A program made the translations under genes and the position numbers. Shown here in pieces: positions 1 to 35,178 of a stretch of DNA of 35,178 bases. The notes beneath the pieces are model-generated. The model was not told where the DNA came from and did no database searches. It was given only the letters and a program-made list of their open reading frames with translations. Origin of the DNA: Actinomycetota bacterium (GTDB lineage Bacteria; Actinomycetota; Thermoleophilia; UBA2241); NCBI GenBank assembly GCA_026392275.1, contig JAPLCM010000314.1, positions 1 through 35,178 of the forward strand. Direction: 5' to 3'. Each line of letters starts with the position of its first letter. Positions within the stretch are counted from its first letter, which is position 1.

Positions 1-588
1 GCCGGCGCCACGGAGGCGACGAACGACGTCTTCCGCACCCTCGGCATCGCCATGCTGATCGCCATCCTGCTCGTGTACCTCATCATGGTCGCCACCTTCC
101 GCAGCCTGCTGAACCCGCTGATCCTGCTGGTCAGCATCCCGTTCGCCGCGGTGGGCGCCGTACTCGCGCTGGTGGCCACCGGCACGGCGCTGGGCATGCC
201 CAGCCTCGTCGGCCTGCTGATGCTCATCGGCATCGTCGTCACCAACGCCATCGTGCTGCTCGACCTCGTAGAGCAGTTCCGCCGCCGCGGCATGGACGCG
301 CGCAGCGCGGTCGTCGAGGGCGGCCGGCGGCGACTGCGCCCGATCCTCATGACCGCGGTGGCCACCATCCTGGCGCTCACGCCCATGGCCCTGGGCATGG
401 GCAAGGGCGGCTACCTCTCCACGCCTCTGGCGATCGTCGTGATCGGCGGCCTGTTCACCTCCACGATGCTCACGCTCATACTGGTGCCGGTGCTGTACCT
501 CGTCTTCGACCGCGTGCGACCGCAGAACGCCTACGAACGCGAACAGGAGTTCACCGTGCCTGGGGCTGCGGAGACGGCGCCGGGCTGA
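1..588 (+). CDS. RND-family efflux transporter, C-terminal part (partial)
   Basis: This is the C-terminal end of an RND (HAE/AcrB-type) inner-membrane exporter; the frame is open from the first base, so the gene starts upstream of the window. The visible 195 residues hold the last transmembrane bundle. The RND signatures are GIVVTNAIVLLD, then RLRPILMTAVATILAL, and a final hydrophobic helix ending in LVPVLYLVFDR. Such proteins use the proton gradient to export drugs, metals or lipids, usually with a periplasmic adaptor. The substrate cannot be told from this fragment. The tail after the last helix is short and polar, as usual. The next gene begins 100 bp downstream with its own ribosome site. 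Family assignment is firm; the subfamily is not. Confidence 0.9.
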   Translation, partial: AGATEATNDVFRTLGIAMLIAILLVYLIMVATFRSLLNPLILLVSIPFAAVGAVLALVATGTALGMPSLVGLLMLIGIVVTNAIVLLDLVEQFRRRGMDARSAVVEGGRRRLRPILMTAVATILALTPMALGMGKGGYLSTPLAIVVIGGLFTSTMLTLILVPVLYLVFDRVRPQNAYEREQEFTVPGAAETAPG

Positions 589-687
589 GAAGCGGTGCAG
601 ACGGGCCTTTTCGGGAGTACCCTTGTGCGGAGCGCCGGCGCACAGCGTACCGGCCCCGCAGTGGTCACCCGCCGAAAGGAGTCGAGC

Positions 688-1209
688 GTGGCAAAGCCAG
701 CCGCCAAGAAGACCCCCAGGAAGACGACCCGCGTGAGCGCGCCCAGGACCGCTCCGGCCCCTGCGGCCGCGGCGCCCAAGGCGCCGCGCGAGCTCACCAG
801 AGCGGAGCTCATCGACGAGCTCAACAAGGACCTCGCCAAGGAGTACTCGGCGCTGATCCAGTACGTCCAGCACGCGTCCGTCATCACCGGCCCGCAGTAC
901 GACGCCATCTCGGCAGAGCTCACGGTGCACTCCAACGAGGAGCACCTGCACGCCATCACGCTCAGCGACCAGATCGACTTTCTCGGCGGCGTGCCAGACG
1001 TGAACGTCGCCGACATCCACATCTCACCAGATTCCAAGACCATGCTCGAGCAGGACCTCGTCGGCGAACTCGACGCCATCGCGCGCTACCGGGAGCGCAT
1101 CGGTCAGGCCGAGCTGCTGCAGGAGTACGGCCTGCGCCGGGCGCTCGAGGACATCCTCGTCGTCGAGGAAGAACACGCCCGCGACCTGCAGAGCGCACTG
1201 GACCTGTAG
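688..1209 (+). CDS. Ferritin-like (bacterioferritin-type) protein with basic Lys/Ala/Pro N-terminal tail
   Basis: The protein has 173 aa. The GTG at 688 is chosen because AAAGGAG lies at 675-681 with a 6-nt spacing; an open frame further upstream has no such signal. Residues 1-36 form a disordered tail rich in Lys, Arg, Ala and Pro (AKKTPRKTTR and APAPAAAAPKAP). Residues 37-173 form a four-helix ferritin-like domain with carboxylate/His ligands in the right order: KEYSAL (E52), EEHLH (E84/E85, H88), GELDAI (E127) and EEEH (E160-E162, H163). This pattern fits a di-iron site as in bacterioferritins, so roles in iron storage or oxidant defence are likely. The tail resembles histone-H1-like or Dps-type DNA-binding extensions; this is an inference. 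The iron-site pattern is clear, but no heme-ligand methionine was identified. Confidence 0.85.
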   Translation: MAKPAAKKTPRKTTRVSAPRTAPAPAAAAPKAPRELTRAELIDELNKDLAKEYSALIQYVQHASVITGPQYDAISAELTVHSNEEHLHAITLSDQIDFLGGVPDVNVADIHISPDSKTMLEQDLVGELDAIARYRERIGQAELLQEYGLRRALEDILVVEEEHARDLQSALDL

Positions 1210-1214
1210 AGGCG

Positions 1215-1279
1215 CCGGCCGCCGGCCGCTTTCACGACGCCTGACCGGCGGCCGGGCTTCCCCTCCCGCCGCCGGTCAG
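1215..1279. terminator. Bidirectional GC-rich terminator with two alternative stems
   Basis: This lies between the convergent ferritin-like and MFS genes. A perfect 12-bp inverted repeat, CTGACCGGCGGC at 1241-1252 and its complement at 1268-1279, encloses a 15-nt loop. An alternative 11-bp stem pairs 1215-1225 with 1245-1255, so the two stems compete for the same bases. No clear U-tract follows either way. The second arm overlaps the last codons of the MFS gene. Confidence 0.6.
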
Positions 1280-2544
1280 GCTGCTTCGGGAAGCGGACGC
1301 CGCGCCGCCTGCGCTTGCTCGCGGCGCCGCTTCCAGCCCGGCGCCAGCGCCAAGAACAGGCCGGCGCCCACCAGGCCCTCCACCAGCAGGATGGCGAACG
1401 CCTGGCGGCCGCCGAAGGTGTCCATGGCCCAGCCGCCGAAGGCGGGACCGAGCGCCGCCCCGCCGCTCCACGCGATCGTCCACATGCCCATGTAGCGGCC
1501 GCGCACGGCCTCGGGGGCGAGGTCCGACACTTCGGCCGAGGCCACCGGCGAGAGCAGTGTCTCGCCGAGGCTCATCACGACGATGAGGATGATCAGCGAC
1601 CACAGCGGGCCGGCGAAGGCCGAGCCGCCGATGCCGACCGCCAGGGCGGCGCTGGCGATGGCCAGCAGGACCATGCGGTTTTTGAACCGTGTGGCGCGCA
1701 CGAGGGGGTACTGCACGGTGGCGACGATGAGGGCGTTCAGCGCCAGCAGCATCCCCCACTCCCCGAAGGGCACGCCGAGGTACTCGGTGATGTAGACGGA
1801 GTAGATCGAGCCGAAGTTGCCGATACAGAACACGGGCAGCACGGCGACCAGACAGAACACGAGAAACACGCGGTCGTGAAGTACGATGCGATAGCCGCTG
1901 CGTCCTTGCGCGTCGCGGTGCTTCTGCGGCGACGTGGCGCTCGCCGGGCGGCTCTCGCGGATGGTGAAGGACATGATCGCCACCATCAGCGCGCAGCCCG
2001 CGGCGGCGGCCAGGAACAGCTCCCGAAAGGTCACGCCGAAGCCGAGGGCCAGCCCGGCCGCCGCGGGCCCCACGACGACGCCCAGGTTCATCGCCACGCG
2101 ACTGACGCTGAACGCTTCCTGTCGCTTCTCGGGCGACAGCAGGTCGGCGATCATGGCATTGCTCGCTGTCTGGAACAGCGGCCATCCCAGGGAGCTCTCG
2201 ATGGCGACCAGCAGCGCGACCTGCCACACCTCGGTCACAAACGCGAAGCCGACGAACCAGACCACCCCCATGCTGACCGACAACAGGATGACCCAGCGGC
2301 GACCGAGACGGTCGGTGAGATGCCCGCCCCAGAACTGCACAGGCATCACGGCGACCGGCACCAGCCCGAAGAGCACGCCGATCATCGACATGGACACGCC
2401 CAGCTCCCTGTGCAGGTAGATGCCCTCGAAGGGGAAGGCGAGCGCCGCGGCGGCAACGTAGATGAAGATGCCCAGAGTCAGTACCCAGAACTGGCTGGGG
2501 AACGAGCGGAGCTCCCGCAGGGACCGTTTGAAGGGGGTCGACAC
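1276..2544 (-). CDS. MFS transporter
   Basis: The product is a 422-aa, roughly 12-helix major facilitator superfamily permease of standard length. The loop after helix 2 carries the MFS signature GGHLTDRLGRR (motif A), and a long hydrophilic central loop (ESRPASATSPQKHRDAQGR) separates the two halves. MFS carriers move small solutes or drugs with the proton gradient; the MDR/sugar-exporter type is most similar in feel, but the substrate is unknown. The GTG start at 2544 is supported because a TACCAT -10 box ends 6 nt upstream, giving a leaderless transcript, and because the protein then begins 20 residues before helix 1. The frame stays open far upstream, but that part lacks protein-like character. 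The gene is divergent from the HTH-GAF gene at 2852. Confidence 0.88.
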   Translation of the reverse strand: MSTPFKRSLRELRSFPSQFWVLTLGIFIYVAAAALAFPFEGIYLHRELGVSMSMIGVLFGLVPVAVMPVQFWGGHLTDRLGRRWVILLSVSMGVVWFVGFAFVTEVWQVALLVAIESSLGWPLFQTASNAMIADLLSPEKRQEAFSVSRVAMNLGVVVGPAAAGLALGFGVTFRELFLAAAAGCALMVAIMSFTIRESRPASATSPQKHRDAQGRSGYRIVLHDRVFLVFCLVAVLPVFCIGNFGSIYSVYITEYLGVPFGEWGMLLALNALIVATVQYPLVRATRFKNRMVLLAIASAALAVGIGGSAFAGPLWSLIILIVVMSLGETLLSPVASAEVSDLAPEAVRGRYMGMWTIAWSGGAALGPAFGGWAMDTFGGRQAFAILLVEGLVGAGLFLALAPGWKRRREQAQAARRPLPEAA

Positions 2545-2550
2545 GCCCTC

Positions 2551-2579
2551 ATGGTACCGGAGGCGCGGGCGCCCGCGCA
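2551..2579 (-). promoter_or_regulatory. Leaderless MFS promoter with palindromic operator candidate
   Basis: On the minus strand TACCAT (2556-2551) ends 6 nt before the GTG at 2544. A perfect 16-bp palindrome, GCGCGGGCGCCCGCGC, sits at 2563-2578, where the -35 box would fall; no good -35 hexamer is visible. A protein bound to the palindrome could repress the transporter. GC-rich palindromes also arise by chance in this genome. The rest of the 307-bp gap, 2580-2816, shows no gene or clear element. Confidence 0.4.
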
Positions 2580-2816
2580 GCCCGGCAGCCTGCGCCACGC
2601 GCAGCGAGAGGCGCGGCCCGCGGGCGGACGCCGCCCGATGCCCAGCCGAGGGAGCCTCATGCCCTGCACCGCTCGCCACGCGTCGGCAGGCACCGGGGCC
2701 GCGGCGCGATGACCCAGCCCTGCCGCCCGCCGGCCCTCTCTTGTCTCGAGTAAAGTGAACGCCTCGTGCGGGCATATCTCCGAGCCTCCGGGAGCGCCCC
2801 CTGAAGTTGCTCATTG

Positions 2817-2851
2817 TTGACTGAACCCCGCGACGCCGGTAGGTTCTGCGC
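2817..2851 (+). promoter_or_regulatory. Promoter of first HTH-GAF gene (leaderless)
   Basis: TTGACT (2817-2822), a 17-nt spacer and TAGGTT (2840-2845) are followed by exactly 6 nt and the ATG at 2852. Transcription is therefore predicted to start at or next to the start codon. No Shine-Dalgarno sequence is present. The same spacing and a nearly identical spacer end (CGCCGG) recur upstream of the paralogue at 4128. Confidence 0.7.
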
Positions 2852-3946
2852 ATGCTTCTGAGCGTCCAGCAAGCCGCGCGGCGGTTCGGCGTGTCGCCGG
2901 TCACGATCCGCCGCTGGACCGCGACCGGTTTTCTGCCGTGCACGCGCACCGCCGGCGGCCACCGTCGCATCGACGACCACGACATCGACGACCTCGCCAA
3001 GGCCATCGGCAACAGCAACCACCTGGCCGCCCAGCTCGCCCGCGAGCGCGAGGTCGACGTGCTCATCAACACCTCTATCGCGCTCGCCGGCAAGATCGAC
3101 CTCACCGAGCTCCTGGTGGAGATCGCGATGCGCATGACCAGCCTGCTCGACTGCCACTTCTGCGCCATCTCGGAGTACGACACCGAGGCCCAGAGCCTCG
3201 TCACGCTGGCCGAGTACGACCACGCGGGGCGGCGCCTCCCCGACGGCAGCCCGTACGACCTCAGGGATTTCCCCCTCACGCGCACCGTGCTGCAGGATCA
3301 GACGGCGGCGGTCGTGAACAGCGACGACCCCGACGCCGACCCGGCCGAGGTCGCCGAGCTGCGCCGCGAGGGCGATCGCAGTCTTCTGATGGTGCCGCTC
3401 ATCGTGCAGGGCGACACCATCGGCATCCTCGAGGTGGTCGACCAGAAGCGCTCGCGCGCGTACTCACGGCAGGAGCTCCGCCTGGCCGGCGCCATCGCCG
3501 GTCAGGCGGCCGTGGCGATCAAGAACGCCAAGCTGTTCGCAGAGCGGTGCCGCAGCGACGAGGACGTGTCCAGCCTACGTCGCGTGCTCGTCGATCTCAC
3601 CACACGCGCGCCGGCGGTGAGCGCCGCGGGGCGCGGCCCTGACCTCCTCACCGCTGTGGCCGGCGCCGTCTGCGAAGCCTTCGGCGCCATCTCCTGCGTC
3701 GCCAGCGTGGGCGGCGCGAGCGCCGGCGCCTTCGGTGCCGGTCGGGTCGCCGCCCGCCCCGCATCCGGCAACGCCGAGCGCGGCGCCAACGCCAGCCTCG
3801 TCGTGTCGCGCGACCCCTCGGGACGCACCGACCTCACCCTCGCCGTCACGCTCGGCGAACCACCCGGCGAGGGCCAGGTGGAGCTTCTCGACTTCATCGT
3901 CGCGATCACCGCCGGCGTGATGGCGCCCGCCGGACCAGCCGCCTGA
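2852..3946 (+). CDS. HTH (excisionase/MerR-type) - GAF regulator, first paralogue
   Basis: The 364-aa protein begins with a winged HTH of the excisionase/MerR type (residues about 2-48): SVQQAARRFGVSPVTIRRW, then the wing TRTAGGHRRI. A GAF sensor domain follows at about 70-225 (TELLVEIAMRMTSLLDCHFC ... LLMVPLIVQGDTIGILEVVD ... LAGAIAGQAAVAIKNAKLFA). The last 130 residues look like a degenerate second GAF-like unit with an Ala/Gly-rich stretch. The family would bind DNA and sense a small ligand or redox cue; neither is known here. The paralogue at 4128 is similar along its whole length. The start is fixed by the promoter, which places the mRNA end at the ATG. No linked target gene is evident, although the divergent MFS gene is a candidate. 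Confidence 0.85.
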   Translation: MLLSVQQAARRFGVSPVTIRRWTATGFLPCTRTAGGHRRIDDHDIDDLAKAIGNSNHLAAQLAREREVDVLINTSIALAGKIDLTELLVEIAMRMTSLLDCHFCAISEYDTEAQSLVTLAEYDHAGRRLPDGSPYDLRDFPLTRTVLQDQTAAVVNSDDPDADPAEVAELRREGDRSLLMVPLIVQGDTIGILEVVDQKRSRAYSRQELRLAGAIAGQAAVAIKNAKLFAERCRSDEDVSSLRRVLVDLTTRAPAVSAAGRGPDLLTAVAGAVCEAFGAISCVASVGGASAGAFGAGRVAARPASGNAERGANASLVVSRDPSGRTDLTLAVTLGEPPGEGQVELLDFIVAITAGVMAPAGPAA

Positions 3947-4092
3947 GATCTGCCGCCGCGCGCGACAGCAACGCGAAGAGATCGGCGCGCTCGTCGTGCG
4001 TCCCGCGCTGTTCATCGCCGGATAGCTGGGCTTCCTCGCCGTGAGAACGCCGCTCAAACTTCGCCGGCTGCGCCCAAGAAACCTCGCGGCAG

Positions 4093-4127
4093 TTGATGAA
4101 GGCCGCAGGCGCCGGTAGGGTTTGTCC
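4093..4127 (+). promoter_or_regulatory. Promoter of second HTH-GAF gene (leaderless)
   Basis: TTGATG (4093-4098), a 17-nt spacer and TAGGGT (4116-4121) are followed by 6 nt and the ATG at 4128. The layout matches the first paralogue base for base in spacing, and the sequence GCGCCGGTAGG is shared. This argues that duplication included the promoter and that both genes answer to the same sigma factor or regulator. The preceding gap (3947-4092) shows nothing else. Confidence 0.7.
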
Positions 4128-5210
4128 ATGTACTGCAGCGTACAGCTTGCCGCGCGCCGTCTGGGAGTGTCGCCGCACACCATCCGCCGCTGGACGGCCT
4201 CCGGCTTCTTGCCCTGCACGCGCACCGCCGGCGGGCACCGGCGCATCAAGCTCGAGGACATCGACGAGCTCACCCATCTCATCGGCGGGAGCAATCATCT
4301 GGCCGCCCGCCTGGCCCGCGAGCGCGAGCTCGAGACGCTGGTCGAGACGGCGATCGTCGTCTCCAGCCGCCTGGAGGTCCCCGAGCTGCTCCGAGAGATC
4401 GCCAAGCAGATGACCACCCTGCTCGACGCCCACATGTGCGTGATCTCCGAGTACGACCCGGCGACCCGCACCGTCTCGGTGCAGGCCGAGTACGACGATC
4501 TCGGCAACCGCAGCGTCGACACCATGACCTACACGCTCAGCCAGTTCCCCATGGCCCGCAAGGCCATCGAGGACCACGAGAGCATCACCGTGAACGTGAG
4601 CGATCTGCACGCCGACGCGGCCGAGGTCGCGATCATGCGCCGCGACGGCGACAAGTGCCTGCTCATCCTGCCGATGATCCACCAGGGCCAGGCCATCGGT
4701 CTGCTCGAGGTGCTCGATCATCAGCGCGAACGGCGCTTCAGCCGCCAGGAGATGCGCCTCGCGAACGCCCTCGCCGGGCAGGCCGCCGTGGCGATGCGCA
4801 ACGCCAAGGTGTTCGCGCAGCTCAAGAACAGCGACGAGGACGTGCTCTCCCTGCGCCACGCCATCGAGAGGATCGCCGCCGGGCACGCCGCCCTCGTGAG
4901 CCAGTCCTCGGCGAGCGGAGTACTTCAGGCGACGGCCGACCTGGCCGCGCAGGCGCTCGACGCCGTGTCCTGCGTGGCCGGCTGCAACGGGATCAGCGCC
5001 GGTGCCGCGGGCGGGCGCGGCGGCGCCGGCGGCGCCCGCGGCACCCGGACCGACGCCGCCTACGTGATCGTCTCGACGGCGCCCTGCGGAGCGGGCCGGC
5101 TTGCCCTCACCCTCACCCTGAGGCGCGCCGCCGGCGAGGGCCAGGCCGAGCTCCTCGGTCTTATCGCCGCCATGGCTGCCGGCGCGCTCGCGAGTCTGCC
5201 CGCCGCCTGA
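4128..5210 (+). CDS. HTH (excisionase/MerR-type) - GAF regulator, second paralogue
   Basis: This 360-aa protein has the same design as the gene at 2852: HTH at 2-48 (SVQLAARRLGVSPHTIRRW and TRTAGGHRRI), GAF at about 70-225 (VPELLREIAKQMTTLLDAHM ... LLILPMIHQGQAIGLLEVLD), and a C-terminal GAF-like remnant with a Gly/Ala/Arg-rich insert near residue 290. A TTG at 4122 is in frame, but the ATG at 4128 aligns with the paralogue's first residue and lies 6 nt after the -10 box, so ATG is preferred. HTH recognition residues are nearly identical in the two proteins, so they may share DNA sites or form heterodimers. The GAF pockets differ more, which suggests different signals. Function is otherwise unknown. 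Confidence 0.85.
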   Translation: MYCSVQLAARRLGVSPHTIRRWTASGFLPCTRTAGGHRRIKLEDIDELTHLIGGSNHLAARLARERELETLVETAIVVSSRLEVPELLREIAKQMTTLLDAHMCVISEYDPATRTVSVQAEYDDLGNRSVDTMTYTLSQFPMARKAIEDHESITVNVSDLHADAAEVAIMRRDGDKCLLILPMIHQGQAIGLLEVLDHQRERRFSRQEMRLANALAGQAAVAMRNAKVFAQLKNSDEDVLSLRHAIERIAAGHAALVSQSSASGVLQATADLAAQALDAVSCVAGCNGISAGAAGGRGGAGGARGTRTDAAYVIVSTAPCGAGRLALTLTLRRAAGEGQAELLGLIAAMAAGALASLPAA

Positions 5211-5292
5211 CGCCTCCTGCGGCGCCGTCGGCGGCGCCCGCGCGGGCCTCTCTCGGAGCGCCCGGCGGCGGCGCTTCCCGCGACGTCCGCTC

Positions 5293-5307
5293 TGCTATCC
5301 TCACGCC
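5293..5307 (+). promoter_or_regulatory. Extended -10 promoter, leaderless dinG
   Basis: TGC plus TATCCT forms an extended -10 (TGnTANNNT) at 5293-5301. It ends 6 nt before the ATG at 5308, and there is no Shine-Dalgarno sequence. The -35 region is poor (CTTCCC-like), as is common with extended -10 promoters. Confidence 0.6.
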
Positions 5308-8217
5308 ATGCCCGCGGCCGCTCCTCCCCAGCTCGTCGTACTCGACACCGAGACCACCGGTCTCGACGCGGAGCGCGACCGCATCATCGATATCGGCGCC
5401 GTCCGTCTCGGCCCCGACCTCGAAGTCAGCGACCGGTTCGCGACGCTCGTCGACCCGGACGTGCCGATCCCCCTCTTCATCACGCGCCTGGTGGGCATCA
5501 CCGATGCAGACGTGCGCGGCGCGCCCGCCTTCCCGGCGGCGTTCTCTGCCCTGCGCGAGTTCGCCGGCGACGCGATACTCGTCGGCCACAATGTCGGCTT
5601 CGACCGCGAACATCTGGAAGCCGGCGCCCGCAGAGCAGGCCTGTCACCCCTGCCGAACGCGTGGTTCGACACCCTCGAGGCGGCTCTGTTGCTGTACCCG
5701 GAACTCGACCGGCACGCGCTGGCCATCCTGGCCGCCGAGTTCGGCATCGAGCGCCAGGCGCACCGCGCGCTTCCAGATGCGGAGTCGGCGGCCGACGTAC
5801 TGAAGCGGCTGAGCGCCCGCGCCGCGGGCCTCGGCGCCGAGGAGCGCGGTCTGCTGACGGCCGTCCGCTGGGCGCCGCTCGACCTGCTCGACAGGTTCGA
5901 GGCGACGCCCGACGTGGCGCCCCCACCCGTGGTCGCCGACGAGCCCAGAAGCGGCGGCGCGCTTGCCGTTCTGCCGGTCGACGCCGGCGGCTGGCGCGCC
6001 GAGCTGGGGGTCGACGCAGAGGGCGGCGAAGAGCAAGGCGTGGACGGCGCGTCCGCACGCGCCGCGCCGGGCCTGGCCGCGCGGCTCCCCGGCTTTCGCC
6101 GTCGCCCCGGCCAGGGGCAGCTCGCCGCCGCCGCCGCCGACATCTTCGCGGGCGGCGGCGTGGGCCTCTTCGAAGCCGGCACCGGTATGGGCAAGAGCCT
6201 CGCCTACCTCCTGCCGGCAGCCTTCGCCGGCGCCGCCGCCGGCCGCCGCATCGTCGTGAGCACCAAGACGAAAGCCCTGCAGCGCCAGCTGGCCGCGCAT
6301 GAGCTGCCCATCGTCGCGCAGGCGCTGCCGCCGGGCTGGCGCTGGGCGCTGCTCATGGGCCGCGAGAACTACGTCTGCCGGCGGCGGCTCGACGAGGCAG
6401 TGGCCGCCGAGAGCGAGGCACTGCCGGACCGCGACCGATCGCTGGCGCTCGCGTACCTCGTGGGCAGGGCGCGCCGCGGCGAGGTCGACCTCTCCGCGCT
6501 GCCGTACCGCGCCTCGCGGGAGCTGCCCGCCCTGGCCGAGTTGACCCGCGAACTGCGTTCGTCGCGGGCCACCTGCCTGGGCCGGCACTGCCCCTCCCGG
6601 CGCGGCTGTCACTGGCGGCTCGCGCGCACTCGCGCAGAGGCGGCGCACCTGTTGTGCGTAAACCACGCCCTGCTGCTCACGGCCCCCGGGGCGCTCCCTC
6701 CGTTCGAGGATGTCGTCATCGATGAGGCCCACCTGCTGTATCACGAAGCCACCGAGGCGTTCAGCGAAGCCATCGACGCGCTGACCATCGACCTGCTGCT
6801 CGCCGATCTGCGCGGCCGGCGCCGGCAGCGGCCGCTGCCGCTGAGACTGCGGGCGGCGGCTCGGCGCGCCGAGCCCGGCGAGGCGCGCGCCCTCGCGGCG
6901 GCCGCCGATTCGTGCGCCCGGGCGGCCGAGCTCCTCCCCGACCTGGTGCGCGCCGTCGGCGAGACACTCGCCGATCTCGGCGTCGCGGCCCGCGACGAGG
7001 ACGCCGAGCCGGGTGAGCGCGGCGGCGGCCGGCGGAGCGCGGCGGACGCAGAGTACAACCAGACGGTGTGGATCACGCCGGGCCTTCGCGAGCACCCGGC
7101 CTGGGATCCGTTCGCGGTCGCCACGGGCCTGCTCACCGAGGGCCTCGCGGCTCTGGCCGCCGGCGTGGCGCCGGCCGTCGAGGCCCTGCCCGACGAACAC
7201 CGCGAACACGCCGCAGTGGTGGCTCTCGCCGACGACGCCGCACGCTACGGCGCTCTGCTCGGCGAACTCCCCGAGAGCGGCGGCGCGGACGCCGTCGTCT
7301 GGGGCGAGATCGAGGCCGCCCGGCGCGTTGGCGGCGGCGTCGACGGCGGCGCCCCGCGCCCCGCGCGCTGGACGCTCACGCGCACGCCACTCACGCCTGC
7401 GCGCCAGGTGCGCGAGGCGCTCTGGGACCGCCTGCGCAGCGCCGTCCTCACCAGCGCCACCCTGACGGTCTCCGGCTCGTTCGCGTACTTTCGCGGCATG
7501 ACCGGCCTGGACGCGGACGTCGACGTGGTCGAGCGCGTCTTCCCCTCGCCCTTCGACTTCAGCCGCCAGGCGGTGCTTGTGCTCGAGCACGATCCCGGCG
7601 GCGTCTGGCGGCCCGATGCGCTCGCCGAGCGCCACGGCGAACGCCTCAAGCGCCTCGCCGCCGTGACCGGCGGCCGCACCCTGGCGCTGTTCACCAACAA
7701 ACGCGATATGAACCTGGTGGCCGCCGCGGTCGGCGCGCATGTGGAAGACGACGGCGTTCTCGTGCTGGCCCAGGGCCTGCACGGCAGCGCGGCCGCCCTG
7801 GCCGATGAGTTCCGCACGCATCCCGCAACGATCCTGCTCGGCGTCGACACGCTCTGGACCGGGCAGGACTTCCCCGGCGACACGCTCACCTGCCTCGTGA
7901 TCGCCAAGCTGCCCTTCCCGCGCCAGGACCCACTGTTTCACGCCCGGCGGCGCGCCTGCGACGAGGCCGGCGAACGCTGGTTCGACACGTTCTATCTGCC
8001 CGAGGCGGTGCTCAAGTTCCGACAGGGCTTCGGCCGCCTCATCCGCACCGAGACCGACACGGGCGTCGTGGTCGTGCTCGACCAGCGGCTCACGCAGAAG
8101 AACTACCGGGGCGCATTCGTCGACAGCCTGCCGCAACTGGAGGTCGTCGAAGCCGCCCCCGAGGAGATCCCGGCTGTCGTGGAGCACTACCTGCGACGGC
8201 TCGTCGGCGACACCTGA
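5308..8217 (+). CDS. dinG: DnaQ-like exonuclease - DinG-type Fe-S helicase fusion
   Basis: The 969-aa protein fuses a DEDDh 3'-5' exonuclease to an XPD/DinG superfamily 2 helicase. Exonuclease motifs: DTETTG (about 13-18), HNVGFDREHL (about 95), HRALPDAES (about 153). Helicase: Walker A EAGTGMGKS (about 289-297), DEAH at about 472-475, and late motifs LTSATLTVSGSF, GVDTLWTGQDFPG and RQGFGRLIR. Four cysteines between Walker A and DEAH (C357 in NYVC; C423, C428 and C434 in CLGRHCPSRRGC) form the site of a 4Fe-4S cluster. DinG unwinds DNA and R-loops in repair. A nuclease together with an intact Fe-S motif is notable: E. coli DinG has the cluster but no nuclease, while Staphylococcus-type DinG has the nuclease but lacks the cluster. 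An unusual Ala/Glu/Arg-rich region lies around residues 500-640. Confidence 0.9.
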   Translation: MPAAAPPQLVVLDTETTGLDAERDRIIDIGAVRLGPDLEVSDRFATLVDPDVPIPLFITRLVGITDADVRGAPAFPAAFSALREFAGDAILVGHNVGFDREHLEAGARRAGLSPLPNAWFDTLEAALLLYPELDRHALAILAAEFGIERQAHRALPDAESAADVLKRLSARAAGLGAEERGLLTAVRWAPLDLLDRFEATPDVAPPPVVADEPRSGGALAVLPVDAGGWRAELGVDAEGGEEQGVDGASARAAPGLAARLPGFRRRPGQGQLAAAAADIFAGGGVGLFEAGTGMGKSLAYLLPAAFAGAAAGRRIVVSTKTKALQRQLAAHELPIVAQALPPGWRWALLMGRENYVCRRRLDEAVAAESEALPDRDRSLALAYLVGRARRGEVDLSALPYRASRELPALAELTRELRSSRATCLGRHCPSRRGCHWRLARTRAEAAHLLCVNHALLLTAPGALPPFEDVVIDEAHLLYHEATEAFSEAIDALTIDLLLADLRGRRRQRPLPLRLRAAARRAEPGEARALAAAADSCARAAELLPDLVRAVGETLADLGVAARDEDAEPGERGGGRRSAADAEYNQTVWITPGLREHPAWDPFAVATGLLTEGLAALAAGVAPAVEALPDEHREHAAVVALADDAARYGALLGELPESGGADAVVWGEIEAARRVGGGVDGGAPRPARWTLTRTPLTPARQVREALWDRLRSAVLTSATLTVSGSFAYFRGMTGLDADVDVVERVFPSPFDFSRQAVLVLEHDPGGVWRPDALAERHGERLKRLAAVTGGRTLALFTNKRDMNLVAAAVGAHVEDDGVLVLAQGLHGSAAALADEFRTHPATILLGVDTLWTGQDFPGDTLTCLVIAKLPFPRQDPLFHARRRACDEAGERWFDTFYLPEAVLKFRQGFGRLIRTETDTGVVVVLDQRLTQKNYRGAFVDSLPQLEVVEAAPEEIPAVVEHYLRRLVGDT

Positions 8218-8272
8218 GCGCGGGGCCGTCGACCTCGGATCAAGATCCGTGGCAACGATCCGCGGCGGGGGC

Positions 8273-8278
8273 TATCCT
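8273..8278 (+). promoter_or_regulatory. Probable -10 box of arsR
   Basis: TATCCT lies 35 nt before the arsR ATG. TGGCAA at 8250-8255, 17 nt upstream, is a weak -35 candidate. The transcript would have a leader of roughly 30 nt carrying GAGGAG. GGATC occurs three times nearby (8237-8262, partly as the inverse), which could be an operator; this is weak. Confidence 0.4.
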
Positions 8279-8313
8279 TGACGCGCCGATCGACCCCGTC
8301 GAGGAGAAGGCCC

Positions 8314-8751
8314 ATGCCCGAGCACACGCGCGACCAGATGGTGGCCCCGGGGCAGCGACCGGAGACTCCCCGCTGCCCCTTGCCCGCCGGCGTTGCGCCT
8401 CTCCCGGCGAGCGCTGCCCTCGAGGCGCACGAGGCCGCCCGCCTGGCGCGCGCCGCCAAAGCGCTCTCCGACCCCATCCGTCTGCGCATGCTGGCGCAGA
8501 TGACGGCCGCCCAGTGCTGTCGCGGGCCGGGCGCTTCCAGCGCCGGCGTGGCGGAGCCTCAGGGCGTCTGCGTCTGCGAACTACAGGGCCTGTACGACCT
8601 GGCGCAGTCCAAGGTGTCGTACCACCTCAAGGTGCTCCGCGAAGCCGGCCTCGTGCGCGAGACGAAGCGCGGCAAGTGGAGTTTTTACGCAGTCGACGAG
8701 GCCGCTGCCCGCCGTGCCCTCACCGAACTCGGCGGCCTGCTCGGGATCTAG
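8314..8751 (+). CDS. arsR: ArsR/SmtB-family metal(loid)-responsive repressor
   Basis: This is a 145-aa winged-helix repressor. The ATG at 8314 follows GAGGAG (8301-8306) by 7 nt. A 40-residue polar N-terminus precedes the family start ALSDPIRLRML (50-60). The metal-sensing alpha-3 motif is present as CVCEL (C86, C88), matching the ELCVCDL arsenic/antimony type, followed by the recognition helix SKVSYHLKVLREAGLV (99-114) and the wing RGKWSFY. An insert before the motif adds a vicinal pair C68-C69, so three or four thiols could bind the metalloid. Such proteins leave their operator when As(III), Sb(III) or a similar ion binds. No arsenic pump or reductase lies next to it; a target elsewhere, or only autoregulation, is implied. 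It converges on the gene ending at 8785. Confidence 0.85.
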   Translation: MPEHTRDQMVAPGQRPETPRCPLPAGVAPLPASAALEAHEAARLARAAKALSDPIRLRMLAQMTAAQCCRGPGASSAGVAEPQGVCVCELQGLYDLAQSKVSYHLKVLREAGLVRETKRGKWSFYAVDEAAARRALTELGGLLGI

Positions 8752-8784
8752 CCAGCCAGGCCGCTGCCGGCGCATCACGACCGT

Positions 8785-9177
8785 CTACTTCAGCAGCCTG
8801 CCGCTCCCTTTGGCGGCCTGCACGTCGACCCGCTTGATGACGCGCGCCTTGCTGGTCTTGTGGCAGTGAGGGCAGGTGAGGGTCTTGTAGCTGTAGTAGG
8901 TGCCGTCCGGGTTCTTGCCCACCGCGGACGCGGTGAAGAAGTTGACCGTCGTCGGCACCTGGAAGGCGCGGCCGCACTTGTCGCAGCGGTACCCGGACCT
9001 GCGGGACACGAGACCCACGAACACCCACAGCCCCGCCAGAATGAGCAGGAACGTGGGCAGGAACCCTCGCCACGGGTAGATGACGACCAGCGCGAACACA
9101 ATGATCGCGACGAAGATCGCGAGCTTCCAGGTGGTCGACCACCAGTCGTGCTTCGTGCGTTCTACGAAACGGGCCAA
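8785..9177 (-). CDS. Small membrane protein with C-terminal zinc ribbon
   Basis: The 130-aa protein starts at TTG 9177, supported by AAGGAAGG (minus strand, 9192-9185) about 7 nt upstream. After 15 polar residues come two close transmembrane helices (about 17-36 and 40-57: KLAIFVAIIVFALVVIYPW and FLPTFLLILAGLWVFVGLV). The cytosolic or external tail carries two CxxC knuckles, CDKCG (about 69) and CPHCH (about 102), which should bind one zinc. The tail ends in a Lys-rich segment. Function is unknown; similar proteins are annotated only as zinc-ribbon membrane proteins. Its first codons overlap the decayed ABC-2 frame described next, so its promoter region was probably part of that older gene. 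Confidence 0.7.
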   Translation of the reverse strand: MARFVERTKHDWWSTTWKLAIFVAIIVFALVVIYPWRGFLPTFLLILAGLWVFVGLVSRRSGYRCDKCGRAFQVPTTVNFFTASAVGKNPDGTYYSYKTLTCPHCHKTSKARVIKRVDVQAAKGSGRLLK

Positions 9178-9422
9178 CCCAGGGCCTTCCTTTCGTCACT
9201 CCGGCGAACGAAGCACCCCGCCGCCACAACGAAAGCACCGTCGGCGGTGAACAGGGTAACGACGTCAAAGCCCACAGGCCTCAGGCTCGCGTCGTCGATG
9301 GTGGACGCACGCACCGCGATGGTCGGCTACGTGAGCGGCGGCAGGAAGCTGCCGCCGGGGAACAGCATGGGCGTCTGCACAACGTTCATCAAGGCGTACG
9401 CGACCTCCCGGTGGTGCGAGAC
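9162..9422 (-). pseudogene. Remnant of an ABC-2 type permease C-terminus
   Basis: One minus-strand frame reads VAYALMNVVQTPMLFPGGSF and ends at TAG 9329-9327. The same frame then continues STIDDASLRPVGFD and AFVVAAGCFVRRSD to TAG 9164-9162. Both pieces match the usual end of ABC-2 exporter permeases: the NVVQxPMxFLxGxFFP segment, then the PTxDALRxVG turn, the last helix and an Arg-rich tail. The 25 or so residues normally between them are missing, and a stop interrupts the frame. There is no start codon with a ribosome site. I read this as a decayed permease whose N-terminal part and ATPase are gone. Identification is by motif memory only, so confidence is moderate. Confidence 0.45.
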
Positions 9423-9463
9423 GGCGGCGCCGACGCTGCCGGCCGCCGCCGCGCCGCGCGCAC

Positions 9464-9583
9464 TCACCCGCCGACGGGCCCAACGATGTAGCTCACCAGG
9501 GTGAAGATGCCGAACAGCGCTGCCCCGACGGCGATCGCGAAGGTCAGGGTGGCGAAGAAGCCTCCAAAGAACTGCTTGGCCAT
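9464..9583 (-). CDS. Small single-pass membrane protein, 39 aa
   Basis: The ATG at 9583 is preceded by GGGAG with 6-7 nt spacing on the minus strand. The product starts MAKQFFGGFFATLTFAIAVG and ends SYIVGPVGG. Residues about 6-34 form one long hydrophobic helix flanked by a Lys near the N-terminus and Gly/Pro at the end. No domain family is recognised. Hydrophobic character without frame breaks and a good ribosome site argue that it is real. It is a lone gene; AIM24 diverges on the other side of a promoterless-looking stretch (9584-9821) in which I see no further gene. Confidence 0.55.
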   Translation of the reverse strand: MAKQFFGGFFATLTFAIAVGAALFGIFTLVSYIVGPVGG

Positions 9584-9821
9584 GATGCGCTCCCGCTCGA
9601 AGTGGCTCGGCCGGCGCACGTGCGCCACGCCAGAGTATGCCACTCCGCCCGCCGCCGACAAACCCCGGCCGGCGCAGGGCGCGCGCCGCCGCGCTTCTCG
9701 GGCCGGAGGCGGGCGCCCGCCACCGGCCGGCGTCGCCGGTGGCCCGACTCAAGTCAACGGGTAAGGCGGCCGACGAATGGGTACGACAGAGCGGACTTCA
9801 GCAACGAAACGGGAGATGCAT

Positions 9822-10496
9822 ATGGACGTCGAGTTCCAGAACGGTCCGGCCTTCACGGTCGCCGTCGCCCGCCTGGCCGGTGGGGAGAAGCTGCGCGCCG
9901 AGAGCGGCGCCATGATCAGCATGACAACGGGCACACAGATCGAGACCACGACCCAGGGCGGCATCCTCAAGGGTCTCAAGCGGTCGCTCTCGGGCGAATC
10001 CTTCTTCATGAACATGTTCACCGCCCCGCCGTCCGGCGGCGAGATCCTGCTGGCCGCGTCCCTCCCCGGCGACATGACCTACGTGGACCTGCAGGGCCAG
10101 ACCTGGCTGTTCCATCGCGACGGCTTTGTCGCCTCCGAGGCGACCATCGAGCTCGACACCAAATGGGGCGGGCTCAAGGGCGCCTTCGGGGCCTCTTCCT
10201 TCTTCGTCGTGAAGTGCAGCGGGCAGGGCAAAGCGATCGTCGCCACCTACGGCGCCCTGCGCCGCGTGGACCTGCAGGCCGGCCAGCAGTATACGGTCGA
10301 CTCGGGCCACCTCGTGGCCTGGCCGGAGAGCCTGCCGATCGAGGTGCACAAGGTCGGAGGCATGAAGTCCCTGTTCCTCAGCGGCGAGGGCTTCGTCGTG
10401 ACGCTCACCGGCCCCGGCACCTTCTACATGCAGACGCGCAGTGAGGCGGCCTTCGTCAGCTGGCTGGTCCCCTACCTTCCCAAGAGCGGCAACTGA
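9822..10496 (+). CDS. AIM24 / TIGR00266-family protein
   Basis: This is a 224-aa protein of the AIM24 family, a double beta-roll fold found in bacteria and mitochondria. Seen here: an N-terminal FQNGPAFTVAVARLAGGEKL, the conserved ESGAMISMTTG, the GGILKGLKRSLSGESFFMN segment typical of the family, and a C-terminal GPGTFYMQTRS. Two in-frame ATGs exist; 9822 is chosen because GGGAG (9811-9815) is spaced 6 nt from it, whereas it abuts the ATG at 9816. The molecular role of the family is unknown in bacteria; the yeast protein affects inner-membrane organisation. The gene appears monocistronic, with the small gene at 10643 146 bp downstream. Confidence 0.85.
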   Translation: MDVEFQNGPAFTVAVARLAGGEKLRAESGAMISMTTGTQIETTTQGGILKGLKRSLSGESFFMNMFTAPPSGGEILLAASLPGDMTYVDLQGQTWLFHRDGFVASEATIELDTKWGGLKGAFGASSFFVVKCSGQGKAIVATYGALRRVDLQAGQQYTVDSGHLVAWPESLPIEVHKVGGMKSLFLSGEGFVVTLTGPGTFYMQTRSEAAFVSWLVPYLPKSGN

Positions 10497-10642
10497 GACG
10501 CAGCGGGCGGCGACGGGGCCCTGCGGACCCGCCGCCCACCCGGCCACCATCGCGCCTCGCGCCTCGCGCCACGCGGCCCAACGGTTCCTTGGGCACGGCG
10601 ACGGGTATCAGTTCAGTAGACGTTCGTCACGGGAGGTACGGC

Positions 10643-10822
10643 ATGAGACCGGACTACGGCGACCGCGCCACAGTGCCGAGCCCAAAGCGTCACGAGCACC
10701 CGCATGAACAGAGCGGCTGGCCGGCGACCGCGAAGACGAAATCCCCGCCCACGAGCTGGAACAACAAGACAATGCACCACCCCGCGACCCGGATCGGCGA
10801 GATCAAACACGGCAAGACGTGA
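10643..10822 (+). CDS. Small hydrophilic protein, 59 aa, unknown
   Basis: The ATG follows GGGAGG (10631-10636) by 6 nt, a strong ribosome site. The product is polar, rich in His, Pro, Lys and Thr (KRHEHPHEQSGW, KTMHHPATRIGEIKHGKT), and has no hydrophobic core, so it is probably disordered or metal/nucleic-acid binding. Base composition is less GC-rich than its neighbours. A strong hairpin terminator lies 37 bp after the stop. No family is recognised. The His-rich composition would fit metal binding, but this is speculation. Confidence 0.5.
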   Translation: MRPDYGDRATVPSPKRHEHPHEQSGWPATAKTKSPPTSWNNKTMHHPATRIGEIKHGKT

Positions 10823-10859
10823 CGGCCGCAGCCGTCCGCCGGCAGGGGACGCGTGCAAG

Positions 10860-10889
10860 GGGCCCGGTGGTCGAAGGACCGCCGGGCCC
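10860..10889. terminator. Hairpin terminator between convergent genes
   Basis: A 13-bp stem pairs 10860-10872 (GGGCCCGGTGGTC) with 10877-10889 around the tetraloop GAAG; one pair is G-U. It separates the small plus-strand gene from the convergent flavoprotein and can serve both. No U-run follows. Confidence 0.7.
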
Positions 10890-10929
10890 GGTTACGTAGG
10901 GCAAGATCCGTGCCGCCGCCGTGCGGCGC

Positions 10930-11508
10930 TCAGGCGGTGAGCTTCTTGAGAGCCCAGGCCATCGTCCGGCCCAGGTTGGTCATGGTCGAGAGGCCCTCCT
11001 GGTCGTTCGCCACGTCGCCGACGTCGCGGCCGATGCCGATGTTCCAGTAGCTCGAGCCGATGAGGATCATCTCGTTGATCTGGAACCAATGGTTGATGCT
11101 GTCGAACGCGTGGATCGCGCCGCCGCGCCTGACGGCGACCACGGCGGCGCCCACCTTACGCGCCAGCGGGTTGCCGTTCTTGCGCGTCGCGTACCCCGCG
11201 CGTTCCATCAGGGCCTGCGTGGTGGCCGTGCAGTTGGCGTAGTACGTCGGCGAGCCGATGAGGATGCCGTCGGCGGCAAGCATCTTCTCGATGCACTCGT
11301 TGAGGCCGTCGTCCTTGACCCCAGAGCAGCGATCGTCCAGGGTCTCGGCGCACTTGAGGCAGGCAGTGCAGCCGGCGAAGCGCTTGCCGGCGAGCTGCAC
11401 GAGCTCGGTCTCGATACCCTCGGCCTCGAGCTCGGCGAGCACGCGACGCAGCAGGATGGCGGTGTTGCCGTCTTTTCGCGAGCTGCCGTTGAAGGCGACT
11501 ACTTTCAT
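10930..11508 (-). CDS. NADPH-dependent FMN reductase / iron-sulfur flavoprotein
   Basis: This is a 192-aa flavodoxin-fold protein. It starts MKVVAFNGSSRKDGNT, where the FNGSSRKDGNT loop binds the FMN phosphate. The motif C47-x2-C50-x2-C53-x7-C61 (CTACLKC...DRC) is the compact cysteine cluster of archaeal/anaerobe iron-sulfur flavoproteins that hold a 4Fe-4S centre. GSPTYYANCTATTQALMER supplies the flavin ring site. These dimers shuttle electrons between ferredoxin and O2, peroxide or other acceptors. AGGAGG lies upstream of the ATG at a rather long 11-nt spacing. It is the third gene of a minus-strand run (nuclease, glycosylase, flavoprotein) 55 bp after the glycosylase, and converges on a terminator. 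Confidence 0.85.
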   Translation of the reverse strand: MKVVAFNGSSRKDGNTAILLRRVLAELEAEGIETELVQLAGKRFAGCTACLKCAETLDDRCSGVKDDGLNECIEKMLAADGILIGSPTYYANCTATTQALMERAGYATRKNGNPLARKVGAAVVAVRRGGAIHAFDSINHWFQINEMILIGSSYWNIGIGRDVGDVANDQEGLSTMTNLGRTMAWALKKLTA

Positions 11509-11563
11509 CGGGTCGGTATCCTCCTGGATGATGACGGGACGTGGCGCGCGTGGCCCGGCGCGC

Positions 11564-12133
11564 CTACACGACGTTGAGGGACCCCGCGAGGTCTGCCAGA
11601 TGCCGCTGCGACTCGCGCAGGGTGCAGGACACGCCGGGAAGAGGAAACGCGAACACGCGCCGCCCGAAGGTGCGCATGAGGTCGTCGTTGAAGCCGTAGC
11701 CGCTCTTATGCTCCCAGCCGAAGGAGTACTGCAGGACCTTGTCGAGAGCGCCCTTGTACACAAACGTGAGGATGCGCGGGCGCGTGCGCGTGATGATCCC
11801 GTTGACGCGCTCCCACCCGGACGTGTACTCGGCTTCGCTGGGCTCCTCGCCGAAGGGTCGCGGCACCTTGCACACGTCGGTCATCCCGAAGCCGTGGGCG
11901 AGCAGGAGGTCGTCGGGGAACTCTCCCTGCGCAGCGTGCAGCAGGCCCACGTCGTCGAGGCGCTTCCAGAGCCCCTTGCCCATGCGCCCCTGGAAATAGT
12001 GACCGGCCTCCACACTGGCCGGCGAGGGCGTCTTGCCGATGAACAACACCTCCAGCGGGCCGCGCGCGGGCACGATATCGGCGAGCGTCGTGACGGCTTG
12101 GCCGTCCATCTCGATCTCGGTGCGATGGTCCAC
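11564..12133 (-). CDS. Uracil-DNA glycosylase superfamily (Mug/TDG-like) protein
   Basis: The product is 189 aa from GTG 12133, supported by GAGAGGAG 4 nt upstream. Seen: a motif-1-like strand VLFIGKTPSPASVEAGHYFQ, LWKRLDDVGLL, then GFGMTDVCKVPRP, and the C-terminal PGVSCTLRESQRHL resembling the LPGxxxT...RHL end of Mug-type enzymes. Mug/TDG enzymes remove uracil or thymine from mismatches in DNA. Motif 1 has GKTPSP where Mug has GINPG, so the catalytic Asn is not obvious and the activity may differ. The gene begins 10 bp after the DUF2779 stop and is almost certainly co-transcribed with it. The family assignment is by pattern and is moderately sure. Confidence 0.65.
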   Translation of the reverse strand: MDHRTEIEMDGQAVTTLADIVPARGPLEVLFIGKTPSPASVEAGHYFQGRMGKGLWKRLDDVGLLHAAQGEFPDDLLLAHGFGMTDVCKVPRPFGEEPSEAEYTSGWERVNGIITRTRPRILTFVYKGALDKVLQYSFGWEHKSGYGFNDDLMRTFGRRVFAFPLPGVSCTLRESQRHLADLAGSLNVV

Positions 12134-12143
12134 AGGGCTCCTC

Positions 12144-13532
12144 TCAGCCACTACCCAGACGCTGGGCGACGCGTACCAGCGCCAGCGTGTCGAGAGCGCA
12201 GTACTCGAGCAGGGAACGGCGGACGGCCTCACGGCGGTCCGCCGGCGTGTCGGGCGCCGTGGCTTCGTGGAAGGCGGCCTGCGCCGAAAGGCCGTCCTGT
12301 ACTTCGGCGAGCAGTGCGTGGTCGAGATCGGGGTCGATGGTCGGGAGCACGGTCTTGAGCGAGTACGAGCCGCTCAGCGCCGGGTGACGGTAGTGATCGC
12401 GGGTGAGGCGCAGCAGGTCGACGAGGCGCCCCATGACCGCTTCGAGACGCGGCGCGAGGTCGGGGAACATGCCCGCCATCTCCGTGAGACGCCACTTCTC
12501 GAAGTCGTGGTAGACGAAGATGGGGCCTTCGTCACCGAGCGCCGCCAGCAGAGCCTCGGCGGCGGCGCGCATGGGCGGCTTGCCGCTGAGGTCGAGGAAC
12601 TCGACATGCTCCAGCTCGCCGTGCCCGCGCTCCACGTGGCACGACCACTGGAAGACGAGCTGCTGGAAGGGCTTCGTGCCGGCCCACGGCGGCACGGCGA
12701 ACTGCACCGTCTCGAAGTCGAGGTAGTACCTGGGGTAGGGCAACGTGGCAAGAAAGCCGGGGGCCGCCGGGTCGACGGCGCCCGCCGTCACGTCGATGGG
12801 CGCGGCGGGCGTGCAGGCCCCGGCGAGGTCGAGCTCGTCGCCGCGGGCGCAGGGGAGTCTGCCCTCCTGCTCCTCGCAGAACGGGATGAACGGGCACTCG
12901 AAGGGGCGCCTGCACTGGGGGCCTGTCTTGATGGCCGGCAACGGCCCGGCGAGCAGCTCGTTGAAGCCGCGCACCCAACCGGGGATGTGGGCCATCAGGG
13001 GGCGCGCCTGGTCGGCGACAGCTATCTCGCGCAGCAGGCCGCGGTAGTCGCCGCCGCCGGGGTAGACGAAGTCGGTGTCGATGACGGCCACACCGAGCAC
13101 GTCGAGCGGCACGCCGGCGCCTTCTGTCACCCACGCCTGGATGGCCACGTCCTGCAGGTGATACTCCTTGAGACGCGTGGCCGACTTGACCTCTACCATG
13201 CGGTAGCGCCCGTCGCGCCGCTCCAGGATATCGGCGCGGATGAGGACGCCGCTGTAGCGGAAGGTGGCCTCGTACAGCGTGACGTCGCCCGGCGCGGCCA
13301 GGGCGGCCTCGGTGTCGCGCAGGGCCTGGCTCAGATTGCGCCCACCGTCGATGAGCGCGCCGGCGCCGTAGAGCTCGCGGGCCATCTCGCCGACGCTGTT
13401 GCCGGCGGCGAAGCGGCGCTGCGTGTCGGCGCTGTAGACCTCGAGCTCGGGGCGATGGATGGCGAGCCAAAGGCGCTTGCCGCATTGCAGGCCGGCGGTG
13501 AGACGGGATTTCGAGAGGCGGAAGGTGCGCAC
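12144..13532 (-). CDS. DUF2779 protein: Cas4-like PD-(D/E)XK plus RNase H-like nuclease
   Basis: This is a 462-aa two-nuclease protein. The N-terminal half (about 1-245) is a Cas4/AddB-like PD-(D/E)XK domain: first cysteine in LQCGKRLW, catalytic IRADILER and VEVKSATRLKEYHLQDVAIQ, then QCRRPFECPFIPFCEE, whose three cysteines with the first would hold a 4Fe-4S cluster. The C-terminal DUF2779 half is RNase H-like: YYLDFETVQF, VYHDFEKW, GSYSLKTVLP, and EYCALDTLALV, with D/E/D residues like DEDD exonucleases. The biological role is unknown. Two GTG starts exist; 13532 is preferred because a TAGAAT box ends 7 nt before it, giving a leaderless mRNA, while 13538 is too close. It heads the run with the glycosylase and flavoprotein, suggesting DNA repair or defence. 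Confidence 0.85.
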   Translation of the reverse strand: MRTFRLSKSRLTAGLQCGKRLWLAIHRPELEVYSADTQRRFAAGNSVGEMARELYGAGALIDGGRNLSQALRDTEAALAAPGDVTLYEATFRYSGVLIRADILERRDGRYRMVEVKSATRLKEYHLQDVAIQAWVTEGAGVPLDVLGVAVIDTDFVYPGGGDYRGLLREIAVADQARPLMAHIPGWVRGFNELLAGPLPAIKTGPQCRRPFECPFIPFCEEQEGRLPCARGDELDLAGACTPAAPIDVTAGAVDPAAPGFLATLPYPRYYLDFETVQFAVPPWAGTKPFQQLVFQWSCHVERGHGELEHVEFLDLSGKPPMRAAAEALLAALGDEGPIFVYHDFEKWRLTEMAGMFPDLAPRLEAVMGRLVDLLRLTRDHYRHPALSGSYSLKTVLPTIDPDLDHALLAEVQDGLSAQAAFHEATAPDTPADRREAVRRSLLEYCALDTLALVRVAQRLGSG

Positions 13533-13539
13533 ATGCACT

Positions 13540-13545
13540 ATTCTA
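13540..13545 (-). promoter_or_regulatory. -10 box of leaderless DUF2779 gene
   Basis: TAGAAT on the minus strand ends 7 nt before GTG 13532. No convincing -35 hexamer and no Shine-Dalgarno sequence are seen. It is divergent from the GATACT box of the small gene at 13619; the two -10 boxes are about 60 bp apart. Confidence 0.5.
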
Positions 13546-13606
13546 TCGTTTTGGGCGCGCGAGCGTGGGCGCGGGCGCGCGCCGGCACCACAGGCGTGAG
13601 TCTGGG

Positions 13607-13612
13607 GATACT
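13607..13612 (+). promoter_or_regulatory. Candidate -10 box of small membrane gene
   Basis: GATACT ends exactly 6 nt before the ATG at 13619, matching the leaderless layout of other genes here. The first base departs from TANNNT and no -35 is seen, so this is tentative. Confidence 0.35.
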
Positions 13613-13618
13613 GAAGGC

Positions 13619-13786
13619 ATGCACGCTCATCGCAGACAGATGGCTCTGGTCCTTCTCGTCGTCGCCGTGGCGGCCGTGATCGCCTTCGGCGCCGGCCTCA
13701 CCCTGTGCATCGACTGGGGCGGCGCGAGCGCGCCGCCGCACCTGTACGGCCAGCCGGCAGCCCTCGTCCTCCACCTCCTGCCCTGA
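13619..13786 (+). CDS. Small membrane protein, 55 aa, unknown
   Basis: The product begins MHAHRRQMALVLLVVAVAAV, giving a short basic N-terminus (His, Arg) and one hydrophobic helix (about 8-30). A 25-residue Gly/Pro-rich tail with one Cys follows (TLCIDWGGASAPP). The topology could be a type II anchor or an uncleaved signal. No family is known. Support comes from the hydrophobic run and the -10 box at leaderless distance; there is no Shine-Dalgarno sequence. The reading is tentative because such helices also occur by chance in GC-rich frames. Confidence 0.4.
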   Translation: MHAHRRQMALVLLVVAVAAVIAFGAGLTLCIDWGGASAPPHLYGQPAALVLHLLP

Positions 13787-13843
13787 GCGCACGGCCCGCG
13801 TGGCGCCTACCGCCCGGCCTCGCTCTCGCAGGCTGTCCGCGCG

Positions 13844-13849
13844 TACAAT
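13844..13849 (+). promoter_or_regulatory. Probable -10 box of the DUF169-mntA-hepT operon
   Basis: TACAAT is one of the best -10 matches in the window and lies 43 nt before the DUF169 ATG. The -35 region is not clear. The leader transcript would contain the hexamer repeat at 13858-13881 and the GGGGAGG ribosome site. Confidence 0.45.
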
Positions 13850-13857
13850 CCTCACAC

Positions 13858-13881
13858 GTCACCGTCACCGTCATCGTCAAC
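13858..13881 (+). repeat. Four tandem GTCANC hexamers in the 5' leader
   Basis: The leader between the -10 box and the DUF169 ribosome site consists of four hexamers in a row: GTCACC, GTCACC, GTCATC, GTCAAC. Direct repeats just downstream of the transcription start could be an operator for an autoregulating toxin-antitoxin product or a slippage-prone tract. No protein-binding evidence is available. Confidence 0.45.
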
Positions 13882-13892
13882 GGGGAGGACCC

Positions 13893-14639
13893 ATGCCAGC
13901 GCAGTCGCCTCAGCCCGACCCGTCTCGTCTGCTCGCCGAGCTGGCCCTGGACCGGCCGCTGCTCGGCTTCTACGATGCCCCCGACCCGGACGCGTTCGCC
14001 CCGCTCGTGGCGCCCAGGCCGGGGCGCGGTCGCGGCCCCTGCGTGTTCCACTTCTACCGTTGCTGGCTCAAGGGCGAGACGCTCCATCTGACCGCGGGCA
14101 ACTTCGGCTGCGGCGGCTGCGGCCGCGCCTTCTTCGGCGTGCAGACCCGTGAGCGCGGCGATTTCATCGACTTCTTGTGGCGCGACGAGGGTCTGCGCGC
14201 TTCGCGCGAGCTCATGACCGGCTGGGTCGACAACGCGCCCACGTACCGGCCCGAACACGGACACGTGCTCGTCGGGCCGCTCAAGCCGGCGCTCGCGGCC
14301 TACCTCAGGACGGTCACCTTCTGGGTGAACCCCGACCAGCTCAGCGTGCTCCAGCACGGCGCCTACCACCATCACTCCTGGGGTGAGCCCGACCCGGTGA
14401 CGGTGCCGTTCGGGTCGGGCTGCTCGGAGCTCGTCGTGCCGTTCCGCGACCTCGACGAGCCGCAGGCCGTGATCGGCGGCACCGACATCGCCATGCGCGG
14501 CGATCTGCCGGCCGACGTGCTCGCCTTCACGGTGACGGTCCCGCTGTTCGCGCGCCTGTGCGCGCTCGGCGACGACAGTTTTCTCGGCAAGGGGTTTCTG
14601 GGCCGGCTGCGCAGGGCCCGCGGCGGGTCCCTGGGATGA
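13893..14639 (+). CDS. DUF169-like protein
   Basis: This is a 248-aa protein with GGGGAGG 4 nt upstream of the ATG. It resembles the DUF169 (COG2043) family, found in anaerobes and archaea and of unknown function. Seen: LDRPLLGFYDAPDPDAF near the start, a cysteine-rich NFGCGGCGRAFFG (about 68-80) that is glycine-rich enough to be a metal or cofactor site, HHHSW at about 165-169, and FGSGCSELVVPF followed by GGTDIAMRGDLP near 180-210. The C-terminal 25 residues are basic. The stop overlaps the mntA start (ATGA), so translation is coupled to the toxin-antitoxin pair. The family call is from motif memory and moderately sure; another possibility is an unrelated Cys-rich protein. Confidence 0.55.
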   Translation: MPAQSPQPDPSRLLAELALDRPLLGFYDAPDPDAFAPLVAPRPGRGRGPCVFHFYRCWLKGETLHLTAGNFGCGGCGRAFFGVQTRERGDFIDFLWRDEGLRASRELMTGWVDNAPTYRPEHGHVLVGPLKPALAAYLRTVTFWVNPDQLSVLQHGAYHHHSWGEPDPVTVPFGSGCSELVVPFRDLDEPQAVIGGTDIAMRGDLPADVLAFTVTVPLFARLCALGDDSFLGKGFLGRLRRARGGSLG

Positions 14640-14932
14640 CGCGCCGCGAAGCCCTCCGCCGCCTCGACCGCAACCGCGAGAAGCTGCGCACCTACGACGT
14701 GCGGCACATCGCGGTGTTCGGCTCCACGGCCCGCGACCAGGCCACCTTGCACAGCGACGTCGACGTGCTCGTCGAGTTCCAGCCGCAGGCGCGCGTGGGC
14801 CTGTTCACCTTCGTGCGCCTGCTCGACTTTCTCGCCGACGTGATGGGCACGCGCATCGATCTCGCGACGCCGGCCGCCCTGCGCCCGGAGATGCGCGACG
14901 AGATCCTCGCGGAGGCAGTCCGTGCGTTCTGA
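14636..14932 (+). CDS. mntA: MntA-type minimal nucleotidyltransferase antitoxin
   Basis: This is a 98-aa stand-alone nucleotidyltransferase. The active-site pattern is intact: G29-S30 in VFGSTARDQ and the metal-binding D41-x-D43 in HSDVDVLVEF. In characterised type VII systems MntA transfers AMP from ATP to a tyrosine of the HepT toxin and so silences it. The ATG overlaps the DUF169 stop by four bases (ATGA), and its stop overlaps the hepT start by 11 bp, so the three proteins are made in coupled fashion. The length is standard for the family. The role as antitoxin follows from pairing with a HEPN gene; a different NMP or acceptor is possible. Confidence 0.88.
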   Translation: MTRREALRRLDRNREKLRTYDVRHIAVFGSTARDQATLHSDVDVLVEFQPQARVGLFTFVRLLDFLADVMGTRIDLATPAALRPEMRDEILAEAVRAF

Positions 14933-15317
14933 CCCCGCCGGCCGGCGCCCGCCAGGCTACGAGGAGCGCCAGGCCAAGCTGCGCTTCCGCGACTGGCGCT
15001 TTCGCGTGCGCGATATCCTCGCCGCCCTGCGCGCGATCGCGCGCTACACCGACGGCATGACGCGCGACCAGTTCGTGACCGACGCGCGCACGATGGACGC
15101 CGTGGTCCGGAATCTCATGACCATGGGCGAATCCATCCGCTGGATCCCCGAGCCGATCCTCGATGCGCACCCCGCGGTGCCGTGGCGCACGCTGCGCGGC
15201 ATGCGCAACGTCGTCGTGCACGAGTACTTCGGTGTGGACCCCGCGATCCTCTGGGAGACGGTGCGCGGCGACCTGCCGCCCCTGGAGGCCGACCTCGAGG
15301 CAGTTCTCGCAGGCTGA
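14922..15317 (+). CDS. hepT: HepT-like HEPN (DUF86) toxin ribonuclease
   Basis: This is a 131-aa HEPN protein starting at GTG 14922, set by GGAGG (14911-14915) with 6-nt spacing and lying inside the end of mntA. The active site is R95-N-V-V-V-H100-E-Y102, the Rx4HxY motif: Arg and His cleave RNA in HEPN nucleases, and the tyrosine is the known AMPylation target of MntA. Helical spacing around DWRFRVRDILAALRAIARYT and VVRNLMTMGESIRWIP is typical of DUF86. An extra 20-residue Arg/Pro-rich N-terminus (RSDPAGRRPPGYEERQ) precedes the usual start. The toxin would cleave RNA (in some homologues tRNA) when MntA is lost. A 16-bp hairpin follows. Confidence 0.88.
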   Translation: MRSDPAGRRPPGYEERQAKLRFRDWRFRVRDILAALRAIARYTDGMTRDQFVTDARTMDAVVRNLMTMGESIRWIPEPILDAHPAVPWRTLRGMRNVVVHEYFGVDPAILWETVRGDLPPLEADLEAVLAG

Positions 15318-15325
15318 AAGAGAAA

Positions 15326-15361
15326 GGGCGGCGGCGGGCGCTCTCGCGCCCGCCGCCGCCC
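15326..15361. terminator. Strong hairpin terminator after hepT
   Basis: A perfect 16-bp stem pairs 15326-15341 with 15346-15361 around the loop TCTC. It begins 8 bp after the hepT stop and lies 22 bp from the end of the convergent secreted-protein gene, so it likely ends both transcripts. Confidence 0.8.
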
Positions 15362-15382
15362 CCCTCGGGGAGAGTCAGACCC

Positions 15383-16036
15383 TCACTTCAGAGTGAACAT
15401 CATGTCGGTGTCGAAGAGGACTGGTGTCCTGGAGAAGTCGGTCTCATGCAGGGCGGTCTTGAGAGCGGCTTCACCGGCGTCAGTCAGCTTGAACTGGATG
15501 CCGCCGATCTTGATGGCCTTGCCGTTCTTGGTGAAGCCCGGCGTGTTGGTCGCCTGCGCGAACGTGATGCGCTCATAGACGCCGGCCGTCTTCTGGTAGG
15601 TCACCGACATCTGGTAGCTGTTCTTGGCCAGCGCCAGGATGCGGATCCCCTCCATCTGGAACTGGAGGTGCGTGGCGCCAGAGGCCTCGATCCAGCGCAT
15701 CGAGCCATTATGGTAGAACATCCCTGTCTTGGTGACGCAGTTGTACGTGCCGCCGCTGACCATCGGGGCACGGAACCACCAGCGCAGCATGCCTGACTTG
15801 GTCCACAGCGGCTTGTACGTCATCGGAGCGATGGCGTTGATAGAGGTGTGCTTGCTCTGCAACTCCGTCACCATGGTCTGATCGACCAGCATCTGTGAGC
15901 TGCCCGACCTGACCTTGGCTGTCGCCGCCCTCGCCGGCACGGCGGCGGCCAGCATGACGACGAGCAGCGCGAACACCATCATCGCCATCGCGATGCTGCC
16001 GGCCCTGCGCGTCGGTACTGCGGTCACGCTATCCAT
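15383..16036 (-). CDS. Secreted protein with signal peptide, unknown
   Basis: This is a 217-aa exported protein. AGGAGG lies 6 nt before the ATG. Residues about 8-38 are a classic signal: RR, then AMAMMVFALLVVMLAAAVP ending in ARA. The mature part has alternating strands: MVSGGTYNCVTKTGMFYHNG, RWIEASGATHLQFQMEG and IRILALAKNSYQMSVTY. This vaguely recalls HtaA-type repeats seen in actinobacterial surface proteins (GG..., HxGxxxF, then a strand-rich pair), but the match is too weak to claim. The protein has one cysteine after the signal. No gene partner is obvious, and it is transcribed away from the RDD gene. Confidence 0.6.
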   Translation of the reverse strand: MDSVTAVPTRRAGSIAMAMMVFALLVVMLAAAVPARAATAKVRSGSSQMLVDQTMVTELQSKHTSINAIAPMTYKPLWTKSGMLRWWFRAPMVSGGTYNCVTKTGMFYHNGSMRWIEASGATHLQFQMEGIRILALAKNSYQMSVTYQKTAGVYERITFAQATNTPGFTKNGKAIKIGGIQFKLTDAGEAALKTALHETDFSRTPVLFDTDMMFTLK

Positions 16037-16194
16037 GGACGTCCTCCTGTGAAATGTTGTTGCGGTTCCCCTTCCATCGACTGCGGCATGACATACCTTC
16101 ACCCGCGGGGTGATGCCCACGCCGTTCAGCGGCCGTCTGCGCCCTGCCCGATGAGCCCGGCGGGCGGAGCCGGGCATGGCGACGCGCTTTCCCG

Positions 16195-16202
16195 TATACA
16201 AT
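16195..16202 (+). promoter_or_regulatory. -10 region of the RDD gene
   Basis: TATACAAT contains two overlapping -10 hexamers (TATACA, TACAAT), about 48 nt before the GTG at 16250. No clear -35 lies 16-18 nt upstream. It faces the divergent secreted-protein gene, 16036. Confidence 0.5.
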
Positions 16203-16249
16203 CGACGCGCATCCGCGGCGCCCGGCCCGCGGCGCCAGAGGAGAGCCCC

Positions 16250-17281
16250 GTGGAACAGGTGCGTGCGCGCGAGCAGGTGCAATACGCCGGCCTCGGCTGG
16301 CGCTGCGCCGCGATCGCCGTCGACACCGTAGTGCTCTTCTTCCTTCTGGTGGTGATCTTCGCGGTGCTGGCCGCCGCCGGCGCGTTCGATCTCAGTGACC
16401 CGGCGTTCAGCGGCGGCATCGACCTGCAGCGCACCGCGCCGGTCTGGATGTACGCGCTCACATACGGGCTCATCTTCGTGTACTACACGGTCCTCGAGGC
16501 GCTCACGGCGGCCAGCGTCGGCAAGCTCGTCTTTCGCATGCGCGTCACCATGGACGACGGCACGAGGCCTTCGGGCGTCGCCGTCGTGGTCCGCAACCTC
16601 GTGCGCCTGCCCGAGGTGCTCTTCTGGTACATCCCTGCGGGCATCTCGTGCCTCGCCAACGCCAAGAACAAGCGCCTCGGCGATCTCGCAGCGCGGACCG
16701 TCGTTGTACGCCGCAGCGCCGCGCCGGCAGAGTACGCAGGCGCCGAGCCGGTGCAGCCCTGGCCCGGCGGGCCGTCGAGCCTCGCGGCGGCGGCCCCGGC
16801 GCGACCGTCGCCGTATGCGCCTCCGGCGCCGGCGACGCCCGGCGCGAGCGAAGCTCTCGCCGGGCTCAAGACGGCGGCGCTCGCCGTGCGCGGCGCGCAT
16901 CTCAACTACCTGCGCTTCTCGGAGGTCGAGCTCGCCAAGGTCACGCCGACGCCGACGAGCAGGCCGGTCGACGAGGCCGCCGATCGGGCGGCCGACCATC
17001 CGGGCGGCGAAGCGGGCGGCGAGGCCGCCGAGCCCGAGTATTCGCCGGAGTACGCGGCCGCCTGGTACACCCTCGCCGACGCCGTGATCGCCATGCAGCA
17101 AGCGCATGCGGCCGCGGCCGCGGCCGCGGCGCGCGAGGGCACGACGCTGCAGGCAGTCTGCGCGGACCAGCCCGACCTCACCTACCTGTTCCGCGAGCTT
17201 GAACCGTTCTTCACCGCCGGCTCGGACGACGAGGTGCACGACGCCTACATGAGCGTCGCTCGCGGCGAGACGACGGCGTAG
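16250..17281 (+). CDS. RDD-family membrane protein with long C-terminal region
   Basis: The 343-aa protein starts at GTG 16250, set by GAGGAG (16238-16243) at 6 nt. The RDD domain spans about 10-160: YAGLGWRCAAIAVDTVV (R and D of the name), helix LFFLLVVIFAVLAAAGAF, helix YALTYGLIFVYYTVLEAL, then SVGKLVFRMRVTMDDGTRP, RNLVRLPE and KRLGDLAARTVVVRR (second D). RDD proteins are thought to be transporters or membrane adaptors of unsure role. Residues 165-220 are Ala/Pro-rich linker. The last 120 residues are helical (GASEALAGLKTAALAVRG, AAWYTLADAVIAMQQAHA) with an Ala9 run encoded by a short tandem repeat. This C-terminal part is not recognised and may be a small cytoplasmic helical domain. Confidence 0.75.
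   Translation: MEQVRAREQVQYAGLGWRCAAIAVDTVVLFFLLVVIFAVLAAAGAFDLSDPAFSGGIDLQRTAPVWMYALTYGLIFVYYTVLEALTAASVGKLVFRMRVTMDDGTRPSGVAVVVRNLVRLPEVLFWYIPAGISCLANAKNKRLGDLAARTVVVRRSAAPAEYAGAEPVQPWPGGPSSLAAAAPARPSPYAPPAPATPGASEALAGLKTAALAVRGAHLNYLRFSEVELAKVTPTPTSRPVDEAADRAADHPGGEAGGEAAEPEYSPEYAAAWYTLADAVIAMQQAHAAAAAAAAREGTTLQAVCADQPDLTYLFRELEPFFTAGSDDEVHDAYMSVARGETTA
17108..17130 (+). repeat. Short GCGGCC tandem repeat inside the RDD gene
   Basis: About four copies of GCGGCC encode the polyalanine run near residue 290. Such a tract can expand or contract in steps of two alanines without breaking the frame. Confidence 0.6.
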
Positions 17282-17327
17282 CTGCCGCCGCGGCTTGTCG
17301 GCCGCCGAGACCACGGTGGGCTTGCAG

Positions 17328-17336
17328 TGATACGCT
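17328..17336 (+). promoter_or_regulatory. Extended -10 promoter, leaderless amidohydrolase
   Basis: TGA plus TACGCT (TGnTANNNT) ends 6 nt before the ATG at 17343. No Shine-Dalgarno sequence is present. The -35 position is degenerate. Confidence 0.55.
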
Positions 17337-17342
17337 GACCTC

Positions 17343-18239
17343 ATGACCGTGCCCGCTGCCATCCTGCACGTGCCGCACAGCTCGTCCGAGGTGCCGGCCG
17401 ACGTACGCCTGCAGTTCCTCCTCGACGACAAGGACCTCGCCGACGAGCTGCGGCTCATGACAGACTGGCACACCGCTGAGCTCTTCGACTTGCCGGCGGA
17501 CGAGGCCGTCACCGTACGCTTCCCGGTCAGCCGCCTGGTCACAGACCCCGAACGCTTCGCAGACCCCGAGGCGGAGCGGATGGAAGCCGTGGGGATGGGC
17601 GCCGTGTACACGAAGACCTCGCACGGCGCCCCCCTGCGCGACAAGGCTGAGGCGGCGCGCGAACGCGAAGCGCTCCTGGCGCGCTACTACCGCCCTCATC
17701 ACGCGGTTCTCGAGGCCGCCACGGCGGCGGCGCTGGACGCACACGGGCGCTGCCTCATCGTCGACTGCCACAGCTTCCCCAGCCGGCCGCTCCCCTACGA
17801 GTTCAAGGTGAGCGCCGACCGCTGGAGCGTGATCCATCGGCCCGCCGTCTGCATCGGCACCGACGCGACGCTGCCGCCGCACGCGCCCTTCTCGCACGCC
17901 GGCATGCACACCCCGCAGTGGCTGCGCGAGCGCGCTGCGGAGGCCTGTGCGGAGATGCTCGGCCGCTGGCCGGACGGCGGCGCTCCAGACCCGGCCTTCA
18001 CGGCGGATGAGGCGACGCAAGAGGGCCCGGGCAAGGCCGTGGCGGGCATCGCCTTCGATCGCCCGTTCGCCGGCGCCCTGGTGCCTCTGCCGTACCTGGG
18101 CAGCGAACGGCGCGTCCACGCCGTGATGATCGAGCTGCGCCGCGATCTGTACATGGACGAAGGCTCGGGCGCTCGCCTTGCCGGTTTCGCCGGCGGTGCG
18201 GCCGCCGTAAAGGCGGCGCTGCGTCGGCTCATCGCCTGA
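17343..18239 (+). CDS. N-formylglutamate amidohydrolase family (HutG-like)
   Basis: The 298-aa enzyme belongs to the N-formylglutamate deformylase family, zinc hydrolases related to M14 carboxypeptidases. Family signatures seen: LHVPHSS (7-14), the metal and substrate box RFPVSRLVTDPERF (about 60-73), YYRPHHAVL, LIVDCHSFPS (about 138-147) and, at the C-terminus, a conserved IELRRDLYMDE (about 261-272). In histidine breakdown it would give glutamate and formate, but no hut genes are near. Homologues outside hut operons have unassigned amide or ester substrates. The leaderless start is discussed with its promoter. It is followed 80 bp later by an independent gene. Confidence 0.8.
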   Translation: MTVPAAILHVPHSSSEVPADVRLQFLLDDKDLADELRLMTDWHTAELFDLPADEAVTVRFPVSRLVTDPERFADPEAERMEAVGMGAVYTKTSHGAPLRDKAEAAREREALLARYYRPHHAVLEAATAAALDAHGRCLIVDCHSFPSRPLPYEFKVSADRWSVIHRPAVCIGTDATLPPHAPFSHAGMHTPQWLRERAAEACAEMLGRWPDGGAPDPAFTADEATQEGPGKAVAGIAFDRPFAGALVPLPYLGSERRVHAVMIELRRDLYMDEGSGARLAGFAGGAAAVKAALRRLIA

Positions 18240-18280
18240 GGGAGACGAGCCGCGACGGGGGAATGCCGCGGCGCATCGGG

Positions 18281-18286
18281 TACGAT
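18281..18286 (+). promoter_or_regulatory. Probable -10 box of secreted beta-propeller gene
   Basis: TACGAT lies 33 nt before the ATG at 18320, with AAGGAGG between them. A -35 box is not recognised. Confidence 0.35.
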
Positions 18287-18319
18287 GAGGCCAGAGAGCG
18301 TCGACAAGGAGGGGCGATC

Positions 18320-19384
18320 ATGAGCAGAGCTTCGTCGCGTTCCCGGAGCCGGACGTCGGCCGTGTGCGCCGTCTGCGTGGTGCTGACGGCAGCATGGGCG
18401 GCGGCGCTGGCGGCGCCGGCCGCCGCCCACGCTGCCCCCGCCGTCTTCCCCGTGAGCATCGAGATGGGCGGTCAGGCAGGCCCCGACATCGCCGGCAACG
18501 TGGTGGTGTGGACCGACAACCGCAACGGTAACCTCGACATCTACGGCCGCGACCTCAGCTCCAGAAACGCCTTCGCCGTGTGCACGAACAAGTCCCAGCA
18601 GGACAACCCGAGCGTGGCCGCCACGCTGGTGGGCAGCCGCACGGAGTACGTCGCGGTGTGGGTCGACCAGCGCAACCACGACGGCGGCGACATCTACGGC
18701 CGCAATATCAGCACGAAACGCAACTTCGTCGTCGTGCGCAGCGGCACGCTCAAGTGGTTCCCCGAGATCGTCGACCAGTGGGTCGTCTGGATCGAGGCCG
18801 ACGATGCCGCGGGCCCCTACACCATCAAGGCCCGGGACCTCACCGCCGCGAAGACGTACCGCATAGCCACGAGCACGGTGCTGAGCAGCCTCGGCGTCAG
18901 CCGCCGCACAGACGGCGCCGAGACGGTGTACACGGCGGTGTACACGTCGTCCAGCGGCGACATCAGCGGCCGTAACCTGCCCGCGGGAGCGCCGTTCCGC
19001 GTGGCGCAGACGAGCAAGTTCGAATGGAGCCCCGACATCAGCGCCAACCGCGTCGTGTGGTGGGAGGCCGGCGGGCGCGTGATGCTCAAGAACCTCGCCA
19101 CCGACAGGCGCACCTTCGTCGCCGAGGGCTCACGGCCACGCATCGACGGCGAGCTCGTCACCTGGGACGGCGGCGGCAAGGGCGGCTCGTTCGCCATCGA
19201 CTACAAGGCCGGCGCCGCGATCTACGTGCGCGACATCATGCACGGCACGAACGTCGTCAAGATCGCGCAGAAGAACCTCACGTGCCTCTTCCCGGCGATC
19301 AGCGGGCACACCGTCGTCTGGGAGTCGGGGCCGGCCAAGCGCGTGCTCAGCCACATCCACATCTACGGAGCGCGCCCAAAGTAG
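18320..19384 (+). CDS. Secreted TolB-like beta-propeller repeat protein
   Basis: This is a 354-aa exported protein. AAGGAGG is placed 7 nt before the ATG. A signal peptide covers about 1-40 (Arg-rich start, TAAWAAALAAPAAAHA, cleavage after AHAAP). The mature chain is built from about seven short repeats of the type VVW-D-x-R-x-x-x-x-D-I-Y-G-R-D-L: VVWTDNRNGNLDIYGRDL, then VWVDQRN...IYGRNI, VVWIEAD...IKARDL, ISGRNL, VVWWEAGGRVMLKNL, YVRDI and VVWESG...IYGA. These are WD-type propeller blades as in TolB-like and other cell-surface proteins, probably closing one seven-bladed ring. It may bind surface polymers or other proteins; no enzyme motif is seen. It is isolated, and converges on a terminator with the HD-GYP gene. 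Confidence 0.75.
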   Translation: MSRASSRSRSRTSAVCAVCVVLTAAWAAALAAPAAAHAAPAVFPVSIEMGGQAGPDIAGNVVVWTDNRNGNLDIYGRDLSSRNAFAVCTNKSQQDNPSVAATLVGSRTEYVAVWVDQRNHDGGDIYGRNISTKRNFVVVRSGTLKWFPEIVDQWVVWIEADDAAGPYTIKARDLTAAKTYRIATSTVLSSLGVSRRTDGAETVYTAVYTSSSGDISGRNLPAGAPFRVAQTSKFEWSPDISANRVVWWEAGGRVMLKNLATDRRTFVAEGSRPRIDGELVTWDGGGKGGSFAIDYKAGAAIYVRDIMHGTNVVKIAQKNLTCLFPAISGHTVVWESGPAKRVLSHIHIYGARPK

Positions 19385-19402
19385 CGGCTGAGGCCGATCG
19401 CC

Positions 19403-19431
19403 GCGGGCGGTGGCGCCAGCCAACCGCCCGC
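19403..19431. terminator. Hairpin terminator between propeller and HD-GYP genes
   Basis: GCGGGCGGTGGC (19403-19414) pairs with GCCAACCGCCCGC (19419-19431) around the loop GCCA, with one bulged A. It lies between convergent genes and can work both ways. Confidence 0.6.
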
Positions 19432-19446
19432 CGTCCGCCCCTCACC

Positions 19447-20016
19447 TCACGGCGTGAACGCGAAGCCCTGCTCCTCGACGAGGCGCACGCACGAAGCGAC
19501 CACGTCGGCGTCGTACTTCTCGCCGGCGTGGGCGCGGACCTCGGCGAGCGGCGCTTCCATGCCGAGGGCGGCGCGGTAAGGGCGGTGTGAGCTCATCGCC
19601 TCGACGACGTCGGCGACGGCGAGGATGCGGGCCTCCGGGAGGACGTCCTTTCCGGCCAGCCCCTGCGGGTAGCCCGAGCCGTCGAGGCGTTCGTGGTGCT
19701 GCAGCACCATCTCGGCGACTGGGAGCCCGAAGTCGATGGCCGCGAGGATGTCGAAGCCGGCGGCGGGGTGCTGCTTGATGAGGTCGAACTCGACCTCGCT
19801 GAGGCGCCCCGGCTTGGAGAGGATCTCGCCGGGCACGGCGATCTTGCCGACGTCGTGGATGAGGGCCGCGAGGCGCAGGGCGTCGAGCGCTTCGCCCGGC
19901 GCAGCGGCGGTCTCGAAGCGCTGCCCCCGCGCTTCGAACGCCCGCTTCGCGCAGGCGCCAGGCATGAACTCGACGTCGTCGGGGCTGTCTTGGACGAGCA
20001 GGACTCGCAGGTGCAC
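19447..20016 (-). CDS. HD-GYP domain protein, N-terminally remodelled
   Basis: The frame is 189 aa from GTG 20016 (GGGGGAG 5 nt upstream). The C-terminal part is a typical HD-GYP domain that degrades cyclic di-GMP: H54-D55 in LIHDVGK and H107-H108-E109...D112-G-x-G-Y116-P117 (HHERLDGSGYP), with ILAVADVVEAMSSHRPYR. Residues 2-17 (HLRVLLVQDSPDDVEF) look like the first strand of a response-regulator receiver domain. However, the rest of that domain, including its phosphate-accepting Asp, is missing, and the HD-GYP domain lacks its first helix with the usual leading His (HSxRV). So a deletion appears to have joined the receiver start to the middle of HD-GYP. Either a relic or a minimal constitutive form is possible. 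It follows the AKR gene by 104 bp. Confidence 0.7.
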   Translation of the reverse strand: MHLRVLLVQDSPDDVEFMPGACAKRAFEARGQRFETAAAPGEALDALRLAALIHDVGKIAVPGEILSKPGRLSEVEFDLIKQHPAAGFDILAAIDFGLPVAEMVLQHHERLDGSGYPQGLAGKDVLPEARILAVADVVEAMSSHRPYRAALGMEAPLAEVRAHAGEKYDADVVASCVRLVEEQGFAFTP

Positions 20017-20054
20017 CCGGGCTCCCCCGGCCGGTGGAGGGACTGCCTCGGGGG

Positions 20055-20060
20055 AGCATA
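20055..20060 (-). promoter_or_regulatory. Candidate -10 box upstream of HD-GYP gene
   Basis: TATGCT on the minus strand lies 38 nt before GTG 20016, leaving a leader with GGGGGAG. A -35 box is not clear. Read-through from the AKR gene is also possible. Confidence 0.3.
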
Positions 20061-20120
20061 CCCGGGGAGCAGCGGGGCGTAGCGAGGGGCGGGGCGGGGA
20101 AGCGGACGGCTCCTTCGGCC

Positions 20121-21272
20121 TCAGCCGGCCAGAAACGCCTGCGCCTTCTCCATCCAGCCGCTTACGGCGATGCCCTGCGGGCACTTGCTCTCACACTCCC
20201 CGCAGGCGGTGCACTTGTCGGCGCGCTCCGCTTCGTCGAGCCACGTGTAGTAGAAACGCTGCCGCGACGCGTCGCCGTACATGTGCGCATCGTTGTAGAG
20301 CTCGAGCACGCTGGGGATGGCTACGCCCTGAGGGCACGGCATGCAGTAACGGCAGGCCGTACACGGGATGGGGCCGAGCTCGCGATAGAGGTCGCGCACC
20401 CGCGCGACTAGCGCGAGCTCTTCGGCGGCGAGCAGCCCGGGTCGAGAGCGCTCCGCGTACTCCAGATCCTCCTCGACGTGCCGCATCGTGCTCATGCCGC
20501 TGAGCACGAACGACACCTCGGGGATGCTCCAGACCCACTGCAGCGCCCATTCGGCAGGAGTGCGACGCACCCGGGCCTCGGCCCACAGCGCCTCGACCGC
20601 CGGCGGCAGGTTGCGCGCCAGCATGCCGCCGCGGATGGGCTCCATGACGATCACGCCCAGGTCCTGGCCGGCCGCAAGCTCCAGCCCGCGGCGGCCGGCC
20701 GAGTAGTCCTCGTCCATGTAGTTGAGCTGGATCTGGCAGAACTCCCAGAGATCGGTGGCCGCGAGGATGTCCTCGAACAGGTCGTGGGTCCCGTGATAGC
20801 TGAAGCCGAGGTGGGCGATGCGACCGTCGGCGAGCGCTTTCTCGGCGGCTTCAAGCTGACCCTGTTCCACGACACACTCCCAATGCGCGGCATCGAGGCT
20901 GTGAAGCAGGTAGAACTCGATACAGTCGGTCTGCAGGCGCTCCAGCTGCGTGGCGAGGATGCGCTCGAAGTCACCCGGCTTCTTGACGTCCCAGACGGGC
21001 ATCTTGGTGGCGACCTTGACCTTCTCGCGGTAGCCGTCCTTGAGCGCTTCGGCCAGCCAGCCCTCGCAGGTCTCCTCGTGGTACATCCAGGCGGTGTCGA
21101 CGTAGTTCACACCGCGGTCGATCGCCCGACGCAGCATCGCCGTGGCCTGCGGATAGTCGATACGCTTGAAATCCGGCTTGCCGTCGGCGCCGGCGAGCAC
21201 CGGCAGGCGCATGGCGCCGAAGCCCAGCGCCGAGGGCTTGAAGTCGAGGCTGCCGAAGGTGCGGTACTGCAT
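20121..21272 (-). CDS. Aldo/keto reductase with C-terminal 2x[4Fe-4S] ferredoxin domain
   Basis: This is a 383-aa enzyme. Residues 1-290 form the AKR TIM barrel: MQYRTFGSLDFKPSALGFG, the active-site D and Y in VNYVDTAWMYH (about 55-65), VKVATKMP (Lys), FYLLHSLD (His), and IVMEPIRGGML. The C-terminal 90 residues have two cysteine clusters, CTACRYCMPCPQG and CTACGECESKCPQG, the first and second 4Fe-4S sites of this AKR subfamily. This layout is known in anaerobes and some actinobacteria, where electron transfer to the barrel or a redox role is supposed but the substrate is unknown. Start: a TAGCAT box ends 6 nt before the ATG and no Shine-Dalgarno sequence is present. It is divergent from the asparaginase with 124 bp between. 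Confidence 0.9.
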   Translation of the reverse strand: MQYRTFGSLDFKPSALGFGAMRLPVLAGADGKPDFKRIDYPQATAMLRRAIDRGVNYVDTAWMYHEETCEGWLAEALKDGYREKVKVATKMPVWDVKKPGDFERILATQLERLQTDCIEFYLLHSLDAAHWECVVEQGQLEAAEKALADGRIAHLGFSYHGTHDLFEDILAATDLWEFCQIQLNYMDEDYSAGRRGLELAAGQDLGVIVMEPIRGGMLARNLPPAVEALWAEARVRRTPAEWALQWVWSIPEVSFVLSGMSTMRHVEEDLEYAERSRPGLLAAEELALVARVRDLYRELGPIPCTACRYCMPCPQGVAIPSVLELYNDAHMYGDASRQRFYYTWLDEAERADKCTACGECESKCPQGIAVSGWMEKAQAFLAG

Positions 21273-21278
21273 GGCCGC

Positions 21279-21284
21279 ATGCTA
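21279..21284 (-). promoter_or_regulatory. -10 box of leaderless AKR gene
   Basis: TAGCAT on the minus strand is 6 nt from the ATG at 21272. TTCGCG 18 nt further upstream is a poor -35 candidate. It is paired back-to-back with the asparaginase promoter. Confidence 0.5.
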
Positions 21285-21381
21285 CCGCGCCCCGCCGGCG
21301 GGCGCGAACCCCCCGCGTGCCGGCCGCAGCGCCGGGGCGGGGCGCCGCGGCCGCCGAGGTGCCGCGCCCTCCGGCTCGCGG

Positions 21382-21387
21382 TATACT
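21382..21387 (+). promoter_or_regulatory. -10 box of asparaginase gene, near-leaderless
   Basis: TATACT lies 9 nt before the ATG at 21397, which would leave a leader of only about 2-3 nt. GTGCCG at 21360-21365 may act as a weak -35. No Shine-Dalgarno sequence. Confidence 0.5.
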
Positions 21388-21396
21388 CGCGCGGCG

Positions 21397-22317
21397 ATGA
21401 CCGTGAAGCAGCATCCCGAGATCATCATCCAGGCGCGACGCGGCGGGATCGTGGAGAGCGTGCACCACGCGGTGGCCGCGCTGGCCGGCCCCGACGGCGA
21501 CATCGTCGAGCGCTGGGGCGACCCCGGCATGGTCACCTTCTGGCGCTCCTCCGCCAAGCCGTTCCAGGCGCAGGCCTGGCTCGCCGACGGCACCGTGGAG
21601 TACTTCGGCTGGGGCGCCGAGCAGCTCGCCATCATGAGCGCCTCGCACGACGGTCTGGACTTCCAGGCCGGCCTCGTGCGCAGCATGCTCGCCGACCTCG
21701 GGCTCTCGGAGGCCGATCTGCGCTGCGACGGCAAGCTCAAAGCGCGGCATGAATGCTCCGGCAACCACACAGGCTTCCTGGCCGCGAGCGTGCGTCACGG
21801 CTGGGACCTGCCGACGTACCAGCAACCCGGCCACCCCGCCCAAGAGGCGGCGCTGCAGATGTTCGCTGCCTGCGTCGACCTCGACCCGCGGCGGATCCCC
21901 ACGGCCGTCGACGGCTGCGGCGTCGTCTGCTACGCCACACCGGTCACCACTGCCGCCGCGACCTTCGCACTCATGCCCGACCTTGTGCCCCAGATCAGTG
22001 CCGCGATGCGCGCCCACCCCACGCTGGTCAAAGGGCCAGGCTGGCTCGACACGCTCGTCATGCAGACCATCCCCGGCGCCACCAGCAAGTGCGGCGCCGA
22101 GGGCCTCAGATGCGTGTCGCTGCCCGATGGGCGCGGCCTCGCCGTCAAGGTCGTCGACGGTGCCGACCGCGCCTCGGACACGGCCATGGTCACCGCCCTC
22201 ACGGCTGTGCTCGGCGCCGACGCCATCGCCGAGCCTCTGCGCACCAAGGGACGGCCGCCGATCACCAACGACGTCGGCGACGTGGTCGGCGAACTGCTCG
22301 GCGTCGCCCCGGCCTGA
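21397..22317 (+). CDS. Asparaginase II-type (Rhizobium thermolabile-like) enzyme
   Basis: This is a 306-aa class 3 (ReAV-like) L-asparaginase family protein. Seen: RSSAKPFQAQAWL (about 51-63) with the SxxK nucleophile pair, SASHDG, HECSGNHTGFL (about 117-127) and VDGCGVV (about 170), which holds the zinc/cysteine positions, and GPGWLDT near 211. These enzymes hydrolyse Asn to Asp and ammonia in the cytosol. The family also includes proteins of other amidase function, so the substrate is likely but not certain. It is divergent from the AKR gene. Its stop lies in a duplicated 13-bp sequence, and a start-less open frame follows in the same phase, see separate entry. Confidence 0.85.
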   Translation: MTVKQHPEIIIQARRGGIVESVHHAVAALAGPDGDIVERWGDPGMVTFWRSSAKPFQAQAWLADGTVEYFGWGAEQLAIMSASHDGLDFQAGLVRSMLADLGLSEADLRCDGKLKARHECSGNHTGFLAASVRHGWDLPTYQQPGHPAQEAALQMFAACVDLDPRRIPTAVDGCGVVCYATPVTTAAATFALMPDLVPQISAAMRAHPTLVKGPGWLDTLVMQTIPGATSKCGAEGLRCVSLPDGRGLAVKVVDGADRASDTAMVTALTAVLGADAIAEPLRTKGRPPITNDVGDVVGELLGVAPA

Positions 22318-22341
22318 GGCCGGCCCTGCCGGCCTGAGGCC
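22309..22341. repeat. Direct duplication of CCGGCCTGAGGCC at the asparaginase stop
   Basis: CCGGCCTGAGGCC occurs at 22309-22321 and again at 22329-22341, 20 bp apart. The first copy contains the asparaginase TGA. The 13-mer is itself nearly self-complementary, so each copy can form a small stem. Confidence 0.6.
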
Positions 22342-22575
22342 TGGCGCAGGCTCAGCCTTCTTCCGCCCGCGGCCCTCGACGCAGCGGCGCCCGGCACGTT
22401 CGATGAGTTCCTGCGCGTCGCCGACGCGCCCAGGTACGCGGCCAAGCGGGCGCGCAAGGCGGCACGCGAGGAGCCTGAGGACGCGTCACCTGGCGCGGAG
22501 CCGGACGACCCGGGGGCAGATGGCGCTACAGCGGAAGGCGCGGGGCCGGAGAGCCCTGCCGCGCCTACTCACTGA
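22318..22575 (+). pseudogene. Start-less open frame after asparaginase (gene remnant or extension)
   Basis: This 398-bp gap holds a frame, in phase with asparaginase, that runs from just after its TGA to TGA 22573-22575. It has no ATG, GTG or TTG. The translation is protein-like: GTFDEFLRVADAPRYAAKRA, then an acidic Pro/Gly/Glu-rich tail ending ESPAAPTH. Most codons end in G or C. It may be the C-terminal end of a lost gene, or an extension reached by stop read-through. No family is recognised. From 22576 to 22715 I see only the hisG promoter and ribosome site. Confidence 0.3.
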
Positions 22576-22654
22576 ACGCGAAGCCGGCCGCGAAGCCGCG
22601 TTCGCAGGCGACGGCCGGGCGCCCGCGAGACGATCGCGCGGCCCGGCGATGCGC

Positions 22655-22660
22655 TACACT
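22655..22660 (+). promoter_or_regulatory. Probable -10 box of hisG
   Basis: TACACT lies 55 nt before the hisG ATG. The leader contains GGGAG shortly before the start. No leader peptide with a run of His codons and no attenuator-like hairpin is seen. Confidence 0.4.
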
Positions 22661-22715
22661 CTCCCCCGCGCCGCCAGGCGCAGCCGCCGACCACCACCGC
22701 TGCCGGGAGCCGCAC

Positions 22716-23585
22716 ATGAAGCTCAAGATGGGTCTGCCCAAAGGAAGCCTCGAAGCGGCGACGCTCGAGATGATGCGCCGCGCGGGCTATCTCATCACCG
22801 TAGCGCCGCGCTCCTACTATCCCTCCATCGACGACCCCGAGATCGAGTGCATGCTGCTGCGCGCCCAGGAGATGGCGCGCTACGTGGAGGACGGCGCCCT
22901 CGACTGCGGCCTCACCGGATACGACTGGGTGGTCGAGAACGAGGCCACCGTGCACACGGTGTGCGACCTCGTCTACGCCAGGCAGAGCTTCGGCAAGGTG
23001 CGCTGGGTGCTGGCCGTGCCGCAGGCCTCCGCCATCGAGACGGTGGCCGACCTCGAGGGCAGGATCGTGGCCACCGAGCTCGTCGGCGTCACCAGGCGCT
23101 GGCTGGCGGAGCGCGGCGTGAGCGCCCGCATCGAGTTCAGCTGGGGCGCCACCGAGGCCAAGCTGCCCGAGCTCGCCGACGCCATCGTCGAGGTCACCGA
23201 GACAGGCTCGTCGCTGCGCGCCAACAAGCTGCGCGTCGTCGAGACCGTGCTGGAGTCCACCACGCAGTTCATCGCCAACGTCGACGCCTGGCAGGACGCG
23301 GAGAAGCGCCGCAAGATCGAGGACATCGTTCTCCTTCTCCAAGGCGCTATCGCCGCCCTCGACAGGGTCGGGCTCATGCTCAACGTCAGAGTGGAGGACC
23401 TGGACGCTGTCCTGACCGTGCTGCCCGCCCTCCGCAACCCCACCATCTCGCACCTCAGCGACGAAGGCTGGCTGGCGGTCAACACGATCCTCGAGGAGAG
23501 CGTGGTGCGGCGCATCATCCCCCGCCTCAAAGAGGCCGGAGCCGAGGGCATCGTGGAGTTCCCACTCAACAAGATCGTCATGTAG
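22716..23585 (+). CDS. hisG: ATP phosphoribosyltransferase, long form
   Basis: The 289-aa enzyme performs the first step of histidine synthesis: ATP and PRPP give phosphoribosyl-ATP. Length and ending identify the long form (HisG-L), which carries a C-terminal ACT-like regulatory domain for histidine feedback (residues about 215-289: [19 protein letters not shown] ... EFPLNKIVM). Catalytic domain motifs: [15 protein letters not shown] at the start, the PRPP/AMP site [14 protein letters not shown] (about 161-174), and [13 protein letters not shown]. As a long form it does not need HisZ. GGGAG is 4-5 nt upstream. Other his genes are not in the window, so hisG is either isolated or part of a dispersed pathway. 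It ends in a terminator. Confidence 0.92.
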
Positions 23586-23597
23586 AAGACGTGGAAA

Positions 23598-23627
23598 GGC
23601 GGGGCGAGCTGCGCAGCCCGCTCCGCC
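23598..23627 (+). terminator. Hairpin terminator after hisG
   Basis: GGCGGGGCG-A-GCT pairs with AGC-C-CGCTCCGCC around the loop GCGC, with a single mismatch and one G-U pair, 12 bp after the stop. The rest of the 248-bp gap to the shc stop (23628-23833) shows no gene. Confidence 0.6.
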
Positions 23628-23833
23628 TCTCGCGCGACCCGAGGGGCAAGAAGGGCACGCTGCGCGGAGGACGATCGGCGGAGAGGGGCGCCGGTCGCCT
23701 TGATCCGCGCGCGGGTCGAAGTCGGCGCTCGGCCGTCGTACCTTCCACGCGTCGCAGTCAGCCTACCCCTCGAACCTGAAGCTGCGATGAAGCGGGAGCG
23801 CCGCCGACCATCGACCGTGACGCCGCCGGCGTT

Positions 23834-25819
23834 TCACGACTCTTCCCCGGCCCACCTGCCGAGCGCCATCAAGGGGAAGACCATGCGGTACAGGTGATAG
23901 TTGATGTAGAAGTCGCCGGGGAAACCGGTGGCGGTGAAGTGGGGCTCGTCCCAGGTGCCGTCGGCGAGTTGGGTTTCGACGAGGAAGCGGATACCGCGCT
24001 CGGCGGCCTCCCCCCGGTCGCCGGCGGCCACGAACGCGAACACCGCCCAGGCCGTCTGCGACGGCGTAGACTCGCCGCGACCTCGCCAGCTGTCGTCCGT
24101 GTACGAGCGCAGGTCTTCGCCCCAGCCGCCGTCGGGGTTCTGATGGTCTTTGAGCCATGCGAGCGCCCTCAGGATGGGGGGCGCCTGCGGCGGTACGCCC
24201 GCTTTCACGAGTGCCGGTACGACGGCGCCCGTGCCGTACACATGGTTCGCTCCCCAGCGTCCGAACCACGAGCCGTCGTCCTCCTGGGCGCGCAGGAGCC
24301 AGTGGAGCCCCCGGGTCATCACCTCACGATGCGCGCCGGGGGCCTCTGCGAGCATCTCCACCACATGCGCAGTCACGTCGGCGCTGGGCGGGTCGATGAC
24401 CGCCCCGAAGTCGAAGAAGGGCAGGGCTGCGCACAGCTCGCGCGTGTTGTCGGCGTCGAACGCCCCCCAGCCACCGTCGCGGCAGCGCATGCCCACCACC
24501 CACTCGACGCCTCTGCGCACCGCCGCCAGCATGCGCTCGCGGTCAGCGCCGGACAGCCGGTGCCCGGCGCCCGGAGCGGCCGCCGCTCGGCCGCCGTCCG
24601 GACCGACCAGCCGGCGCAGCGACATCGCCACGATAGCGGTGTCGTCGATATCTGGGTAGGTGTCGTTGGCGAACTCGAACGCCCAGCCGCCCGGACGCAG
24701 GTGCGGCCGGCGGACCGCCCAGTCGCCTTTGGTGGTGATCTCTTTCTGCAGCATCCACCGCCCCGCCCGAACGAGCGCGGGGTGGTCGGGGGCGAGCCCC
24801 GCGTCGGTCAGCGCCAGAACGGCGAGAGCCGTATCCCACACCGGGGACTGGCAGGCCTCCAGACAGCGCATCTCGCACTTCTCCACCATGAAGCCGTCCA
24901 GGCCGCGGATGCCGGCCGCCATGACCGGATGGTCGTTGCCGTAACCCTCCAGATGCAGGGCCATGAGGGAGTACACCCATGGTGGCTGGATACCACCCCA
25001 GCCACCGTCGGCCTCCTGGCGCGCGAGCACCCACGAGACCGCCCGGCGAAGGGCAAGGCGCCGCAGAGGCTTCACGGGGACCTTCTCGAGCCACCGCAGC
25101 ACGGCGTCGAGCAGAGCGAGACTACCGGCTGCCGAACGGAGGCGAGGCCGAGGCTTCACCGAGCGATGCACACGAAGCTCGTCGATGGCGAACGACACGG
25201 GGCGCACGGGCCGATGCGCCGCCACGATCGACAGGGCCACGATAGTCTGGCGCGCCCAGCAGGCGAAGTCGTACGGGTTGAAAGGGAACCAAGGCGGCAG
25301 CAGGTTGAGCTCTGCCGGGACCGCCGGGGTATCGTCCCACGGCCACAGTCCGAAGAAGGCCAGCCAGATGTGGGTGAACACGCGGGCCTCCTCGACGCCG
25401 CCCAAGTCGCGGACCATGCCGGCGGCGCGGAGCATGTGCTCGGCCTCGGGAGGGTCGCCCGCGAGGCGCAAGGCGACGTACGCCTCCACACTCGTCGAGA
25501 GATCTGGGGGACCTTTGTGGAAGTTGGCCCAGCTGCCGTCCGCGCACTGCTTTGCCCGGATCCAGGCGGCCGAGCGGGCGGTCTGGTCGTCGCGGCGGAT
25601 GCCGATGAACTCGCGGAAGAGAAGGTCCTCGGCGTCCATGCTGACGTTGGTCTCGAGCTCGCCCTTCCACCAGCCGGTGGGGTCCTGGAGCGCAAGGAGC
25701 GCGTCACGGCCGCGGGCGGCGGCCTGCGGCGCCCGGCCACGAAGGCCGGCGGAAGTCTGCCCGGTGGCACCAGCAGAGCGCGGCGCGGCCGCGTCGGCAG
25801 ATGACGGACTAGTGGTCAC
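23834..25819 (-). CDS. shc: Squalene-hopene cyclase
   Basis: This is a 661-aa cyclase that folds squalene into hopene on the cytoplasmic membrane. The catalytic acid DIDD motif (YPDIDDTAIV, near residue 390) is intact. QW repeats are seen in order: GSWANFHKG, GGWGGIQPPW, GGWGAFDADN, GSWFGRWGAN, GGWGEDLRSY and GTWDEPHFTA. The C-terminus has GFPGDFYINYHLYRMVFPL. Length is standard. Start: GTG 25819, which overlaps the end of the prenyl synthase gene by 11 bp; AGG lies 7-8 nt upstream. It is the last gene of the hopanoid operon. Hopanoids stiffen membranes and slow proton leakage. No side-chain genes (hpnH, hpnG) follow here, so the product may be plain hopene/diplopterol unless those lie elsewhere. 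Confidence 0.95.
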   Translation of the reverse strand: MTTSPSSADAAAPRSAGATGQTSAGLRGRAPQAAARGRDALLALQDPTGWWKGELETNVSMDAEDLLFREFIGIRRDDQTARSAAWIRAKQCADGSWANFHKGPPDLSTSVEAYVALRLAGDPPEAEHMLRAAGMVRDLGGVEEARVFTHIWLAFFGLWPWDDTPAVPAELNLLPPWFPFNPYDFACWARQTIVALSIVAAHRPVRPVSFAIDELRVHRSVKPRPRLRSAAGSLALLDAVLRWLEKVPVKPLRRLALRRAVSWVLARQEADGGWGGIQPPWVYSLMALHLEGYGNDHPVMAAGIRGLDGFMVEKCEMRCLEACQSPVWDTALAVLALTDAGLAPDHPALVRAGRWMLQKEITTKGDWAVRRPHLRPGGWAFEFANDTYPDIDDTAIVAMSLRRLVGPDGGRAAAAPGAGHRLSGADRERMLAAVRRGVEWVVGMRCRDGGWGAFDADNTRELCAALPFFDFGAVIDPPSADVTAHVVEMLAEAPGAHREVMTRGLHWLLRAQEDDGSWFGRWGANHVYGTGAVVPALVKAGVPPQAPPILRALAWLKDHQNPDGGWGEDLRSYTDDSWRGRGESTPSQTAWAVFAFVAAGDRGEAAERGIRFLVETQLADGTWDEPHFTATGFPGDFYINYHLYRMVFPLMALGRWAGEES

Positions 25820-26834
25820 GCCGACCTAGAAACCTCGCCAGGTCCGCAAACGCGTCGTGCGCCGCCGGAGTGATGGGCAGGCCGCCCAGGATCTCGAGCG
25901 CGTCGCGAAGATGATCGCTCGCGTACGTCTCCGTGCGCTCGCGCCCGCCGCCCGACTCGACGAGGTGCACGGCGCGGGCGAGCTCAGCCTCGCGGGGCCC
26001 GCGTAGACGGAAGTCGGCGAGGAGGGTCGCGAGCTCGTCGCGGCCGGGCCCGCCGCCTTCTAGCGCGCCGCAGATCGGCAGGCTCTTCTTGCTCTGCCTG
26101 AGGTCGCTCGAGGTAGGCTTCCCCGTCAACTCGGGGCTGCCCCATATGCCCAGGAGGTCGTCGACAGCCTGAAAAGCCAGGCCGACGTGCATCCCAAAAC
26201 CGGCCAGGCCATCGACGATCGCGCGAGGCGCTTCGGCCAGTATCGCGCCCATGCAGGCCGAGCACGAGAAGAGCGCGGCGGTCTTGTGCTCCTCCATGGC
26301 CACGCACTCGTCCCAGATGGCATGCGGCCGGTCTTCGAAAGCCAGGTCCTCCACTTGACCGGCGATCATGCCGCCGGTGTCGAGCAGGAGCCGGCGGGAG
26401 GCCTCCGCACCGGCCGGTCCCGAGCGCCGCTGCAGCACGTTGAAGGCGAGGATCATCAGCGCATCGCCGGCGATGATGCCCGCCGGCACGCCATAGAGAG
26501 CCCACACCGTGGTCCGGTGCCGCCGTTCACGATCCTCGTCCATGATGTCGTCGTGCAGTAAGGAGAAGTTGTGCACCAGCTCGATCGCCACCGCGCCGGG
26601 TACCGCCACCGAGGCGTCGGCCCCCGCGGCTTCCGCCGACAGCACCGCGAACGCCGGGCGCACGGCTTTGCCTCCCCTGGCGTCGGGCTTCCCGGCCGCG
26701 TCGACCCAGCCCATGTGATACCGGATCATGTGCCGGACGCCCGGGTGAAGTGAGTCGACCGCCTCGCGCAGGCTCGCGTCGACGAGCACCTTGGCGCGTG
26801 CGAGGATCGAGGGCGGTGGCTCAAGACGGTTCAT
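25809..26834 (-). CDS. Polyprenyl (farnesyl/geranylgeranyl) diphosphate synthase
   Basis: This is a 341-aa trans-prenyltransferase. First aspartate-rich motif: LLHDDIMDEDRERRHRTT; second: QAVDDLLGIWG; also GKAVRPAF, AGDALMILAF and GQVEDLAFE. DDxxD without the two-residue insertion of bacterial FPP synthases, with Phe five residues before it, is the layout of actinobacterial short/medium-chain enzymes, so FPP versus GGPP cannot be decided from the motif. Context points to C15 FPP for squalene. Gap to hpnE is 7 bp; the 3' end overlaps shc by 11 bp. Translation coupling is likely. Confidence 0.9.
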   Translation of the reverse strand: MNRLEPPPSILARAKVLVDASLREAVDSLHPGVRHMIRYHMGWVDAAGKPDARGGKAVRPAFAVLSAEAAGADASVAVPGAVAIELVHNFSLLHDDIMDEDRERRHRTTVWALYGVPAGIIAGDALMILAFNVLQRRSGPAGAEASRRLLLDTGGMIAGQVEDLAFEDRPHAIWDECVAMEEHKTAALFSCSACMGAILAEAPRAIVDGLAGFGMHVGLAFQAVDDLLGIWGSPELTGKPTSSDLRQSKKSLPICGALEGGGPGRDELATLLADFRLRGPREAELARAVHLVESGGGRERTETYASDHLRDALEILGGLPITPAAHDAFADLARFLGRRDH

Positions 26835-26841
26835 GGCCGCG

Positions 26842-28194
26842 TCAACAGACGCCCTCCTGTCCTTCCGCCAAGGCCTGCGCCGCCGCTCTGCCGCTCAGAA
26901 CGGCGCCCTCCATTGTGGCCGGCCAGCCAGTGGCTGTCCACGCCCCAGCGAGGAAGACACCGGGGACCGGCGACCGGCTTCCCGCCCGGTGAGCATCGCT
27001 GCCCACCGCGGCGCGAAACGTAGCCCGGGGGGCGCGGGTGACATGGGCCTCAAGGAGCGCCGCTCCCCGCGCCGCCGGAAACACCCGCTGCAGGTCGCGT
27101 GTGACCCGATCCAGCAGAGGCGCAGCCGCCAGGCGCAGGCAATCGTCGGCGGCCGACAGAGACACCACCAGAGAGCGCCCCGGCTCCGACCCCACCATGG
27201 CTGAGCGGTCGAACACCCACTGCGCCGTCGTTCCCAGGCACGCAGCCACGGCGAAGGGCGTCACGGAACGGTCGTAGTGCAGGTGCAGGTTCACGATCGG
27301 CGAGACGCCCAGGCGACGCAGGCCGTCGGCGAACTCCGGGGGCGCAGCAGGCAGCAGCCCGGGGACTGCGTAGTGAGGTACGGCGACGATGGCGGCGCCG
27401 GCCTCGAGCCTGCTGCCGTCGTCGAGCAGCAGGCGGACCGCGTCGCCGCTCGTCCCGTCGACCGCCGCGACGCGGCAGCGGAGACGCGCGGATACCCCTG
27501 CGGCGGCCAGTGCGTCGCGGGCCAGGTCGTTGTGCAGGCGCGACAAGGGGACTGTGGCCCAGCCGATGTCGGCGGCCGTCGCATCGCGCAGCAGGCCCAT
27601 CCGGAAGGTGCGGGCCGCAGCGAGCAGCGAGGCCTCTGGAGCTCGAACGTTGAGCGTGGGCAGCGCGATGAGGTCCCACAGGCAGTCGACCGCCCGGTCC
27701 GACTGCCCATGCTCGTGCAGCCACGAGGCGAAGGTCCTCTGGTCCAGCGAACAGTCGTCGCCGTCGAGGCCGCGCAAGGCCCACGCCGCCGCACCCACGC
27801 GGAGCCTCTCGACGGCGCAGAGGTGCCCGTAGCGGGCGATCGCCTCCGCCAGATGCAGGGGGGCGGGCAAGGAGCTCCGCCGGATCCACTGCGGGGGCCG
27901 GCCCGGCCGCAAGACCGGGACCTCGAGGCGTTCCTGCAAAAAGAGGTGCTGCTCCCCGCCGAGCCGTGCGATCAGCGAGCGATAGGCCGAGCAGCAGCGC
28001 AAGAAGACGTGCTGGCCGTTGTCGTGCCACCGGCCCCGCCGGAAGACCGACGCCGCGGCTCCCCCCAGGCGCGACCGCTTCTCGAGGAGCACCACCCGAG
28101 CGCCGGCGTCGGCGGCGGAGAGAGCCGCGGAAATGCCGGCGAGTCCGCCTCCGACGACGACCACATCGGGTGCCGCGGCGTCGCGCCCCCTCAT
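26842..28194 (-). CDS. hpnE: Hydroxysqualene dehydroxylase HpnE (FAD)
   Basis: The 450-aa flavoprotein is of the squalene-associated desaturase type. Near the N-terminus lies the FAD dinucleotide fold VVVVGGGLAGISAAL and the second flavin motif LLEKRSRLGGAAAS. GQHVFLRCCSAYRSL is highly conserved in HpnE. The C-terminal VFLAGAWTATGWPATMEGA places the flavin ring. HpnE reduces hydroxysqualene to squalene, the last step of the HpnCDE route. The ATG at 28194 has GGGAG at 6 nt; there is a longer upstream open frame without such a signal. It follows hpnD by 43 bp. Motif order and context make the identification strong. Confidence 0.92.
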   Translation of the reverse strand: MRGRDAAAPDVVVVGGGLAGISAALSAADAGARVVLLEKRSRLGGAAASVFRRGRWHDNGQHVFLRCCSAYRSLIARLGGEQHLFLQERLEVPVLRPGRPPQWIRRSSLPAPLHLAEAIARYGHLCAVERLRVGAAAWALRGLDGDDCSLDQRTFASWLHEHGQSDRAVDCLWDLIALPTLNVRAPEASLLAAARTFRMGLLRDATAADIGWATVPLSRLHNDLARDALAAAGVSARLRCRVAAVDGTSGDAVRLLLDDGSRLEAGAAIVAVPHYAVPGLLPAAPPEFADGLRRLGVSPIVNLHLHYDRSVTPFAVAACLGTTAQWVFDRSAMVGSEPGRSLVVSLSAADDCLRLAAAPLLDRVTRDLQRVFPAARGAALLEAHVTRAPRATFRAAVGSDAHRAGSRSPVPGVFLAGAWTATGWPATMEGAVLSGRAAAQALAEGQEGVC

Positions 28195-28237
28195 GCGCGG
28201 CTCCCGGGATCGCCGCGGCTGGGCTGCGACCCGGCGA

Positions 28238-29095
28238 TCACGCGGGCAGGCCGGCCAGCGCTCGGGACGCGAGCCACGCCTTCTCCCACCCGGGCAGCGA
28301 GATGCGACCCAGAAGCGGAAGCTCGGGCTCGGCTTCGATGCGCCCGAGCAGGCGGCGGTAGATGCCCGCCATGGTGGCGACGCAGGCCCGGCTCCTGTAG
28401 TCGAGGAGGGGCAGCAGAGTGAGCCCCTGCTCGTACCACGAGCGCGCACGACGCGCCTCATACGAGATCAGGAGGGCCAGCCTGTCGCGGTCGCCGGTCA
28501 GATCGTCGCGGCACCCGAAGCCCACGATCTCCTGGCGAGGGATGTACACGCGACCCAGCTTCTCGCGGTCCTCGACGATGTCTCGCAAGATGTTGGTCAT
28601 CTGCAAGGCGATCCCCAGAGCGTCGGCCAGTGGCGCCGCGACCGCCATGTCCCGGACCCCGAAGATCGAGACCGCAAGCCTGCCGATGCTGCCGGCGACG
28701 AGTCGGCAGTACTGCACGAGCTCGTCGTAGGTCTGAATGGTGGTGCGCGTGCAGTCCAGCTCGCAGCCGTCGATGAGCTCGTCGAAGGCGCCGAGCAGAA
28801 GCGGGTAGCGCGCGGCGACCGCGCGCAGCGCGTACATAACCGGGTCGGGACTCGGGGCGCCGCCGGTCGGAACGCATAGCGTCCTGACCTGCGCGCGGAT
28901 ACGTTCCAGCTCCTCGAGCCTGGCCGGCGCAGGGAGCGAGCCGTCTCCGACGTCGTCGATGCGGCGGGCAAGGGCGTAGACAGCCGAAAGGGCCTGACGC
29001 TTGGGTAGCGGCAGCAGGCGAACACCGTAAGCGAAGTTCTTGGCCTTCGCTCGAGCGATCCGCTCGCAGTGCTTGAACGCGTCCTCGGTGTTCAT
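28238..29095 (-). CDS. hpnD: Presqualene diphosphate synthase HpnD
   Basis: The 285-aa isoprenoid synthase condenses two FPP into presqualene diphosphate. First Asp motif: ALARRIDDVGD (about 41-51); second: MTNILRDIVEDREKLGRVYIP (about 165-185); YCRLVAGSIGRLAVSIFG is the conserved substrate helix. The start ATG at 29095 overlaps the hpnC stop (ATGA), so the two are coupled. HpnC and HpnD are paralogues with split roles; assignment of this one as HpnD follows from the intact second DxxxD and gene order. The next gene is hpnE. Confidence 0.92.
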   Translation of the reverse strand: MNTEDAFKHCERIARAKAKNFAYGVRLLPLPKRQALSAVYALARRIDDVGDGSLPAPARLEELERIRAQVRTLCVPTGGAPSPDPVMYALRAVAARYPLLLGAFDELIDGCELDCTRTTIQTYDELVQYCRLVAGSIGRLAVSIFGVRDMAVAAPLADALGIALQMTNILRDIVEDREKLGRVYIPRQEIVGFGCRDDLTGDRDRLALLISYEARRARSWYEQGLTLLPLLDYRSRACVATMAGIYRRLLGRIEAEPELPLLGRISLPGWEKAWLASRALAGLPA

Positions 29096-29964
29096 CCGGT
29101 CGCCCCCCCGGCTCTGTGTCTGACTGCCTCCGCCACGATGCCGAGGGACCGCCAGAGTATGTGGCGCCTGCTCGGCCGGGTCCGGTGTCGGACGACATCG
29201 TAGCCCGCGGCCTCGATGGCGTCCAGAGCGGCCGAGCCGCCGCCGGCGAACCCGGCGATGGCAAGCCTCATCCGGCCCCGGAGCGAACCCGCCAGCGGCG
29301 CCCCGGCCGCCAGCAGGCCGCGCGCTCGTGCGACCTCGAAGGTCATGAGGCGCACGAGACCCGGAGCGTTCGCGCCGCGCAGGATCTGCGCCTCCTCGAC
29401 TCCGAAGCGCGCAAGGTCCTCCGCGGGCAGGTAGATGCGGTCTCGCGCCGCGTCCTCCGCGACGTCCTGCCAGTGCTCCACCAGCTGGAGCCCGCTGCAG
29501 ACGTCGTCGGACCACGCCGCCCTCGCAGGCGTGAAGCTCCCGGTCACCATGAGCACCAGGCGCCCCACAGGTTCCGCCGAAAGCCGGCAGTACGCCCGCA
29601 GGTCGGCAAACGTGGCGTAGCGGCTCACACGCTGGTCCATGCGGTTGGCTTCGATGAGCGCCAGGAAGGGCTCCGGGGGCAGGTGGCAGTCGCGGATCGT
29701 CGTGGAGAGATCCGCGAGGATGGGATGGCGAGCCGTGCCGGCGAACGCCCGCTCCAGCTCCGACTGGAGCGCATCGAGGTGTTGCAGGCGATCCCCGGCA
29801 GCCTCGTCGCCGAGATCGTCGGCAAGGCGGGCAAAGCCGTAGATCGCCAGCAGATGGCGGCGCGTCGCCCTGGGCAGGAACCACGACGCTACCGGGAAGT
29901 TCTCACGCTCCGCCTTGCCCATGAGGTCGGCCGGGCTGAGGCCGCCAAGAGACGCATCGACCAC
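29092..29964 (-). CDS. hpnC: Hydroxysqualene synthase HpnC
   Basis: This is a 290-aa protein related to HpnD, converting presqualene diphosphate to hydroxysqualene. Signatures: ENFPVASWFLPRATRRHL near the start, first motif GFARLADDLGDEA, second motif EHWQDVAEDAARDRIYLP, and YCRLSAEPVGRLVL. The C-terminal 30 residues are Arg-rich (TRPSRRHILWRS). GTG 29964 is the most likely start; the ribosome site is weak (AGGTT at about 11 nt). It is first in the operon hpnC-hpnD-hpnE-prenyl synthase-shc. The promoter is not clear; the pseudogene upstream may supply read-through from the YihY promoter. Confidence 0.9.
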   Translation of the reverse strand: MVDASLGGLSPADLMGKAERENFPVASWFLPRATRRHLLAIYGFARLADDLGDEAAGDRLQHLDALQSELERAFAGTARHPILADLSTTIRDCHLPPEPFLALIEANRMDQRVSRYATFADLRAYCRLSAEPVGRLVLMVTGSFTPARAAWSDDVCSGLQLVEHWQDVAEDAARDRIYLPAEDLARFGVEEAQILRGANAPGLVRLMTFEVARARGLLAAGAPLAGSLRGRMRLAIAGFAGGGSAALDAIEAAGYDVVRHRTRPSRRHILWRSLGIVAEAVRHRAGGATG

Positions 29965-30006
29965 CTGCTCTGAACCTGGGGGGTGTATCTCAGAGACGGC
30001 GCAACC

Positions 30007-30392
30007 CTACTCCGAATGCGCCGAGAGCGGCAGCAGGACGGTGGCCGCGGCGCCCTTGCCGGGAGTGCTCGCGAGGCGCAGCGTACCGCCACGCGCCTCG
30101 ATCAACCACAAGCCGACAGGCAGACCGAGACCTCTCCCGCCGGCGGCTCTGCTGCGGGCGCCGTCGGCGCGATAGAAGCGCTCGAACGCGTGGTCGAGCT
30201 GCTCCCGGTTCATGCCCACCCCGGGAAGCATGACGTCGAGCACGGCCAGGTCGTGGTCTTCGTGATTGACCCGAGCCTGATGAGCGCCTGCGCGCCGTCC
30301 CCGCTCACATCGACCGCGTAGCCCTCGCGCTCGAGACCGCGCTGCAGCGTCCGCGCCGGCGTCTCCTCGTCCTCCACGACCAGCAGCCTCAT
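30007..30392 (-). pseudogene. Chimeric remnant: response-regulator receiver fused to histidine-kinase end
   Basis: From ATG 30392 one frame reads MRLLVVEDEETPARTLQRG and GYAVDVSGDGAQAL, an OmpR-type receiver domain. At about 30270-30285 the reading must shift by one base, after which the second frame gives DHDLAVLDVMLPG, the phospho-Asp segment. Right after this, at about 30215, the sequence jumps to the end of a kinase: FERFYRADGARSR, GRGLGLPVGLWLIE and GTLRLASTPGKGA, stopping at 30007. So a receiver and an HATPase C-terminus are fused with loss of more than a kilobase (DNA-binding domain and most of the kinase), plus a frameshift. The start overlaps the YihY stop (ATGA), a relic of coupling. 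Confidence 0.7.
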
Positions 30393-31351
30393 CCGGCCAC
30401 ATCTTCCCCTGCCGGCCGGCCTTCGCCGGCCGGCCGGTCCGCCCGACGTCGGCGCAGGCACTCGTCGAGCTCCAGGCCGCAGAGCAGCGCCAGGTTCACC
30501 AGCCACAGCCAGGTGAGCACCATGACGATGCTCCCGAGGAAGCCGTACACGCGCCCGTAGTCGGCGAAGTAGCGCACCCACAGGGAGAAGCCGACGGAGA
30601 CAAGGAGGGCCGACAGGCTGCCGATGAAGCTGCCCCATGACACGATCCGCGTGAGGGGCCGCGACGACCCCGGCGTGGACGCGTAGAGCACCGCCAGGAT
30701 GAGCGTGCCGCAGAGGAGGAACAGGGTCCACGCGATCACCGACGACAGCGTCGTCGTGACGTCGCCGAGGTCGAGACTGTCGCCGAGAAGCCGCGTGAAG
30801 TTGGAGCTCACCCCGAACACGACCACCATGAGCACCATGAGCACGAGGATCACGAGACCGATCAGGAGTTGGCGCGGCAAGCGGCGCAGAAAGTCGTCCG
30901 GCTGGGCGACGCCGCGTATCGTCGCAGCGGCGACGGTGAAGCCGCCCACATACCTGCTCAGACCATAGATGGCGAACGCGAAGCCGGTCGCGATGGCGAT
31001 CCAGCCCGGCGTGCCGGCTGCGGCGGCCCGGCCGCCCTGCTGAGCGGCATCGAGCAGGGCGCCGGTGCCCTCGCCGTCGAGACGCGCCGCTTTGGCGGCC
31101 TCGAGACCGCCGCGCTGGCCGAGCAGATTGGCGGCGGCGGCGACGGCCACCGCCGCCGGGAACGCCACGAGCATGACGTAATAGGCCAGCGACGCCGCGC
31201 TCGTCGTGAGCCCGTCGCGGCCGCCGCGCACGACGACGTCACGGACGAGAGCCGGCAGGCCACGCTTCCAGCGAGGCCCGATCCAGAAGGCGGGCAGGGG
31301 AGGCTCGCCCGGGCGCACCAGATCGGACGGCTGTGGATGGTCGGCGGCCAT
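30389..31351 (-). CDS. YihY/BrkB family membrane protein
   Basis: The 320-aa polytopic protein belongs to the YihY/BrkB (formerly RNase BN) family, about six transmembrane helices, function unsettled; earlier RNase assignment was wrong. Seen: GLTTSAASLAYYVMLVAFPA (helix 1 with the family AxxLAYYxLLSLFP motif), WIAIATGFAFAIYGLSRYV, LIGLVILVLMVLMVVVFGV, AWTLFLLCGTLILAVLYAS, a Ser/Leu-rich helix near 240, and the family signature YGxxYG...GSIVMVLTWLWLVNLALLCGLELDE. The tail is basic. A TAGGCT box lies 5 nt before the ATG, so translation is probably leaderless. The stop overlaps the two-component remnant. Confidence 0.85.
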   Translation of the reverse strand: MAADHPQPSDLVRPGEPPLPAFWIGPRWKRGLPALVRDVVVRGGRDGLTTSAASLAYYVMLVAFPAAVAVAAAANLLGQRGGLEAAKAARLDGEGTGALLDAAQQGGRAAAAGTPGWIAIATGFAFAIYGLSRYVGGFTVAAATIRGVAQPDDFLRRLPRQLLIGLVILVLMVLMVVVFGVSSNFTRLLGDSLDLGDVTTTLSSVIAWTLFLLCGTLILAVLYASTPGSSRPLTRIVSWGSFIGSLSALLVSVGFSLWVRYFADYGRVYGFLGSIVMVLTWLWLVNLALLCGLELDECLRRRRADRPAGEGRPAGEDVAG

Positions 31352-31356
31352 GACGT

Positions 31357-31362
31357 AGCCTA
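31357..31362 (-). promoter_or_regulatory. Candidate -10 box of YihY gene
   Basis: TAGGCT on the minus strand ends 5 nt before the ATG at 31351, one base closer than the other leaderless genes. No Shine-Dalgarno sequence. Confidence 0.35.
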
Positions 31363-31403
31363 CCGTGCCGCCTCGCGGCGGGCCAGAAGGCGGGCGGCGG
31401 CCA

Positions 31404-32165
31404 TCAGCGCACGCCCAGACCGGCCAGCGCGGCCCTGGCGGCCGGGATGCTGAGCGGCGCGTACGTGCTGCGCAGCTCGTGCGCCGTCACGGGCAGCCAG
31501 ATGGAGCCGTCGCGCCCGTCGCCGAGGGGCGTCGCGCGGCCCTGGACGAAACGCCAGGCCGTGAACGCCGCCATAAGAGCGTCGAGCGAGTCGTGGTCGT
31601 AGTAGTCATCCCACTGCAGGCCGAGACGCCGCAGGGTGAGCACGCGCAGGCGCAGCCCGGCGCGCGTGCTCTTGGGCGGCGGCGTGCCTCCGAGCAGCGT
31701 CACGAAGCCGGCGTGCGGATACACCTCGAGCACCGCCGGCGCCTGGCCGAGCTCGCCGGGCAGCGCTCCGGGCGCCGGCGGCTCGTAGCCCACCCGGCCC
31801 AGCTCCTTGAAGTACGCCCAGCCGGCGTACATCCAGGCGTAGCGCCGGGCCTTGGCCTCAGCCTGCGCCCGCGTGGGGACCTGATACACCGAGATGCGCC
31901 GGTGCAGCAGCTCGGCGTCGCAGGTGCGCGAGTGAGCGGCGCCGCCGGGGAGCGCCCGCTTGGGGCGCTGCGGGGCGTCGATGCCGATGACCGCCGGCCG
32001 CAGGCCGGCGACCCAGTCGAGCAGCCGCCCCCGGTCGCCGGGCTCGCGCTCGTCGGCCTCGCGCCACTCCACGACCTCGAGCGTGCGCCCGCAGCGCACG
32101 GCCACCGCCACGCAGGGGCGGCTGGCGGCGATGTCGAGGCCGATGACGAGCGGTCCGGCGTCCAT
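31404..32165 (-). CDS. DUF429 protein (RNase H-like fold)
   Basis: The 253-aa protein fits the DUF429 family. It starts with the strand VIGLDIAASRPCVAVAV typical of RNase H-like/actin-like folds, followed by AVIGIDAPQRPKRALPGG, then a conserved CDAELLHRRISVYQVPT, VLEVYPHAGF and a C-terminal DYYDHDSLDALMAAFTAW. The acidic residues D10, D61 and D192/D195 are positioned like a nuclease metal site; function is not known. An extended -10 (TGC-TACCAT) ends 7 nt before the ATG, giving a leaderless start. The gene follows OsmC by 57 bp, likely separately transcribed. Confidence 0.8.
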   Translation of the reverse strand: MDAGPLVIGLDIAASRPCVAVAVRCGRTLEVVEWREADEREPGDRGRLLDWVAGLRPAVIGIDAPQRPKRALPGGAAHSRTCDAELLHRRISVYQVPTRAQAEAKARRYAWMYAGWAYFKELGRVGYEPPAPGALPGELGQAPAVLEVYPHAGFVTLLGGTPPPKSTRAGLRLRVLTLRRLGLQWDDYYDHDSLDALMAAFTAWRFVQGRATPLGDGRDGSIWLPVTAHELRSTYAPLSIPAARAALAGLGVR

Positions 32166-32172
32166 ACCGCAG

Positions 32173-32181
32173 ATGGTAGCA
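32173..32181 (-). promoter_or_regulatory. Extended -10 promoter of DUF429 gene
   Basis: TGC plus TACCAT on the minus strand ends 7 nt before the ATG at 32165. No Shine-Dalgarno sequence; -35 not recognised. Confidence 0.5.
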
Positions 32182-32222
32182 GACGCAGGGCGAGTGGCGG
32201 AGGGCGCCGCGCCCGGGCAGAC

Positions 32223-32627
32223 TCAGCCCGGCAGACCCCGCGTGGTCGTGACCGCAAACTCCGGCGGGTCCTGGATGTGGCGTCTCACGGCGCACTGGTC
32301 GACGGCTCGCACGATCGCCTGCTCGTACTTCTCGGGGAAACCCTCGGGCAGTCGCAGGTCGAAGGTGATGCGCCCGATCATGCCCTTCTGCGGATCGGCC
32401 TCCGTGGTCATGGCTATGCCGCTGCCGGCCGGGTCGATGCCGCGCTGCTTCATGAAGGCGAGCATGAAGATGCCGGCGCACGTCCCCAGGGATGCCAGAA
32501 ACAGGTCGAAGGGCGCCGGCGCGGAGCCGTCCCCGCCGCCGCTCACCGGCTGGTCGGTCACGATGGTGAATCCCTTGTAGGCGGCATCCACCTTGAGGTT
32601 GCCGGGGAACGAGATCTTCATCTCCAT
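32223..32627 (-). CDS. OsmC/YhfA-family protein
   Basis: The 134-aa peroxiredoxin-like protein has the two conserved OsmC cysteines: C50 in LASLGTCAGIF and the second in VDQCAVRRHI near residue 112. APFDLFLASLG is the family entry motif. OsmC proteins reduce organic hydroperoxides or act on polysulfides. GAGGAGAG is 7 nt from the ATG. It lies 13 bp after the secreted TIM-barrel gene and so is probably in that operon. There is no OhrR-type regulator near. Length is standard for the short YhfA type. Confidence 0.88.
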   Translation of the reverse strand: MEMKISFPGNLKVDAAYKGFTIVTDQPVSGGGDGSAPAPFDLFLASLGTCAGIFMLAFMKQRGIDPAGSGIAMTTEADPQKGMIGRITFDLRLPEGFPEKYEQAIVRAVDQCAVRRHIQDPPEFAVTTTRGLPG

Positions 32628-32640
32628 GGCGTGACTCTCC

Positions 32641-33954
32641 TCACGGTTTGACGAGGGTGACATCGCGCACGCCCCAGCGCTGCCAGTCCGGAGCATCGCC
32701 GCGGGCCACGAAGCCGATCACGTTGCGACCCTTGGCGTTGAGCATGCTCCCGGGGATGGCGATGGACTGCACACCGCTCCATCTGCCCTTGAGACCGCGG
32801 TCGAGCGCGCCGCCGTCCTGCCAGTTCACGAGCAGCCTGACCTCATCGGTCTGCACGTCCCAGAGGCGGAAGTGCAGGATCCGCTGGCCACTCTGCTTCG
32901 GCGCCTGGTAGAAGACCTCCTTGAGATGCGTGGAGTCGCCGGGGCAGTTGCCCAGCGGGGGCGCGTAGGGAAAGTCCCTGGGGAGCGCCGGCTTCTGGAT
33001 CTTGTTGAAACGCACGTTCTTCAGCGCCTGCCAGTTGGCGGCGCTGGTGGTCGCCCAGTCGTACATGCTGCCGCCGAGGCACCCGGTCTCGCGCAGGGCG
33101 CGCACGTAGCCCAGGGTCTCGCTGCCCGACGACTTCGACGCATCGCCGGCGATCACGTGGATGGGGATCGTGGGGCGCGCGGTCTGCTCGCGGATGATGC
33201 TCACGTTCTCGCGGGTCTCGTTGTAGGCGTGCGCGTAGCCGTCGCCGTGATAGGTGTAGTAGCCCATCGGTACGATGACGTCGTACGCGGCCGCGACGTC
33301 CTTGTAGGGGAAGTCAGGCCAGTACGTCGAGTTGATCTTCATGCCAGCCGGCGACGGGATGATGCCGCCGAGCGGATAGCCCTTGCCCACGGCCTTGCGG
33401 AGCCTCTCTGACAGGGTCTTGAGACGGGCGCTGCGCGTGCTCGCCGGCTTGACGGTGCTGTCCTCGATGTCGACGGCGAACGAGTCGAACTCCTGGCCGT
33501 CGGACGTGCGGAAGTCGATGGCTGCCATACTCCGCTGGTAGTCCTTGTCCTTGTCCTTGGCGGGATCCTTGAAGCTCGGCAGATACCACGCCACGATCCT
33601 CATCTTTCGGGCGTGACACTCCTTGATGAACACGGCCATGGCGGCCGGCTTGAACAGGGGCGTCGTGGCCGGATTGTGGTAATTGGCCGTCTCGATGTAC
33701 AGCGTGCGCACGCCGTGCGCGGCCATGTCTTTGACGGCCGCGGCCGGGTCGTTCCAACCCGAGGGGTCGTACATGTCGACCCAGGCGCCGAGGCCGCGAT
33801 ACGCGGTGATGGAGGCCGAGCCGGCGGCGGCGGACGCCGGCGGGCGCGCCGCCGCCATCGCGAGGCCGACGAGAACGGTGAGCCCGGCAACGAGGAGCAT
33901 GCGGCCGGGCCTTCTGCGCGAGCATGGATGGGTGTGGGAGGAGCGAAGCGTCAC
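32641..33954 (-). CDS. Secreted glycoside-hydrolase-like TIM-barrel protein
   Basis: The 437-aa exported protein starts at GTG 33954 (AAGGGGG 7 nt upstream). The signal is about 1-45: Arg-rich RRRPGR, then LLVAGLTVLVGLAMAAARP. The mature part is a TIM barrel: LGAWVDMYDPSGWND, MAAHGVRTLYIETANYHNP, MRIVAWYLPSF, FDSFAVDIEDS (likely acidic catalytic residues D-x-E-D), DVIVPMGYYTYHG and a closing strand GGSMYDWATTSA. The C-terminal 110 residues form a beta-rich domain, probably binding carbohydrate. Similar actinobacterial proteins are called putative glycosyl hydrolases; the sugar is unknown. TATACT about 38 nt upstream is a fair -10. The next gene is OsmC. Confidence 0.7.
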   Translation of the reverse strand: MTLRSSHTHPCSRRRPGRMLLVAGLTVLVGLAMAAARPPASAAAGSASITAYRGLGAWVDMYDPSGWNDPAAAVKDMAAHGVRTLYIETANYHNPATTPLFKPAAMAVFIKECHARKMRIVAWYLPSFKDPAKDKDKDYQRSMAAIDFRTSDGQEFDSFAVDIEDSTVKPASTRSARLKTLSERLRKAVGKGYPLGGIIPSPAGMKINSTYWPDFPYKDVAAAYDVIVPMGYYTYHGDGYAHAYNETRENVSIIREQTARPTIPIHVIAGDASKSSGSETLGYVRALRETGCLGGSMYDWATTSAANWQALKNVRFNKIQKPALPRDFPYAPPLGNCPGDSTHLKEVFYQAPKQSGQRILHFRLWDVQTDEVRLLVNWQDGGALDRGLKGRWSGVQSIAIPGSMLNAKGRNVIGFVARGDAPDWQRWGVRDVTLVKP

Positions 33955-33992
33955 GCGTGGACCCCCTTGGGTGGCCGTCGCTTTCGTCCCCA

Positions 33993-33998
33993 AGTATA
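33993..33998 (-). promoter_or_regulatory. -10 box of secreted TIM-barrel gene
   Basis: TATACT on the minus strand lies 38 nt before the GTG at 33954; the leader carries AAGGGGG. A -35 is not evident. It sits about 175 bp from the divergent promoter at 34173. Confidence 0.5.
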
Positions 33999-34044
33999 CG
34001 ACGAGGCGGCGGGCGGGCCTGCCCACCGCCTCCCGCCGCCCCAC

Positions 34045-34118
34045 GCGCGCCGGCCGGCCCGACCGTCACCGTCGCCGCCCCCGCGCGCCGGCCGGCCTGA
34101 CCCTCACCCCCGCCGCCC
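34045..34118. repeat. Two tandem 36-bp repeats between divergent genes
   Basis: Copies at 34045-34080 and 34083-34118, period 38 bp, are alike at about 32 of 36 positions: GCGCGCCGGCCGGCC, then GACC, TCACC and CGCCGCCC. The whole is strongly C-rich on the plus strand. It is in the 253-bp gap between two promoters and could bind a regulator or be a simple duplication. Nothing else is seen in this gap. Confidence 0.65.
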
Positions 34119-34172
34119 GCCTTCCCGGCCTCGAGCCCGGCGGCTCGACGTTACGCCGCCCTGCCTTCGTGG

Positions 34173-34178
34173 TAGGTT
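34173..34178 (+). promoter_or_regulatory. Probable -10 box of PH-domain gene
   Basis: TAGGTT lies 29 nt before the GTG at 34208, the same hexamer as in the HTH-GAF promoter. -35 TTACGC at 34151-34156 is a weak match with 16-nt spacing. Confidence 0.35.
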
Positions 34179-34207
34179 GCTGCCGACACGACCGCGAGGG
34201 AGGGCCC

Positions 34208-34726
34208 GTGAGCGTCGACTACGTCATGCAGCAACTCGGAGCCAACGAGAAGATCCTCTACACCGAGCGCCACCACTGGGTGTTCTTCGTCGCCGAGATG
34301 ATCAAGTGGATCCTGTTCGCCGCAGCTGTGCTGGCCCTCGTCATCGTCCTCAGGGTCTGGTTGTTCGAGGGCGCCGGCTGGGTGTGGTGGCTGCTGCTCA
34401 TCTTTCTCGTCCCCGCCGTGCGCATCGCCTGGGGCTTCCTGTCGTGGCGCATGAACGTGTACGTGCTCACCAACCGGCGCGTCATCGAATCGACGGGCGT
34501 CCTCAGCAAGCGCGTCGCCGACTCCTCGCTGGAGAAGCTCACCGACATCGTGCTCAAGCAGTCGATCCTCGGGCGCATGCTCAACTACGGCGACATCATC
34601 GTGCTGACGGCCGCCGCCGGAGCGGGCATCAACAACCTGAAGCAGATCCGCCGGCCGATGGAGTTCAAGACCCAGATGCTCGATGCCAAGGAGGAGCTCG
34701 AGCGCGAGCTCGGCGCGAGCAACTGA
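34208..34726 (+). CDS. Bacterial PH-domain membrane protein
   Basis: The 172-aa protein starts at GTG 34208 with GAGGGAGG 4-5 nt upstream. Residues 1-25 are cytoplasmic (YVMQQLGANEKILYTERHHW, a motif at the start of bPH2/YdbT-type proteins). Two helices follow, at 27-50 and 56-76 (FFVAEMIKWILFAAAVLALV and WVWWLLLIFLVPAVRIAWGF). The PH domain follows: VYVLTNRRVIESTGVLSK, SLEKLTDIVLKQSILGRMLN, YGDIIVLTAA, then a helix EELERELGA. These proteins are anchored membrane adaptors of unknown role. It converges on a hairpin terminator. Confidence 0.85.
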   Translation: MSVDYVMQQLGANEKILYTERHHWVFFVAEMIKWILFAAAVLALVIVLRVWLFEGAGWVWWLLLIFLVPAVRIAWGFLSWRMNVYVLTNRRVIESTGVLSKRVADSSLEKLTDIVLKQSILGRMLNYGDIIVLTAAAGAGINNLKQIRRPMEFKTQMLDAKEELERELGASN

Positions 34727-34729
34727 GGC

Positions 34730-34765
34730 GGCCGGCCCGGCCGCGCCAGCGCGGCGCCGCCGGCC
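34730..34765. terminator. Hairpin terminator after PH-domain gene
   Basis: Outer stem GGCCGGC (34730-34736) with GCCGGCC (34759-34765) and inner stem GCCGCG (34740-34745) with its complement at 34750-34755 around CCAG; an internal loop of three bases on each side. It begins 3 bp after the stop and borders the minus-strand remnant. Confidence 0.55.
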
Positions 34766-34923
34766 TCAGGCACAGCACACGGTGCCGAATGCCTCGGCGG
34801 AGGCGGCGGCGATGCTCACCACGAGCTGGTCGTGACCTGCCCGCAGCAGGTCGTGCGGTTCAGGTTGCAGGCGCTGATGGGCTCGACGTAGACCCTGCTC
34901 AGGTCATCGTCGCCGTCGCTCAC
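34766..34923 (-). pseudogene. Remnant of a radical SAM gene linked to the ferredoxin
   Basis: From GTG 34923, which overlaps the ferredoxin stop as GTGA, the frame reads SRVYVEPISACNLNRTTC and stops at TGA after 35 codons. This is the N-terminal strand and cluster loop of a radical SAM enzyme (CxxxCxxC), but the second cysteine is Arg (CGC in place of TGC). The frame shifted by one gives AGHDQLVVSIAAASAEAFG and ends at 34766, which looks like the C-terminus of a different protein or domain. So most of the enzyme is lost. Radical SAM proteins beside this ferredoxin type are common near aldehyde ferredoxin oxidoreductase genes. Confidence 0.55.
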
Positions 34924-35177
34924 GGGCGCGGATGGGCCTTGCGCAGGTCGTCAAGAGACGGGAAGGCGATGGCGCCGGCCTCGCAGAGGCTCGCACAATG
35001 CGAGCCGCCGACAACGCAGGCTGTGCGCTCCGCCACGAGCACTCTGCCGTCGACCAGGCCGTACACGCCCTGCTTGCAGAAGTCGAGGCAGACGCGGCAT
35101 CCGTCGCGACAGGCCGCCCCGTCGATGGTCGGTCCCCAGTCGATCTGTTCACGCGGGATTCCGTCAAGCCACCCCAT
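34920..35177 (-). CDS. 4Fe-4S ferredoxin-like protein (at window edge)
   Basis: The 85-aa protein starts at an ATG one base from the window end, so a longer N-terminus cannot be excluded. It begins MGWLDGIPREQIDWGPTIDG. First cluster: C-x3-C-x2-C-x3-C (CRDGCRVCLDFC), near residues 23-34; second: C-x6-C-x3-C (CVVGGSHCASLC), followed by EAGAIAFPSLDDLRK, the usual end of this ferredoxin family. The first site has a longer gap than classic CxxCxxC. The second lacks one of four cysteines in the usual place, so one cluster may be incomplete or use another ligand. It is an electron carrier in anaerobic metabolism, upstream of the radical SAM remnant. Confidence 0.8.
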   Translation of the reverse strand: MGWLDGIPREQIDWGPTIDGAACRDGCRVCLDFCKQGVYGLVDGRVLVAERTACVVGGSHCASLCEAGAIAFPSLDDLRKAHPRP

Positions 35178-35178
35178 A

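Follow-up and report, generated by a model that had tools for sequence, protein, structure and literature searches.

Tandem BldC-like HTH-GAF regulators with a predicted two-box operator in a family of Thermoleophilia and the probable loss of a divergent enzyme gene

Known Regulators With Related Domains

Proteins with a BldC-like helix-turn-helix (HTH) are widespread, and BldC itself has no sensor domain. MerR-family activators, which untwist promoter spacers of 19–20 nt, combine an N-terminal MerR/HTH_17 domain with a C-terminal effector domain and often act at autoregulated divergent promoters. In Streptomyces BldC (68 aa; PDB 6ama, 6amk) the wing contacts an AT-rich core and Arg30 a C-G pair, and the bases lying between these are read by Lys26; the protomer site is AATTXXXX(C), and in the solved complexes one repeat follows directly on the next, at about 9 bp each (PMC5859096). 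A BldC-like HTH joined to a further domain is also found in a putative cobalamin binding protein (PDB 8jbs/8jbt). A literature search found nothing on the BldC family or BldC-like proteins in combination with a GAF domain, nor on a saccharopine dehydrogenase with a GAF regulator.

Tandem Genes A and B

The window (the whole stretch of 35,178 nt that was analysed) is one complete contig, C325, of a 2.9-Mb draft genome. It carries two full-length tandem paralogues, as the initial annotation had stated: gene A (2852..3946, + strand, 364 aa) and gene B (4128..5210, + strand, 360 aa), 52% identical overall. Both have the same layout of a BldC-like HTH (residues 1–53 in A), a GAF domain (84–230), a long helix and a degenerate second GAF (263–357), and their identity is 76% in the HTH, 53% in the GAF and 40% in the C-terminal GAF-like domain. 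Pfam recognizes HTH_17/MerR and GAF in both proteins (PF00376 and PF13411 above cut-off; GAF_2 at 8e-16 and 2e-14). The best PDB match of the HTH is 8jbs/8jbt (E 2.6e-5), with BldC also near, and the NCBIfam BldC model scores 44.7 and 35.8 bits, below its cut-off of 77. A and B share with BldC the winged HTH, the RTxGGHRR wing and the equivalent of Arg30, which is invariant in A/B homologues; they differ from it by the fusion of the HTH to a GAF-GAF' module and by Val or His at the position of Lys26. They carry a GAF in place of the MerR effector domains, and 8jbs/8jbt is described as cobalamin-binding and not as a GAF protein. The predicted structure (mean pLDDT 87.5) contains the HTH and the GAF and, beyond the long helix, another fold of GAF type; phytochrome GAF-PHY tandem modules rank first in a structure search with this model and DevS is nearest to the GAF in sequence search. 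A bilin- or haem-binding GAF, considered on account of these similarities, was set aside since no recognizable chromophore motif was seen. The dN/dS ratios (about 0.25 for A against congeners and about 0.2–0.26 for B) indicate purifying selection on both genes.

Among 299 sampled Thermoleophilia genomes, strong full-length homologues were found in the window's own family only, and matches in two genomes from another family are limited to the GAF part. The relatives of gene A that carry names are from metagenome bins assigned to Thermoleophilia or Actinobacteria; their isolate names suggest lakes and permafrost or palsa. In the tree, A and B orthologues form two clades (99% SH-aLRT support for the B clade), each broadly tracking genera, which makes the duplication older than the genera. 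The A-B pair is syntenic in relatives, the tandem being conserved in most genera, so the missing synteny that the initial annotation had named as refuting its proposal is not observed. Most of them keep the order of a divergent MFS transporter gene (1276..2550, − strand), A, B and a DinG-type exonuclease/helicase gene (5308..8217, + strand). The latter is the conserved 3' neighbor of the tandem and is not implicated in its regulation; the MFS gene is a neighbor at nearly all A/B loci. Exceptions are G010, where the order is B-A, and G007, where B is at the locus and A elsewhere.

Promoters and Operator Boxes

The promoter layout is exactly as first annotated for both genes, TTGA(C/T), 17 nt, TAGG(T/G)T, 6 nt and ATG. 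Gene A has the −35 TTGACT at 2817..2822 and the −10 TAGGTT at 2840..2845, 6 nt before the ATG at 2852; gene B has TTGATG at 4093..4098 (TTGAC in relatives) and TAGGGT at 4116..4121, 6 nt before the ATG at 4128 (all + strand; both −10 elements of leaderless type). These are also the only TTGA-type −35/−10 pairs at gene starts in the window: a scan for TTGA-16..19-TANNNT returned three matches, two of them at gene starts, with about 1.2 expected by chance. TTGAC stands at −35 in 11/11 A orthologues compared, and the −35 as well as the −35/−10/ATG spacing are kept wherever the promoter of an A or B orthologue can be read. Since this spacing is kept across several genera while identity in the promoter spacer has fallen to about 30%, its sharing by A and B exceeds chance. 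Nearly all A and B orthologues have TANNNT at −12 or −13 and are predicted to be leaderless. Leaderless-type −10 elements are not unusual in the window, where the DinG gene and several others have one, and about 19% of genes are leaderless on average in Actinobacteria (PMC3160421). The 10-mer CGCCGGTAGG shared by both promoters is found in this genome alone; relatives have CGCCGCTAGG at A and CCCGCTACGG at B, and the 10-mer was for this reason rejected as an operator.

When upstream regions are aligned by their start codons, two RAASTTS boxes, which the initial annotation does not mention, are seen 23 bp apart, at −71/−72 and −48/−49, in an alignment where the TTGAC −35 and the TANNNT −10 are fixed and the spacers random. 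The spacing of 23 was observed 10 times and the next commonest three times. The pair is present in all A orthologues other than the window's (one box being weak in some) and in 8/12 B orthologues. The window's A keeps the −48 box alone (2804..2809, +; AAGTTG(CTC), A flavor), which forms a zero-mismatch match with the −35 and −10; the box 1 site at −71 (2781..2786, +) has decayed here and is recognizable in other A orthologues. The window's B has an exact box 1 at −71 (4057..4062, +; AACTTC(GCC), B flavor) and, 23 bp from it, a box 2 at −48 (4080..4085, +; AACCTC(GCG)) that is one base off the consensus. Four B orthologues (G007, G009, G010, and G012) keep the −35 and −10 and have no boxes, so autoregulation of B would not be universal. 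The boxes partly resemble those of BldC, in their AT-rich core, a C some bases downstream and their direct-repeat orientation; compared with AATTXXXX(C), that C is present in 15/21 A boxes and comes one base earlier in B boxes. However, the 23-bp spacing contrasts with the contiguous BldC repeats and is not the known binding mode of BldC. Unlike in MerR activators, the promoter spacer is 17 nt long and holds no operator, the boxes lying upstream of the −35.

Across 15 whole family genomes, 11 of 13 distinct sites of the exact two-box pattern are at HTH-GAF genes (about six hits for the reversed pattern, used as control), and the strict combination of box, −35 and −10 with zero mismatches occurs at A and B promoters only. 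Exact hits away from A and B, in G012 (C328) and G005 (C118), appear to be inside long open frames. No large further regulon with the box, −35 and −10 layout was seen in scans with up to two mismatches, which gave 100 hits and 93 in the reversed-pattern control, and the idea of such a regulon was dropped because the two numbers are about equal. The earlier suggestion that A and B act on each other's promoter finds support insofar as each probably acts on its own promoter or that of its partner, since the two-box operator is just upstream of both genes and almost nowhere else; some cross-binding may occur.

A Divergent Saccharopine-Dehydrogenase-Like Gene

In four relatives (G001, G002, G006, and G013) A has as its divergent neighbor, about 198 bp away, a gene for a 395-aa saccharopine-dehydrogenase-like protein (sdh), with the MFS gene behind it on the same strand. 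Copies divergent to HTH-GAF genes were also found in G007, G012, G008 (C174), G009 (C53), and G010 (C18), so that a close homologue (>50% identity) has this position at nine loci in five genera; the A locus of G009 has a broken, fossil copy. The protein is saccharopine-dehydrogenase-like over its full length and resembles carboxynorspermidine synthase/carboxyspermidine dehydrogenase (NF043000; PDB 8deb, 4rl6), scoring 143 bits with the NF043000 model, whose cut-off is 800. Relatives have this conserved divergent pair of regulator and enzyme, with a predicted shared operator, at the nine loci; the window has lost it.

A matrix trained on A and B boxes detected sites outside its training set in four regulator–sdh gaps (L050, L058, L063, and L056), as well as a 21.4-bit site upstream of an sdh gene with no adjacent regulator (G008, C159). 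The exact pattern WACTTG-N17-WACTTG has four sites in the 15 genomes, namely two A promoters, one coding region of lower GC (G000, C12) and this same sdh gene. The HTH-GAF gene paired with sdh on C174 of G008 is without clear boxes. An element near −117 to −87 upstream of A, TCTCNCAG...CAGG, is present together with sdh or its G009 fossil and was not found in the A upstream regions of G000, G005, G008 (C164), and G011; it may be the sdh promoter. The regulator–sdh pair of G008 (C174) is flanked by agmatine deiminase and ABC binding-protein genes and that of G007 by an amino-acid permease gene; with an MTTB-family methyltransferase gene beside another sdh, these are mixed neighbors that give a weak hint of amine or amino-acid metabolism.

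The genome of the window has probably lost sdh, as its best remaining homologues are just 29–33% identical and a probable remnant (leader and first codons; 2573..2748, − strand) aligns collinearly with relatives. The old ATG would be at 2658–2660, giving MRLPRLGIG as compared to MRVLQLGVG, and its distance from A is 191 bp, against about 198 bp in relatives. Alignment of the remnant to G006 scored 71 (best of 300 shuffles, 58) and that to G001 gave p 0.01; the alignments to G002 and G013 were not significant, and no clear signal of an sdh remnant was found at the expected place in G005, G011, and G008 (C164). The MFS gene would then adjoin A partly by deletion. The initial annotation had named this divergent MFS gene as a possible target, for which its synteny nearly everywhere speaks; on the other hand, sdh lies between MFS and A in several relatives and shares the operator region. 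MFS as the main target was rejected because no operator-type promoter was seen for it and other boxed HTH-GAF genes lie away from MFS.

Proposed Mechanism and Alternative Explanations

The reading that we prefer, with a probability of about 0.6, is that A and B are one-component regulators acting on their own two-box operators, which ancestrally would also have served the sdh gene since lost here. The BldC-like winged HTH would read DNA, and the GAF, with the degenerate second GAF, a small molecule, possibly an amine, polyamine or amino-acid type of ligand. Each regulator would bind two head-to-tail RAASTTS boxes upstream of its own −35 and thereby control its leaderless promoter, with A acting chiefly at A-type boxes and B chiefly at B-type ones. 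In the ancestor, the boxes upstream of the HTH-GAF gene would have formed a divergent control region shared with sdh, a carboxy(nor)spermidine-synthase-like enzyme gene, whose deletion from the window's genome left A and B in place. The genes, promoters and boxes, the near-confinement of the boxes to these loci, synteny and a partial correlation of box flavor with HTH residue 17 can be read in the DNA itself, whereas binding is inferred. The boxes are upstream of the −35, a location that suggests activation rather than repression; a repressor might also extend to the −35 from there.

Whether the two proteins share sites bears directly on the original proposal that A and B read different signals, act on the same sites and cross-regulate one another as well as the divergent MFS gene. 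It agrees with the higher identity of the HTH (76%) than of the GAF (53%), with the match of box core and positions at both promoters and with the MFS synteny, including some relatives in which MFS follows sdh in the same orientation. The recognition helices, described as nearly identical, nevertheless differ at HTH residue 17, equivalent to Lys26 of BldC, which is Val in every A and His in every B, and the box tails differ too, at bases close to those contacted by Lys26 in BldC: A boxes favor AASTTGCTC, whereas AASTTCGC is favored in B boxes (Fisher p 0.004 at one position and 0.003 at another, for related sequences from few genera with kinship uncorrected). Boxes of mixed flavor are found at the C paralogues, whose residue 17 is His. 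No operator-type promoter was seen for MFS, and boxes are retained in G007 and G012, where A lies with sdh away from MFS; together with the split of residue 17 and box tails by clade, this makes shared sites an unlikely account. The correlation between box flavor and residue 17, from few genera, favors a partial insulation of A from B, and the sequences as a whole favor paralogue-specific autoregulation plus sdh control over common sites. A fuller version of the preferred reading, in which duplicated HTH-GAF sensors with a 23-bp two-box operator are insulated by the Val/His change at residue 17 and the box-tail change and have outlived a lost enzyme, is tentative and somewhat doubtful in its entirety; it would describe a family-specific unit that joins GAF sensing to a BldC-like HTH, in which the box change matches the recognition-helix change.

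It is less probable still that the boxes serve another, unlinked regulator of A, B, and sdh, with the targets of A and B elsewhere. Site use is read from conservation, and boxes are missing at four of the B genes and at one HTH-GAF gene beside sdh, as such a regulator would allow; yet the sites go with HTH-GAF paralogues at unrelated loci and their core resembles the BldC protomer site. Plain duplication, the inherited layout marking strong leaderless promoters with no special regulation, seems the most improbable of these accounts: leaderless −10 elements are common in the phylum (PMC3160421) and in the window, but the boxes, their 23-bp spacing and the −35 are conserved over several genera with randomized spacers, and the rest of the genomes has almost no such sites.

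Enzyme genes with a divergent, autoregulated one-component regulator are already familiar. What is new here is the linking of a BldC-like HTH to a sensor domain, for which an operator, a base-reading residue and an enzyme target are predicted; the pair also offers a natural example of the way in which binding sites may become separate after a regulator is duplicated. If the preferred reading is true, an enzyme served by regulators can be lost while the regulators persist.

Other Observations

A third type of HTH-GAF paralogue (L063, G009:C53; L046, G003:C325) retains two 23-bp boxes in an upstream sequence without the leaderless −10 layout. At L184 (G007:C212), AT-rich upstream regions (about 3255–3330 and 4727) with repeated AACTT-type boxes and TTGACT lie close to two genes, a complete MerR gene of 223 aa and one of RecA/KaiC type, perhaps reflecting a separate box-using regulator. 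The DinG-type gene of the window has TATCCT of leaderless type 6 nt before its ATG, without a −35. In another family of Thermoleophilia, L186 (G137:C72, 4073–5092) and L187 (G266:C3, 4532–5554) encode a similar GAF protein that has no HTH and is about 340 aa long. Finally, at L210 (G008:C159, 1893–4535) the sdh gene without a regulator is followed on the same strand by a gene of the MTTB family (trimethylamine methyltransferase-like).
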